NCBI GenBank assembly: GCA_012797605.1
Contig: JAAZOT010000056.1
Location: forward strand, 1 to 53,861
Length of the DNA: 53,861 bases
Source: Spirochaetales bacterium
GTDB taxonomy: Bacteria > Spirochaetota > JAAYUW01
Direction of reading: 5' to 3'
The notes under the pieces were generated by a model that was not told the DNA's origin, made no database searches, and saw nothing but the letters and a program-made list of their open reading frames with translations. Below, in pieces: positions 1 through 53,861 of this stretch (within the stretch, counting starts at the first letter, position 1; each line of letters opens with the position of its first letter). Position numbers and translations under genes: made by a program.

Positions 1-470
1 GATATAAATGCACAAGCAACTGCAACCTTCTGTTGCATTCCTTTTGAAAATTCTCTTACCTGTTTATTTTTCACTTCTTTTAAGTCTAATGTTTCCAAAA
101 AATACTCTATATCTGTTTTTATATCTTTATATGATAAACCTTTTAAACCAGCAAAATATATCATATTTTCAACTGGGGTAAGTCTCCAATATATGTTTCT
201 CGCCCCTTCTAAAACCGCTCCTATTCTTTGTTTTACTTGATTTGAATGTTTTTTGTTATCCAAGCCGTCCACAAAAATTTTTCCAGAATCATAATCGATA
301 ATAGTGGCAATTGATTTAACAGTTGTGGTTTTACCAGAACCATTTGGACCCAAAATCCCAAATATTTCTCCACTTACTCCCTCAAAAGATATATTATCAA
401 CGGCTTTGATTTGTTTATTCCTCCCTCTGTAAGTTTTACAAAGGTTTTCGACTTTTACGACTGGTCCCAT
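1..470 (-). CDS. ABC transporter ATP-binding protein, 3' part beyond window edge
   Basis: I translated this by hand because it is missing from the ORF track. It is the N-terminal ~156 residues of an ABC ATPase. Walker A GPNGSGKTT is near residue 43, and the signature FSKGMQQK sits just before the window edge; Walker B lies outside. LEGARNIYWRLTPVENM around the Q-loop region resembles the DrrA/CcmA-type ATPases that pair with ABC-2 permeases for drug, lipid or polysaccharide export. The start is the ATG at 470, preceded by AGGAG at good spacing. It is divergent from the thioredoxin gene across a 178-bp spacer. The family is sure; the substrate cannot be told. Confidence 0.9.
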   Translation of the reverse strand, partial: MGPVVKVENLCKTYRGRNKQIKAVDNISFEGVSGEIFGILGPNGSGKTTTVKSIATIIDYDSGKIFVDGLDNKKHSNQVKQRIGAVLEGARNIYWRLTPVENMIYFAGLKGLSYKDIKTDIEYFLETLDLKEVKNKQVREFSKGMQQKVAVACAFI

Positions 471-586
471 ACAAATTCTCCTAATATTTACAAAAACGAC
501 TTTTACTTTATAAAAATAAACTTGTTTATAAAATATACTAACAAAGATATATTGCAATTTTATTTTAAATATCTATTAGGTTTCAT

Positions 587-615
587 TTGACTATTTTTTT
601 AGTTTTAATTAAATT
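587..615 (+). promoter_or_regulatory. Possible promoter of the thioredoxin-ccdA pair
   Basis: TTGACT (587-592) and TAAATT (610-615) are separated by 17 bp in the divergent spacer, about 35 bp upstream of the gene at 649. The -35 is a good match and the -10 only 4/6. The remaining spacer is A/T-rich and shows no other clear signal. Confidence 0.4.
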
Positions 616-648
616 AATTTTATATTTTTTCAAGGAAAAGGAGTTAAA

Positions 649-1257
649 ATGAAAAACAGAAAATTAACTTTAGTTTTTACTATTATTCTTACTTTAATAA
701 TTTTTATTTTGTCTTTATCTTGTGCGAAAAATAAAGACTCTAGCAATAACAATGATATGGAATTAAATGCTGACTTAAACATAAATACAACAAGCACTAG
801 TGCAATTACCGATGATAAAAAGATAACGAATAATAATGATAAAATAAATTGGGATGATTATGACAAATTACAAAATGTATCATCTAATAATGATAAATCT
901 TTTATGATATTTTTTTATGCTGACTGGTGCCCATATTGTAAGAAGATGGAAGAAACAACATTCACTGACAAAGAGGTAATTGAATTATTGAATAATAATT
1001 TTGTTTCATTGAAAATAAATAGTGAATCAAAGCAGATACTTTCAAAAACAAATAAAAATATTACAGGCATTTCTCTTGCTCAAAAATATCAAATAACTGG
1101 ACTACCAACAGTGGTTTTTCTGGATAAAAAAGGAGTAGCTTTAACTGCTGTTCCAGGTTATCTTTCTACAGATTTATTCATAATAATACTAAAATATATT
1201 TATACTGAAAGTTATAAGAATGAAAGTTTTGAATCTTTTCGAGCAAAGCAAAAGTAG
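649..1257 (+). CDS. Thioredoxin-like lipoprotein (DsbD C-terminal-domain type)
   Basis: 202 aa. An N-terminal hydrophobic signal ends in LSLSC (Cys25), a relaxed lipobox, so the protein is probably lipid-anchored outside the inner membrane. A low-complexity Asn/Asp/Ser/Thr linker (about 26-65) follows, then a thioredoxin fold with active site WCPYC (Cys94/Cys97) and cis-Pro motif TGLPTVVFL. This layout matches the C-terminal domain of DsbD and stand-alone thioredoxin_7 proteins that pass electrons to extracytoplasmic thiols. The CcdA gene follows after 20 bp, so the pair probably acts as a split DsbD. The start has a strong AAGGAG. The fold and redox role are well supported; the final substrate is unknown. 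Confidence 0.87.
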   Translation: MKNRKLTLVFTIILTLIIFILSLSCAKNKDSSNNNDMELNADLNINTTSTSAITDDKKITNNNDKINWDDYDKLQNVSSNNDKSFMIFFYADWCPYCKKMEETTFTDKEVIELLNNNFVSLKINSESKQILSKTNKNITGISLAQKYQITGLPTVVFLDKKGVALTAVPGYLSTDLFIIILKYIYTESYKNESFESFRAKQK

Positions 1258-1277
1258 TTAAATACCTAGGAGGATTT

Positions 1278-1970
1278 ATGTCTTTAAGCTCGATATTTAC
1301 AGCAATTTTAGCTGCTATTTTTTCAATACTTTCTCCATGCATACTTCCAATTTTGCCTGTTTATTTTTCTACTATTTCAGGTTTTAGTAGTGAAGATTAT
1401 AAACTTTTAAAAGATGATAAAGAAAGGAAGAAAAAATTATTAAAAAACACTTTGATAGGAACGATTTTCTTCATTTTAGGTTTTTCAATAGTATTTATCC
1501 TTTTAGGATCAATATTAATTGGTATAAGTCAAACCTTGAAAGCCAATAGAATTATCTTACAAAAAATTTCTGCAATTATCATTTTTTTATTTGGTTTTTT
1601 TATATTATTACAAGATAAAATACCATTTTTTTCTAGGGAATTCAGACCAATTCAGAACTTAAAAATCAAAAAAGGAAATATTCTCTCTTCATTTTTGCTT
1701 GGTTTTTCTCTATCTTTTGGTTGGACTCCATGTGTTTCACCCTTTTTAGGCACAGTGCTTTTTACGGCATCAATAAAAGAGACTGCTTTACAAGGTTTTA
1801 TGCTTTTAATTATCTATAGTTTGACTTTACTTATTTTATTTATGATTATTGGTTTAGTATTTGCTTTTTCTCTTGAAAAATTCAAGTTATTATCCAAAAA
1901 GACTAGTTTACTTAAAATAATTAGTGGGATATTATTAATAATAGTAGCAGTTTTTTTCTTTGTTGGATAA
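1278..1970 (+). CDS. ccdA: CcdA-family thiol-disulfide transmembrane electron carrier
   Basis: 230 aa with about six membrane segments. The two family cysteine motifs are visible: SPCILPILPVY in the first helix and GWTPCVSPFLG near the fourth. In CcdA/DsbD these cysteines carry reducing equivalents from cytoplasmic thioredoxin across the membrane. Length matches stand-alone CcdA rather than full DsbD. The gene follows the exported thioredoxin gene and has AGGAGG before its ATG, so they are almost certainly co-transcribed. Whether it serves cytochrome c maturation or general disulfide reduction cannot be decided; no cytochrome genes are in the window. Confidence 0.92.
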   Translation: MSLSSIFTAILAAIFSILSPCILPILPVYFSTISGFSSEDYKLLKDDKERKKKLLKNTLIGTIFFILGFSIVFILLGSILIGISQTLKANRIILQKISAIIIFLFGFFILLQDKIPFFSREFRPIQNLKIKKGNILSSFLLGFSLSFGWTPCVSPFLGTVLFTASIKETALQGFMLLIIYSLTLLILFMIIGLVFAFSLEKFKLLSKKTSLLKIISGILLIIVAVFFFVG

Positions 1971-2008
1971 TTTTATCATTTAAAAAAATGAATTTTAATA
2001 TTTTATCT

Positions 2009-2052
2009 GCAATAAAAAGGCATCCATTTCACAATGGATGCCTTTTTATTGC
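2009..2052. terminator. Perfect 20-bp hairpin, bidirectional terminator
   Basis: Positions 2009-2028 are the exact reverse complement of 2033-2052, with a 4-nt loop. The stem has a GC-containing core (GGCATCC) flanked by A and T runs, so it can end transcription both from ccdA (+) and from tRNA-Leu (-). Its right arm overlaps the last three bases of the tRNA gene, including the discriminator. Confidence 0.85.
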
Positions 2053-2133
2053 AGCAGGCGAGAGTTGAACTCGCACAGGTTTGCACCCGCTAGCCCCTCA
2101 AGCTAGTGTGTCTGCCAGTTCCACCACTGCTGC
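2050..2133 (-). tRNA. tRNA-Leu (anticodon GAG)
   Basis: The reverse complement folds as an 84-nt class II tRNA. The acceptor stem GCAGCAG/CTGCTGC is perfect and the discriminator is A. The anticodon stem CTAGC/GCTAG encloses TTGAGGG, giving GAG, which reads CUU/CUC. The T arm is GCGAG-TTCAACT-CTCGC and there is a short variable arm. CCA is not encoded. The gene is convergent with ccdA, with the shared terminator hairpin touching its 3' end. Confidence 0.95.
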
Positions 2134-2216
2134 GTCAAAAAAAAAAATAAAATAATGATAAAAAATGTCAATAGTTTTATTTGATTTTTGTTAAAATGGT
2201 GTTTTAGTTTTATTCA

Positions 2217-5200
2217 ATGAACCTCATTAACAAAAGATTTATAATAATTGAAAAGAAAAAGGATTTTAATTCCTTTTCATTGTACCTTGCCAAAGATAAT
2301 AAAAATAATCAACTTCATTATATTATATTTCAGATTCAAAACAATTTACTTATTAATAATTTTAATTTATTTATTGAATTTATCATTGAACAAAAGAAGA
2401 GTTTGAATCCAGCGATAATCTATCCAATAGACATTTTTCAAGTTGATATTATCGATGATGTCGCCATTAATTCTCCTACTTTTTTACTACTTTACCCCTA
2501 TGAAGATAGAATATTATTAGAAGAATATATAGAAAAAAAAGTTAACAATAAGGATGAGATTTTTAATAATATAATTAAAATAAATAAATGGATTGAAAAT
2601 TCGGATGATGGGAAATTTGGCTTAAAAAATTGTCTAATTTTAATAGATCCTGTTTCTAAACCTTATCTACTTCCAATTTTCCCATTAAATATAGATAGCA
2701 ATAATTTCAAGAAAGTAATTGAAGTTGAAATTCCTGATAAAAATATTAGTCTTTCTGAAGAGTTAAATTTTGAATTAATATTTTCTTATTTTGATAATTC
2801 AAATTCTGTTTCAAATTATCTATTCAACATAGCTCAATGGATTTTCAATAACAAATTAAATATTTTTGAAGAAAATTTTTGCTATCCCTCTTACGAAAAA
2901 CCTTCTATTTATAATTTTATCAACTTCCCTCCTTCTTTTTTAGGTTATTGTGAAGATTATCTTTCAATAATTCAAAAAAAAGGATTTTTCAACTTTTTAA
3001 GCTTGAATGCAAGTCCTGATAAATACTCATTATTCTATGATATTGTAGATAAAATAATTGATAAGTATCTCAATGAAATTCAATTTTTACAGTTAAAACC
3101 AGAATTACTATCTAATGATATTTCAAGAATTAAGCATTCCATAGTTGAATGCTTTTATTTACTTTCAATGGATAGACCTCTAATTATTCAAATAAATAAT
3201 TTCAATGTTGCTGATAATGAAAGCTTAAAATTGATTAATTCACTAATTGAAATAAAGAATTTACATTATCCTATTATTTTTATTGTCTTTAATTATAAAG
3301 ATGGGAATCAATTTGATTGCAAGATAGAGTCGATTGATTTTTCAACAGAATTAGAACTTCAAAATTTAATAAAAAACTTAATTATAAATTCCTATAGTAG
3401 ACTTTTATACCTTGGAAAAGACGATGTTGAGTTTCTGAATACTTTAGAATACAATGTTTTAATATCACTCATAGCTACAAATCCATTTAATATTTCTTGT
3501 ATCGACAAATCTAAGGTACTATTAAAACAGGATTTTATAAGAAAATCGGTTCAAAATGAAATAGATATTTTAGTATCTTCTATTTTAGAAAATGATAAAA
3601 ATAAGGAATTTTTTTTATACTTTTTATTTTTTGAAAAACCGACTGAAATTAAATATTTCAAAGAAATTTTTAGTGAAGAAATTTTTAATATAGTAAATAA
3701 ATTTTTGAAAAATAAACTATTGTTTATTGATGAAAAAAACAGGATAAACTCAAATTTAATCTCAACCATGAGGTTGATTTTCCAGCATCTATTGAAAATC
3801 AAATTTGAAAGAAAGACAATAATCGAAAAAATATCATTTATCTATTTGAAGTATATAGATGACTTGAATAGGAATGAAGTATTTTTATGCTTTAAATATC
3901 TATGTGAATTAAAAAAATATTCTGATGCGGCGAAACTAATAGATTTTAAGATACTTCTACCTTTAAGTTCAGAAAAAAAAGCAATCAAAAACCTATTTTT
4001 TAGTTTTTTGCAAAATCAATTTAATTATGGTAAAACTATTGATTCAATCGAAGATATATACTCAAGATTAATATTTAAGCTCTTTTACCATAAACTTAAA
4101 TATCTTGATAATGATAAAAAACTTGAGAGTTTAGTATATGAACTTGTTGAAATCTCCTCTAAACATAAGTTTCATTATAGATTCGTATTGGAAAAAATAT
4201 TGTATTATATAAATATCCATAACACTGAAAAAATCGAAAAAGATATAAATTTACTTCAGAATAATTTTTTAAATTTACCAGAACATTTAAAAAAATTATT
4301 TTTATACGCAAGGGCAGAAGATTATTTTTCAAGATATGACCATAAAAATTCAATACAAACAGCAAAAGAAGCTATTAAAATTTTGGATCTAGATAGAAAT
4401 TTCGACAAATCTCTTTTCCTTCCAATCATGCACAGAATGGTAAATTCTATCATATATAGTTCAAGCTATAAAAAAGCAAATTCATACTTAAAGTATTTTC
4501 TTAGAAAAGCATTGGAATATAAAGATATAAAATATATTTTCTATGCCTATAACAATTTAGGAGTTGTAAACTATAGAAATAAAGAATTTGAAAAGGCAAG
4601 AAATTTCATGATCAATGCATCCCTTTATGCACAACAGCTCAAGGATAAGACATTGATGTTTGTGAGTTACAATAACTTAAATCTATTTGAAATGGATAAA
4701 CAGCTTAGAATAAGAAGAAGTAAGAAGATGCTTGATCTTGCTCCTTTCTTAACAGAAAAAACCTATCTTATACTTTCATTTTGCAATATATTTTTATATC
4801 TACTTGAAGAAGGTAATTTCCAAGAGATTTTTAATATTATATTAAAGTATAAATCTGAAATCTTTCAAAGGTTTGAAAATTATTCTCAATTTACCATTAG
4901 AAGGTTTTTACATCTTTATACTATACTTCTTTTTCCATTTTATATTTTTGAGAAAAAGGAATACCTAAAAATATTCTATGAAAACCTTATTAAAATAGAA
5001 AATAAAATTGAAAATTTAGATGAAAAATCTGAGTTAAGATATATTTACAAAATACTTAGACCTCTTATGTACTTCTTAATTTGCCAGCAAAATTTGCAAG
5101 AAAAAGAAGCAATAAAAGTAAAAAATGAATTGAAGGAAATTTTCATCAATTATAGCAGTGATAAAGATAAGATTACAAATACCGAGTTTTTTGCAACTTT

Positions 5201-6629
5201 ACTTGGTATTTACGGAATATTATTATTCAATGATGATGAATTTTTAAATTTATTAAAAACTATTGTTGATAAATTTGGAAATGATCCAAAAGTCTGCAAT
5301 ATAGATTTAAGTATATATTACAGGATACGCGTAAATAAAATATTTACCGATTCAGTTGTTATAAGATATTTAGAAAAATACTTCAAATTACATGATGTCG
5401 ATCCATGGAGTTCAAGCGGTATTTACTTCAAAAGTTATATATTTTTATTCTACCTTAAATTACTTAAGAATACTAAAAATATTGAAAAATTAAAACTATA
5501 TTTAAAGATTTTTAAAAAGTATTTCCAGCCATTTTTCGAATTTATAGATTCCAATCTCCTTTTTTTCCCTAATCTAGAAAAAGAGTTTTCAGATATTGTA
5601 AATTTAGCGAAAAAGATAGATAACAATAAAGCAAAAGAAAATCTAAAAAGTTACGGGATCTCATCAATAAACTTCATAAAATTACCTAAAGATGAATACG
5701 ATAAAGATTATTATAAAAATCTATTATATGAGTTTGCTGAAAAATTCAATTTTGATAGAGCTATGCTTTATCTTTATGAAAACAAAGAGATGAAACTTAA
5801 GGAAAAGATATGTATGCAATCAGTATTATACTTTGATTCGGAACCTCCTTTTAATTTTTCTGAAGGTGATATTACAGCACCAAGAGAGCCAATATATAAA
5901 AAATTAAAAAATAGCGATATTGCTGAAATACTTTATTTACCAATATATTTTGTCAATGCTATTCCTAGAATTATACTATATGAAAGGCACGATAAAAAGT
6001 ATTTGCAACATTTTCTATTAAGAGGATATATTTATTTTGATTCTAAAATACCTAAAAATAGAACGATTCAATATCAGACTCTTCAATTTTGTAGCCTTTA
6101 TCTATCTGAACTTTTTGAAAGGACGCAACTAGAAAAAGTCTATATGCATGATTATTTGACTAGAGTCTTGACAAGGGAAAATTTCTTTAAAAAATGTGTT
6201 TCCTTAATAAATTTAAATAGACAATCTATTGTTCTTGCTTTTTTGATGATAGATATAGATAATTTCAAACATATCAATGATACATTTGGACATCAAAAAG
6301 GAGATATAGTCCTTTCAAAAATCGCTCAAACAATAAAAACATCTTTAAGGACTATTGATATTATTGGCAGGTATGGTGGTGAAGAATTTACTGTTTGTCT
6401 ACCAGACACTTCTTCAGATAATGCTTATATTATAGCAGAAAGGATAAGAATAAATATTGAAAATTCAAACTTTCTTTTAAATGGAACAAAAATAACTGTA
6501 AGTATCGGAATTAGCCTTTTTCCACAGGATGGGATTTTCATTGAGCAGATTATAAATAAAGCAGATAAGGCAATGTATCGTGCTAAAAATAAAGGAAAGA
6601 ACAGAACTGAAATATATAATGTTGAATAA
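2217..6629 (+). CDS. Giant diguanylate cyclase with pseudokinase, pseudo-ATPase and TPR-like modules
   Basis: 1470 aa. The C-terminal ~170 residues are a GGDEF domain with intact GGEEF near 1387 and an RTID (RxxD) product-inhibition site five residues before it, so it should make c-di-GMP and be feedback-inhibited. The N-terminal ~260 residues look like a degenerate protein-kinase fold without recognisable catalytic loops. About 270-560 resembles the AAA/NACHT-like module of large kinase-cyclase sensors, but the P-loop is absent and the Walker B-like stretch reads IIQINNFNVAD. A long helical TPR-like region follows, then a probable GAF domain (about 1190-1320). No membrane segment is seen. 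There is no clear Shine-Dalgarno before the ATG; a stop a few codons upstream in frame limits extension. The ligand sensed is unknown. Confidence 0.85.
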   Translation: MNLINKRFIIIEKKKDFNSFSLYLAKDNKNNQLHYIIFQIQNNLLINNFNLFIEFIIEQKKSLNPAIIYPIDIFQVDIIDDVAINSPTFLLLYPYEDRILLEEYIEKKVNNKDEIFNNIIKINKWIENSDDGKFGLKNCLILIDPVSKPYLLPIFPLNIDSNNFKKVIEVEIPDKNISLSEELNFELIFSYFDNSNSVSNYLFNIAQWIFNNKLNIFEENFCYPSYEKPSIYNFINFPPSFLGYCEDYLSIIQKKGFFNFLSLNASPDKYSLFYDIVDKIIDKYLNEIQFLQLKPELLSNDISRIKHSIVECFYLLSMDRPLIIQINNFNVADNESLKLINSLIEIKNLHYPIIFIVFNYKDGNQFDCKIESIDFSTELELQNLIKNLIINSYSRLLYLGKDDVEFLNTLEYNVLISLIATNPFNISCIDKSKVLLKQDFIRKSVQNEIDILVSSILENDKNKEFFLYFLFFEKPTEIKYFKEIFSEEIFNIVNKFLKNKLLFIDEKNRINSNLISTMRLIFQHLLKIKFERKTIIEKISFIYLKYIDDLNRNEVFLCFKYLCELKKYSDAAKLIDFKILLPLSSEKKAIKNLFFSFLQNQFNYGKTIDSIEDIYSRLIFKLFYHKLKYLDNDKKLESLVYELVEISSKHKFHYRFVLEKILYYINIHNTEKIEKDINLLQNNFLNLPEHLKKLFLYARAEDYFSRYDHKNSIQTAKEAIKILDLDRNFDKSLFLPIMHRMVNSIIYSSSYKKANSYLKYFLRKALEYKDIKYIFYAYNNLGVVNYRNKEFEKARNFMINASLYAQQLKDKTLMFVSYNNLNLFEMDKQLRIRRSKKMLDLAPFLTEKTYLILSFCNIFLYLLEEGNFQEIFNIILKYKSEIFQRFENYSQFTIRRFLHLYTILLFPFYIFEKKEYLKIFYENLIKIENKIENLDEKSELRYIYKILRPLMYFLICQQNLQEKEAIKVKNELKEIFINYSSDKDKITNTEFFATLLGIYGILLFNDDEFLNLLKTIVDKFGNDPKVCNIDLSIYYRIRVNKIFTDSVVIRYLEKYFKLHDVDPWSSSGIYFKSYIFLFYLKLLKNTKNIEKLKLYLKIFKKYFQPFFEFIDSNLLFFPNLEKEFSDIVNLAKKIDNNKAKENLKSYGISSINFIKLPKDEYDKDYYKNLLYEFAEKFNFDRAMLYLYENKEMKLKEKICMQSVLYFDSEPPFNFSEGDITAPREPIYKKLKNSDIAEILYLPIYFVNAIPRIILYERHDKKYLQHFLLRGYIYFDSKIPKNRTIQYQTLQFCSLYLSELFERTQLEKVYMHDYLTRVLTRENFFKKCVSLINLNRQSIVLAFLMIDIDNFKHINDTFGHQKGDIVLSKIAQTIKTSLRTIDIIGRYGGEEFTVCLPDTSSDNAYIIAERIRINIENSNFLLNGTKITVSIGISLFPQDGIFIEQIINKADKAMYRAKNKGKNRTEIYNVE

Positions 6630-6637
6630 AATAAAAT

Positions 6638-6709
6638 TAGCCCATAGCGGAATCGAACCGCTATTACAGCCTTGAGAGGGCTGCGTCCTAACCGTTAGAC
6701 GAATGGGCC
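6638..6709 (-). tRNA. tRNA-Glu (anticodon CTC)
   Basis: A 72-nt cloverleaf on the minus strand. The anticodon stem CAGCC/GGCTG encloses CTCTCAA, giving CTC, which reads GAG. The T arm is AGCGG-TTCGATT-CCGCT, and the D arm contains GTCTAACGGTTAGGAC. Acceptor GGCCCAT pairs with ATGGGCT, making the first pair G1-U72, with A as discriminator. CCA is not encoded. It lies just after the giant GGDEF gene in the opposite direction. Confidence 0.93.
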
Positions 6710-6761
6710 ACTTATGATAGGTCTTAGATACAAGGACTTAGAAATTTATTAACATAATAAT

Positions 6762-8036
6762 TCAAAATTTCAACCAACTTCTTATATCTTTAAATGTAAA
6801 CTTACGTCCACTCATAAGAAGTCCAATTGGAAATACTTTTGAAGCAATTATCATAAATAGAGCTATAGTAATAAGAAGTAATAATATAGATATAATTATC
6901 TCGATAAATGAAGGGGTTGAAACAACGACTCTTATAAACATAACTATTGGTGAAGTCATAGGAAATAATGACATAAACTTTACAAATGTGGAATCAGAAT
7001 TCATAACAATTGGTGAAATCATGACTATTGGTATCATAAGAAAGATTATTAAAGGCCATGAGAGTTGTCCAAGATTTTGTTCATCATCTGAGGCTGAACC
7101 TATAATGGCAAATCCAGCAGAATAAAGGAAAAATCCTAGGATAAAATATACTATAAGATAAATAAAGTATTCAGTTTTTATTGTAAAAGGAAGATTTAAA
7201 TTAAGTATTGGTCCAAGATATTTGAAAAATATTATCCCCATTACAGCCCAAACAGTATATTGTAAAAGTGCAGCAAAAGCTTGACCTAAGATTTTTCCAT
7301 ATAGAAATTCTATAGGTCTAGCTGAAGACAAGAGTACTTCGACTGTTTTAGATGTTTTTTCTGTCAAAACAGACCTGCCAATTGACTGCCCATATAAAAG
7401 TGTAGTCATATATAAAATCATTCCAAACCCCAAGCAAGTCATTAATAGTGCAAAGAAATCTTGATTTTCTTTTCCAGCCTTTGTAAGTTGCTTAACTTCT
7501 AGTTCTGGTTGAACAAAGGCAGAACTAACAAGTTCGGGATTTAATCCCTGAGAAATAAGATTATAGGAGACAAGAAATTGTTTTAATGTGACCTCAATAA
7601 TCCCTAGATTTTTATAATCAGCTATTTTATTTACGACAAAGGTTGCCTTTTTTGACTGATAAAAATCTGGATCAATATAAAGGTAACCAGTTATCACCTT
7701 TTTCGAAACAGCCAGATCTAGTAATTTTATTATGTCTTCTTCTTTTTCTATAATGGTATCTTTTGCAATAAATTCCTTTTGAATTAAGATATTTTTTACT
7801 TGTTCAATATCAAAAATTTGCATCATATTTTGTAAAGCTTTTCCTAAATTTTCTTCAATATTTTTATCCATACAGAATATTGAAATTGATATAGTTTCAG
7901 AAATATTCATAGTTAAAATGGAAGGTAAGACTGTAACACCTAAGATTAAAAAAGGACCTACTAATGTCAATATCAAAAAAGTTTTGTTTAATGCAAAAAC
8001 CTTAAACTCATGGTTAAATATTGTTTTTATCTTCAT
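6762..8036 (-). CDS. ABC-2 type transporter permease (NatB/YhaP-like)
   Basis: 424 aa with one N-terminal membrane helix, a long extracytoplasmic domain (about 40-190), and five C-terminal helices. This is the layout of NatB/YhaP ABC-2 permeases. The motif TEKTSKTVEVLLSSARPIEFLYGKILGQ in the cytoplasmic loop is typical of the family. The start ATG lies inside the 3' end of the upstream ATPase gene (23-nt overlap) and has GAGGT before it, so the two are translationally coupled and form one exporter. NatAB of Bacillus exports Na+, but many relatives have unknown substrates. Confidence 0.88.
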   Translation of the reverse strand: MKIKTIFNHEFKVFALNKTFLILTLVGPFLILGVTVLPSILTMNISETISISIFCMDKNIEENLGKALQNMMQIFDIEQVKNILIQKEFIAKDTIIEKEEDIIKLLDLAVSKKVITGYLYIDPDFYQSKKATFVVNKIADYKNLGIIEVTLKQFLVSYNLISQGLNPELVSSAFVQPELEVKQLTKAGKENQDFFALLMTCLGFGMILYMTTLLYGQSIGRSVLTEKTSKTVEVLLSSARPIEFLYGKILGQAFAALLQYTVWAVMGIIFFKYLGPILNLNLPFTIKTEYFIYLIVYFILGFFLYSAGFAIIGSASDDEQNLGQLSWPLIIFLMIPIVMISPIVMNSDSTFVKFMSLFPMTSPIVMFIRVVVSTPSFIEIIISILLLLITIALFMIIASKVFPIGLLMSGRKFTFKDIRSWLKF

Positions 8037-8943
8037 ATTCTACCTCTTCATTATAAATTTCCTTAACGACTTTTACAAAAATTGAGTGGAGTGAAGGCTG
8101 AATAACTTCAAATTTATTAATTTTGACATCTGACTTTACCAAAAAAGAAAGACAATCTTGAGAGGACACACCATTAATAAGTTCAATCTCAGCCCATTTA
8201 GGATAGTTTTGTACATTTTTGGCTATTGATTTTAAATCTGGTAAAATCCCTTCAAATGATATTGAAATAGAGTTTTTCCCAAATCTTGATTTTATAGATT
8301 CTATAGTACCCCCAAGGACTTCTATTCCATGATTTATCAATGATATATTATCACATATCCTTTCTGCTTGCTCCATGTTGTGGGTTGAAAACATAATGAC
8401 TTTCCCTTGATTCTTTAACTCGAGTAAAAAATCTCTAAGCTCATCGATAGATACAGGATCCAACCCTGAAAAAGGCTCGTCAAGGAAAATGTAATCTGGT
8501 TCATGCAAAACAGTTGAGATAAATTGAATTTTTTGAGCCATACCTTTTGAAAGAGTTTCAATCTTTTTATTTTTATATTCTATAAGATTGAATCTTTCCA
8601 ACAATTCACACATTCTATTATATATCTGTTTTTTCTTTTTACCTTTTAATTCTGCAAGGTAAATCAAAACATCTTCACATATTTGTTTTCTATATAAACC
8701 TCTTTCTTCTGGAAGATAACCTATTCTATTTAAAGTACTATAGTTTAACTTCTCACCAGAAAAAAGGATCTGACCAGAATCTGGTAATAGTATCCCCATT
8801 ATCATCCTTATAGTAGTGGATTTTCCAGCTCCATTTGGTCCTATTATTCCATAGATCTTCCCGCTTTCAGTTTTGAAAGAAAAATCCTTGACAGCTTGAA
8901 CCTGTCCATAACTTTTGTAAAGATTTCTTGCTTCAATTTCCAT
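8014..8943 (-). CDS. ABC transporter ATP-binding protein (NatA/YhaQ-like)
   Basis: 309 aa. Walker A GPNGAGKST is at 35-43, the signature is LSKGMAQK, and Walker B plus D-loop are YIFLDEPFSGLDP. H-loop STHNMEQAE is intact, so it should be catalytically active. The ~80-residue C-terminal extension (DUF4162-like) is usual for NatA/YhaQ ATPases. GGAGG lies four bases before the ATG. It overlaps the permease gene downstream and forms the cytoplasmic motor of that exporter. The substrate is not deducible. Confidence 0.92.
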   Translation of the reverse strand: MEIEARNLYKSYGQVQAVKDFSFKTESGKIYGIIGPNGAGKSTTIRMIMGILLPDSGQILFSGEKLNYSTLNRIGYLPEERGLYRKQICEDVLIYLAELKGKKKKQIYNRMCELLERFNLIEYKNKKIETLSKGMAQKIQFISTVLHEPDYIFLDEPFSGLDPVSIDELRDFLLELKNQGKVIMFSTHNMEQAERICDNISLINHGIEVLGGTIESIKSRFGKNSISISFEGILPDLKSIAKNVQNYPKWAEIELINGVSSQDCLSFLVKSDVKINKFEVIQPSLHSIFVKVVKEIYNEEVEYEDKNNI

Positions 8944-8968
8944 TTAACCTCCTTTTTGCTTTTATCTT

Positions 8969-9958
8969 TTAGCTAAAAATTTGTAGCATCTTATCAAGAC
9001 TTATAAATTCAAATTGATAAGTTTTATCATATTCTTTTATCTTTTCATATACATATCTATTTATTTTATATGAAAAGTCAATTTTATCTGCGAGATTTAC
9101 TAAATATCCACCTATAAACTCATATTCTGTGCTTTCTTTTTTTTCTATAGATTGTAAAGTTGAGTTTTTCCCTCTTGGTAAATTATGGTAAAGAATCTGC
9201 TCTGTTTCATTTAGTTTTTCTTTTAATAAAATTTTTTTCATAAGGCTAATTAAGGTTTCAGGATCTAAAGAAGGTAATGCTTCGGATTTAATATTTAACC
9301 TTTCAAGCAAGATTTTTGTTTCTTCAAGATATTCAATAAAGATACTAAAAGTCTTAAAATCATACTTTATACTTTCTTCAAAAAATTGAAATAATGAAAA
9401 TCCTAAAATTGATAAAAAACCATTTATTGTATTAAGCCAAAGCTTTCGATATCTATAAGCATCAATATCTTTGGCGAAAGTAAGGGGAAGATTCTTGATT
9501 CTATTTTTCAAGTAAATTTCAAGTTTTTCGTCTAAAATCAGTCCGCCTTTAGAACCTAAAACGACTTTTGTATCCCGCTTAAAAGCGTTGTACATAATAA
9601 CACCATAGAAAGTATTAAAACCTTTAAAATAAGATTCATAACCCATTCCATTCATTAGGCAAATGACTATTGGATTATGTTTTTTAATTTTTGAAAAAGT
9701 TAAAGACACCTTGTCTAAATAGTTACTTTTGGTAGTTATAAAGACAATATCTATTGGTTCATTATCATATTCAAAAACAACATTAGGGTAGATTTTTATT
9801 TTATCTTTTAAGTTCTCTATTACATCTAATTCTATATCATAGATCTTTTTTGGAGTTTTAGTCGACCTTAAAGCATATATTTTATCATCTTTTTCTAGAT
9901 TTAAGCAAGATGAAAGAACTGTCCCAACAGCACCAAGCCCCACTATTAAATAATTCAT
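8969..9958 (-). CDS. Ketopantoate reductase-family (ApbA/PanE) dehydrogenase
   Basis: The track ORF opens at a TTG (9991). I prefer the ATG at 9958, because the protein then begins MNYLIVGLGAVGTVLSS, exactly where the Rossmann GxGxxG of PanE proteins belongs. Further family marks are FITTKSNYL, LMNGMGYE and YRKLWLNTINGFLS, the last covering the catalytic Lys and Asn region. Length is about 329 aa. PanE reduces 2-dehydropantoate with NADPH in coenzyme A synthesis, but the family also holds other 2-oxoacid reductases, and no pan genes are nearby. It is on the same strand as the NatAB pair. Confidence 0.75.
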   Translation of the reverse strand: MNYLIVGLGAVGTVLSSCLNLEKDDKIYALRSTKTPKKIYDIELDVIENLKDKIKIYPNVVFEYDNEPIDIVFITTKSNYLDKVSLTFSKIKKHNPIVICLMNGMGYESYFKGFNTFYGVIMYNAFKRDTKVVLGSKGGLILDEKLEIYLKNRIKNLPLTFAKDIDAYRYRKLWLNTINGFLSILGFSLFQFFEESIKYDFKTFSIFIEYLEETKILLERLNIKSEALPSLDPETLISLMKKILLKEKLNETEQILYHNLPRGKNSTLQSIEKKESTEYEFIGGYLVNLADKIDFSYKINRYVYEKIKEYDKTYQFEFISLDKMLQIFS

Positions 9959-9983
9959 AAAATTCTGCCCTTTTTTATTTTTT

Positions 9984-11381
9984 TTAGTCAAGCTTTCTCT
10001 TTAACAAATCAAGTTCAGTATCTAAAACATTTTCCCATCCAGAAATTTTTACTATGCTTTTTAAACTAAATGAGTAAAAATATAGTTCCTGAAATATCCC
10101 CTTAGTGTATGCTTTCATTACAAGGAAAGCAAAACCATTTTTACTATTCAATGCTTTTTTAATTTTATATATATTATCTTGATATAAAGAGTCGATTTTG
10201 CCTTCATCCTTTTTGAAAAGTAAAATTGATATTGAATTTGTCGAAACTAATGAATCGTAAACAAGAAAAAGGAGTTTATCTTCGAATTTATTTATCAAAA
10301 TAATTTCACCGCTAGCTACCAAATTAAAATTCTTGGTATCTTTACCAATGGTCGTTATATATTTAAATTCTTTTTGAGTTCTTATATATTCAAAAATGTA
10401 AAATGAAGAATTTTCATCCTTTACTATTAAAAAGTCATCTGAATAAAAGACATTTTTACCAATTTTTAAGTAATTTGTAAGTAATTTTAAATCTATATAT
10501 TTGTTCTCCGAATCAATTGTTACTTTTTCAAAATCAGTATTGAAAATTAACCCATTTATTAAAAAAATCGCATTCTTGTCGTTGTTTTTATCTTTTATAA
10601 TAGAGAGACTTTCAATTTTATTTTTAGTGTAATCTTTAAGGTCATAAAAAATATATTGATCTTTTTCTTTAATTATAATAGCATTGGAATTACTAAACAA
10701 GATCTCGTCTGCATTTGAAAAAATCTTTGTGACCGTTGGCTTATATGAAGATGAATGATAAGGGTCCTCTGATAAAGATAAAATATCACAATTAAAGAGA
10801 TTCTCATACTTAAAAATTATATAAACATATTTTTCATCGTAGGTAAAACCAGTTTCAATAATATTTGGATAAGAAGTTAAGGGATAAGTGTAAAATTCTT
10901 TAACCCCTGAGATATATAAAAATTGTTGAGGAGCAAGATAATCAAACCCCACTATTATATTTTTGTGGCTTTTATCGAGGGATAATAATGAAAGTTTTCC
11001 AGAAATAGAATAAAGTATCTTATAAGCGATATTATTTTTGAAATCTTTATACCAGACAAAATCATTCCCCTGATATAATGCACCATAAGCAAAAGCAGTT
11101 CTACTATCATTAAAAAATGGTGGTGTAGTAATAAATTCATTTGATGGAGAAAAACCATAATTTTTATCTGCTTCGGAATCATAACCATAAATAAAGTACC
11201 TTTGTTTAACTTGCTCGTAGTTTCGATAAAATATTATAAAATTATTTAGTTTTTCTATTTTACTTAAAATATTAAAATCTTTAACGATTTCATAAAAGAA
11301 GTTTGTGCTTTCTGACGATAAAAAAAATAAGAAAAAAATTATTAGGAAAATAACAATAAGGAAAAATCTAACATTTTTCAT
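9984..11381 (-). CDS. Membrane-anchored exported protein of unknown function
   Basis: 465 aa. One strongly hydrophobic N-terminal segment (FFLIVIFLIIFFLFF) acts as a signal anchor. The rest is beta-rich, with repeated aromatic and polar stretches such as YIFYDLKDYTKNKIESLSII and FLVYDSLVSTNSISILLFKK. A beta-propeller like those of TolB or WD-type sensors is possible, but I cannot identify a blade motif. AGGAATAAAG precedes the ATG at 11381. The reductase gene follows directly, with the TTG of its longer ORF overlapping the stop. I do not recognise a family. Confidence 0.6.
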   Translation of the reverse strand: MKNVRFFLIVIFLIIFFLFFLSSESTNFFYEIVKDFNILSKIEKLNNFIIFYRNYEQVKQRYFIYGYDSEADKNYGFSPSNEFITTPPFFNDSRTAFAYGALYQGNDFVWYKDFKNNIAYKILYSISGKLSLLSLDKSHKNIIVGFDYLAPQQFLYISGVKEFYTYPLTSYPNIIETGFTYDEKYVYIIFKYENLFNCDILSLSEDPYHSSSYKPTVTKIFSNADEILFSNSNAIIIKEKDQYIFYDLKDYTKNKIESLSIIKDKNNDKNAIFLINGLIFNTDFEKVTIDSENKYIDLKLLTNYLKIGKNVFYSDDFLIVKDENSSFYIFEYIRTQKEFKYITTIGKDTKNFNLVASGEIILINKFEDKLLFLVYDSLVSTNSISILLFKKDEGKIDSLYQDNIYKIKKALNSKNGFAFLVMKAYTKGIFQELYFYSFSLKSIVKISGWENVLDTELDLLKRKLD

Positions 11382-11409
11382 CTTTATTCCTATAGATTTT
11401 AGCCTTAAA

Positions 11410-11437
11410 TTGATTTTATGATTTAAACAATTATAAT
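11410..11437 (+). promoter_or_regulatory. Promoter of the LptF/G-like pair
   Basis: TTGATT (11410-11415), a 16-bp spacer, and a perfect TATAAT (11432-11437) lie about 55 bp before the gene at 11495. The site is in a 113-bp divergent spacer. The 16-bp spacing is the same as in the other clear promoters of this window. Confidence 0.65.
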
Positions 11438-11494
11438 CAAGTTGTAGTAAAAGTGAATAAAAATTAAAAATAAATACAAATTAAATAGTTAAAT

Positions 11495-12514
11495 ATGAAA
11501 AAGATTGTCAAAGATGCCATTTTAACTCTTAAATATCTTTTAATTACTTTTGTTATTAGCTTTTTCCTAACAATAGTTCTTTTTGTAGCTTTATCAGCAG
11601 ATGAAATACAAAGGTTTCATTATCTTTATTCAAACTTCATAGTTTTTTATTTTCTTATCTTAAAAATACAGATAGTCATATATGCATTATTGCCAATAAG
11701 TCTTATGCTGACTGCGCTAGTAGCTTTTTCTTATGCATCTTCAAGGGATTGTTCAAGTATAGGAAGTAGTATTGGTCTTATTTTATTTTGTTTAATAATA
11801 TTTGGTTCGCTTTATATAGCACTATTTCAAGATGGTAATAGAATTAACACAATTTCAAAAATTTATATGCCAAAATTAGCAGAAAAAACTAACTTTTTTT
11901 ATAACAATAGTATAGTTACTTTTCCAGAAATCCAATTTTATTTTGAGAACAATAAAGCATATTACTTTGAGAACAATTCTTTAATTGAAAGTAGTATAAG
12001 TTTAAATCTTAAAAAAAATATTTTGACTATACAAAAACTCAATGATGGATTAGGTAAAGATTATAAATATCTTGATGAGATTGGTAAAGTTGATTCTCTA
12101 TTATTTTTAAACCCAATAATCAAAACAATAAAGGTAAATTTTGAAGAGTTATCTTATTTTTTAAGCAAAAGTAAAGGGATTTTTTTCCTTTTATATCTTT
12201 TCGCATTCTTTTTAGTCATTTGCTGGATACCTTATCTTTTTCACAATGAAAAATGGCCGATGCCTTATTATATGCTCTCTTCTTTATTTATATTCCTTTT
12301 TGCAACTTTATTTTTAGCAACCTTTAAATTTTCACTTATTTATCTTAAAGATTTGAAAATTTCTAAGTTGTATATCCAATTATTTCCAGTTTTTGCTTTT
12401 GGTCTTATTTTTATTATAGAAGTTTTACTATTATATATTAAATATTCCAGAAAGATTTTTCATTCTAAAATTGAACAAACAAGAAAAATGCAAATGACAA
12501 GAAAGATTAAATGA
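11495..12514 (+). CDS. LptF/LptG (YjgP/YjgQ)-like permease, divergent
   Basis: 339 aa, close to the ~350 of LptF/LptG. Three N-terminal membrane helices, a ~110-residue extracytoplasmic part, and three C-terminal helices give the LptF/G topology. The stretch YALLPISLMLTALVAFSYASSRDCSSIGSSIG copies the family pattern of an LP-rich helix followed by a small loop that contacts the ATPase (usually xSRDSEIxALRASG). In LptBFGC these proteins pull lipopolysaccharide from the inner membrane. The soluble domain is shorter than usual. No Shine-Dalgarno is visible. The next gene has the same topology. The family call is a motif-level inference. Confidence 0.5.
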   Translation: MKKIVKDAILTLKYLLITFVISFFLTIVLFVALSADEIQRFHYLYSNFIVFYFLILKIQIVIYALLPISLMLTALVAFSYASSRDCSSIGSSIGLILFCLIIFGSLYIALFQDGNRINTISKIYMPKLAEKTNFFYNNSIVTFPEIQFYFENNKAYYFENNSLIESSISLNLKKNILTIQKLNDGLGKDYKYLDEIGKVDSLLFLNPIIKTIKVNFEELSYFLSKSKGIFFLLYLFAFFLVICWIPYLFHNEKWPMPYYMLSSLFIFLFATLFLATFKFSLIYLKDLKISKLYIQLFPVFAFGLIFIIEVLLLYIKYSRKIFHSKIEQTRKMQMTRKIK

Positions 12515-12532
12515 TAGATTCTAAGGGATAAT

Positions 12533-14155
12533 ATGGCTCAAAATAGAGGTTCATCATTTATCATTAATAAGTTATTAACCATAAGTGCTGGTCTAATTTT
12601 ACTAGTTTTTATAATAATGGTTTCTTATCAATCTTTTACATATGATATCGAAAGTGTCTTAAAAAAATCAAAAGGTCAGTATATAATTTTCTCATCATTA
12701 GTTAAAACAATTGAACTCTTGCCTTACATATTATCTTCAGCTTTGATTTTATCTTTTTGCCTAATTTATAGCATTGGCCTTAGAAAAGGGAAGAATGATC
12801 TACAGGAAACAGATTATATTATAGCTTTTTTCATCTTTTTACTAATAGCTTTTTTATTTACAGCCATATTAAATGAGGCAGTCAAACCTTTTATGAATTT
12901 AAAGGTCTCAGAAATATTGATTACAACAAAACTAAGTTATCAATATTTGAAAAAAGCAAAGGAATATGAATTACAGGGGAAATATAGTCTAGCCATAGAA
13001 AACTATAAAAGGTACCTAACTTTTGAACCAAAAAACATTGATATAATAGACCTTGTGGCTGAACTGGAAAGGAAAAAGTATAGCGAGATTCCAAAACCTC
13101 AGATTAAAACTTCTGAAACACCACCCCCAACAAATCCAGCAAGTTTATACAATCTTGCTATTTACCATACAAAAATGAAAGAATATGTTCTTGCGATATA
13201 CTATTTAGAAAGGTATCTTCTATTAAATCCAAACGATACAAATGCAAAATCCCTCTACGATAAAGTAAAAGCAGTCTATGAAAGTGAAGTATTAAATAAA
13301 AAGGAAGATGCGCTTTATATAATGCAGCAGAAAAGGTTAGGAATGTCATATATTAAGCAAAATAAATATGTTGAAGCTTATAATCTTTTTGTTGCTCTTT
13401 CAAAAAAGTATCCAAATGATAAATCGATAAAACCTTATCTTGAAGAAGCAACAAATCTATATAGAAAAGTTGATTTCTTTGTCTCAGATGCATATGAAAA
13501 AAAGGATTATCCAGGTTTCAATTCAACTTTATTAAAACTTAAAGACGCTAAAAAAGAAAATGTTTATTACCTCATATTTATAGATAAAGTTGTCTATTAC
13601 TTTGATGAAATCTATCTTTACGATGTTTCGCTTTACAACCTTTCGACTAAAAGTTTTCAGTCGTATAAATATGGTAAGAAGGTTCAAAACTACTTTGTTT
13701 TTAAAAACTCAGATCTTGAACATGTAATAACCTATTTCGATATAAAGATTCCATATTTCAAAAATTTTATTCTTTTAAGATCATTCAACCTCTTTCCTTT
13801 ATATACGGTTTTTGACTTAAAAAATTTTATACAGAGCATTGGATACCACCCATCTCTTTTTATTGATTACTTAAAACAAAAGATTTTATTCTATATTTCA
13901 TTTTTATTTACCCTTATGATTAGCTTTAAGCTATCTATGATTGGAATGAAAAGAAGTGATTCACATATAACTATCATTGAAATAATCTTTTTTCTATTAA
14001 GTATATTTTTAATCTCTATTTCTGGCTATCAGCTTTTATTTATGGTACATAAGGGATTATATATCCTATTTACATTATCCATCTCCCCCTTGCTTGCATT
14101 TATAATAATTTTTACAATCGATCTTATCATCTGGGTATTGATGTATTTCGCATAA
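12533..14155 (+). CDS. Membrane protein with LptF/G-like topology and an inserted TPR domain
   Basis: 540 aa. Three N-terminal helices (about 10-32, 60-84, 92-112) and three C-terminal ones flank a soluble region. The second helix, TIELLPYILSSALILSFCLIY, recalls the LP-containing helix of LptF/G. The soluble part contains TPR-like repeats, for example AKEYELQGKYSLAIENYKRYLTFEPKN and LAIYHTKMKEYVLAIYYLERYLLLNPND. AAGGGA lies before the ATG, 18 bp after the preceding gene, so they form one operon. If the neighbour is LptF-like, this may be its partner with the usual beta-jellyroll replaced. Otherwise it is an uncharacterised TPR membrane protein. Confidence 0.55.
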   Translation: MAQNRGSSFIINKLLTISAGLILLVFIIMVSYQSFTYDIESVLKKSKGQYIIFSSLVKTIELLPYILSSALILSFCLIYSIGLRKGKNDLQETDYIIAFFIFLLIAFLFTAILNEAVKPFMNLKVSEILITTKLSYQYLKKAKEYELQGKYSLAIENYKRYLTFEPKNIDIIDLVAELERKKYSEIPKPQIKTSETPPPTNPASLYNLAIYHTKMKEYVLAIYYLERYLLLNPNDTNAKSLYDKVKAVYESEVLNKKEDALYIMQQKRLGMSYIKQNKYVEAYNLFVALSKKYPNDKSIKPYLEEATNLYRKVDFFVSDAYEKKDYPGFNSTLLKLKDAKKENVYYLIFIDKVVYYFDEIYLYDVSLYNLSTKSFQSYKYGKKVQNYFVFKNSDLEHVITYFDIKIPYFKNFILLRSFNLFPLYTVFDLKNFIQSIGYHPSLFIDYLKQKILFYISFLFTLMISFKLSMIGMKRSDSHITIIEIIFFLLSIFLISISGYQLLFMVHKGLYILFTLSISPLLAFIIIFTIDLIIWVLMYFA

Positions 14156-14363
14156 ACTTTTATGCTTTTTAAAAAAGCATTACAGAAGGCTCTAAAAGAA
14201 GTACTGAAGTAATTTGCATAAACTTTTTTTTCAAAAATTTACATTTAATCGAATATTTGAGATTTGTGAAGAAATAGCTTAAAACAGAAAAAGAATAATA
14301 TACTAAGAAGTATATATTGATTTATTTTTAATAAGTTTTTATCTTATTTATAGGGGGTAAATA
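14156..14363. other. Intergenic region with AT hairpin, direct repeat and inverted repeat
   Basis: ATGCTTTTTAAAAAAGCAT (14162-14180) is a perfect AT hairpin just after the TPR membrane gene. GCATAAACTTTT occurs twice (14150-14161 and 14216-14227), the first copy including the stop codon. ATATAC-TAAGAA-GTATAT (14298-14315) is an inverted repeat 48 bp before the cupin start and could be a regulator site. No gene is seen. Confidence 0.4.
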
Positions 14364-14717
14364 ATGAATATTTATACTAAAGATTCCAATGATATACCTT
14401 TTGAAAATATAACTATGGATGGTGCCTTAAATGCGGAATTTAAGGTAGTAGTAGGTAAAAAAGAAGGGGCACCGAATTTTATAATGAGAATATTCAAAAT
14501 CCAGCCTGGTGGATATTCCCCTTTACATAGCCATGAATGGGAACATGAAAATTATTTTTTAAATGGAAATGGTGAGATTAGGAACTCCAAAGGAGAAAGC
14601 ATAAAAGTAAAAAAAGGTGATGTTGCTTTCATTCCTCCATTTGAAGAACATCAATATTACAATAGTGGAAATGAAGTTTTAGAGTTTATCTGCCTTATTC
14701 CGATTGTTGATCGTTAG
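14364..14717 (+). CDS. Small cupin-domain protein
   Basis: 117 aa, a single double-stranded beta-helix. Cupin motif 1 is GGYSPLHSHEWEHENYFLNGNG, giving metal ligands His55, His57 and Glu62. Motif 2 is GDVAFIPPFEEHQYYN, giving His96. All four ligands are present, so it should bind a divalent metal. Such stand-alone cupins include isomerases, dioxygenases and sensors, and nothing here identifies the substrate. AGGGGG precedes the ATG. Its 3' end overlaps the convergent Crp-type gene by 23 nt. Confidence 0.85.
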   Translation: MNIYTKDSNDIPFENITMDGALNAEFKVVVGKKEGAPNFIMRIFKIQPGGYSPLHSHEWEHENYFLNGNGEIRNSKGESIKVKKGDVAFIPPFEEHQYYNSGNEVLEFICLIPIVDR

Positions 14718-15333
14718 TTTTATTTCTTCTATCAATATTTTTGCATGTTATAATATTGCCATCGATATCTATCAATCCTTGTTTTTTTAGTTCATTTAAA
14801 CAATTTTCAACTATATTTAATGGTAAGCCCTTTGTGTTGTCTGCATATTCAAGAAATTTTGATTTTTCTATCTTATCTTTAATTTTAATATTTTTTTTGA
14901 TTAACTCTAAGTTATAAAAGGCATTCAATGCAGATAAGACTTTTTCTTCCCTATCTTTTTGATAAATAGCAAGAACTATATCATTAGTTTTCCTAAGTCT
15001 TGCGGATAAAAGTTTTATTATTTTTTTAGTAAAATCTTGGTTAGAAAGTATGACAGTTTCAAAGGCAGAAGAATTTACTGCCAACACAATGGTATCCTTA
15101 ATAGCCATTGCATTTGCTGAACGAGGGAATTTATCAATAACAGCAAGCTCTCCGAAGATATCTCCGTCTTTTAATATAGCTAAGGTCCGCTTTTTTTCAT
15201 CTATCATTCTATAGATTTCTACTTCCCCTTTTATAATTATGAAAAGTTCTCTTCCGAAATCACCTTCATTGAAAATTTCTTTTCCTGCCCCATATACCCT
15301 AGAAAATTTTTTTACTAAATCACTATTAAACAT
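14695..15333 (-). CDS. Crp/Fnr-family cyclic-nucleotide-binding regulator
   Basis: 212 aa. The N-terminal cNMP-binding beta-roll includes GDIFGELAVIDKFPRSANA, a complete phosphate-binding cassette with the conserved Glu and the Arg-Ser-Ala. It therefore probably binds cAMP, cGMP or another cyclic nucleotide. A dimerisation helix follows (about 95-125). The C-terminal ~80 residues end in LPLNIVENCLNELKKQGLIDIDGNIITC, which reads as a winged-helix recognition region with a final beta wing. The gene is divergent from the TPR gene at 15439 and converges on the cupin gene, so either neighbour may be a target. No binding site was recognised. Confidence 0.82.
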   Translation of the reverse strand: MFNSDLVKKFSRVYGAGKEIFNEGDFGRELFIIIKGEVEIYRMIDEKKRTLAILKDGDIFGELAVIDKFPRSANAMAIKDTIVLAVNSSAFETVILSNQDFTKKIIKLLSARLRKTNDIVLAIYQKDREEKVLSALNAFYNLELIKKNIKIKDKIEKSKFLEYADNTKGLPLNIVENCLNELKKQGLIDIDGNIITCKNIDRRNKTNDQQSE

Positions 15334-15438
15334 CTTTTTCCCTTACTTTAAATCAATTTAATTTATCATTTAAATTTTTCAACTCTTGAGCTTATATCTT
15401 AATATTGAAAATTTCAAAAAATATAGCAAAACTATTAT

Positions 15439-17040
15439 ATGGAAAATACAATAAGTACTATTTTGAAAAATATTATTTCTTACCCATATACTCCTTACAT
15501 AGCAGTTTTGATTCTTGGTACAATTTTTATCTTTTTTCTTCCTTTATTAAGTCTTATTACAACAATAAGCAAAGTCAGCAAACTTTTTGATGCAAAAAAT
15601 TACACTGAAGTAATAAGAAGAGTTGAAAAGTATTTCAAGTACCATAAGTATGAAAAGACACTCCTTTCTTTCTTATATGACAGCTACTTAAAATTAAATA
15701 ATAAACAAAAAGCCCTTCACTATATGCAAATAGCGGTTGAAAAGGGTTTTATTAAAGATAAATACCTTAAAATGTTTCATAACACTAAAATGGCTCAAAT
15801 ACTTTATGACTTAAATCAAACATCAGAAGCTTTTGAAAAATTATATGAGGTAAATAAAGAGGGTGAATATGAAGCTAGCTGGTGTCATCTTATGGGAAAA
15901 ATTTTCCTTTCTCAACAGCAGTTTGAAAATGCTATTTATTATCTTGAAAGAGCCCTCTTTATTTCAAAAAAATCTATAGATATATACTTTGATTATACTT
16001 TGGCATTATCTTTTAAGTTGAAAGAAAGAAGTCTAGCCAATGCCATTGAGATTTTTATAAAAAATGCAAAAAAAGAAGCTATTTTCATTGTTGCTTATTG
16101 TAATATTTTTAAAAAAGATTTTTCAAATGCAAAACTCTGGCTTACCAAAACAAGTTTTGCAGATAATGAAATATTTGAATTTTATAGAAGATTTTTAATT
16201 TTATTTTGCTCTTACAATATAATTAAAAATTCTCAAGTGGAACAAGTTCTTGATTTTTCAAGTATAAATGCTGAAAAAACAGAATTTTTAATTTCATTAA
16301 ACAATGCAATTAAATCAGATAACCTTGATTCACTAAAAGTTAAAATCTTGGAAAATTCTATTTACCTACTTAAATTAATATGTGATGAACAAAACTTAAA
16401 ACATTTTCTAATAACAGGAAAAACATCATTTTCAATCTTTGAAAATCTTGATGAGATTGATATCTTTTCAGAAAATAAAATAGATAATTTTTTAAAAAGA
16501 ATTCAACAAGGAGTCTTTTTACTCGATATTTTTGGTTATTCAATAAAAAAATCTTTGATTCCTCCAGCAGATTTTATCAAAAAAGAGTTTGAAAGGCTTA
16601 AACCAACTGCTAGCCAGAGTGAACAACTTAGAAAAACAATACTATCTCAATACCTTAGACTTACAGATCGAGGATTTGTTAGGGTAAATTTGAGAGTCGT
16701 AAGGCTTTTTGAGTATGTACCAACAAAGGTCAGAAGTACATTTTTACATGATAAGGGGATCGCTTCTTTAAGAATTTTAGCAACAGAAATAGAGTATCCT
16801 CATCGATCAGCCTTGTTTATATTTAGAAGAACTTCCATATACGATTTATCATACAAGCTTTTTGAAACAATCAATAAAGATTTAGATGAACAAAATATTG
16901 AAACATGTTTTTTTTTCTATAATTTTCCACTGGATCCAGACATTGAAAAAAATATTCTTGATTTTCCAAAGATAACTGTTTATGATCAAGCTCATCTTGC
17001 TCTATTTTTAGAAGAAAGCATGAAAAACAACAAAGTTTAA
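15439..17040 (+). CDS. Membrane-anchored TPR protein of unknown function
   Basis: 533 aa. One N-terminal hydrophobic segment (about 18-42, YIAVLILGTIFIFFLPLLSLI) anchors a TPR-rich cytoplasmic or periplasmic region. Repeats include EKTLLSFLYDSYLKLNNKQKALHYMQIAVEKG and ASWCHLMGKIFLSQQQFENAIYYLERALFIS. The C-terminal ~110 residues (FEYVPTKVRSTFLHDKGIASLRILATEIEYPHRSALFIFRRTS onward) form a separate alpha/beta domain that I cannot place. The start is the ATG at 15439, without a clear Shine-Dalgarno. A second TPR gene follows 24 bp later. Confidence 0.6.
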   Translation: MENTISTILKNIISYPYTPYIAVLILGTIFIFFLPLLSLITTISKVSKLFDAKNYTEVIRRVEKYFKYHKYEKTLLSFLYDSYLKLNNKQKALHYMQIAVEKGFIKDKYLKMFHNTKMAQILYDLNQTSEAFEKLYEVNKEGEYEASWCHLMGKIFLSQQQFENAIYYLERALFISKKSIDIYFDYTLALSFKLKERSLANAIEIFIKNAKKEAIFIVAYCNIFKKDFSNAKLWLTKTSFADNEIFEFYRRFLILFCSYNIIKNSQVEQVLDFSSINAEKTEFLISLNNAIKSDNLDSLKVKILENSIYLLKLICDEQNLKHFLITGKTSFSIFENLDEIDIFSENKIDNFLKRIQQGVFLLDIFGYSIKKSLIPPADFIKKEFERLKPTASQSEQLRKTILSQYLRLTDRGFVRVNLRVVRLFEYVPTKVRSTFLHDKGIASLRILATEIEYPHRSALFIFRRTSIYDLSYKLFETINKDLDEQNIETCFFFYNFPLDPDIEKNILDFPKITVYDQAHLALFLEESMKNNKV

Positions 17041-17064
17041 TATAAATCTCGAAAAGGAAAGAAG

Positions 17065-18969
17065 ATGAATAAATATTTTACTTTTATCTTAATATTATCC
17101 TTTCTTATAATTTTTAGCTTTCAAAATTCAAATGCTGTCAGTTATTATCAAAATGGATTGAATTTTGAAGAGAAAAAAGAGTACTTAAAAGCGATAGAAC
17201 AGTTTTTAAAAGCCATAGAGCTTAATCCAAACTACTTTGATGCTTATTATCATCTAGCATCTTGCTATTTTCTACTTGAAAAGTATGAAGAAGCAAATGA
17301 TATTATACAGAAAGGTTTAAGACTCGAATATGAAGATAACCCATCTTTGCTTTTATATGCAAAAATACTCATAAAACTTGGAGATCTTGCAAAAGCCGAA
17401 GGTATCTGCGACTCAATTATTAATCGAAACCCGACTTTTCTTGATGCCTATTTTTTAAAAGCTGAGATTAAGATTTATCAATCAAAAATAAGTGAAGCCT
17501 TTGATATCTATTCTAAACTTTTAAGAAGATATCCTGATGATTGGAAGGTAAATCTCTACCTTTATAAATTTTATCAAAACATCGGAAAGGATAAAGAATC
17601 ACTTATATATTTGAGAAAAGCTTTAGATCTTGCTCCATATGAGCCTGCAGTTTTTGAGGAATTATCTTACTATTATTTTAATAAAAATGATATTCCTCAA
17701 ACCGAAGAATTTTTGCAAAGATTATTTGAACTTGATCCAAAAAATCCACAAGGACTTTTTATAAAAGCATATATACTAATAAAACTGGATAAATTTGAAG
17801 AGGCTTCAAATATTCTTCAAAAACTTTATGAGATTTATCCGACAAGATTAAATGTACTTTGGCTAAACTCATATCTGGCAGAAAAATTAAATAATTACGA
17901 TAAAGCAATTAAACTTTTAAGTTCTACGTTGACATTGTTCCCCTATGATGAAATGGTAAGGTTTTATTTAGAAGAGTTGATTATCAAAGCCAATCAAATG
18001 CAATTTTATGATTTAAGATCTCAACTTGCTGAGTATAATTTTAAGTGGGCAAATTTTTTCTTTTCAAATGGTTTTTCACTTAAAGGTGAAATCTTACTCA
18101 GAAGAGCAGTTAGGCTTATGCCTATGAATACAAATTATAGATGGACCTTAAGTGAAATGTTCAGATCTAGAAAAGCATATTTTAAGCAACTTGAACAGTA
18201 TAACATACTTAAAGACCTTGGATATAGTGGTATTTCAACAAAGATAGATGTTTTAACTTACTCTTTGAGAAATTCACTTGAAAATAAATATAAGATAAAA
18301 CCATACTCCATTACAGATAGCTTCGTTACTTTAGGAATTTTCGCAATGCCTTCAAATTTTAGAGAAGATCACTATAATATAAATCTCATCTTTTCTCAGA
18401 TGCTATTTGATAAACTTGCATCTATATATGGGATAAATCTTTACCTCCATAATGAAAATATAGATTCTTTAGAGCAAATAGCTAAGATTTCTAAAGAAAA
18501 AAATATTGATTATGCTATTATAATAGATAATATCGAACCTGTTCCTAGAAATGGTTATAGAATCTATACCAAAATGATAAATCCAGATAATTTATATACC
18601 CTTGATACCAAAATTTTTTATGCAAGTCTAGATTTCCCTATTCTTGAAATATCCTTATATTCCAAAGAATATATCAACTCTATCATACCTTGTCGAGGCA
18701 AAGTTCTAGATGCTGTTGGTAGTACAGTTCTTGTAAACATCGGTTATATTAACGGAATAACAAAAGATACTGAGTTTATAATAATAAATAAAAATCAACT
18801 TAAGAAGAATTTCAACTCATTTGGTTTTAATACTGAAATAGGTGTTATGGCAACAGCTAAAATAAAAGAACTTTCTGAAACCTGTGCATTACTTGAAATA
18901 ACTAAAAAAGACATATACTCAAAAGTAAATATTGGTGATTTTGTATTTATAGCACCAAAGAAAAAATAA
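17065..18969 (+). CDS. Exported TPR protein with FlgT-like C-terminal domain
   Basis: 634 aa. A cleavable-looking signal peptide ends near SFQNSNA (about residue 24). At least seven TPR units follow (about 25-390), beginning QNGLNFEEKKEYLKAIEQFLKAIELNPNYFDAYYHLA. About 410-540 is an alpha/beta region with IDYAIIIDNIEP, similar in style to CsgG/FlgT-type fold segments. The last ~95 residues (GKVLDAVGSTVLVNIGYINGITKDTEFIII ... GVMATAKIKEL) resemble the FlgT C-terminal SH3-like domain found in envelope proteins. AAGGAAAG precedes the ATG. It is probably periplasmic or outer-membrane associated; function unknown. Confidence 0.65.
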   Translation: MNKYFTFILILSFLIIFSFQNSNAVSYYQNGLNFEEKKEYLKAIEQFLKAIELNPNYFDAYYHLASCYFLLEKYEEANDIIQKGLRLEYEDNPSLLLYAKILIKLGDLAKAEGICDSIINRNPTFLDAYFLKAEIKIYQSKISEAFDIYSKLLRRYPDDWKVNLYLYKFYQNIGKDKESLIYLRKALDLAPYEPAVFEELSYYYFNKNDIPQTEEFLQRLFELDPKNPQGLFIKAYILIKLDKFEEASNILQKLYEIYPTRLNVLWLNSYLAEKLNNYDKAIKLLSSTLTLFPYDEMVRFYLEELIIKANQMQFYDLRSQLAEYNFKWANFFFSNGFSLKGEILLRRAVRLMPMNTNYRWTLSEMFRSRKAYFKQLEQYNILKDLGYSGISTKIDVLTYSLRNSLENKYKIKPYSITDSFVTLGIFAMPSNFREDHYNINLIFSQMLFDKLASIYGINLYLHNENIDSLEQIAKISKEKNIDYAIIIDNIEPVPRNGYRIYTKMINPDNLYTLDTKIFYASLDFPILEISLYSKEYINSIIPCRGKVLDAVGSTVLVNIGYINGITKDTEFIIINKNQLKKNFNSFGFNTEIGVMATAKIKELSETCALLEITKKDIYSKVNIGDFVFIAPKKK

Positions 18970-19016
18970 GTTTTGATAATCAAATTATTACAAAAATTAT
19001 AAGGAGCTAACAAATA

Positions 19017-19565
19017 ATGTACAAATTTAACCTTCATAAGGATAGTTTTGTTAAATCTCACTTATATATGGTATCAAAATCAAAAAAGATAAGCATTGCT
19101 TTATCAACAAACTTATTTAATGTCCTAGTATTACTTAATTTAATGGGTATTATATCTATCCAACTGACTCAAAAGACAAAATCATTATGGCATTCTATAA
19201 TTTTTATTTTTTCTTATATATTTTTATTTTTTCTTTATGATATATCGCAAAAATTTTGGTACAAATTATTCTATAGAGAAATTATAAATGAAAAGTTTGG
19301 AAAAGAAGAATTTATAGAAATAGCAATAGATTTTGACGATTTTTATTTTTATTGGATAGATAAAAGTGGAGAAAGTTAGATTTTATACAATGCTATAGAT
19401 AAATTTGTTAAGACAAAAAAATATATTTTTTTGATTTTAAAGAATAAAGATATCTTGCCTATTCCACAAAATTTTAAAGGATTTGAAGATTTTATTTCTA
19501 AGATAAAAGTCGTACTTAAAACTAAAGGAATCGATTTTATGGAAGATTTAAAGAGCAAAATTTAA
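19017..19565 (+). pseudogene. YcxB-like membrane protein gene interrupted by an in-frame TAG
   Basis: The track shows 120 aa ending at TAG (19377-19379). Reading on in the same frame gives ILYNAIDKFVKTKKYIFLIL and then ILPIPQNFKGFEDF, ending at TAA 19563-19565, for 182 codons in all. The joined product looks like YcxB-family proteins: two membrane helices (about 30-50 and 58-80), then a conserved C-terminal domain whose core (a SxxxWxxI segment, a strand pair, and IP) straddles the stop. A single change from AAG or another sense codon to TAG would explain it. AAGGAG precedes the start. TAG is a normal stop elsewhere (e.g. 1257), so a recent nonsense mutation is likelier than recoding. YcxB function is unknown. 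Confidence 0.7.
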
Positions 19566-19642
19566 TAACGCCAAGAAAAAGATTTGAGATGCAATTCTTA
19601 TAAATCTTTATTATCAAAAATCTTAAAGGTAAATAAAAAGGG

Positions 19643-20035
19643 ATGAATAAAACTTTAGAAAACCTTAAAGAAAAAGCAAAAAGTATAAAGAATGAAATAA
19701 AAACACTATATTTTGCATATAAAAACCCAAAAACACCAATTTTACCTAAGTTTATTATAATCTTAACCATAGGTTATGCTTTAAGTCCAATTGATTTGAT
19801 TCCAGATTTTATCCCTATCCTTGGTTATCTTGATGATTTAATTATTCTTCCAGCATTGATAATGTTATCTATAAAGTTAATACCAAAAAATATAATAGAG
19901 ATTTCAAGGAAAGAAGCCGAAACCGAAAATATAAACTTGAAAAAGAATTGGGTTTTCGCAATTTTATTTATTATAATTTGGATTCTTATTATCTTTTTTA
20001 TAGTAAAAGGAATTTTGAAGTTTGTAAAGTTTTAG
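19643..20035 (+). CDS. DUF1232 (YkvA-like) membrane protein
   Basis: 130 aa. The DUF1232 core GYALSPIDLIPDFIPILGYLDDLIILPALI is at about 45-75, followed by a second hydrophobic segment at the C terminus (NWVFAILFIIIWILIIFFIV). The SPIDLIPDFIPxxGxxDD motif defines this widespread small-protein family of unknown function. AAGGG stands close before the ATG. It follows the broken YcxB-like gene by 77 bp on the same strand and converges with the exported-protein cassette. Confidence 0.85.
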   Translation: MNKTLENLKEKAKSIKNEIKTLYFAYKNPKTPILPKFIIILTIGYALSPIDLIPDFIPILGYLDDLIILPALIMLSIKLIPKNIIEISRKEAETENINLKKNWVFAILFIIIWILIIFFIVKGILKFVKF

Positions 20036-20060
20036 TTTTAAAACAATTCTGTAAATATAA

Positions 20061-21596
20061 TCAATAATATTCACATTTTAATGTATAACTCTTTGTTTGA
20101 TTAAAAGATTCGTTTGAACCATAAACCAGAATATAAATCTGTTCAATTTGGGATAATAGTTGTTGTTCAATAGCAATTTCTTCAATAGAATCATCTGGAA
20201 GTGAAGATTGTAAAAGATATAGTTCAGAATTTTTGTAATAATAGATTTTCAGATCATAATCACATTCCTCTGGTGGAATCAATATTATTTTTAAGCCATT
20301 ATTTGTTATCACAGGAAAAGTGAAATAATCATAATCATTTTCGCACCATATATAAGATTGGATATTAAAAGGAATTTGAAGTAAAAAAGCCTTTGTTTTT
20401 GAACCATTTGGTTCATAGCTATCACAATTTTCTATCCCACTATGATTATAAGATAAGATGAAGTCAAGATAAAATGGATATTTTTCGCAGAAATATACAT
20501 TTTCAGGGTTATAGCAACTAACATAATTATCATAGGATGGGTACTTTGGAAAATATATGGATATCCCAGTTAATAATTCTGGATAATTTGATATGACTAT
20601 TTTTGAAAGTTCATTTTCAAGCTCAAAAGATTGTAAACTAAAAACACTAAAATCAACAGTTGTTTGAGCAAAATTACTTATTTTATCTCTTTGTTGCCTT
20701 AAAGCCGATATAGATATAGAAGGTAAAATATTCTTAAATTTATCTATAAAAGATAATAAGGCTTTATCTTTATCTATTTTTAAGGCAGAAATAGATATAT
20801 CATTATTATTATTTTCAATGTAATAATTTACATAGGAAGTGCAAATATCATCGATAATTACTTCGATATCTTTTTTGGAAAAAATCGAAGATATAAGTTC
20901 TTTATATGGCATACCATCCGCTGGAATAGGTTTTTGTGAAAATATAATATAATCTACTAGATCTATAAAGTTATAAGCGACTTCCAAAGTTGCCATATTA
21001 CAAGCATCTAGTATTATTAAATCAAGATGAAAATTTTTAACTTTTAAAAGACAAGATCTCAATTGTCTCATATATATAACGGATTCTGATTCTTCATCAC
21101 TGCATATTTCTTTATTTTTAGATCTCCAGCCACCTCCATGATTCCAAATATCGAGATAATAGTGTTTGGAAGGATAATTCTTAACTGCAAACTCGCAGAA
21201 TTTTTGGATAGTTTCTGGATTTCCCATATCTAGATCTTCATCTATATATAAAGTTGTTAATCCAAGTTCATCTGAAGATAATTCCTCTAATTCTCCATCA
21301 GGATTATATACTATTTTATAAAGCCTTGTATCATCCCAATCTTCATATGTTATAGGTCCATCATACATCCTGTCTATCAAAACAAGAGCTACACAATTAT
21401 TCTCGTTTTCACAATATCCACTTATTATTTCGTCAAAATCTTTTATGGCAAAATCATCAAGGTTGTTTGCTCCATCAATATAAAATAAAAAAACCTTATC
21501 ATAGATAATATTTTGAAAAAAGATACATGCATTTAAAAAAGACATAATAATTAATACAAAAATAAATAAAATTAAAGCATAATAATATCTTTTCAT
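20061..21596 (-). CDS. Clostripain-family (C11) cysteine peptidase lipoprotein
   Basis: 511 aa from the ATG at 21596; the track's GTG start adds three residues. The signal peptide ends in SFLNAC (Cys24), a good lipobox. The caspase-like peptidase core has the catalytic His in YLDIWNHGGGW (His153) and the nucleophile in LIILDACNMATLEVAY (Cys199), both characteristic of clostripain/C11 enzymes that cleave after Arg or Lys. The C-terminal ~130 residues (from YEPNGSKTKAFLLQIPFNIQSY) look like a beta-sandwich pre-peptidase domain. It is the last gene of the exported cassette; its spacer and signal region resemble those of the propeller genes upstream. Confidence 0.88.
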   Translation of the reverse strand: MKRYYYALILFIFVLIIMSFLNACIFFQNIIYDKVFLFYIDGANNLDDFAIKDFDEIISGYCENENNCVALVLIDRMYDGPITYEDWDDTRLYKIVYNPDGELEELSSDELGLTTLYIDEDLDMGNPETIQKFCEFAVKNYPSKHYYLDIWNHGGGWRSKNKEICSDEESESVIYMRQLRSCLLKVKNFHLDLIILDACNMATLEVAYNFIDLVDYIIFSQKPIPADGMPYKELISSIFSKKDIEVIIDDICTSYVNYYIENNNNDISISALKIDKDKALLSFIDKFKNILPSISISALRQQRDKISNFAQTTVDFSVFSLQSFELENELSKIVISNYPELLTGISIYFPKYPSYDNYVSCYNPENVYFCEKYPFYLDFILSYNHSGIENCDSYEPNGSKTKAFLLQIPFNIQSYIWCENDYDYFTFPVITNNGLKIILIPPEECDYDLKIYYYKNSELYLLQSSLPDDSIEEIAIEQQLLSQIEQIYILVYGSNESFNQTKSYTLKCEYY

Positions 21597-21714
21597 AAAT
21601 CCCACTTTCGATGTTAATTTTCAATATTAATAGGGATAAAACTTATTTATTTTTACTTTTTTTTTTAATTTAATAAGGTAAATGTAAGACCAAAATTAAA
21701 ATATTATAATTCAA

Positions 21715-23265
21715 CTATATCAATTTCAATATTATTCTATCTTTATCCATTTTATTTTCATATAGTTCATTGAAAGATATTCTATTATCTTTATTTTCTT
21801 TTATCTCTTCTCCTTTTTTTATACTTTTTTCCCTATCTTTTTCTTTATTCTTTTTTCCTTTTCGTATCTTATATCCCCCATAAAATATAAAACTAATTAC
21901 TATAAATAATGGAATAATAAAATACTCTGTCCTATATCTTTCACTTATTTCAAAGCAATAAAAATAGTCTGTCCATGTTGCAACATATATTCTATTACCA
22001 ACAACCCATAAAGGGTTTCTAACTCCAACTCCAGTATATATATCTTCTATTCTACCTACTTTTTTACCAGTTGTAATATCATATATTATTATTGCAGAAA
22101 TTGAATATACTGGTTGAATATACCATTTGTTATTCATAACTACACCCATAGCATAATTATTGTTAAGACTATCATTTGATGGATCTTCATATAAAGAATT
22201 ATCTGTAAACCATATTAACTTTCCATTGGTAATATCAAAGCAACCAACATAATAATTAAAACATGGATATATTAGCTTACCATTAAAGTATGTAAGAGGA
22301 GCTTCAGGTGCTGAACTTCCATATTCTGGTGTCATATCAGATGGACTTTCCCATATCTTTTCATAATCTTTGCTTTCATCATAACATGCAAATCTATAGT
22401 CTCTATGATAGCCACTATCATCGCGCATAAGGTATGAACTTATTATTTTATTATCAATAACAGTTGGACCAAGCCAATTCCAAACATCATTTGATTCTTG
22501 TTCTTCTATTATCTTTATTATACATTCTTCATTTGTATAAGAAGGATCCGCAAGTTTTTCACAGTCAAGAACTATTAATGCAGCATTTTTGGGATAATCA
22601 GAAGTTATATACATCTTTCCATTGTATATGCATTTATATGAGTTCATAACTACTTCAAAATCAAAAACTCTACTATTCAAAAGAACTGGTGTTGTACTTT
22701 CTTTATCAAAGCAAAATATCGTGAGTTGGTGATAAGTATTTCCTGAATAATCATAGCTTAATATTACAAAATTCGTATTACCATCAGTATCTGGTGCTAT
22801 TCCGTCATAAGCACCTCCATCTATTAAAAGATATTTCCCATAATATTGTCCACTTTCTGCATCAACTATATGTAGATAATAGTTATTTCCTGGAATAGAA
22901 AAATAAAATGAAATTATATATAATAAATTTCCAAGTTTTTTTACCTGTCTTATATTATCTTGTGACGGATCTAAAGATGATTCTGTTATATTTGTCTTCC
23001 ATTTTAAGTTTCCATCTAAATCGTATTTTAATACATATGCTTCATCATTTAAGCAATCTTCTGCAGCTAAATAAAAATATGTACCATCAAAATCATTATA
23101 GTTCATTGATGCTATAGATAATCCAACATGTTTTTCCCATATCAGTTGATGATCGATAGATTCTTTGAATTTCAATTCACCATTGTTCCACCATATACAG
23201 CTACTAAAGGATATTAAGATTATTAGAGAAAATAAAAATAATACTATTAAATAATATCTTTTCAT
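21715..23265 (-). CDS. PQQ-type beta-propeller lipoprotein with C-terminal membrane helix (copy A)
   Basis: 516 aa from the ATG at 23265; the track's TTG start is unlikely given its paralogues. The lipobox region is LISFSSCIWW. The body has repeats such as EAYVLKYDLDGNLKWKTNI and GCFDITNGKLIWFTDNSL, the strand-Trp pattern of PQQ-like (YncE/BamB-style) propeller blades. Near the C terminus a helix (YFIIPLFIVISFIFYGGYKI) is followed by a Lys/Glu-rich tail, an unusual second anchor for a lipoprotein. It is a near-identical tandem paralogue of the upstream gene (23386-24927). It is probably surface or periplasmic; ligand unknown. Confidence 0.8.
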   Translation of the reverse strand: MKRYYLIVLFLFSLIILISFSSCIWWNNGELKFKESIDHQLIWEKHVGLSIASMNYNDFDGTYFYLAAEDCLNDEAYVLKYDLDGNLKWKTNITESSLDPSQDNIRQVKKLGNLLYIISFYFSIPGNNYYLHIVDAESGQYYGKYLLIDGGAYDGIAPDTDGNTNFVILSYDYSGNTYHQLTIFCFDKESTTPVLLNSRVFDFEVVMNSYKCIYNGKMYITSDYPKNAALIVLDCEKLADPSYTNEECIIKIIEEQESNDVWNWLGPTVIDNKIISSYLMRDDSGYHRDYRFACYDESKDYEKIWESPSDMTPEYGSSAPEAPLTYFNGKLIYPCFNYYVGCFDITNGKLIWFTDNSLYEDPSNDSLNNNYAMGVVMNNKWYIQPVYSISAIIIYDITTGKKVGRIEDIYTGVGVRNPLWVVGNRIYVATWTDYFYCFEISERYRTEYFIIPLFIVISFIFYGGYKIRKGKKNKEKDREKSIKKGEEIKENKDNRISFNELYENKMDKDRIILKLI

Positions 23266-23385
23266 AAATCCCACTTCCAATATTAATCTTTCAATATTAA
23301 TAGGGATAAAACTTTATCTTTTTTACTTTTTATTTTAACTTAACAAGGTAAATACAAGATTAAAAACTAAAATATAAAAATTCAA

Positions 23386-24927
23386 CTATACCAATTTCAA
23401 TATTATTTTATCTTTATCCATTTTATTTTCATATAGTTCATTAGATAATATTATATTATCCTTATTTTCTATTATCTCTTCTCCTTTTTTTATGTTTTTT
23501 TCCATCTCTTTACTTTTGTTCTTTTTGCATTTTCCTATCTTATATCCCCCATAAAATATAAAACTAATTACTATAAATAATGGAATAATAAAATACTCTG
23601 TCCTATATCTTTCACTTATTTCAAAGCAATAAAAATAGTCTGTCCATGTTGCAACATATATTCTATTACCAACCACCCATAAAGGGTTTCTAACTCCAGC
23701 TCAAGTTGGTATATTTTCTATTCTTCCAACCTTTTTTCCAGTTGTAATATCATATATAATTATTGCACTGTTCGAATTTACTGGTTGAATATACCATTTG
23801 TTATTCATAACTGCACCCATAGCATCATTATTGTTACCCCTATCATTTGCTGGATCTTCACATAAAGAATTATCTGTAAACCATAGCAATTTCCCATTGT
23901 TAACATCAAAGCATCCAACATAATAATTAAAACATGGATATATTACCTTACCATTAAAATAGGTTAGAGGAGCTTTAGGTGGTGAATTTCCTACTATAGG
24001 TATCATATTTGAAGGACTTTCCCATATCTTTTCATAATCTTTGCTTTCATCATAACATGCGAATCTATAATCATTGTCTGCTACAGAATATGAACTGATT
24101 ATTTTATTATCAATAACAGTTGGACCAAGCCAATTCCAAACATCATTTGATTCTTGTTCTTCTATTATCTTTATTATACATTCTTCATTTGTATAAGAAG
24201 GATTCGCAAGTTTTTCACAGTCAAGAACTATTAATGCAGCATTTTTGGGATAATCAGAAGTTATATACATCTTTCCATCATATATACATTTATATGAGTT
24301 CATAACTACTTCAAAATCAAAAACTCTACTATTCAAAAGAACTGGTGTTGTACTTTCTTTATCAAAGCAAAATATCGTGAGTTTGCGATAAGTATTTCCA
24401 GAATAATCGCAGCTTAATATTACAAAATTCGTATTACCATCAGTATCTGGTGCTATTCCGTCATAAGCACTTCCTTCTGTTAAAAGATATTTCCCATAAT
24501 ATTGTCCGCTTTCTGCATCAACTATATGTAGATAATAGCTATTTCCTGGAATAGAAAAATTAAATGAAATTATATATAATAAATTTCCAAGTTTTTTTAC
24601 CTGTACTATAGTATCTTGTGATGGATCTGAAGATAATTGAGTTATATTTATCTTCCATTTTAAGTTTCCATCTAAATCGTATTTTAATACATATGCTTCA
24701 TCATTTAAGCAATCTTTTGCAGCTAAATAAAAATATTGTCCATCAAAATCATTATAGTTCATTGATGCTATAGATAATCCAACATATTTTTCCCATATCA
24801 GTTGATGATCGATAGATTCTTTGAACTTCCAATCATTTTCGTTATTGTTCCACCATATACAACTACTAAAGGATATTATAAATATTAGAGAAAATAAAAA
24901 TAATACTATTAAATAATATCTTTTCAT
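23386..24927 (-). pseudogene. Propeller lipoprotein copy B, interrupted by an in-frame TGA
   Basis: The track splits this into 23701-24927 and 23386-23676, but both lie in one frame of 514 codons. Copy A reads RIEDIYTGVGVRNPLWVVGNRIY; copy B reads RIENIPT-stop-AGVRNPLWVVGNRIY, with TGA at 23701-23703 where copy A has GGA. One G-to-T change explains it. The truncated product keeps the lipobox (SFSSCIWW) and most of the propeller but loses the last blade, the membrane helix and the charged tail, so it could still be a secreted lipoprotein. AAAGGAT precedes the ATG. Identity with copy A is very high over the full length. Confidence 0.85.
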
Positions 24928-24952
24928 AAATTATCCTTTTAAGAATATTAGT

Positions 24953-24968
24953 AGGGGGATAACCCCCC
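24953..24968. other. GC-rich hairpin between lipase and propeller genes
   Basis: AGGGGG-ATAA-CCCCCC is a compact GC hairpin in very AT-rich DNA, 26 bp before the copy B start codon. No U-run follows on the minus strand, so it is more likely an mRNA-stabilising or attenuating element inside the operon than a strong terminator. Confidence 0.5.
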
Positions 24969-25023
24969 ACTTTTAAATTTTTAACTAACAAATATTAAAA
25001 ACAAAAAAATAAAAAATTTAATT

Positions 25024-26556
25024 TTATTGGCTGTTGCCATGTTGATTGTTGTCACTAATAAAATTATATGCATCTTTTAATCTTGATTTTAATTGCTCTT
25101 CTGCTTCTTCTTGTTGTGATGGAATAAGAATATCTTTTCCCGAATCTGGAACAATATGGTTAATATAAGTCATATAGAAGTTTTGGTCTAATTCATATTT
25201 TCTATATCCAACAATTTCCTGACTAGATAAAGGTATTAAAAGATCATGGGAACTGTTATAGTCAGATTTGTTTATAGATCTGTCTATATGATCTTCTGGA
25301 TTATACGAATTTCCTCCATTTGTCACCCAATAGGTAAAATCTGAAGAAAATTTACTCCATAAATCTTTAGCTTTTTTATTTTGTATGCTTTTTATATAAA
25401 AATATGCTCCTAAAAAAAACTGATGTTTTCTCCATAACTTAGTAGCAGAATCAATTGCCGTCACTGCTAAAACATTATGTATTGAACATATCTGATTGAT
25501 AATTATATTCGCTTTATCTACATTCATTATATCACCATTTTTTCCAATCAATGAAGCTCTTTTAATTGTATAGCTTCCACCAGTTTCTTTTTTAATATTT
25601 TCTGGATTATTTAAATCATTTAAGAATGCTGAACCTGGTCTAAATTCTGAGGTTATTTCTCTAACATTTGCTGGATTAGCTCCTCTATATGAAGGTGAAG
25701 ATTGAAGTTCAAGTGCACCTGCTAGAATTTGTCCAAACCATTCGGCTCCCTCAACTTGTGGTAATATATTATCACATAGAAATTTTAAACCTTGCCCACT
25801 TAAAAGAGCAACTCCTTTTTCTTCATCAGATTTAGAAAAAGCATTAAAATTATTTTCAAGTTCCTCAAAATCAATTTTATCTTTTAGTGATTCCTTTGCA
25901 TATTCATATAATTTTACATTTATATTCTCAAAATCATTTTGCTCTTCGGTTGATAATAAAATAGAAATCATTGGTTGAATAGTTAACAATATCAAATCCA
26001 AAAAAGTACTATTTGTAAAATAAGCATCAACACTTGCAATTAAATTCCATCCAACTCTATTACAAACAGCTTTTGCATTTTGTTTTTGTGCAATATATCC
26101 CCCCGTATTTGGTGAATCAAGAGTAATAAAGCCCTTGAATTTGCCACTTGCTATTAAATCTGGATATCTTTCTGCTATATATTGTGCCATACTTCTGACT
26201 CTAAGGCCACCCTGTGAAAAACCAAGTAAAATAAATGGATTATTAATTTTTGGATATAATTCGTCAATCATTTTTTTTGATTTTTCTTTTATCAGCATAT
26301 TACCACTATAATTAGTAAAATCACTTGCCCAATAAGAATCATCTATATTATAAGAATAGAGATCACTCGCAGCACCATCAATGTTATAAACAGTAATACT
26401 ATTGGCTTTCAATAAATCAGAAATATACTGTTTCCAATTAACTAAAATTACATTTGTACCTTCTCCTAAAATTGGAGTTAATACAAATATTAAAAGAATA
26501 AGAATTGTAAAAGATGTTCTTACTATATTTTTTATTTTATTCTTTATGTTTTTCAT
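25024..26556 (-). CDS. Secreted alpha/beta-hydrolase, lipase-like
   Basis: 510 aa from the ATG at 26556, which has AGAGG before it and leaves a 13-bp gap after the previous gene; the longer track start would overlap that gene. A signal peptide (about 8-32, ending LTPILGEG) directs export. The nucleophile elbow is LLGFSQGGLRVRS (Ser114), followed by GKFKGFITLDSPNTGG, the pattern of triacylglycerol lipases and palmitoyl-thioesterase-like hydrolases. Possible Asp and His members of the triad cannot be fixed by eye; SSHDLLIPLSS is a candidate His region. It probably cleaves lipids or esters outside the cell. It belongs to the exported cassette. Confidence 0.82.
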   Translation of the reverse strand: MKNIKNKIKNIVRTSFTILILLIFVLTPILGEGTNVILVNWKQYISDLLKANSITVYNIDGAASDLYSYNIDDSYWASDFTNYSGNMLIKEKSKKMIDELYPKINNPFILLGFSQGGLRVRSMAQYIAERYPDLIASGKFKGFITLDSPNTGGYIAQKQNAKAVCNRVGWNLIASVDAYFTNSTFLDLILLTIQPMISILLSTEEQNDFENINVKLYEYAKESLKDKIDFEELENNFNAFSKSDEEKGVALLSGQGLKFLCDNILPQVEGAEWFGQILAGALELQSSPSYRGANPANVREITSEFRPGSAFLNDLNNPENIKKETGGSYTIKRASLIGKNGDIMNVDKANIIINQICSIHNVLAVTAIDSATKLWRKHQFFLGAYFYIKSIQNKKAKDLWSKFSSDFTYWVTNGGNSYNPEDHIDRSINKSDYNSSHDLLIPLSSQEIVGYRKYELDQNFYMTYINHIVPDSGKDILIPSQQEEAEEQLKSRLKDAYNFISDNNQHGNSQ

Positions 26557-26569
26557 GATCTTACCTCTT

Positions 26570-27529
26570 TTATAATGAATATTCAAAAGTCATAACTGTA
26601 ATATACTGGTCTGAAATATCTGGAAGTATACTTAACTGTTTACTTTCTATTTTGCTAAGATTTATATGACCATTTTCAACATTATAATAGTAATTCATGT
26701 CTGTAAGAATTTTACTATATGAATCAAGTATCTTCATTGAAGTTATCCTGTTTAATTTACTATCTACAACAATGGAAACGGAAGACTTTTCTATTGTCTT
26801 TGAAAACTGATAAAGATTATCTGAGATCTTTATTGGCATACCAAAAACAGTTATAAATTGATCTACTATATTTTCATAGCTCAAATTTTTATTATTTAAA
26901 CTTTTATCAAGATTCTGCATAATCCCTTGTATTAAAAGTTTCTTTTCACTTTTATTATTAAATATCTTCTTTGAATTTTCAACCTGATAAATATTACCAT
27001 TTTCTATTATATAATTTGTTGTTCCATTTTCATCAGTTAATGTTATATTTGTAATTTCATCTACCTTTTCTATTTCAATAATTGTCTCTTGTTCACTTGT
27101 TCCTTCTTTTGTAGAAACCTGTGTGTGAGTTTTTATTTTTGTCTTATAGTTTCCATCATAAACAAGTTCTGCATATTGGTCTCCTACCATAAGCTTTTCA
27201 GAATATGTAATCTGCTGGTTACTAGTCGAATCTATTGCTGTAACTGAAATATCATAGGTCCTTTTAATCTCTGGTATCTGCCAGCATATCTTATTTGAAT
27301 TATCTGGAAGAGAAATACCATCAATACTCCATTGATAACTCACATCTTTTGTCTTATTTGCTTTAGCAAATATCGTTATCTTTTGTCCAACTGATATTGG
27401 TTGATCTTTTGGATTTTCAATACCAAAAGAGATAATTTTTAACTGACGCAAATTTTCTGTCTCTGTAAATGTACAGGCAAAAATTAAAAGGTATAAAACA
27501 ATAAGTAGGATAAGAACACTTCTTTTCAT
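26570..27529 (-). CDS. Lipoprotein with Ig/PKD-like and LolA-like regions
   Basis: 319 aa. The signal peptide ends LLIFACTF, a usable lipobox. About 30-115 is an Ig/PKD-like beta-sandwich (SVGQKITIFAKAN ... VSYQWSIDGISL ... YDISVTAID). About 120-319 alternates strands in the manner of LolA/LppX-type outer-membrane lipoprotein-sorting folds (ETIIEIEKVDEITNITL, KSSVSIVVDSKLNRITSMKIL). AGGAGG sits seven bases before the ATG. It is the first gene behind the A-tract promoter, and the lipase gene follows after 13 bp. The fold calls are from pattern only; a lipase-associated chaperone or lipid-binding role would fit the neighbourhood but is unproved. Confidence 0.65.
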   Translation of the reverse strand: MKRSVLILLIVLYLLIFACTFTETENLRQLKIISFGIENPKDQPISVGQKITIFAKANKTKDVSYQWSIDGISLPDNSNKICWQIPEIKRTYDISVTAIDSTSNQQITYSEKLMVGDQYAELVYDGNYKTKIKTHTQVSTKEGTSEQETIIEIEKVDEITNITLTDENGTTNYIIENGNIYQVENSKKIFNNKSEKKLLIQGIMQNLDKSLNNKNLSYENIVDQFITVFGMPIKISDNLYQFSKTIEKSSVSIVVDSKLNRITSMKILDSYSKILTDMNYYYNVENGHINLSKIESKQLSILPDISDQYITVMTFEYSL

Positions 27530-27573
27530 ATCTTCCTCCTATAAAATTTAATTATGTTTAAAGATAACTAATA

Positions 27574-27601
27574 ATTATATTATTTTTTTTTTTTTTGTCA
27601 A
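27574..27601 (-). promoter_or_regulatory. Consensus promoter with poly(A) spacer driving the exported cassette
   Basis: On the minus strand: TTGACA (27596-27601), 16-bp spacer, TATAAT (27574-27579), both perfect. The spacer is almost entirely a run of A (14 T in a row on the plus strand, 27583-27596, one of them inside the -35). It lies 44 bp before the lipoprotein start. A-tract length changes by slippage would alter -35/-10 spacing. Confidence 0.85.
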
Positions 27602-27841
27602 GTTATTTGTTTTAAATTTTGGATAAATTTAATGATTTTAATATTTGTCAAATATTATGTTTAACTTACTACTAAATATATTTAAAGTAATTCAAAAAAA
27701 GGAAAAATTTTCACTGATTAAGAGATATTTAGATATTGCATATGTGGATATTACTTATGAAATAAAGAAAACAAAGAAATTGCAATTAATATGAATTATA
27801 AATTTGAAATAATATAAATTAAAAAAAATTAAATATAAAGT
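27602..27841. other. AT-rich spacer without recognised gene
   Basis: Between the cassette promoter and the end of sppA. No ORF with a ribosome site, no RNA fold and no hairpin was seen. It separates two minus-strand units and could hold upstream regulator sites for the A-tract promoter. Confidence 0.6.
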
Positions 27842-29428
27842 TTAAATATAAAAATCAGTCAAAAAGATTTCAGGATACATTGCAAGTATCTTATAGTTGT
27901 TTCTTTTTATATAATTTTCAATATTTAGTAGATTTACGATGCTTCTTTCAAATGATAAATCTTCCTTTGGAGAAATAAGTTTACTTATAAAAGAAACTTT
28001 TCTTTTTGGATAAAATTCGACAGAAAGATTTTTAGTCTTATGCTTTTCTTTTAAGTAATCTAAAGCACTATGCAAATCCCCTATCTCATCAGCAAGACCT
28101 ATTTTTATAGCATCTATTCCAGCCCAAATTCTACCCTGAGCAACTTCATCTATTTGCTCAACCGTTTTATTTCTGTTTTTAGCGACATTTGATAAAAAAC
28201 CATTGTAAATATTCTCAATCAAGGAATCCAGTAACTTTAGTTCTTCCTCTGTTTTTTTTCTTGTCGTTGTTTCTATGTCAGCATATTCGTGAGTTTTAAG
28301 GGTGGAATGTGTAATACCAAATCTTTCATAGAAGTCCTTCATGTTGAAAAAAACTGAGATTACACCGATGGAGCCAGTGATAGTTGTGTTTTGCGTAAAT
28401 ATCTTTTCTGCAGGAAAAGAGATGTAATAGCCACCAGAACCAGCGACTCCAGATTGAACCACAATAAGATCTTTTTCTTTTTTGAGCTCTAATAAGGCGT
28501 TTGCAATTGCATCAGATGCAGTTGCAGAACCACCCGGGGAATTCACCTTGAAAATCAGGCTTTTTATTCTCTTATTTTTCCTGATCTTTTCAATCTGCTT
28601 TATCATATATCTATCACCAATCTCTTCTCCCAAAGGGCTATTCGCATCATTTTCTCCATCCTTTATTCCTCCATCAAAATAAAGGACTGCCACTTTCCTA
28701 CCTTTACCAAATCTTGATTTTAATTTTTTAAAAGTATACTTATGAATCTTTTCTTCTTTTTCTTTTTTATTTATATACTGTTGAAGATGAGAAATTTCAT
28801 CTATAATTCCAAGCTTTTTAGCCTCTTGAGCCCAGATAATCTTTCCTTCGATATTTTCATTAAAAAATTCTTGTGAAAAATTAAAGGAAGAACAGATTGT
28901 TTTCTTTGCAGTCTCATCAAAGACCTCTAAAATTCTGCTATGAGCAGTCTTTTGAGCTTCATCTATCTTATCCAATCTAAAAATATCTGCCGCACCTTTG
29001 AACTTTCCTCTTCTTATAACATTTGCTTCGATATTAAGTTTTTCTAAAAGATTTTTTAAATAACTAAACTGCCTTTTGAATCCTAAAAAAGCCAATCTCC
29101 CGCATTCTGGCATAATTCTTTTGCTACATGCACCAGAAAGATAAAGAGCTTTTTCATTATAATCACTGGAAAAAAAAATGGTTTTCTTGCCATGAACTGT
29201 CATTCGTTTTAATAGATTATAAATCTGTTCGAGCTGCCCCATCATGCATGAGAATGTTGTATCATATTCTATAAAAACATATTTTATCGACTTATTTTTT
29301 ATAATATTTTCACAAAGAATTGTTAAGTTTGCTATGGTGAACTTCTTAGAATTTATTAAAGGAAATTGTGAGAATATAGTATCTGTATCATAACACTTTC
29401 CTTGTAAAATAATTTTTGTATAAAACAT
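27842..29428 (-). CDS. sppA: Signal peptide peptidase SppA, long type
   Basis: 528 aa with two tandem ClpP-like S49 domains, as in E. coli SppA. The lysine base is in RRGKFKGAADIF (Lys144) and the nucleophile in SGVAGSGGYYIS (Ser331). NSPGGSATASDAI and GSIGVIS are further family motifs. It degrades cleaved signal peptides in the membrane. Unlike E. coli SppA, no N-terminal membrane helix is seen; the protein begins MFYTKIILQGKCYD. AGAGGG precedes the ATG. It has its own promoter. Confidence 0.9.
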   Translation of the reverse strand: MFYTKIILQGKCYDTDTIFSQFPLINSKKFTIANLTILCENIIKNKSIKYVFIEYDTTFSCMMGQLEQIYNLLKRMTVHGKKTIFFSSDYNEKALYLSGACSKRIMPECGRLAFLGFKRQFSYLKNLLEKLNIEANVIRRGKFKGAADIFRLDKIDEAQKTAHSRILEVFDETAKKTICSSFNFSQEFFNENIEGKIIWAQEAKKLGIIDEISHLQQYINKKEKEEKIHKYTFKKLKSRFGKGRKVAVLYFDGGIKDGENDANSPLGEEIGDRYMIKQIEKIRKNKRIKSLIFKVNSPGGSATASDAIANALLELKKEKDLIVVQSGVAGSGGYYISFPAEKIFTQNTTITGSIGVISVFFNMKDFYERFGITHSTLKTHEYADIETTTRKKTEEELKLLDSLIENIYNGFLSNVAKNRNKTVEQIDEVAQGRIWAGIDAIKIGLADEIGDLHSALDYLKEKHKTKNLSVEFYPKRKVSFISKLISPKEDLSFERSIVNLLNIENYIKRNNYKILAMYPEIFLTDFYI

Positions 29429-29462
29429 TTTAATTCCCTCTATAGAAAATTTGACTGTTTAA

Positions 29463-29490
29463 ATAATATAAGCAACGAACCATTTGTCAA
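29463..29490 (-). promoter_or_regulatory. sppA promoter
   Basis: TTGACA (29485-29490), 16-bp spacer, TATTAT (29463-29468) on the minus strand, about 35 bp before the sppA start. Confidence 0.75.
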
Positions 29491-29612
29491 ATTAATTTTA
29501 AGTATAATTAAAAATTAAAACTTAAATTTAGGGGTGATTTTCAATTTAAATTATATCGAAATATAGAAATCATCAATGCGATTTGAGAAAAAAGAGGTAT
29601 GCCATCTTCAAA

Positions 29613-32327
29613 TTATTTTATGTTAAAACCAAGTTCATTAAGAACTCTTAATAGAGAGTCGAAATTTTTGATTCCGCCTTGTGCAAAGTCATCTTTACCT
29701 CCAGCAGAACCTCCGGCTTTCTTAGTTATATTTTGTAGAAAATCTTTAGCCTTAATCTTTGAAGTATAATTTTTTGATACAACACATATAAGAGTTACTG
29801 ATTCATTTTGCTTATTTACAAAAATCGCAACCCCTTCTTTTTCAGCTTTGAACTTATCAGCATACTTTTTAATATCTTCTATAGATTCATTTTCAAATAT
29901 TACAAGATAATGCGGTATTGAGTCAATAAGATTTGCTTTTCCAATTATGGAGTTAAAATTAAAATCAATGACTTTGTTTTTTAGTATCTCATTTTCCTTT
30001 TTCAATTTTTCATAATCTTGTTTCAACTTCAATATTGTTTCTGTTGTTTTACTTTCATCTTTTATCATTAAGATTTCTGTCGTTTCTTTAGCTAACTTTC
30101 TTAAAGAGAATAGATTATTTAAGACACCCCATCCTGTTACTGCTTCAATCCTTCTTGTACCAGCTGCGATTGAGGTTTCCGAAGTTATAACAAATCCGCC
30201 AATAAAACCAGTATTTGGGCTATGAGTTCCTCCACAAAGCTCTAAAGAATATCCAGAGATTTCCACGACTCTTACGATATCTTGATATTTTTCAGTAAAA
30301 AGAGCCTTTGCATTCATTTTTTTTGCTTCATCCAAAGATAAACCATTATGAATAACAACAGGCAAATTTTCCATAATTTTTTCATTCACTTTCTTTTCTA
30401 TCTGATTTATCTGCTCTTCACTTAGGCTTTCATGATGCGGGAAATCAAATCTTAAATAATCCTCAGATACAAAAGAACCAGATTGCTGAACATGAGATCC
30501 AAGAATATCTATTAGTGCTTGATGAAGAAGATGAGTTGCTGTATGATTTCTCATGGTAGAAAATCTTTTTTCAATGTCAACTTTTAGAATAAATCTTAAT
30601 TTTTCAAACTGCTTTCTATCCAAAAGAATATCTTTCCCTTCCTCTAAGATGCAAAGATGAAGAGGACCTTTCTTAGTCTTAAAAACATTTTCAACTTTTA
30701 GTATGATATCTGCATTAGTCTTTAATATATCAGTCGCTTCACTTTTGATATTTTCTTTTAAATTATTAAATTCTTCATCATTGAACCCAAAGATATAACC
30801 AGAGTCCGAAACTTGTCCGCCACTTTCGGCATAAAATGGGGTTTTTTTGAAAAACAAAAGAACCTTATCACCATCAAAAGTATATGAAAGTAATGAAGAC
30901 TCTATGCAGAGCTTCTCTCTATCATATTCATATCCGACAAATTCAGAATCTGCCTTTTCGATTATATACCAACCCTCTTGATCAATTAAAGAAAAATCAT
31001 ATTGAGTCTTCACTGTTCTCGATTTTTCTCTTTGTTTTTCCATCAAAGATTCAAAACCTTTTTCATCTAGATTTATTCCATTTTCTTCGCACATTAGTTT
31101 CGTTAAATCTAAAGGGAAACCATAGGTATCATGTAAAGTAAAAACAGTTTCAGCATCAAGCACATTTTTCCCTTCTGCCTTAATCTTAGAAAGTTGTTCA
31201 TTGAAAAGCTCGAGTCCTTTATCCAAAGTTCTGTTGAACTTCTCCTCTTCGGCTTTTATTATATCCATTACAACCTTTTCTTTGACTCTAATCTCTTTAT
31301 AATATTCTCCCATCTTTGATGTCACTGCTGGAACTAGTTGATATAAAAATGGTTTTTTCATATTGAGATATCTTGATTGCCTTGCTGCTCTTCTAAGAAT
31401 TCTTCTGACTACGAACCCCCTTCCTTCATTGGATGGGTAAGCTCCGTCAGTAATTGCAAAAGTAAGCATCCTTATATGATCACATATTATCTGAAAAGGA
31501 ATCTTTTTTTCTTCAAAAGAAAATCCGGTTATTTCTGTAAGTTTCTTTATTATTGGTTCAAATAGATCTGTTTCATAGTTTGATGTTACATTTTGAACTA
31601 TAGCAAGTATCCTTTCTAATCCCATCCCCGTATCCACTGATTTAAAAGGAAGAGGTGTTAACTTGCCATTTGAATCCCTATTATATTGCATGAAAACATG
31701 ATTCCATACCTCTAAAAATCTATCACATCCACAAGTTACTGAGCAATCTGGTTTACCACATCCAACACCTGGTCCTTGATCGTAATATATCTCACTGCAT
31801 GGACCGCATGGCCCAGTTTCTCCCATGGACCAGAAATTTTCTTCGTCTCCTTTTTCTATATCGCCAAGTCTATATATTCTTTCTTCCGGAACACCTATTT
31901 CCTTTGCCCATATATCATAACTTTCATCATCATCTTTGTAAACTGAGACATATAATTTTGAAGGATCTAATTTTAGCACATTTACTAAAAAATCCCATCC
32001 CCACTTTAATGATTCTCTTTTATAATAATCTCCAAATGACCAGTTACCTAACATCTCAAAAAAAGTGTGGTGTCTTCCATCTCTTCCAACCTCTTCAAGA
32101 TCATTGTGCTTACCTGAAACCCTTATGCACTTTTGGGCACTTGCTGCTCTTTTTAATTCACTTTTTATCTCACCTAAAAAGATCTTCTTAAACTGATTCA
32201 TACCAGCATTGGTAAACAGTAATGTGGGATCATCATATGGAACAACAGGTGAAGATTCATAAATTTTATGATCCAGTTTTTTGAAATAATCTAAAAACAT
32301 ATTTCTAAGTTCATTGGAAGATATCAT
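29613..32327 (-). CDS. alaS: Alanyl-tRNA synthetase
   Basis: 904 aa from the ATG at 32327, which GAGGTG precedes by six bases; the track's GTG is part of that ribosome site. The class II catalytic core opens with NELRNMFLDYF, with motif 1 and 2 regions SSPVVPYDDPTLLFTNAGMNQFK and FFEMLGNWSFGDYYKRE. The editing domain has HTATHLLHQAL and CGGTHSPNTG (zinc-binding His/Cys set), and the C-Ala domain ends GGSAGGKDDFAQGG. The core has a Cys-rich insert (GVGCGKPDCSVTCGCDRFLE) seen in some bacterial AlaRS. It charges tRNA-Ala. recX lies immediately upstream. Confidence 0.98.
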   Translation of the reverse strand: MISSNELRNMFLDYFKKLDHKIYESSPVVPYDDPTLLFTNAGMNQFKKIFLGEIKSELKRAASAQKCIRVSGKHNDLEEVGRDGRHHTFFEMLGNWSFGDYYKRESLKWGWDFLVNVLKLDPSKLYVSVYKDDDESYDIWAKEIGVPEERIYRLGDIEKGDEENFWSMGETGPCGPCSEIYYDQGPGVGCGKPDCSVTCGCDRFLEVWNHVFMQYNRDSNGKLTPLPFKSVDTGMGLERILAIVQNVTSNYETDLFEPIIKKLTEITGFSFEEKKIPFQIICDHIRMLTFAITDGAYPSNEGRGFVVRRILRRAARQSRYLNMKKPFLYQLVPAVTSKMGEYYKEIRVKEKVVMDIIKAEEEKFNRTLDKGLELFNEQLSKIKAEGKNVLDAETVFTLHDTYGFPLDLTKLMCEENGINLDEKGFESLMEKQREKSRTVKTQYDFSLIDQEGWYIIEKADSEFVGYEYDREKLCIESSLLSYTFDGDKVLLFFKKTPFYAESGGQVSDSGYIFGFNDEEFNNLKENIKSEATDILKTNADIILKVENVFKTKKGPLHLCILEEGKDILLDRKQFEKLRFILKVDIEKRFSTMRNHTATHLLHQALIDILGSHVQQSGSFVSEDYLRFDFPHHESLSEEQINQIEKKVNEKIMENLPVVIHNGLSLDEAKKMNAKALFTEKYQDIVRVVEISGYSLELCGGTHSPNTGFIGGFVITSETSIAAGTRRIEAVTGWGVLNNLFSLRKLAKETTEILMIKDESKTTETILKLKQDYEKLKKENEILKNKVIDFNFNSIIGKANLIDSIPHYLVIFENESIEDIKKYADKFKAEKEGVAIFVNKQNESVTLICVVSKNYTSKIKAKDFLQNITKKAGGSAGGKDDFAQGGIKNFDSLLRVLNELGFNIK

Positions 32328-32402
32328 ATAATACACCTCGAATATAATTTTTTAATCAAATTTTCTGTTAATTATCATAAAATGAAGAAATTGCAGCTTA
32401 AA

Positions 32403-33011
32403 TTAGTTCTCTATTTCTGAAATAAATCTATTAAAAGCTTCAACAAATGCAGAATACGGAAATCCTCTAGATCTAATAAAAAATAAAGCTCTATCTTTAT
32501 TTTTTATCTTTTTCTTTTTTAATAGTTTATATACTATTTCAATTTCATCCTCGGTAGGATATATTTTATTCATCTTTTGGTTTATTTGGTCCACTTTATC
32601 TTTTCCTAAAACCAATATCAACTTTTGAATTATAAAAAAACGAGAAAAAAGATGATTTTCTTTATAGTATGAAATACTATTTTCTATAAGTCTTTCATCA
32701 TTAACAATTCTTTTATCTTTTAAAAATTCGATTCCATAAGTTATTTCTAATTCATTAAAACCTTTTTCTTTTAAGTATTCGATCAACTGTTTTTCACTAT
32801 ATGATTTATATTTTAATCTTTTCAATAAAGTTAAAACTACTTCTTTTTTCCTTACTTCTTCATATATCTTTTTAAATCTATCATCATCAATCTCACCAAT
32901 AGAAATTTGTTCTTTTTTTATTATTTTATCGGATAATACATAGGATGTTTGATTTTCATCCATCAAAGTTGAATAACCTTTTTTATATGGAATAATAGAT
33001 ATTATTTTCAT
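32403..33011 (-). CDS. recX: RecX-family regulator of RecA
   Basis: 202 aa. Three-helix RecX repeats are visible: LLKRLKYKSYSEKQLIEYLKEKGFNELEITYGIEFLKDKRIVNDERLIENSISYY, then a second (FSRFFIIQKLILVLGKDKVDQI) and third (EIEIVYKLLKKKKIKNKDRALFFIRSRGFPYSAFVEAF). RecX binds the RecA filament and limits its activity. The order recX-alaS is familiar from recA-recX-alaS clusters, but here recA is absent and a hybrid kinase lies upstream. There is no clear Shine-Dalgarno before the ATG. Confidence 0.85.
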   Translation of the reverse strand: MKIISIIPYKKGYSTLMDENQTSYVLSDKIIKKEQISIGEIDDDRFKKIYEEVRKKEVVLTLLKRLKYKSYSEKQLIEYLKEKGFNELEITYGIEFLKDKRIVNDERLIENSISYYKENHLFSRFFIIQKLILVLGKDKVDQINQKMNKIYPTEDEIEIVYKLLKKKKIKNKDRALFFIRSRGFPYSAFVEAFNRFISEIEN

Positions 33012-33026
33012 AACATAAAGTTAATA

Positions 33027-36000
33027 CTAAATTTCATTTTGTAAACTTAAAATAATTTTAAGAAGATCATCCATTAAAAATGGTTTTTGAATAGCTCTAT
33101 TAAAGCCGTATTTCTCAGGAAAACCTAATATTGGATCGTCAAAATATCCTGAAGATACTATTGCTAAAACCTCTTTATCTTTTTCTCTAATTTTTTCTAT
33201 GACTTCTCTTCCTCCTAAACCAGATTGAATAGTCAAATCAAGGATCAATAGATCATACTTTTCATTTTTTTCTATACTATTATAGAATAATTCAAGTGCT
33301 TTTTCTCCACTTTGAGCTTCATCAACTAGAAATCCTTTTTTAGTTAAGTATTTTGAAATTGTTTTTAATATTGATAATTCATCATCTAGCACTAAAATCC
33401 TTTTTATTTGTCTCATAGTCAAATCCTTTTGGTAAAACTTTTCCAGATCTAAATGATTTTGAGTAATGTTTTGTGAGTTTATAAAATCTGCTTCATTATC
33501 AACTTTTCTTTCTTTTTGAATTTCAAGTTCATCTTTTTTTGTTAAACAATCTATATTTTGTTTCCTTTTATTATTGCATGCAGGAAGATATATAATAAAT
33601 TGGGTTCCTTTATTCACTTCTGAAATTACCTCAATAAAACCACCATGCTGCTTTATTATTGAATAACATACCGAAAGACCAAGTCCTGTTCCACCTTTTT
33701 TAGTAGTAAAAAATGGATCAAATATTTTTTTAATATTTTCAGAAGAAATACCCTCTCCTTCGTCTTTGATACTTATAAAAATATAATCCCTTTCTTTAAA
33801 TTCTTTTTCATATTTATTATTAACAAGATTTTTATCATCACTATAAATATTTTTAGCTTCTACAAAAATTTTCCCAGGTTTTTTCATTGCTTGTCTTGCA
33901 TTAATGATCATATTTTCAATAACCTGAGAAATCATATTCTTGTCACATAAAACTGGATTCAAATCTTTATCAATATCAAATATTGGTTCTATATTTGAAC
34001 CAGCTAAGGCAAAGTTAGTAGTTTTATATATAATATCATTTAAATTTTCTTCATTTAATATTGGTTTTCCACCTTTAGAAAAAGTAAGTAACTGATTTGC
34101 CAAGGCTTTTGCTCTTTCCAAAGTATTTAATGCTAATAAAAGATTTTTTTTTGAGTCTTCTATAGAAGATTCATTTATAGCTAGATTAATAAAACCATAT
34201 ATACCGCCAAGCAAGTTGTTAAAATCATGAGCAATACCTGCTGCAAGTGTTGATAGTGATTCCAACTTACTAGCTCTATTTGCTTCTAAAAGTAATTTTA
34301 CCTTTTCAGTAACATCTCTAAAAACAAGGACAACCCCAACTAATTCTTTTTCAGTATTAATAATAGGGGCAGCGCTATCCTCTATCATATACCTTTCATC
34401 ATTTTTAGAAATTAAAATAGTATTATATGCTATACTTTTTACTTGAAGAGTTTTTATTACTTCGATTATTGGATTTTCAACTTTTAGACCTGTTTTTTCA
34501 TTAGTTATATTGAATATATCTGAAATTTTTCTCCCTATCGCTTCTTTCTCATCATAACCAGTTAATTTCTGTGCCACTTTATTTAATAATATCACATTTT
34601 CTTCTTTATCAGTTGCAATGACACCATCTGCTATGCTGTCTATTATGACTTTCAGCTTTTCTTTCTCTTCGTTTATAGATTTTTCTTTATCTTTTAAGTC
34701 AGTAATATCCTCATAAGTTCCTAAAACACCTATTACATTTTTATCTTCATCAAAAATAGGTACCTTATTGGATCTTAAATTCAACTTAACCCCATCAGAT
34801 CTTATCATTGTTTCTTCAAAAGACAAAAGAGCTTTTCCTGTTTCTATTATGTATCTATCATCATCAAGACATTTTTCAGCTTCAGTTTTATTAAAGAGAT
34901 CTAAGGAAGTTTTCCCTACTATCATTTGAGGATCATTTACTTCTGCATCTTTAGCGAAAAGAGTATTGCATCCTAAATATCTTAAATCTTTATCTTTCCA
35001 AAAGACTCTAACAGGTATATTTTTTAATATTGTATCCAAAAATCTATTGTTTTCTTTTAATTTTTGTTCTATCTCTTTTGATTTTGTTATATCTGCATGA
35101 ATTCCAAACATTAATAGAGGATTCCCTTTTTCATCGCGACTAATTAATTTACCTTTATCTAAAATCCAGATCCAATTTCCATTTTTATGCCTCATTCTTA
35201 TTTCGCATTCATAAAATTCTGTTTGACCGTTGTAATGTTTTTCAAGTTCCATGTATGTTTTTTTTACATCTTCAGGATTTGTTAAACTTTCCCAAGTTTT
35301 TAATGAAACAGGTTGAAGTTCTTTTAATTCGTATCCAAGTAATTTTGCCCATGTTTCATTATAAATGGTCTGTCCAGTTTGAATGTTCCAGATCCATGTA
35401 CCTAGATTCGCAGCATCAATAAGATTTTGAAGTTGTTCTTTTGATTCTTTTATTTGATTTTCAGCATTTTTAAGTTCGGTCATATCATTAAAAGAAAGTA
35501 AAATCGAATTTACCCCATTTATAATAAGATTATTGAAAAATCCATAAAACCATCTTGTTTTTTTATTCTTTGTTTTTATTTTTAATGTAAAGACATTGTT
35601 TTTTCTACTGAAAGACTTATTTAAATGATCTTTTATTTGTTCTTTGAAATCATCATCGACTAAATCCATTAATTCCATCTTAAAAAGCTCATGTAACTTG
35701 TAACCAGTCGTTTTTATAAATTGTGGATTTGCGTAGATAAATCTATCTTTTTGATATAATGCGATATTTAGTAGATTAGATTCTACTAGATTCTTAAAAA
35801 GTTGTTGTGATTCATAAAGTTCAAGTTCAGATTTCTTTTTATCGGTAATGTCGATATGAACTCCATATATCAAAAGTGGTTTCCCATCTTTAGTCCAATA
35901 TAAAACTTTACCTTTGTCTTCAATCCATCTATAACTACCATCTTTATGTTTCATCCTGATTTCACAGTTATAGAGCAGTATCTCATTATTTATATGTTTT

Positions 36001-36959
36001 TGTAAAAGCTTATCACTTTTCTCAAGATCCTCTGGATGAACAAGATTTCTCCATGTGTTTTCATTTAATGGAGAAAGTTCTTCCAATGTATAACCAAGCA
36101 TTTTAGCCCATTGTTCGTTATACTCTTTTTCTCCTGTTTGATAATTCCATTTCCAGGTTCCTATTTCAGCTGCTTCTACAACATAATTTAAGTATTCTAT
36201 TTCGGCTTGTATTTGTTTTTCAAGTCTTCTTTTTTCTGATATATCTTTAATATATACCGCAATATATTTTTTTTCATTTTCAATTACTTGAAAAGTTACT
36301 TCGACCGGAAAGAACTTATTACCTCTATTTTTTTTAACAGTTTCAAAAACACTACTAACACTTACTTTTTCTATTAAAGGCTCAAGTATTTGGGTAAATT
36401 GCTCGATTGTAACTTCTGGCAAAAGATCCAAAAGAATCATATTTTTTAATTCTTTTTCCGAAAAACCAGTTTCATTGATTGCAAATTGATTTAGCTCAAT
36501 AATTTTCCATGTTATTGGATCTATAATATATACTTCTTGTAATATGTTATAACCAATCTTGTAAAATAGATCTTTGACTTTTGAATCTGTTAACTTTTGA
36601 ACATACAAAGAAAAATATTCTTTTGACTCATAATTTAGTATTATTTTATAGTATTTATCTACCGAGTTTAAATTTATGAAAAATTCATTTTTATCTTTGT
36701 TAATAAGAATATCTTTTATTGAATTTAAAAATATATCCTTAAAGTTAGTTATATCTTCTAAACTGCTTCTATCAAAAATAGTATTTAATGACTCGAAGAA
36801 TTTTTCCTTCTCTTTTACTTCAAAATATTCAGCAAAAATTTGATTTCTACCTTCAATTTGAAAATCAATCGGTTCTTTTTTGTCAAATATTATTTTGTTA
36901 TATGAGTAACCGATTTTCAATAAATTTAAAAGAAAATCATCTCTTTCAATACTTAACAT
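33027..36959 (-). CDS. Multi-PAS hybrid histidine kinase with receiver domain
   Basis: 1310 aa, no membrane segment. Six or seven PAS domains run from the N terminus to about 870. Two are PAS_3 type and near-repeats of each other: AEIGTWKWNYQTGEKEYNEQW and ANLGTWIWNIQTGQTIYNETW. The HisKA box is AHDFNNLLGGIYGF (about residue 910). The HATPase has N-box IENMIINARQAM, DEGEGIS, FFTTKKGGTGLGLS. The C-terminal receiver (about 1180-1310) has LVLDDE and phospho-acceptor LLILDLTIQ (about 1240), with conserved Lys in IQKPF. All catalytic residues are present. It is a cytosolic sensor; the stand-alone PAS gene lies upstream. No output partner is adjacent. Confidence 0.92.
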   Translation of the reverse strand: MLSIERDDFLLNLLKIGYSYNKIIFDKKEPIDFQIEGRNQIFAEYFEVKEKEKFFESLNTIFDRSSLEDITNFKDIFLNSIKDILINKDKNEFFINLNSVDKYYKIILNYESKEYFSLYVQKLTDSKVKDLFYKIGYNILQEVYIIDPITWKIIELNQFAINETGFSEKELKNMILLDLLPEVTIEQFTQILEPLIEKVSVSSVFETVKKNRGNKFFPVEVTFQVIENEKKYIAVYIKDISEKRRLEKQIQAEIEYLNYVVEAAEIGTWKWNYQTGEKEYNEQWAKMLGYTLEELSPLNENTWRNLVHPEDLEKSDKLLQKHINNEILLYNCEIRMKHKDGSYRWIEDKGKVLYWTKDGKPLLIYGVHIDITDKKKSELELYESQQLFKNLVESNLLNIALYQKDRFIYANPQFIKTTGYKLHELFKMELMDLVDDDFKEQIKDHLNKSFSRKNNVFTLKIKTKNKKTRWFYGFFNNLIINGVNSILLSFNDMTELKNAENQIKESKEQLQNLIDAANLGTWIWNIQTGQTIYNETWAKLLGYELKELQPVSLKTWESLTNPEDVKKTYMELEKHYNGQTEFYECEIRMRHKNGNWIWILDKGKLISRDEKGNPLLMFGIHADITKSKEIEQKLKENNRFLDTILKNIPVRVFWKDKDLRYLGCNTLFAKDAEVNDPQMIVGKTSLDLFNKTEAEKCLDDDRYIIETGKALLSFEETMIRSDGVKLNLRSNKVPIFDEDKNVIGVLGTYEDITDLKDKEKSINEEKEKLKVIIDSIADGVIATDKEENVILLNKVAQKLTGYDEKEAIGRKISDIFNITNEKTGLKVENPIIEVIKTLQVKSIAYNTILISKNDERYMIEDSAAPIINTEKELVGVVLVFRDVTEKVKLLLEANRASKLESLSTLAAGIAHDFNNLLGGIYGFINLAINESSIEDSKKNLLLALNTLERAKALANQLLTFSKGGKPILNEENLNDIIYKTTNFALAGSNIEPIFDIDKDLNPVLCDKNMISQVIENMIINARQAMKKPGKIFVEAKNIYSDDKNLVNNKYEKEFKERDYIFISIKDEGEGISSENIKKIFDPFFTTKKGGTGLGLSVCYSIIKQHGGFIEVISEVNKGTQFIIYLPACNNKRKQNIDCLTKKDELEIQKERKVDNEADFINSQNITQNHLDLEKFYQKDLTMRQIKRILVLDDELSILKTISKYLTKKGFLVDEAQSGEKALELFYNSIEKNEKYDLLILDLTIQSGLGGREVIEKIREKDKEVLAIVSSGYFDDPILGFPEKYGFNRAIQKPFLMDDLLKIILSLQNEI

Positions 36960-37093
36960 TATTCTTCTGTTTATTATCTATAAATTTATTTTCGATAATT
37001 TCTTTTTACCCATTTTATTTTTATAGAACTTTTATTTTTAAAAAACAATTTATTCTATTAATTTGGTTTATATTAGTTTTAATTATAAGTTTA

Positions 37094-37486
37094 CTAATTT
37101 TTAAAATTATTTTTATCCTGCTTTAATGAGGTGATATCAATAAATGTAGTTATAAAATAGTATTTTTCAGGAGAATAAACATATATCTTATAATACTTCT
37201 TTAATGTCTCACTATATTGTTCAAACTCCATCTCGGTACCATTCAAAGCTATTTGGCCATATGCTTTAATCCAATCAAATGAATCATTTACAATATTTGG
37301 TAAGACCTGTTTTAATGTCTTGCCTATTATTTCAGATATTTTTAAGCCAGTCATTCTTTCAAAAGCTATATTTACATCTAAAAATTGATAGTCTATAGGT
37401 ATCCCTTTTTCATCAATAATTATCTTATGTAAAGCATAACCTAAGGGGGATTTATCAAAGATATTCTTATAAATTTGAATATCCAT
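37094..37486 (-). CDS. Stand-alone PAS-domain protein
   Basis: 130 aa from the ATG at 37486, preceded by AAGGAG; the track's upstream TTG lies before that site. One PAS fold: SPLGYALHKIIIDEKGIPIDYQFLDVNIAFERMTGLKISEIIGK and a final beta strand YYFITTFIDITSLKQD. This PAS type is usually the first module of large hybrid kinases. The next gene begins with a related but more divergent module (GYSYNKIIFDKKEPIDFQIEGRNQIFAEYF). It may be a diffusible sensor subunit for that kinase, or a piece split off it. No effector domain. Confidence 0.8.
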   Translation of the reverse strand: MDIQIYKNIFDKSPLGYALHKIIIDEKGIPIDYQFLDVNIAFERMTGLKISEIIGKTLKQVLPNIVNDSFDWIKAYGQIALNGTEMEFEQYSETLKKYYKIYVYSPEKYYFITTFIDITSLKQDKNNFKN

Positions 37487-37666
37487 AAAATTCTCCTTTT
37501 GCAAATATTATCAAAAATCATTATTACATTTATACAATATTAAAGTAAATTTTCAATATTTTTAGCCAATAATATTTTTAGTAAACGATGTTTTTCATAA
37601 ATAATATTTTCCATAAAAATAGTTTTATTATCTCAATTATCGCAAAATAATAAATAGCAAAAGATA

Positions 37667-37708
37667 ATAAAAAAAAGGCTGCTTAATGCTTTTAGGCAGC
37701 CTTTTTTT
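37667..37708 (-). terminator. Rho-independent terminator of rplM-rpsI
   Basis: GGCTGC (37677-37682) pairs with GCAGCC (37696-37701), extended by A/T flanks. On the minus strand the stem is followed by a run of T. It lies about 40 bp after the rpsI stop. Confidence 0.85.
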
Positions 37709-37747
37709 ATTAACATTAAATAATCTAATTTTAATATTACTAAAATA

Positions 37748-38137
37748 TTATCTTTTAGAGAACTGGAATGATTTTCTCGCTTTTTTATGTCCATATTTCT
37801 TTCTTTCAACCATTCTTGGATCTCTTTTAAGAAAACCATTTGATTTTAAAATTGATCTATATTTTTCATCTATTTTGACCAAAGCCCTTGAGATACCATG
37901 TCTGATAGCCTCTGCTTGGGCATTAAAACCACCACCTTTAACATTAATAGTTACATCATATTTGCCAGTATTTTCTGTTAGATTGAAAGGTTGATAAATC
38001 ATTTCCTGTAATTCTGGTTGAGGAACATACTTGCTAATTTCTTTTTTATTTATAATAATATTGCCTTTACCAGGTTTTAATATTACTCTTGCAATTGCTG
38101 TTTTTCTTGAACCTTTGGACATTATCATTTTTTCCAT
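37748..38137 (-). CDS. rpsI: Ribosomal protein S9
   Basis: 129 aa. S9 motifs: GSRKTAIARVILKPGKGNIIINKK, GGGFNAQAEAIRHGISRALV, and the C-terminal RDPRMVERKKYGHKKARKSFQFSKR that reaches the ribosomal P site. AAGGAG sits seven bases before the ATG at 38137, favouring the slightly extended N terminus MEKMIMSKG. It follows rplM by 12 bp, the usual L13-S9 operon. Confidence 0.98.
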   Translation of the reverse strand: MEKMIMSKGSRKTAIARVILKPGKGNIIINKKEISKYVPQPELQEMIYQPFNLTENTGKYDVTINVKGGGFNAQAEAIRHGISRALVKIDEKYRSILKSNGFLKRDPRMVERKKYGHKKARKSFQFSKR

Positions 38138-38149
38138 CTATTGACTCCT

Positions 38150-38593
38150 TTATTCATCAAAAGTAACAACTTTAGGATTCTGTGCTGAATGTGGATGATC
38201 AGCATCGGCGTATATTTTTAAGTTCCTTAATAATTTTCTACCCATTTTATTGTGTGGAAGCATTCCTTTTACAGCAATCTCAAGTGGCTTTTCTGGATGT
38301 TTTTCAAGAAGTTTTTCATAACTAGCACTTTTTATTCCACCAGGCGCTTTTGAATGCCAATAATAAATCTTATCCTGCTGCTTATTTCCAGTAACTTTAA
38401 TGTGTCTAGCATTTATAACAATAACATTATCGCCATTATCCCAGTATGGAACATAATCAGCTTTATTTTTCCCTTGCAATATATTTGAAATAAAAGAAGC
38501 AAGTCTTCCAAGTGTTTTACCTTTAGCATCAATTAAAATCCAATTTTTCTGGATTTCAGATGGTTTTCTTAAAACAGTTTTATAAACAATCAT
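38150..38593 (-). CDS. rplM: Ribosomal protein L13
   Basis: 147 aa from the ATG at 38593, with GAGGT before it; the longer track start adds 20 residues not found in L13. Typical stretches are WILIDAKGKTLGRLASFISNILQGKNKADYVPYWDNGD, VINARHIKVTGNK, and AVKGMLPHNKMGRKLLRNLKIYADADHPHSAQNP. It is an early assembly protein of the 50S subunit. First gene of the rplM-rpsI operon. Confidence 0.98.
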   Translation of the reverse strand: MIVYKTVLRKPSEIQKNWILIDAKGKTLGRLASFISNILQGKNKADYVPYWDNGDNVIVINARHIKVTGNKQQDKIYYWHSKAPGGIKSASYEKLLEKHPEKPLEIAVKGMLPHNKMGRKLLRNLKIYADADHPHSAQNPKVVTFDE

Positions 38594-38638
38594 ATTAACC
38601 TCTTCGATACTTAAAACAGTCATTAATGAAGTAGTCAA

Positions 38639-38666
38639 TAGATACATTAACAATATTTTTTGTCAA
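38639..38666 (-). promoter_or_regulatory. rplM-rpsI promoter
   Basis: Minus strand TTGACA (38661-38666), 16-bp spacer, TATCTA (38639-38644). A second TTGACT lies just downstream (38633-38638). The site sits about 45 bp before the rplM start, in the divergent spacer shared with the gene at 38707. Confidence 0.65.
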
Positions 38667-38706
38667 GAAGATTTGCTAAATAAAAAATTTTATATAATAT
38701 AAAGCC

Positions 38707-40110
38707 ATGAAAAAATTAAGAATAATTTTTTTAACAATCATCTTTTCCCTTATTTTATTTTTTTATTATAATATTTTTTTGCAAAAAATAAGCTACGATG
38801 AAAAAAATATCTTTGAATTGTTTAATAAATATAAAAATGATTTATATTCAATGGTTAATTCATCTATTAAAAATGATAATAATTCGGATGAAGGATTTAA
38901 CCAGGAATATAAGATTCAAAATTTTATTTCATCAATTATAAAAAAGAATGGAATATATTCATTTGATGAAGAAACTGGCTTTTTAAATAAGTTTACTTCT
39001 TATATTGTAAATTTTACTAAAGAACCAGTATTAACAGTTTTAGATAAAAATAATAAAGTAATAAAAAAATACAAATATAGAAGTGATTTTAACATCAAAA
39101 TAATTGAAAATTCTCAAAACATTTCTATTACACAAAAAGCATATACCTTAGTAGATCCGACCTGTTTTGAACCAAAAAAAGGAGACATACTTTTAATTTC
39201 AAGTGCATATTATTCAGAAAAATACGATACAATATTGAATGATTCAAAAGTATTTGCAATAATTACAGACATATCTGAAAAAAAAATAACAAATAGTTAT
39301 AATATATTTTTTGGATATAAAAATAAATATAAAAATGACCAAATGAAGAACAATAATTCTAGCTTTTATAAAATATTTGTAAAACCAGATGTCTTTTCTG
39401 AGCTTGCATCTTATACTTACCAAAATTATAGGATTCATATTGAAGCAAATTGGGAGATAACAGAAAAAGAATTCTTCCAAAATACTGCTTTTTTCCCAGG
39501 AAAAATAAAAGATGAGCTTATTATTTTTCAAGTCCCAATATTAAATAATATTGAATCTATTGCATTAACTTTACCTTTTTTAAACATATTAAATTCAAAT
39601 AAAAACAGATTAAATAGATCAGTTATCTTTTTCTTTTCAAATAAGTCTATTGAAGATTTCCCTTCTGAATTGAATTTCATAAATTCATTCAAGAATTTTC
39701 CTAAAGATACAAAAGTATTGATATTAGAAAACTTACCAGGGTCTGAAATAAACCTTCTTACCTTTTTAACTAATAAAAATAAAGACAGATTAAGCGGTTT
39801 TACCAAAGAAATAACTGGTTTTTTAAAAAGAAATGGAATATATTGTAATATTAACTATTATGACACAGAAAGCAATCATTTCCCTTATATTTTCAATAGA
39901 ATTCCAGCAATCACAATGGATTTGAATTTTGAATCAACTAATAATACCGAAATAAGCTACTTTAAGATCTATTCAAATTTGATTTATTATCTAATAACTG
40001 AAATTCCTTTACTTTATAAATTATTTTTTCTTATTATTATAATAATTTATTTTTCTTTGCTTATAATTTTTACAGCGATGAATTACAAAAAAGATGTTGA
40101 TAAAGATTGA
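38707..40110 (+). CDS. Membrane-anchored M28-like pseudopeptidase
   Basis: 467 aa with one N-terminal helix (about 5-25) and one C-terminal helix (about 435-460). The middle follows the M28 aminopeptidase fold: NNIESIALTLPFLNILNSN where active enzymes have DNASGVAALLELAR; VIFFFSNKSIEDF where they have the EE pair; and ESNHFPYIFNRIPAITMD where they have SDHxPFxxxGIPA. Most zinc ligands are replaced, so catalysis is unlikely. This recalls GPAA1-type inactive relatives. TATAAT (38693-38698) stands eight bases before the ATG, which has no Shine-Dalgarno, suggesting a leaderless message. The EamA gene follows after 12 bp. Confidence 0.55.
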   Translation: MKKLRIIFLTIIFSLILFFYYNIFLQKISYDEKNIFELFNKYKNDLYSMVNSSIKNDNNSDEGFNQEYKIQNFISSIIKKNGIYSFDEETGFLNKFTSYIVNFTKEPVLTVLDKNNKVIKKYKYRSDFNIKIIENSQNISITQKAYTLVDPTCFEPKKGDILLISSAYYSEKYDTILNDSKVFAIITDISEKKITNSYNIFFGYKNKYKNDQMKNNNSSFYKIFVKPDVFSELASYTYQNYRIHIEANWEITEKEFFQNTAFFPGKIKDELIIFQVPILNNIESIALTLPFLNILNSNKNRLNRSVIFFFSNKSIEDFPSELNFINSFKNFPKDTKVLILENLPGSEINLLTFLTNKNKDRLSGFTKEITGFLKRNGIYCNINYYDTESNHFPYIFNRIPAITMDLNFESTNNTEISYFKIYSNLIYYLITEIPLLYKLFFLIIIIIYFSLLIIFTAMNYKKDVDKD

Positions 40111-40122
40111 TAATAAAAATTT

Positions 40123-40974
40123 ATGAAATATAAAGGCGAACTACTTTTAATTCTCTCGGCTTTTCTTTTTGCAATAACATCAATATTGGTAAAATTTGTT
40201 TCGAAAGAATTTTCTGGGATGTTTATATCACTAATTAGATTTATAGTTGGATTAATTTTAGGGTATTTCATATTAAAATTCCAAAAAATACCTATAAGAA
40301 TTAATGATACTAAATCCTGGGTTTTAAGAGGGATATTTGGAGCCTTGGGCATGATTACTATGTATGTTGGTATTTCTCTTACTTCAAGTGGTAGAGCTAC
40401 TATGCTTTCAAATACTTATCCTATTTTTGTTGCTTTTTTCGGATGGATTTTTTTCAAAGAGAAAGTTTCTCCTATATCTATTGTAAGCTTGATTCTATGT
40501 GTTACAGGGGCAGCATTTATCTTTTGGGATAACAGTAATTATTCAAAAATAGGGGATTTAATTTCATTGGCATCTGGTCTTTTTGGTGGTATGGCTATAA
40601 ATTACTTAAGAAGAGGCATTAGATTTGATAATCCCATCATTATATATCTTTCGACATGCATTTTCGGATTAATACTTATTCCTTTTACATTTAAGGAATG
40701 GAAAAATATAAATTTAATTAATTTTTCATACCTTATGTTGGTGGCAGTTGTTGCCTTTGTAGCACAAATAGCTATGACAGCCGCTTATAGATATCTTAGT
40801 GCTACAAAAGGTTCCATTATTTCTTATACTGGAATCCCGCTTACTCTGCTTTTAAGTAATCTCTTTGTTAATGAAATTTTTAAGAAAAAATTTTTTATAG
40901 GTATTATTCTTATCTCAATAGGACTTTTTTTTACTATATATATTGATTCAATAAAAAGTAGAATAAAAGTTTGA
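40123..40974 (+). CDS. EamA/DMT-family transporter
   Basis: 283 aa with ten predicted membrane helices in two EamA halves: ELLLILSAFLFAITSILVKFVSKEFSGMFISLIRF and GDLISLASGLFGGMAINYLRRGI open the halves, and PIFVAFFGWIFFKEKVSPISIVSLILCVTGAAFIF and GIPLTLLLSNLFVNEIFKKKFFIGIILISIG close them. DMT proteins export or import metabolites such as amino acids or nucleotide precursors; substrate unknown. It is 12 bp after the pseudopeptidase gene, probably co-transcribed. It converges on mtnA. Confidence 0.9.
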   Translation: MKYKGELLLILSAFLFAITSILVKFVSKEFSGMFISLIRFIVGLILGYFILKFQKIPIRINDTKSWVLRGIFGALGMITMYVGISLTSSGRATMLSNTYPIFVAFFGWIFFKEKVSPISIVSLILCVTGAAFIFWDNSNYSKIGDLISLASGLFGGMAINYLRRGIRFDNPIIIYLSTCIFGLILIPFTFKEWKNINLINFSYLMLVAVVAFVAQIAMTAAYRYLSATKGSIISYTGIPLTLLLSNLFVNEIFKKKFFIGIILISIGLFFTIYIDSIKSRIKV

Positions 40975-40982
40975 TTTTCTTT

Positions 40983-41054
40983 TTTTCAAATACTTTTTTA
41001 TTTTCAAATACCTTTTTATGTTATTATTCCTCTTTCTTTTAAATACTTTTTTAT
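40983..41054. repeat. Short degenerate direct repeats at the mtnA 3' end
   Basis: AAATACTTTTTTAT, AAATACCTTTTTATG and AAATACTTTTTTATG occur within about 70 bp; the last is inside the mtnA coding end (codons for KKYL). The copies outside the gene look like duplicated gene-end sequence or slippage products. Confidence 0.55.
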
Positions 41055-42104
41055 GTTTGTCTTATAAGGAGGATAGATTATTCCACTTTCAGTTATAAAT
41101 GCAGTAACATATTTAGATTGTGTTACATCAAAAGCTGGGTTATAAACATTAACATTTTCTGGAGCAAGTTGGAATCCTTTAAATCTCTTTATCTCATCAG
41201 GACTTCTAAACTCAATTGGGATTTGCTCTCCTTTTTTTATATTTTTATCAAAAGTAGTATAAGGAGCAGCTACAAAAAATGGGATATGATGTGCTTTGGC
41301 AAGAACTGCTAAAGAATAAGTTCCAATTTTATTTGCAAAATCCCCATTTAGGCAAATCCTATCAGCTCCAACTATTATTTTATCTATCTTTTTCTGTTTC
41401 ATTAAAAAACCAGCCATATTATCACATATCGTTGTGACATCTATCCCTTTTTTTAAAAGTTCATAAGCAGTAAGGCGACTGCCCTGCAAAAGTGGTCTAG
41501 TTTCATCACTATACACTTTTATTTTTTTCCCATCCTCAAATGCTTTATATATAACAGAAAGTGCAGTGCCCCATGCAGTAGTCGCAAGTGAACCAGCATT
41601 ACAATGGGTTAAAATCGTATCGTTATTGTTAATAAGTTTATTTCCATGAATACCAATAGACTCACATATCTTTTCATCTTCTTCATGAAGCTTCTTGGCT
41701 ACATATAAAAGATTTTCATAAACTTGTTGTTTGACTAAATTTATGGGATTTTCTATGCTTATTGCAACAACCTCATTGAATTTATTTTTAACTATATCTA
41801 AACAATTTTTCAAATTAACTGCAGTTGGTCTTGAATTTAATATTTTATCAATTTTCTCAAAAAATAACTTTTTATATAACTCAATATCTGGGATATGAAT
41901 ACCTATTAATTCTTTAGCGGCTACCACTGCACCATAAGCGGCTGTTATACCAATCAAAGGAGCACCTCTTACTCTTAATTCTTTTATCGCTTCAATCACT
42001 TTTTCAACATTATCAAGTTCTATAATCTTTTCAACTTCTGGAAGTTGTGTCTGATCAATAATTTTTATTTTTTCATCTTCCCAGACAATAGTGTTAAATT
42101 TCAT
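41016..42104 (-). CDS. mtnA: Methylthioribose-1-phosphate isomerase
   Basis: 362 aa. The family signature RVRGAPLIGITAAYG is at 44-58. The catalytic Cys is in THCNAGSLATTAWG (Cys168) and the Asp in VGADRI (Asp248). TRPLLQGSRLTAYEL and NKIGTYSLAVLAK also match. It converts methylthioribose-1-phosphate to methylthioribulose-1-phosphate in methionine salvage, and relatives act on 5-deoxyribose-1-phosphate. AGAGG precedes the ATG. No mtnK, mtnB or mtnD is adjacent, but an MTA-nucleosidase-like gene is 7 kb away. Confidence 0.95.
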   Translation of the reverse strand: MKFNTIVWEDEKIKIIDQTQLPEVEKIIELDNVEKVIEAIKELRVRGAPLIGITAAYGAVVAAKELIGIHIPDIELYKKLFFEKIDKILNSRPTAVNLKNCLDIVKNKFNEVVAISIENPINLVKQQVYENLLYVAKKLHEEDEKICESIGIHGNKLINNNDTILTHCNAGSLATTAWGTALSVIYKAFEDGKKIKVYSDETRPLLQGSRLTAYELLKKGIDVTTICDNMAGFLMKQKKIDKIIVGADRICLNGDFANKIGTYSLAVLAKAHHIPFFVAAPYTTFDKNIKKGEQIPIEFRSPDEIKRFKGFQLAPENVNVYNPAFDVTQSKYVTAFITESGIIYPPYKTNIKKYLKERGIIT

Positions 42105-42174
42105 AAAAACCTCTTAAAGTTAAAATTTTTATATATAATAATTTTAAGTTATAATTATTATAAAGGGGGACAGG

Positions 42175-42885
42175 ATGAAAAAATTTATATTATTTCTCTC
42201 TCTATTATTTTTATTTTTCAGTAGCATCTCATTTAATTCATATAACAATTTTAATTCATCTGACAATGGGACAATAACCTATTTTGGAAGATCTTCAATA
42301 AAAATAAAAACTTTTGACTCTTTTGTTATTTATATTGACCCTTACGCATCTGGAGATTATTCTGAAGTTGCAAATCTAATATTGGTAACCCATGGACATT
42401 CAGACCATAATAAAATTTCATTAGTATCAAAAAATGATAATACCATTATCATAGCACCTAAAAATGCAATTAGTGGAAAATATACAGTAGCAAGTGAGAA
42501 TCAAACTTTTAAGCTTGGTTCAATTTCAATAGAAACAGTTGCTGCATATAATAAAAATCATCCTAAAGGAACTGGACTTGGTTATATAATTACATTTGGA
42601 AATTTTAAGTTTTACCATGCAGGTGATACTGATTTAATTGAGGAGATGAAACAACTTACAAGTAAAAATATTACAGTTGCAGCATTACCTTGTGATGGAT
42701 ATTACAATATGGGACCAAAGATGGCAACAGAAGCTGCTAAAATAATAAAGCCAGTTTACTTAATGCCAATACATTCAGATCCTTATGGACTATTTAATGA
42801 GAACAACATTAAGCTTTTAAATTTTGAAAATCTTCTTATCTTAAAACCAAACGAAACTATAAGTATAAGTGACTTAAAATATTAA
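42175..42885 (+). CDS. Exported metallo-beta-lactamase-fold hydrolase
   Basis: 236 aa. A signal peptide (about 1-20, ILFLSLLFLFFSSISFNS) precedes an MBL fold of the UlaG/UPF0173 type. Metal motifs: THGHSDHNK (HxHxDH), HAGDTDL, and LMPIHSDP near the C terminus. The opening GTITYFGRSSIKIKTFDSFVIYIDPYA is typical of that group, which includes lactonases and nucleases. AGGGGGA precedes the ATG. Export is unusual, since most UlaG-like proteins are cytosolic. Substrate unknown. Confidence 0.85.
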   Translation: MKKFILFLSLLFLFFSSISFNSYNNFNSSDNGTITYFGRSSIKIKTFDSFVIYIDPYASGDYSEVANLILVTHGHSDHNKISLVSKNDNTIIIAPKNAISGKYTVASENQTFKLGSISIETVAAYNKNHPKGTGLGYIITFGNFKFYHAGDTDLIEEMKQLTSKNITVAALPCDGYYNMGPKMATEAAKIIKPVYLMPIHSDPYGLFNENNIKLLNFENLLILKPNETISISDLKY

Positions 42886-42909
42886 GATTTAATATATATT
42901 TTATAAGTT

Positions 42910-44148
42910 TTAATCTATGGTATGAATCACAAAGCCAGATCTTAATTTGGGTTCAAACCATGTGGATTTTGGAGGCATAACCTGGTGATTATCGGCTACC
43001 TTTATAAGATCATTTATATCTGTTGGAAACATTGAAAAAGCAATTTTATATCCCTTATTATCAACAAGGTTTTCAAGTTCTTTTGTCCCCCTAATACCAC
43101 CAATAAAAGATATTCTCTTATCTGTTCTAGGGTCTTTTATCCCTAATATTGGATCTAAAATGTTATTTTGAAGCAAAGCTACATCTAAAGAATTAACTGG
43201 ATCTTTTGGAATTAGTACTTTTTTAAAAGCAAATTCATACCACTTTTTGTCTAAATAAATCATAATAGAATGTTTCTTTGAAGGTTCGGTAAGATCTGTT
43301 TCTTTAATGGTTCCAATCTCCTTAATCTTATTTAAAAATTGATCTGAAGTTAAACCATTCAAATCTTTAACAGCTCTATTGTATGGTAAGATCCTAAGAT
43401 GTTTTGAAGGATATATTACAGCCATAAAATAATTGTAAGATTCTTCACCAGTATGATTTGGATTCTGTTTTTCAAATTCTTTTGCCGCATTTAGCGAAGA
43501 AGCTGTTCTATGGTGACCATCTGCTATATAAAGGATATTTACTTTTTTAAACTCATCCTCAATTATTTTATTTATTTTTTCATCAGCGCAAACCCAAACT
43601 TTATGTGTTACATCATTTTCATCTTTTACAAAGTATTCTTGTTCATTTTTATTTATAAAATCTCTAATCGTTTTTTCGATTTTATCATTATCTTTATATG
43701 TTAAGAATACTGGCTCCGTGTGAGTCTTAGTTATGACTATGTGATTGGTTCTATCGACCTCTTTTTCTTTTCTTGTAAATTCATGTCTTCTAATGGTTCC
43801 ATTTTCATATTCTTGAACTTTAACTGCAGCAAATAAACCAAGTTGACTTTTGCCTCTCCAGGTCTCTTCATAAAAATAGTAACAAGGTTTTGAATCTTTT
43901 ATTAAAATTTTTTCATTCAGGTACTGCTCAATCTTCATTTTAGCATTTAAATAAACCTGAGTGTCATGCTCATCTATAGAATCAGGTAAATCAAGGTCAC
44001 TTCGTGTCACATGTAAAAAACTATATGGTTTGTTTTCTGCAAGTTTTCTAGCTTCATCCCTATCCATGACATCATATGGAGGACAATGAAACTCCTGTAC
44101 AATGCTTTTTGATGGTCTTAAACCAATAAAAGGTTTGGCTGTCGCCAT
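42910..44148 (-). CDS. DUF1015 family protein
   Basis: 412 aa. It opens ATAKPFIGLRPSKSIVQEFHCPPYDVMDRDEARKLAENKPYSFLHVTR, the diagnostic DUF1015 start. Further conserved parts are YIADGHHRTASSLNAAKEF (about 210), YFMAVIYPSKHLRILPYNR, and the final VADNHQVMPPKSTWFEPKLRSGFVIH. The ADGHHR motif resembles a ParB/Srx-type phosphotransfer site, as in free-serine kinases related to this group; this is an inference. AAGGAG precedes the ATG. It is followed by no obvious partner; the acyl-CoA ligase lies upstream on the same strand. Confidence 0.9.
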   Translation of the reverse strand: MATAKPFIGLRPSKSIVQEFHCPPYDVMDRDEARKLAENKPYSFLHVTRSDLDLPDSIDEHDTQVYLNAKMKIEQYLNEKILIKDSKPCYYFYEETWRGKSQLGLFAAVKVQEYENGTIRRHEFTRKEKEVDRTNHIVITKTHTEPVFLTYKDNDKIEKTIRDFINKNEQEYFVKDENDVTHKVWVCADEKINKIIEDEFKKVNILYIADGHHRTASSLNAAKEFEKQNPNHTGEESYNYFMAVIYPSKHLRILPYNRAVKDLNGLTSDQFLNKIKEIGTIKETDLTEPSKKHSIMIYLDKKWYEFAFKKVLIPKDPVNSLDVALLQNNILDPILGIKDPRTDKRISFIGGIRGTKELENLVDNKGYKIAFSMFPTDINDLIKVADNHQVMPPKSTWFEPKLRSGFVIHTID

Positions 44149-44196
44149 GGGAAACTCCTTTCAGGTTATTTACCTTTTAAATTAAGCATATTCTAT

Positions 44197-46125
44197 TTAT
44201 TTTGCAAACAAAGATTCAATCTCCTTCGAATATTTTTCGTATACTACATTCCTTCTAACCTTCAAGGTTTCAGTTAACTCAATTCCAGTGACAAATTCAT
44301 TTGGCAAAAGATAAAATGCCCCTATTAATTCATACCTTTTAAAACCATTACTATACGAAATTAATCTTTGTATTTCTTTTTGAATTATTATCTTAGTATT
44401 TTCATATTCTATTAAATCTTTAAGGGTTTCGAATTTCATTCCCTCTCTTTCTTTAAAAAGCATATTGAAGTTTTCAAGATCTGGAACGATTAAAACACCA
44501 AGCATTCTCTTATCCTGTCCAACTACAACAGCTGTTTTAATATATTGTGATTCCATAAGCTTTTTTTCGATAGGTTCTGGTTCGATATTTTCTCCACCTA
44601 AAAGAACAATAGTATCTTTCGCTCTACCAGTTATTTGAACATATCCTCTTATATCCATTCTTCCAATATCACCAGTATTGAACCATCCATCCTTCAAAAC
44701 TTTATTTGTCTGTTCCTCCATTTTATAATAACCTTTCATAAGTTGAGGACCTTTAATGTGAATTATTCCTTTTTTACCATATCCAAGTTTATTTCCATTT
44801 TCATCACGAATTTCAATCTCAGTTTTAGGGACCCAATCTCCAATTGTATAGATAGTAGGTTTCAAATATCTTCTTACACATACAACTGGAGAGGTTTCGG
44901 TTAAGCCATAACCTTCAAGAAGTTTAATACCAATAGCATTAAAAAATTCATCTATATGTTTTGGAAGAGCGCCACCCCCAGATATACCACATTTAAATCC
45001 AGTTCCAAGCTTTGCTTTTACTTTACTAAAAATAAGTGCGGTCCCTAAAAGAAATAATGGATAACAAAATAAATAACAAAGAAAATTCCATGGTATCATA
45101 ACAAGATTCTTGAAATATTCATCCTTTGAGAAAAATGGAATCTGCTCATGTATGGCAATTTTCTTTTTAAACCAGAATCTTGCTACAGATTGGAAGAATA
45201 GAAAGAGTTGATATTTTACTTTTCCACTATTTTTTAATGTTCTTAATAATCCATCATAAATCCCTTCCCATACTCTAGGAACAGAAACTACATATTGTGG
45301 ATTTTCTATTGATAAATCTCTTAATAAAATAGAAGGAATTGGTTTAGAATAGATTATAAAACCTCTAACATTTAAGACAGTATATTCGACGGTTCTTTCA
45401 AATGCGTGCCAAGCTGGAAGAATAGCTAAAAATTTATCTTTTGCAACTATTTGAGCCATTTCTGGCATTCCAGTCACATTAGAACAGATACTTCCATTTG
45501 TTAGCATAACTCCTTTTGGAATTCCAGTAGTACCACTGGTATATATAATCGTTACGACATCTTCTGGTTTACTTTCTTTAATAGACTCTTCTATTTGATT
45601 TTCATAGTTAGATAATAGTAATAGACCTTTTTCATTTGCCTCACTAAAATAAACAAAAGGAATTTCTGCCTCTTCTATTTCACCTTCTATTAATACTACT
45701 ATTTTTTGAGGTAAGATTTGATTAGATATATTTATTAATCTTCTTAAAACCCCAGGTGTTTCACATATAGTAGCAGTAACTTCAGCATGATTTAAAATAT
45801 ATTTCATCTCATCTTCTGAGATATTTGCACCTCTTGGCACATCTATTATACCCAAAACTTGGCAAGCTAAATCTACTAAAAGCCATTCCAACCTATTGTC
45901 CGATAGCAGTGCCAGCTTATCACCCCTTTTTAAGCCAATGGAAACAAAGTACGATGCTAAAGCATATATTCTTCTTTGAAGTTGTTTATAGCTAAGAAGA
46001 AGTTCTCCATTGTCTGTCTTATATTTTATTGCTGGTAAATCGGGTTCTCTTGTCTTAAAATCACCAACCATCTGCGCAAGTGTAAAAGTGTTTTTTGTAC
46101 TAGAATAATCAAATTTTGTTCTCAT
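44197..46125 (-). CDS. Long-chain fatty acid-CoA ligase, AMP-forming
   Basis: 642 aa. Adenylation motifs are intact: YTSGTTGIPKGVMLTNG (phosphate loop, about 197-213), LLEGYGLTETSPV (A5), GWFNTGDIGRMDIRGYVQITGRAKDTIVLLGGENIEP (A7-A8), and a C-terminal Lys region ETLKVRRNVVYEKY. Size and sequence match the FadD15-like group acting on long-chain fatty acids, which it activates to acyl-CoA for lipid synthesis or breakdown. It follows the TetR gene by 11 bp and is almost certainly controlled by it. Confidence 0.95.
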   Translation of the reverse strand: MRTKFDYSSTKNTFTLAQMVGDFKTREPDLPAIKYKTDNGELLLSYKQLQRRIYALASYFVSIGLKRGDKLALLSDNRLEWLLVDLACQVLGIIDVPRGANISEDEMKYILNHAEVTATICETPGVLRRLINISNQILPQKIVVLIEGEIEEAEIPFVYFSEANEKGLLLLSNYENQIEESIKESKPEDVVTIIYTSGTTGIPKGVMLTNGSICSNVTGMPEMAQIVAKDKFLAILPAWHAFERTVEYTVLNVRGFIIYSKPIPSILLRDLSIENPQYVVSVPRVWEGIYDGLLRTLKNSGKVKYQLFLFFQSVARFWFKKKIAIHEQIPFFSKDEYFKNLVMIPWNFLCYLFCYPLFLLGTALIFSKVKAKLGTGFKCGISGGGALPKHIDEFFNAIGIKLLEGYGLTETSPVVCVRRYLKPTIYTIGDWVPKTEIEIRDENGNKLGYGKKGIIHIKGPQLMKGYYKMEEQTNKVLKDGWFNTGDIGRMDIRGYVQITGRAKDTIVLLGGENIEPEPIEKKLMESQYIKTAVVVGQDKRMLGVLIVPDLENFNMLFKEREGMKFETLKDLIEYENTKIIIQKEIQRLISYSNGFKRYELIGAFYLLPNEFVTGIELTETLKVRRNVVYEKYSKEIESLFAK

Positions 46126-46136
46126 AAAAACCTCTT

Positions 46137-46742
46137 TTAATTTTTATCATTATCAATTATCAAAATGTCTGAAATAATACTGCAAATTTCATCAAATAGT
46201 TTTTCCTTATCAATAGGTGATTCATTTTCGATAAAATAAGAATCAATAAGCCTAGAAATAACTGAATTTAATATATATAATAAGGATTCTTCAGAGTATT
46301 TTGGAGTTAAAATAGAAAGTTTCTTAAAATTATGAATTAATCTGTAGGTTAGTAATGTTGAAAATAGTTTTACAACCTTTAAAAGTTCTGTTCTGAAAGG
46401 AATAGACATATCATAAATTGAACGTAAATAAAAATTATAAATATTTTGATGTTCTTTATAGAAATTATATATGAATTCTATGGCTTCTTTGATGATTTTT
46501 TGTGGTTCTGAGTTTTTAAATTTGAATGTATTTAACTCTTTTTTAAAAACAGATATTGAATACTCCAGTACCTGCTTAAAAAGATTTTCTTTGTTTTCAT
46601 AGTAATTAAAAACAGTCCCTTTAGATAATTTAGCAAGTTTTGATATGTTATTTGTTGAGGCTGTTTCATAGCTATGTTGAGAAAATTCAATAAGGGCTGC
46701 TTCAAGTATTTTAGCTTTGGGATTTTCTAGCTTTTGTTTCAT
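46137..46742 (-). CDS. TetR-family regulator of the acyl-CoA ligase operon
   Basis: 201 aa from the ATG at 46742 (the track uses the TTG just before). The N-terminal helix-turn-helix is AKILEAALIEFSQHSYETASTNNISKLAKLSKGTVFNYYENKENLFKQVL, a classic TetR DNA-binding domain. The C-terminal ligand domain is helical and unremarkable. Co-transcribed with a fatty acyl-CoA ligase, it probably senses acyl-CoA or fatty acid, like FadR/PsrA-type TetR regulators. A perfect palindrome lies 26 bp upstream of its start, consistent with autorepression. Confidence 0.88.
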   Translation of the reverse strand: MKQKLENPKAKILEAALIEFSQHSYETASTNNISKLAKLSKGTVFNYYENKENLFKQVLEYSISVFKKELNTFKFKNSEPQKIIKEAIEFIYNFYKEHQNIYNFYLRSIYDMSIPFRTELLKVVKLFSTLLTYRLIHNFKKLSILTPKYSEESLLYILNSVISRLIDSYFIENESPIDKEKLFDEICSIISDILIIDNDKN

Positions 46743-46767
46743 CAAAATACCATGATATTATATTTTA

Positions 46768-46781
46768 TGACCATATGGTCA
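46768..46781. promoter_or_regulatory. TetR operator palindrome
   Basis: TGACCATATGGTCA is a perfect 14-bp palindrome between the promoter elements and the TetR start codon. Its form (TGACC-N4-GGTCA) is typical of TetR operators. A TATAAT (46757-46762, minus) lies just downstream, so binding would block transcription. Confidence 0.75.
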
Positions 46782-46791
46782 GTTCTTTTTG

Positions 46792-46819
46792 AAAATAAAA
46801 TATTAATTGAGTTTGTCAA
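46792..46819 (-). promoter_or_regulatory. Promoter of the tetR-acyl-CoA ligase operon
   Basis: Minus strand TTGACA (46814-46819), 16-bp spacer, TATTTT (46792-46797). The operator palindrome lies just downstream, around or after the start of transcription. The TATAAT at 46757 is an alternative -10 with a weak -35 overlapping the operator. Confidence 0.6.
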
Positions 46820-46904
46820 GAAGTGTAAATATAATTAATTTTTCTTTAAAAATATTTATAACTGACTGGATAAAAAGATATTATAATTTGGTGATAAATC
46901 TTTT

Positions 46905-48023
46905 TTAAGACAGTCCTTCTAAGTATTTTTGATAAGCTGGAGTAGAAGATTCATCCTCCCCATAGTAATCTTCAAACATTTTTTTAAACTCATAAGCTTT
47001 TTCTTTAAATATTTTCAAAATTGCTGGATCAAATCTACCCTCTTCTTCTTCTGTAATGATGGAATAGGTTTCTTCAAAAGTTAATTTTGGTTTATATACT
47101 CTTTTTGACATCAAAGCATCGAAAACATCGGCTAAGCTAACAATTCTTGCTGAAAGAGGTATTTCTTCCTCTTTTAATCCATAAGGATAACCTTTGCCAT
47201 CCCATCTTTCATGATGACTAAAGCAGATTTCTTTTCCTATTCTTAAAAAATCTGAAAATTGAAGCATCGATTCAGCTTCTTCCAAAGTTTTTCCACCTAT
47301 TATAGTATGAGTCTTAATGATCTCAAACTCACTTGTTGTAAGCTTACCTGGTTTTAATAATATACTGTCTGGTATTCCAACTTTCCCTATATCATGTAAA
47401 ATAGATGAATGATAAATTGTATCTATAAAATTTGAATCAATTTTATATATTTCAGATGTTTCTGCAAGCTGTTCAGCGATAAATTTGCAGTAATTCATAA
47501 TTCTTAAAAGATGTCTGCCTGTTTCTGTATCTCTAGATTCGGCTAGCTTTGCTAAAGCAAAGATAGTAACATTTCTAGTATTTATTACTTCCTTTACTTT
47601 TAATGAAATTAATTCATTCATATATTTATTATATGTTATAAGTTCATTTTGCATCGAAATTAGTTGAAGATGATTTTTAAGTCTTAAAACAAGTTCCTTT
47701 GGATTAAAAGGTTTAGTAATATAATCAACTGCTCCTGCTTCGAAACATGCAAATTTAGTATTAGAATCCTCGATTGCTGTTATCATAATGACTGGAATAT
47801 TAGAGTATTCCGGTGAATTTTTTAACTCTTTTAAGTATTCAATCCCACTTTTATTTGGCATTATGATATCTAAAAAAATTAGATGTATCTGCTCTTTTTT
47901 CAAGTAATCATTGGCTTCGTTAAAATTTTCTGCTATAAAAATTTTAACTGTAAAATTCTTATTAATGACAGCTGAAAGTATGTATAAGTTATCTTTATTA
48001 TCATCGATAAGTAAGATATTCAT
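46905..48023 (-). CDS. Response regulator with HD-GYP c-di-GMP phosphodiesterase domain
   Basis: 372 aa. The receiver (1-125) has IDDNK, phospho-acceptor FLDIIMP (Asp52), ITA and TKPF. The HD-GYP output (about 155-350) has SILHDIGKVGIPD (HD at 210-211), KTHTIIGGKTLEEAE, and HHERWDGKGYPYGL (GYP at 278-280), so metal ligands and the GYP partner motif are intact. It should hydrolyse c-di-GMP when phosphorylated. AGGGA precedes the ATG. No cognate kinase is adjacent; the hybrid kinase 10 kb away is a possible source. It opposes the giant GGDEF protein at 2217-6629. Confidence 0.95.
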   Translation of the reverse strand: MNILLIDDNKDNLYILSAVINKNFTVKIFIAENFNEANDYLKKEQIHLIFLDIIMPNKSGIEYLKELKNSPEYSNIPVIMITAIEDSNTKFACFEAGAVDYITKPFNPKELVLRLKNHLQLISMQNELITYNKYMNELISLKVKEVINTRNVTIFALAKLAESRDTETGRHLLRIMNYCKFIAEQLAETSEIYKIDSNFIDTIYHSSILHDIGKVGIPDSILLKPGKLTTSEFEIIKTHTIIGGKTLEEAESMLQFSDFLRIGKEICFSHHERWDGKGYPYGLKEEEIPLSARIVSLADVFDALMSKRVYKPKLTFEETYSIITEEEEGRFDPAILKIFKEKAYEFKKMFEDYYGEDESSTPAYQKYLEGLS

Positions 48024-48117
48024 TTTTTTCCCTAAATAAAATTTAATATCTAATTTCTATAAAAAAATATTTTTTTCTTTATTAATAATATAATAGAATT
48101 TTGATTTGATGCAAATA

Positions 48118-48765
48118 TTAATTTGTTTTTAAAACATAAAATCTAATTATATTGTTCAATTTTTTTGCCTTTAAATAATAATTCGACTGAAAAAAACCAA
48201 AAGTTGAAGAAAATTCTTTTTCATCTTCAGTAAACCAGGAATTTTCATAATATTTAATATAGCAATTTATTTTTTTTAATTGTTCATCTATAAATTCTTG
48301 ATACCATTTATTATCCGTTATTATTATGCAATATCCTTCTTTTTTTATCAATCCATTAATTTTGCATAAAAATTCATCGGTAACCAATCTTCTATTTGTA
48401 TGCCTTTTTTTAGGCCATGGATCTGGAAAATTTATATATATAATATCAAAAAATTGATTTTCAAGATAATTTATAACCTCGTGAATATTGTTATTTATAA
48501 ATTTACAGTTAGATAACTTTTTATTATATACTTTTTTTAATGCTCTAAGACAAGCATTTTCAGCATAATCAATGCCTAAAAAGAAATTTTTAGGTTCAAC
48601 TTCCGCATAGTTCACGAGAAAATCACCAGTCCCACTGCAAAATTCTAGAATAAATTTACTATAATGACTTTCAAAAAGCTTTATATTTTGTAAATCTGAA
48701 ATCGAAAAACTTGCAAATTTCCTCTGTTCATCTGAAATTTTTACATTCCTTAATCTTCCCTTCAT
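48118..48765 (-). CDS. trmB: tRNA (guanine-N7)-methyltransferase
   Basis: 215 aa. SAM-binding motif LEFCSGTGDFLVNYAEVEPKNFFLGIDYAENACLRALKK, followed by the TrmB hallmark INFPDPWPKKRHTNRRLVTDEFL (about 110-132). It methylates G46 of tRNAs. The C terminus STFGFFQSNYYLKAKKL is somewhat divergent. AAGGGA precedes the ATG. It is divergent from the nucleosidase-like gene across a 198-bp spacer in which no clear signal was found. Confidence 0.95.
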   Translation of the reverse strand: MKGRLRNVKISDEQRKFASFSISDLQNIKLFESHYSKFILEFCSGTGDFLVNYAEVEPKNFFLGIDYAENACLRALKKVYNKKLSNCKFINNNIHEVINYLENQFFDIIYINFPDPWPKKRHTNRRLVTDEFLCKINGLIKKEGYCIIITDNKWYQEFIDEQLKKINCYIKYYENSWFTEDEKEFSSTFGFFQSNYYLKAKKLNNIIRFYVLKTN

Positions 48766-48963
48766 TCAATCCCTTTTCGACTTAGTTTTGTTTTTTGCAG
48801 AAAGTATTTTATTGAGTATTACTTTACTAAATCTAACGATATTAAATCTGATAATATATAGAAACCTTTTATTGAATTTAATTATATTTTTGTTAATTTA
48901 TCTTTGCTATCGACTAATCAATCATTCCTTTTGTTTTTTTTCAAGAAATTTTTAAGAGATGAT

Positions 48964-49830
48964 ATGAATAAAGAAAAAATGGGAAATGATATAAGCATTG
49001 GTTTAATAACCGCTACAAATGAAGAGTATCAATCAATCTATGAACTTTTAACAAAACAAAGCACTGATTCAAATATTGATTCAAATATTGAAACAAAAGC
49101 AATATTAAAAGAAACAAAAGATAAAATACCGTCCATTCCTTTTCCTTATTTTATTCATAATTTTGACTTTATTAGTAATGATAAAATTTACAAAATAAAG
49201 TTAATAATAATTAAATCTGGATTTGGGAAACTTAATGCCGTAAGTGCTTCAACCTTTCTTTTAGAAAGATATAAAATAGACATAATAATTAATTTTGGAG
49301 CTTGTGGTAGTTTATCTAAAAAGAATAAAGATATTAAACCAGAAGAAATCCAACTTGGTGATTTTGTTCTGCCTTCAATTATATATGAATCATCATATGT
49401 CGCATTTAAGGAAAATAAAAACTCAGAAAATTCAGGTAATTTTAATGAAAATAAAACATTTATTGGATTAAATAAGATTGAAAGTCTAATTCATAAAGAA
49501 ATAATTCAAAAATATTATTTTGTTAAAGAAGTAAAAGCCTTCTCATCAGATATGGATATTGATAGTAATGAGAAAAGAAATTTTATTAAGAAATTTTTTA
49601 AAGCAGATATTTGTGACTGGGAATCTTTTGCTATAAGAAAAACTGCACATCTATGGAAGATACCTTCCATTATTTTTAGAGTTGTTTCTGATTTCGCAGA
49701 TGAATCTTTTTTAGAGGATTATAAAAGAAATTTAAATAATATCTTAAATAAAGGAGCAAAATTTCTATTAAATGAACTTTTACCTATTGCTTGCAAAATT
49801 TATATTTCAGAATTAAATTTAAAGAGGTAA
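48964..49830 (+). CDS. Nucleoside phosphorylase-family protein, MTA/SAH nucleosidase-like
   Basis: 288 aa from the ATG at 48964, with AAGAG before it; the track's TTG start adds 20 hydrophobic-rich residues of doubtful meaning. MTAN-like landmarks: IGLITATNEEYQSI, KSGFGKLNAVSASTFLLERYKIDIIINFGACGSL, VLPSIIYES, FSSDMDI and CDWESFAIRKTAHLWKIPSIIFRVVSDFADE, where the catalytic Asp is in SDFAD and DWES replaces the usual DME(G/S). A ~35-residue insert with a DSNI repeat follows the first strand. Likely product: adenine release from methylthioadenosine or S-adenosylhomocysteine; other nucleosides are possible. Confidence 0.75.
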   Translation: MNKEKMGNDISIGLITATNEEYQSIYELLTKQSTDSNIDSNIETKAILKETKDKIPSIPFPYFIHNFDFISNDKIYKIKLIIIKSGFGKLNAVSASTFLLERYKIDIIINFGACGSLSKKNKDIKPEEIQLGDFVLPSIIYESSYVAFKENKNSENSGNFNENKTFIGLNKIESLIHKEIIQKYYFVKEVKAFSSDMDIDSNEKRNFIKKFFKADICDWESFAIRKTAHLWKIPSIIFRVVSDFADESFLEDYKRNLNNILNKGAKFLLNELLPIACKIYISELNLKR

Positions 49831-49858
49831 AATAAGATAATATTTCAAGAGGTATAAC

Positions 49859-50941
49859 ATGACTTATAAGATGCTTATAATCAATCCTGGTTCTACTTCA
49901 ACCAAAATTGGTATCTATGAAGATGAAAAAGAGTTAAGCTCACAGACATTAAGACATTCAGTTGAGGAATTAAAACCATATCCAACTATTATCGACCAAA
50001 TTGATTTTAGGACTAAAATAATCGAAGATTATCTTGCATCTCAAAATATTGAATTAAGATCATTTACTGCAATAGTTGGTAGAGGTGGTCTACTTAAACC
50101 TATAGAATCTGGTACATATATTGTGAATGAAAAAATGCTTGAAGACTTAAAATCTTGCAAATATGGCGCCCATGCATCAAATCTTGGAGCACTTATTGCA
50201 TATAATATCGCCAAGCAAGCTGGATGCAGAAGTTTTATAGTTGACCCTGTCGTAGTAGATGAACTTTGCGATGAAGCAAGAGTCTGTGGTCACCCTCTAT
50301 TAAATAGAATTTCTATCTTTCATGCTTTAAACCAGAAGGCCATAGCAAGAACTGCTGCTAAAACTCTAGGTAAAAAATATGAAGAATTAAACCTTGTAGT
50401 GGCTCATCTTGGAGGTGGAATCTCAATAGGTTCTCATAGAAAAGGGAAAGTAGTTGATGTAAATAATGCTTTAGATGGTGAGGGCCCATTTTCACCAGAA
50501 AGAGCTGGTACTTTGCCTGCTGGACAACTTATCAAGTTGGCTTTTTCTGGAAACTATACTCTAGATGAGATGAAAAAAATGTTAACAGGTCAAGGAGGTT
50601 TAACTGCCCATCTTGGAACAAACGATGTTAGAGAAGTTGTCAAAAAGATTGAAAATGGTGATAAAAATGCACAGACAATCCTTAATGCAATGTGTTTTAC
50701 CATATCTAAGTACATTTTTGCTGCCTTTGCCTCACTTTATGGAGAAATAGATGCGATTGTTCTTACAGGTGGTATAGCTTACAATAATGATTATATAGTT
50801 GAACCCATTAAAAAATACCTAGGAAAAATCATTAAAAATATTCCAGTTTTAGTATTTCCAGGAGAAGAAGAACTTCCAGCTCTTGCAGCAGGAGCGTTAA
50901 GAGTCTTAAGACAAGAAGAGGAAGCTAAGATCTATGAATGA
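49859..50941 (+). CDS. buk: Butyrate kinase
   Basis: 360 aa of the acetokinase family. Nucleotide and substrate motifs: LIINPGSTSTKIGIYEDE, GRGGLLKPIESGTYIVNE, LVVAHLGGGISIGSHRKGKVVDVNNALDGEGPFSPERAGTLP, IDAIVLTGGIAYNN, and FPGEEELPALAAGALRVL. It interconverts butyryl-phosphate and butyrate with ADP/ATP, and branched-chain acyl-phosphates in some relatives. AAGAGGT precedes the ATG. The usual partner phosphotransbutyrylase (ptb) is not adjacent. Its stop overlaps the next start by eight bases, so the two are translated together. Confidence 0.95.
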   Translation: MTYKMLIINPGSTSTKIGIYEDEKELSSQTLRHSVEELKPYPTIIDQIDFRTKIIEDYLASQNIELRSFTAIVGRGGLLKPIESGTYIVNEKMLEDLKSCKYGAHASNLGALIAYNIAKQAGCRSFIVDPVVVDELCDEARVCGHPLLNRISIFHALNQKAIARTAAKTLGKKYEELNLVVAHLGGGISIGSHRKGKVVDVNNALDGEGPFSPERAGTLPAGQLIKLAFSGNYTLDEMKKMLTGQGGLTAHLGTNDVREVVKKIENGDKNAQTILNAMCFTISKYIFAAFASLYGEIDAIVLTGGIAYNNDYIVEPIKKYLGKIIKNIPVLVFPGEEELPALAAGALRVLRQEEEAKIYE

Positions 50942-51932
50942 AATTCAAAAAAATAAATTAAACAAAATTGTTGTATTTGGGAATATTTTACCAGAAGGAC
51001 TGAAAAAACTCTATGAAAATTATGAAGTTGTAAATTATTTAGAAAACACTATAGAATCTGAAGAAGAGTTCTTAAAGAAAGTATCAGATGCAGTCGCCAT
51101 AATTACATGGTTTACTCATAAAATAAATAAAAGCATTATTGAGAAATTAAATAATGTTAGAGTGATAGCCAACTATGCGGTTGGTTATGATAACATAGAC
51201 ATAAAAGCAGCAACATCTGCTGGAATTGTCGTTCTTAATACTCCAGATATTTTGACCAACGCGACAGCTGAAATTGCCGTATTACTTACATTTGCCTGTG
51301 CAAAAAGAGCAAAAGAAGCAATTTTGAGTGTTTTAACTGGAAATTTAGATGATGTAAGCCCTTCTTTCATGCTAGGAAAAGATATTATTGGTAAGACTGT
51401 TGGTGTTATAGGTGCTGGAAGAATAGGTAAAAGATATGCAATTATGATGCAAGCTTTAGGCTGTAATGTCATTTACTATAATAGAAGCAAGAAAGAGGAA
51501 TTAGAAAAAATTGATATAAAATATGCTGAACTTGAAGATCTTTTAAAAACTTCCGATATAGTATCACTTCATCTTCCTTTGAATGAACAATCAAAAAATT
51601 TACTTGATATGCATAAGCTATCTATGATGAAGGATGATGCTATACTTGTTAATACAGCAAGAGCTGCAATTATTGATGAAAAAGCACTTATAAATCTTCT
51701 TGAAAAAGGGAAATTCTTTTCGGTAGGGCTAGATGTATACAATAATGAGCCATATCCAGATCCAAAATTATTAGAATTTCCAAATGTAATAATTTTACCT
51801 CATATTGGTTCAGCCACATACGAAACAAGACTTAAAATGGCAGAATTCTTGAGTGAAACGTTGATAATAGCATTAAATGGAAGATTGACTGAACTTAAAA
51901 ATCTTGTTAACAAAGAGATTTTAGGACAATAA
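50934..51932 (+). CDS. D-isomer-specific 2-hydroxyacid dehydrogenase
   Basis: 332 aa. NAD-binding motif GKTVGVIGAGRIGKRYAIMMQALGCNVIYYNRS (about 153-186), catalytic region VIANYAVGYDNIDIKAATSAGIVVLNTPD, LVNTARAAIIDEKALINLLEKGKFFSVGLDVYNNEPYPDPKL (Glu), and PHIGSATYETRLKMAEF (His). All catalytic residues (Arg in NTARA, Glu, His) are visible. Closest in style to glyoxylate/hydroxypyruvate reductases. Overlap with buk suggests a shared role in 2-oxoacid or fermentative metabolism. The 3' end overlaps the convergent TPR lipoprotein gene by 12 nt. Confidence 0.92.
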   Translation: MNEIQKNKLNKIVVFGNILPEGLKKLYENYEVVNYLENTIESEEEFLKKVSDAVAIITWFTHKINKSIIEKLNNVRVIANYAVGYDNIDIKAATSAGIVVLNTPDILTNATAEIAVLLTFACAKRAKEAILSVLTGNLDDVSPSFMLGKDIIGKTVGVIGAGRIGKRYAIMMQALGCNVIYYNRSKKEELEKIDIKYAELEDLLKTSDIVSLHLPLNEQSKNLLDMHKLSMMKDDAILVNTARAAIIDEKALINLLEKGKFFSVGLDVYNNEPYPDPKLLEFPNVIILPHIGSATYETRLKMAEFLSETLIIALNGRLTELKNLVNKEILGQ

Positions 51933-52802
51933 AGATTGCAATCTTTGTAATTCAGAAATTAAATACTCCAGTTGATCCTTTGCTATTACTTGAGCAATAT
52001 TTATAGCTTTATTAAGATAATATATTGCAGATTCAATGTCATTCATAAACTCATATATCTTTGCTATTAGCTTTAAGTCCTCAAAGATATTGTATTGATT
52101 TTCTGAAATCTTATCATATTTTAAAGCTTCCAAGGCAAATTCTAAACTTTTGGAAAGTTCTTTTTTCCCAAAATAACATTGAGCCATATTATATGCATTA
52201 TTTGCAAGTTCTATATAGTTTTTTAACTTTTTATTTATTTTATAAGCTTCATTTAAGCAAGTTAAGCTTTCATCATACTTATTTAATCTTAGATATAATA
52301 GTCCAAGCCCATTCAAAGCTATAGATTTATCGATATCCTTTTTTGAAGTCCTAATGGCTTCTTTGTAAGTTATGATTGCATTATCAAAATCTTTTATCAA
52401 CTCAAAATACTTTGCATATTGGAAGAAAATAGCAGAATAATATTGCTCCAATTTTTCTTTTTCAGAAAGTTTTTTAATGAATGCAAGATAACCATAAGCT
52501 TTATCTGGTCGGTTTAATTGTATATAGGTTTCTATTAATTTTAAGCAAGTTTTTATTATTCTTTCGGCATCATCTATGGTTAAAGAAAGTTCATAAGCCT
52601 CAGTAAAAGTTGAAATAGCTTTATCTATCTGGTTCCCATTAAGATATCCAATCCCTTGACCTAAAAGGTAATCTATCTTCTTTTTAATATCGCTTTTGAT
52701 GGTTGTATTTTTAGCACTGCAGCCAAAACTAAAAAGAAGGAAGACCAATATTAAAATTAATAAAAATATCTTAATTTTTTTATATATTTTCTTTATTTTC
52801 AT
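51921..52802 (-). CDS. TPR lipoprotein
   Basis: 293 aa. The signal peptide ends LFSFGCSAKN, a relaxed lipobox. About five TPR units follow, e.g. GIGYLNGNQIDKAISTFTEAYELSLTI, IALNGLGLLYLRLNKYDESLTCLNEAYKINKKL, and AYNMAQCYFGKKELSKSLEFALEALKYD. It is likely a periplasmic or outer-membrane scaffold. AAGGAAA precedes the ATG. It follows mlaD by 21 bp, so it may work with the MCE protein. Confidence 0.8.
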   Translation of the reverse strand: MKIKKIYKKIKIFLLILILVFLLFSFGCSAKNTTIKSDIKKKIDYLLGQGIGYLNGNQIDKAISTFTEAYELSLTIDDAERIIKTCLKLIETYIQLNRPDKAYGYLAFIKKLSEKEKLEQYYSAIFFQYAKYFELIKDFDNAIITYKEAIRTSKKDIDKSIALNGLGLLYLRLNKYDESLTCLNEAYKINKKLKNYIELANNAYNMAQCYFGKKELSKSLEFALEALKYDKISENQYNIFEDLKLIAKIYEFMNDIESAIYYLNKAINIAQVIAKDQLEYLISELQRLQSLLS

Positions 52803-52823
52803 ATTTTTTCCTTAGTCTAAATT

Positions 52824-53765
52824 TTATCTTCCTGAAGTTGAAGAAGTTGTAGATGTTGAAGTATTTTTTGGAACAAGAGGTATATTCTCAAGTACATATT
52901 TTAATTGAACAAGATTTTGTTTTGCAAGCTCTAAAAGTTCCTTAATATCCTGAGGAAGATAATCTAAGCCATTTAAAAGCTTATCTATCTTATATTCTAT
53001 TGCAGATAGATCTGAGAGTATTTTTGGTAGATCTGCATTCAGTTTTGTTGTTATATTTTTAGCATCTACACTTACATCCTTAAAATTGGTAAGTGTTGGA
53101 GTCAAAAGCTCCATTGTGGAATTAACCTTATCCAAAATGGCAAATATTTTTTTTGCTGTCTCAGAATCACCATGGCCATTTAAAGATGAAGCTAGGTTTT
53201 TCAACTCAAAAGATGTATCTCTTAAATTTAACAATGTGAGATTAATAACTGGCTTTAACTCAAGAATCATGTCTATAACCTGGGAAGCCTTAGCAGTAAG
53301 ATCATCCTGTTTTGGCATATTTTCTGATATCTTGTATAGTATATCTTGACCTAAAGGCATATCTGATGAAAGAACTTGAGATTTATCTGGTAGGTTTATG
53401 CATTTTTCACCAGGTAAAAAGCTTATGGTAAGCCCTGATGAACCTAGTAAACTAGAGGACATCTTTATAACTGTATCATACCGAATAAGAGATATATATT
53501 CTTTATATATAATAAAATCTACTCTGGTTTTATAATCACTTAAAAGCTTAACTTTTGTCACTTTACCTATATTAAAGCCTTTAAATTTTATTGTTGAACC
53601 GACACTTATCCCTTTACTATCTTCAAAAAATGTATAAAAATGCCCCTTTTTTTCAAATGTTCTATTTCCTTTTGCTATAAATGCGAAAATAGCAATTAAA
53701 AGAACTATCCCAAAAATTATAAAAACTGCTGCTAATTTTTGAGTTTTAGAAAAGACAAATGGCAT
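52824..53765 (-). CDS. MlaD/MCE-family lipid-transport protein
   Basis: 313 aa from the ATG at 53765 (AGAGG before it; the track's GTG is part of that site). One N-terminal membrane helix (LAAVFIIFGIVLLIAIFAFIA) and one MCE domain: GHFYTFFEDSKGISVGSTIKFKGFNIGKVTKVKLL through SSSLLGSSGLTISFLPGE. A helical C-terminal region (about 140-300) and a Thr/Ser tail follow. MCE proteins form hexameric rings that carry phospholipid between membranes with MlaE permease and MlaF ATPase; neither is seen here. Confidence 0.9.
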   Translation of the reverse strand: MPFVFSKTQKLAAVFIIFGIVLLIAIFAFIAKGNRTFEKKGHFYTFFEDSKGISVGSTIKFKGFNIGKVTKVKLLSDYKTRVDFIIYKEYISLIRYDTVIKMSSSLLGSSGLTISFLPGEKCINLPDKSQVLSSDMPLGQDILYKISENMPKQDDLTAKASQVIDMILELKPVINLTLLNLRDTSFELKNLASSLNGHGDSETAKKIFAILDKVNSTMELLTPTLTNFKDVSVDAKNITTKLNADLPKILSDLSAIEYKIDKLLNGLDYLPQDIKELLELAKQNLVQLKYVLENIPLVPKNTSTSTTSSTSGR

Positions 53766-53792
53766 ATCCACCTCTTTTAAATTTAACTTTTT

Positions 53793-53861
53793 TTACATTG
53801 TAAACTTTATGTTTCCAACATTTCTTTGATTTCTGAAATGATCCATTACTTTTTCACTATA
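53793..53861 (-). pseudogene. NifU/IscU-like N-terminal fragment ending in a stop (runs off window)
   Basis: The minus strand at the edge reads YSEKVMDHFRNQRNVGNIKFTM then TAA. YSEKVMDHFRNPRNVG is the start of NifU/IscU iron-sulfur scaffold proteins, which normally continue for about 100 more residues. Here the frame stops within 22 codons, and the rest of NifU is absent before mlaD. This suggests a truncated gene or a remnant; the start codon lies outside the window. Confidence 0.6.

Follow-up and report, generated by a model that had tools for sequence, protein, structure and literature searches.

A poly-A promoter spacer upstream of a predicted lipoprotein gene in a Spirochaetales genome: probably an ordinary promoter with a slippage-capable tract

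The minus strand of a Spirochaetales contig carries, at 27601–27574, two perfect promoter hexamers separated almost wholly by a run of As. Is this A-tract a switch, as a sequence-only reading had proposed in describing the element as a candidate phase-variable promoter, or is it the spacer of an ordinary promoter? The window (the whole stretch of 53,861 nt that was analyzed) is contig C92 of a 2.07-Mb assembly consisting of 104 contigs and ∼90% complete; its G+C content is 27%. The genome falls within Exilispira (Spirochaetota) or near that genus, the sole named genome in which the neighbouring sppA gene turned up being an Exilispira MAG. Statistics on box spacing were collected from 848 kb of the source genome together with 403 kb of a same-genus relative, G001 (1.25 Mb), with gene starts in the sampled sequence called mechanically. 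Repeat statistics were collected from 848 kb of the source genome. The close comparison set included two same-genus genomes and one genome of the same order.

On the minus strand, positions 27601 to 27574 read directly as TTGAC-A14-TAATATAAT. Written as boxes and spacer, the sequence is TTGACA AAAAAAAAAAAAATAA TATAAT, with a hexamer match of 12/12 and a spacer of 16 bp. Direct reading thus bore out what had been described earlier, i.e. perfect TTGACA and TATAAT boxes, a 16-bp spacer and a 14-base A-run that takes in the final A of TTGACA. The features of the locus, from the promoter to the end of the putative transcript, are as follows.

27596–27601, minus strand: −35 box TTGACA (6/6 match).
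27583–27596, minus strand: A14 tract, uninterrupted (direct reading); it shares its first A with the −35 box, as the final base there, and contributes 13 As to the spacer.
27574–27579, minus strand: −10 box TATAAT (6/6 match), 16 bp from the −35 box.
27536–27542, minus strand: ribosome-binding site AGGAGGA, separated from the ATG by ∼6 bases (positions were read by eye and may be off by one or two bases).
26570–27529, minus strand: ORF for a predicted lipoprotein of 319 aa, with ATG at 27529 and a signal peptide ending in LLIFAC.
25024–26556, minus strand: exported lipase/thioesterase-like protein of 510 aa with a GFSQG motif and a Palm_thioest match; ribosome-binding site and ATG at 26556 read directly.
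24950–24971, minus strand: strong hairpin (−17.1 kcal/mol, z −2.73), followed by a weak U tail.

The A14 tract is the longest homopolymer of the window, and between 20 and 35 kb of the window the TTGACA/TATAAT pair at 27601–27574 is the sole 12/12 site. With 13 of the A14 bases located in the 16-bp spacer, the element has the long homopolymer inside the spacer that characterizes spacer-type switches. A change by one A would put TATAAT at 15 or 17 bp, and no other good −10 box would then stand at 16 bp. The element had also been called the only promoter of its kind; this is correct within the window, but the genome has a second promoter with an A-tract spacer (A11, with weaker boxes), at C49.

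Consensus by itself proves little in DNA of such AT-richness, since the genome as a whole shows no enrichment of perfect pairs: the pattern TTGACA-N15-19-TATAAT was found 6 times in the whole 2.07-Mb assembly versus 7 times for the reversed control pattern. Among the assembly's perfect pairs, only the one at 27601–27574 spans a long A-tract. When flanks were simulated under a model of the lineage's upstream DNA, perfect boxes in register around A14 appeared in 1 of 69,583 cases. The distribution of spacings is also informative. Near-consensus box pairs on the gene strand (848 kb of the source genome and 403 kb of G001) had a sharp peak at 16 bp (n = 49), as against 11 pairs at 15 bp, 19 at 17 bp and 7 at 18 bp; the wrong strand of the same sample had no 16-bp peak (n = 8 at 16 bp). 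The lineage, therefore, appears to prefer a spacing of 16 bp, not 17 bp.

Given the rarity of the arrangement in simulated flanks and the match between its 16-bp spacer and the lineage peak, the element at 27601–27574 is in all probability a genuine promoter serving the lipoprotein gene. It has the composition of a sigma-70 type promoter, with both hexamers at the lineage-preferred spacing and a ribosome-binding site and ATG downstream. Since A14, as assembled, gives the lineage-optimal spacing, this allele is probably ON. That the element is not a promoter at all, with T14 being the U-run of a plus-strand terminator or the boxes being a product of chance in AT-rich DNA, is hardly credible. 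The region is indeed very AT-rich, and the parity of perfect pairs with the reversed control pattern is what a chance origin would lead one to expect; still, boxes in register around A14 are very unlikely by chance, a good ribosome-binding site and start codon follow them, and the genes on both sides of T14 are on the minus strand. The terminator reading was dropped after a terminator scan, which found no stem before T14.

The product of the first gene, the 319-aa predicted lipoprotein, has no match in Pfam or NCBIfam. The lipase-like protein scores 28.9 bits against Pfam Palm_thioest, just above the cut-off of 26.8. The two genes are probably co-transcribed. The hairpin at 24950–24971 is likely to be the end, or a partial end, of this two-gene transcript; with a strong hairpin after the lipase-like gene, the promoter probably drives two genes. 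Read-through past the hairpin into the two tandem lipoprotein genes and the clostripain-family gene is probably partial at most. The promoter had been said to drive a lipoprotein/secreted-enzyme cluster; it does lead into a lipoprotein gene and a gene for a secreted lipase-like protein, but ‘cluster’ is too broad a term, as the hairpin comes next.

How unusual is a tract of this length? The assembly contains two runs of at least 14 As, and the tract at 27583–27596 ties for the longest A-run. In intergenic sequence the probability of extension, P(A|A6), is 0.41 per added base; 11 runs reach a length of at least 11. The geometric tail of intergenic lengths predicts ∼0.8 runs of length at least 14 versus 2 seen. 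The length of A14 is thus approximately that of the tail of intergenic runs, and the existence of the tract needs no special selection. The other A14 of the assembly (L015:1509-1522) has no good promoter boxes around it; it separates the enolase gene from a divergent transport gene. Besides this enolase/transporter pair, the other long A-tracts adjoin metK/phosphoribosyltransferase-like, ruvB-like and rlmH-like genes and two lipoprotein genes (gene names were assigned by inspection of translations). The neighbours of long A-tracts are mostly housekeeping genes, with lipoprotein genes beside two of the tracts. In the 848 kb sampled, the longest G/C run has 8 bases, simple tandem repeats are few, and the several long repeats beside surface or exported genes that mark a contingency-locus genome were not found. 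The repeat profile of this genome is unlike that of genomes using repeat switches widely.

A rigid A-tract could be kept for its shape, with promoter strength as the selected trait and tract length held constant. One promoter argues for such structural tuning. In the divergent metK/phosphoribosyltransferase-like promoter region of two Exilispira-group genomes (L050:716-726 and L058:779-789), the promoter on the side of the phosphoribosyltransferase-like gene (prt) has the form TTTAC[T/A]...A11...TAAAAT with a 16-bp spacer; both A11 and the spacing are the same in the source genome and in G001. When regions upstream of orthologues were compared with the same-genus relative, the metK/prt tract was the only long run conserved, as A11. 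As both A11 and the 16-bp spacer have been preserved across two species, A-tract spacers can be stable here, a conclusion drawn from a single case with a tract shorter than A14. On the other hand, the gene strand shows no excess over the opposite strand in long A-runs framed by promoter boxes; A-tract spacers are, therefore, not a general promoter device in this genome. We consider maintenance of A14 for promoter shape to be improbable, though less so than the absence of a promoter.

The two genes belong to a block of exported-protein genes (19480–27820, ∼8.3 kb) that two same-genus genomes lack at the corresponding position. In G001, sequence matching the window at 19.2–19.5 kb runs directly into sppA; in G002, the homologue of window positions 17065–18969 adjoins sppA. 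The G+C content of the block is that of the genome. No relative of the lipoprotein gene was found in 60 near genomes, in 392 other spirochaete genomes or in a wider genome collection; the lipase-like protein had no relative in 40 other relatives either. The lineage restriction of the block suggests an accessory function.

Several further observations were made in and around the block. To its left, the sequence at 19200–19470 has the look of a decayed gene and is similar to a stretch that is intact in G001. The tandem lipoprotein genes at 23386–24927 and 21715–23280 are 88% identical, with patchy (mosaic) divergence; no relative of either was found among 30 other spirochaete genomes. In the upstream copy (23386–24927), an in-frame TGA close to the 3′ end corresponds to GGA in the downstream copy; comparison with the paralogue ruled out a homopolymer frameshift in this broken gene, as the stop is in frame and no slippage is involved. 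Also duplicated are the intergenic spacers that precede the clostripain gene (21606–21714) and the second tandem lipoprotein gene (23281–23385). One of them has A10 and the other AAAATAAAAA; the two being equal in length, the difference suggests substitution, not slippage.

The reading that we favor, and regard as rather likely, is an ordinary strong sigma-70 type promoter that produces a two-gene transcript and has an A-tract spacer capable of slippage. The housekeeping promoter would drive expression of the predicted lipoprotein and of the exported lipase-like protein; its spacer is almost wholly a single A-tract, with A14 setting the boxes at the lineage-preferred 16 bp, and the allele in the assembly would most likely be the fully active one. 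We infer a transcription start near 27567 on the minus strand and, likewise, promoter activity and co-transcription. The evidence for this reading comprises the 12/12 boxes, the flank simulation, the 16-bp peak, the ribosome-binding site and ATG, the hairpin, the fit of the tract to the tail of run lengths, the A11 pair at metK/prt and the MutS1/MutL pair described below. Replication slippage in the tract may occur and would change the spacing. As the spacer is at the lineage-preferred 16 bp, slippage is expected to change output: the promoter would be almost silent with A13 (15 bp), weaker with A15 (17 bp) and weak with A16 or longer tracts.

The step from such a promoter to a true switch, in which slipped-strand mispairing turns the lipoprotein/lipase pair on and off at high frequency through the length of the A-tract, is possible but on the whole doubtful. 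The anatomy is suitable: a homopolymer lies within the spacer, its assembled length is at the lineage optimum, and loss of one A would bring TATAAT to 15 bp, with no other hexamer well suited to serve as −10 box at 16 bp. The products are exported, the lineage-specific block suggests an accessory role, and the same layout, with poly-G, has been proven in this phylum (Treponema pallidum tp0126, PMC7864442). Moreover, a joint longest A-run located exactly where length matters most would also be expected of a switch under selection. Against this stand the single tract allele (a second one was searched for in the assembly, and none was found), the absence of the gene from all relatives searched, the small stock of other repeats in the 848 kb sampled (longest G/C run 8, few simple repeats) and the location of the genome's long A-tracts mostly beside housekeeping genes. 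Mismatch repair is intact as well, with both MutS1 (816.9 bits) and MutL (374.7 bits) above curated cut-offs. What survives of the phase-variation proposal, then, is a promoter that is very probably real and has its spacer at the 16 bp preferred in the lineage; actual variation in length is unsupported by the one allele of the assembly.

Comparison with known systems helps to place the locus. In T. pallidum tp0126, a poly-G tract lies between the −35 and −10 boxes, with an optimum of 17 bp; both its variation and the effect on promoter activity were shown (PMC7864442). The spacer homopolymer of Neisseria meningitidis porA works as that of tp0126 (PMC7864442). The window promoter resembles both in having a homopolymer within the spacer, a tract length that sets the spacing and an exported product, and T. 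pallidum is of the same phylum. It differs from tp0126 in having poly-A instead of poly-G and an apparent optimum of 16 bp instead of 17 bp, and in being known from its anatomy, whereas the effect in tp0126 was measured.

In the vlp promoters of Mycoplasma hyorhinis, the length of an A-tract changes with ON/OFF switching (Citti and Wise 1995, as summarized in PMC10502178). As that summary presents them, the vlp promoters share with the window promoter an A homopolymer in the promoter of a lipoprotein gene; the vlp tract, however, is present in all genes of a multigene family with observed switching, while the window has a single gene with no family, in a genome that has kept MutS and MutL. Length of the T-tract of Helicobacter pylori sabA, and of similar A/T-tracts, tunes transcription, the sabA tract being located beside the −35 box, outside the spacer (PMC4081817). 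Length of the T-tract in the divergent intergenic region of Streptococcus pyogenes Spy1336/R28-Spy1337 alters the transcript level (PMC7098570). These cases are similar to the window promoter in having an A/T homopolymer in or beside a promoter; they differ in tract location, outside the spacer in sabA and in a divergent intergenic region in S. pyogenes, and in that length variation and its effect were measured in both.

Control by spacer homopolymers is already established, including in this phylum, and the window promoter, if a real switch, would be a new instance and not a new kind. What would be particular to it is a solitary poly-A spacer switch of an exported lipoprotein/lipase pair, with a 16-bp rather than a 17-bp optimum, in an environmental, mismatch-repair-proficient spirochaete with no other obvious contingency loci; we put this combination forward tentatively, as a minority reading.

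From the preference for 16 bp, a definite output can be predicted for every length of the tract. If the tract is constant, the locus would be a useful example of a switch-like promoter that is ordinary. Should its length vary, the range of spacer-type phase variation would come to include a little-studied lineage of apparently free-living spirochaetes, which would suggest that exported enzymes are subject to mixed expression in settings other than that of host and pathogen.
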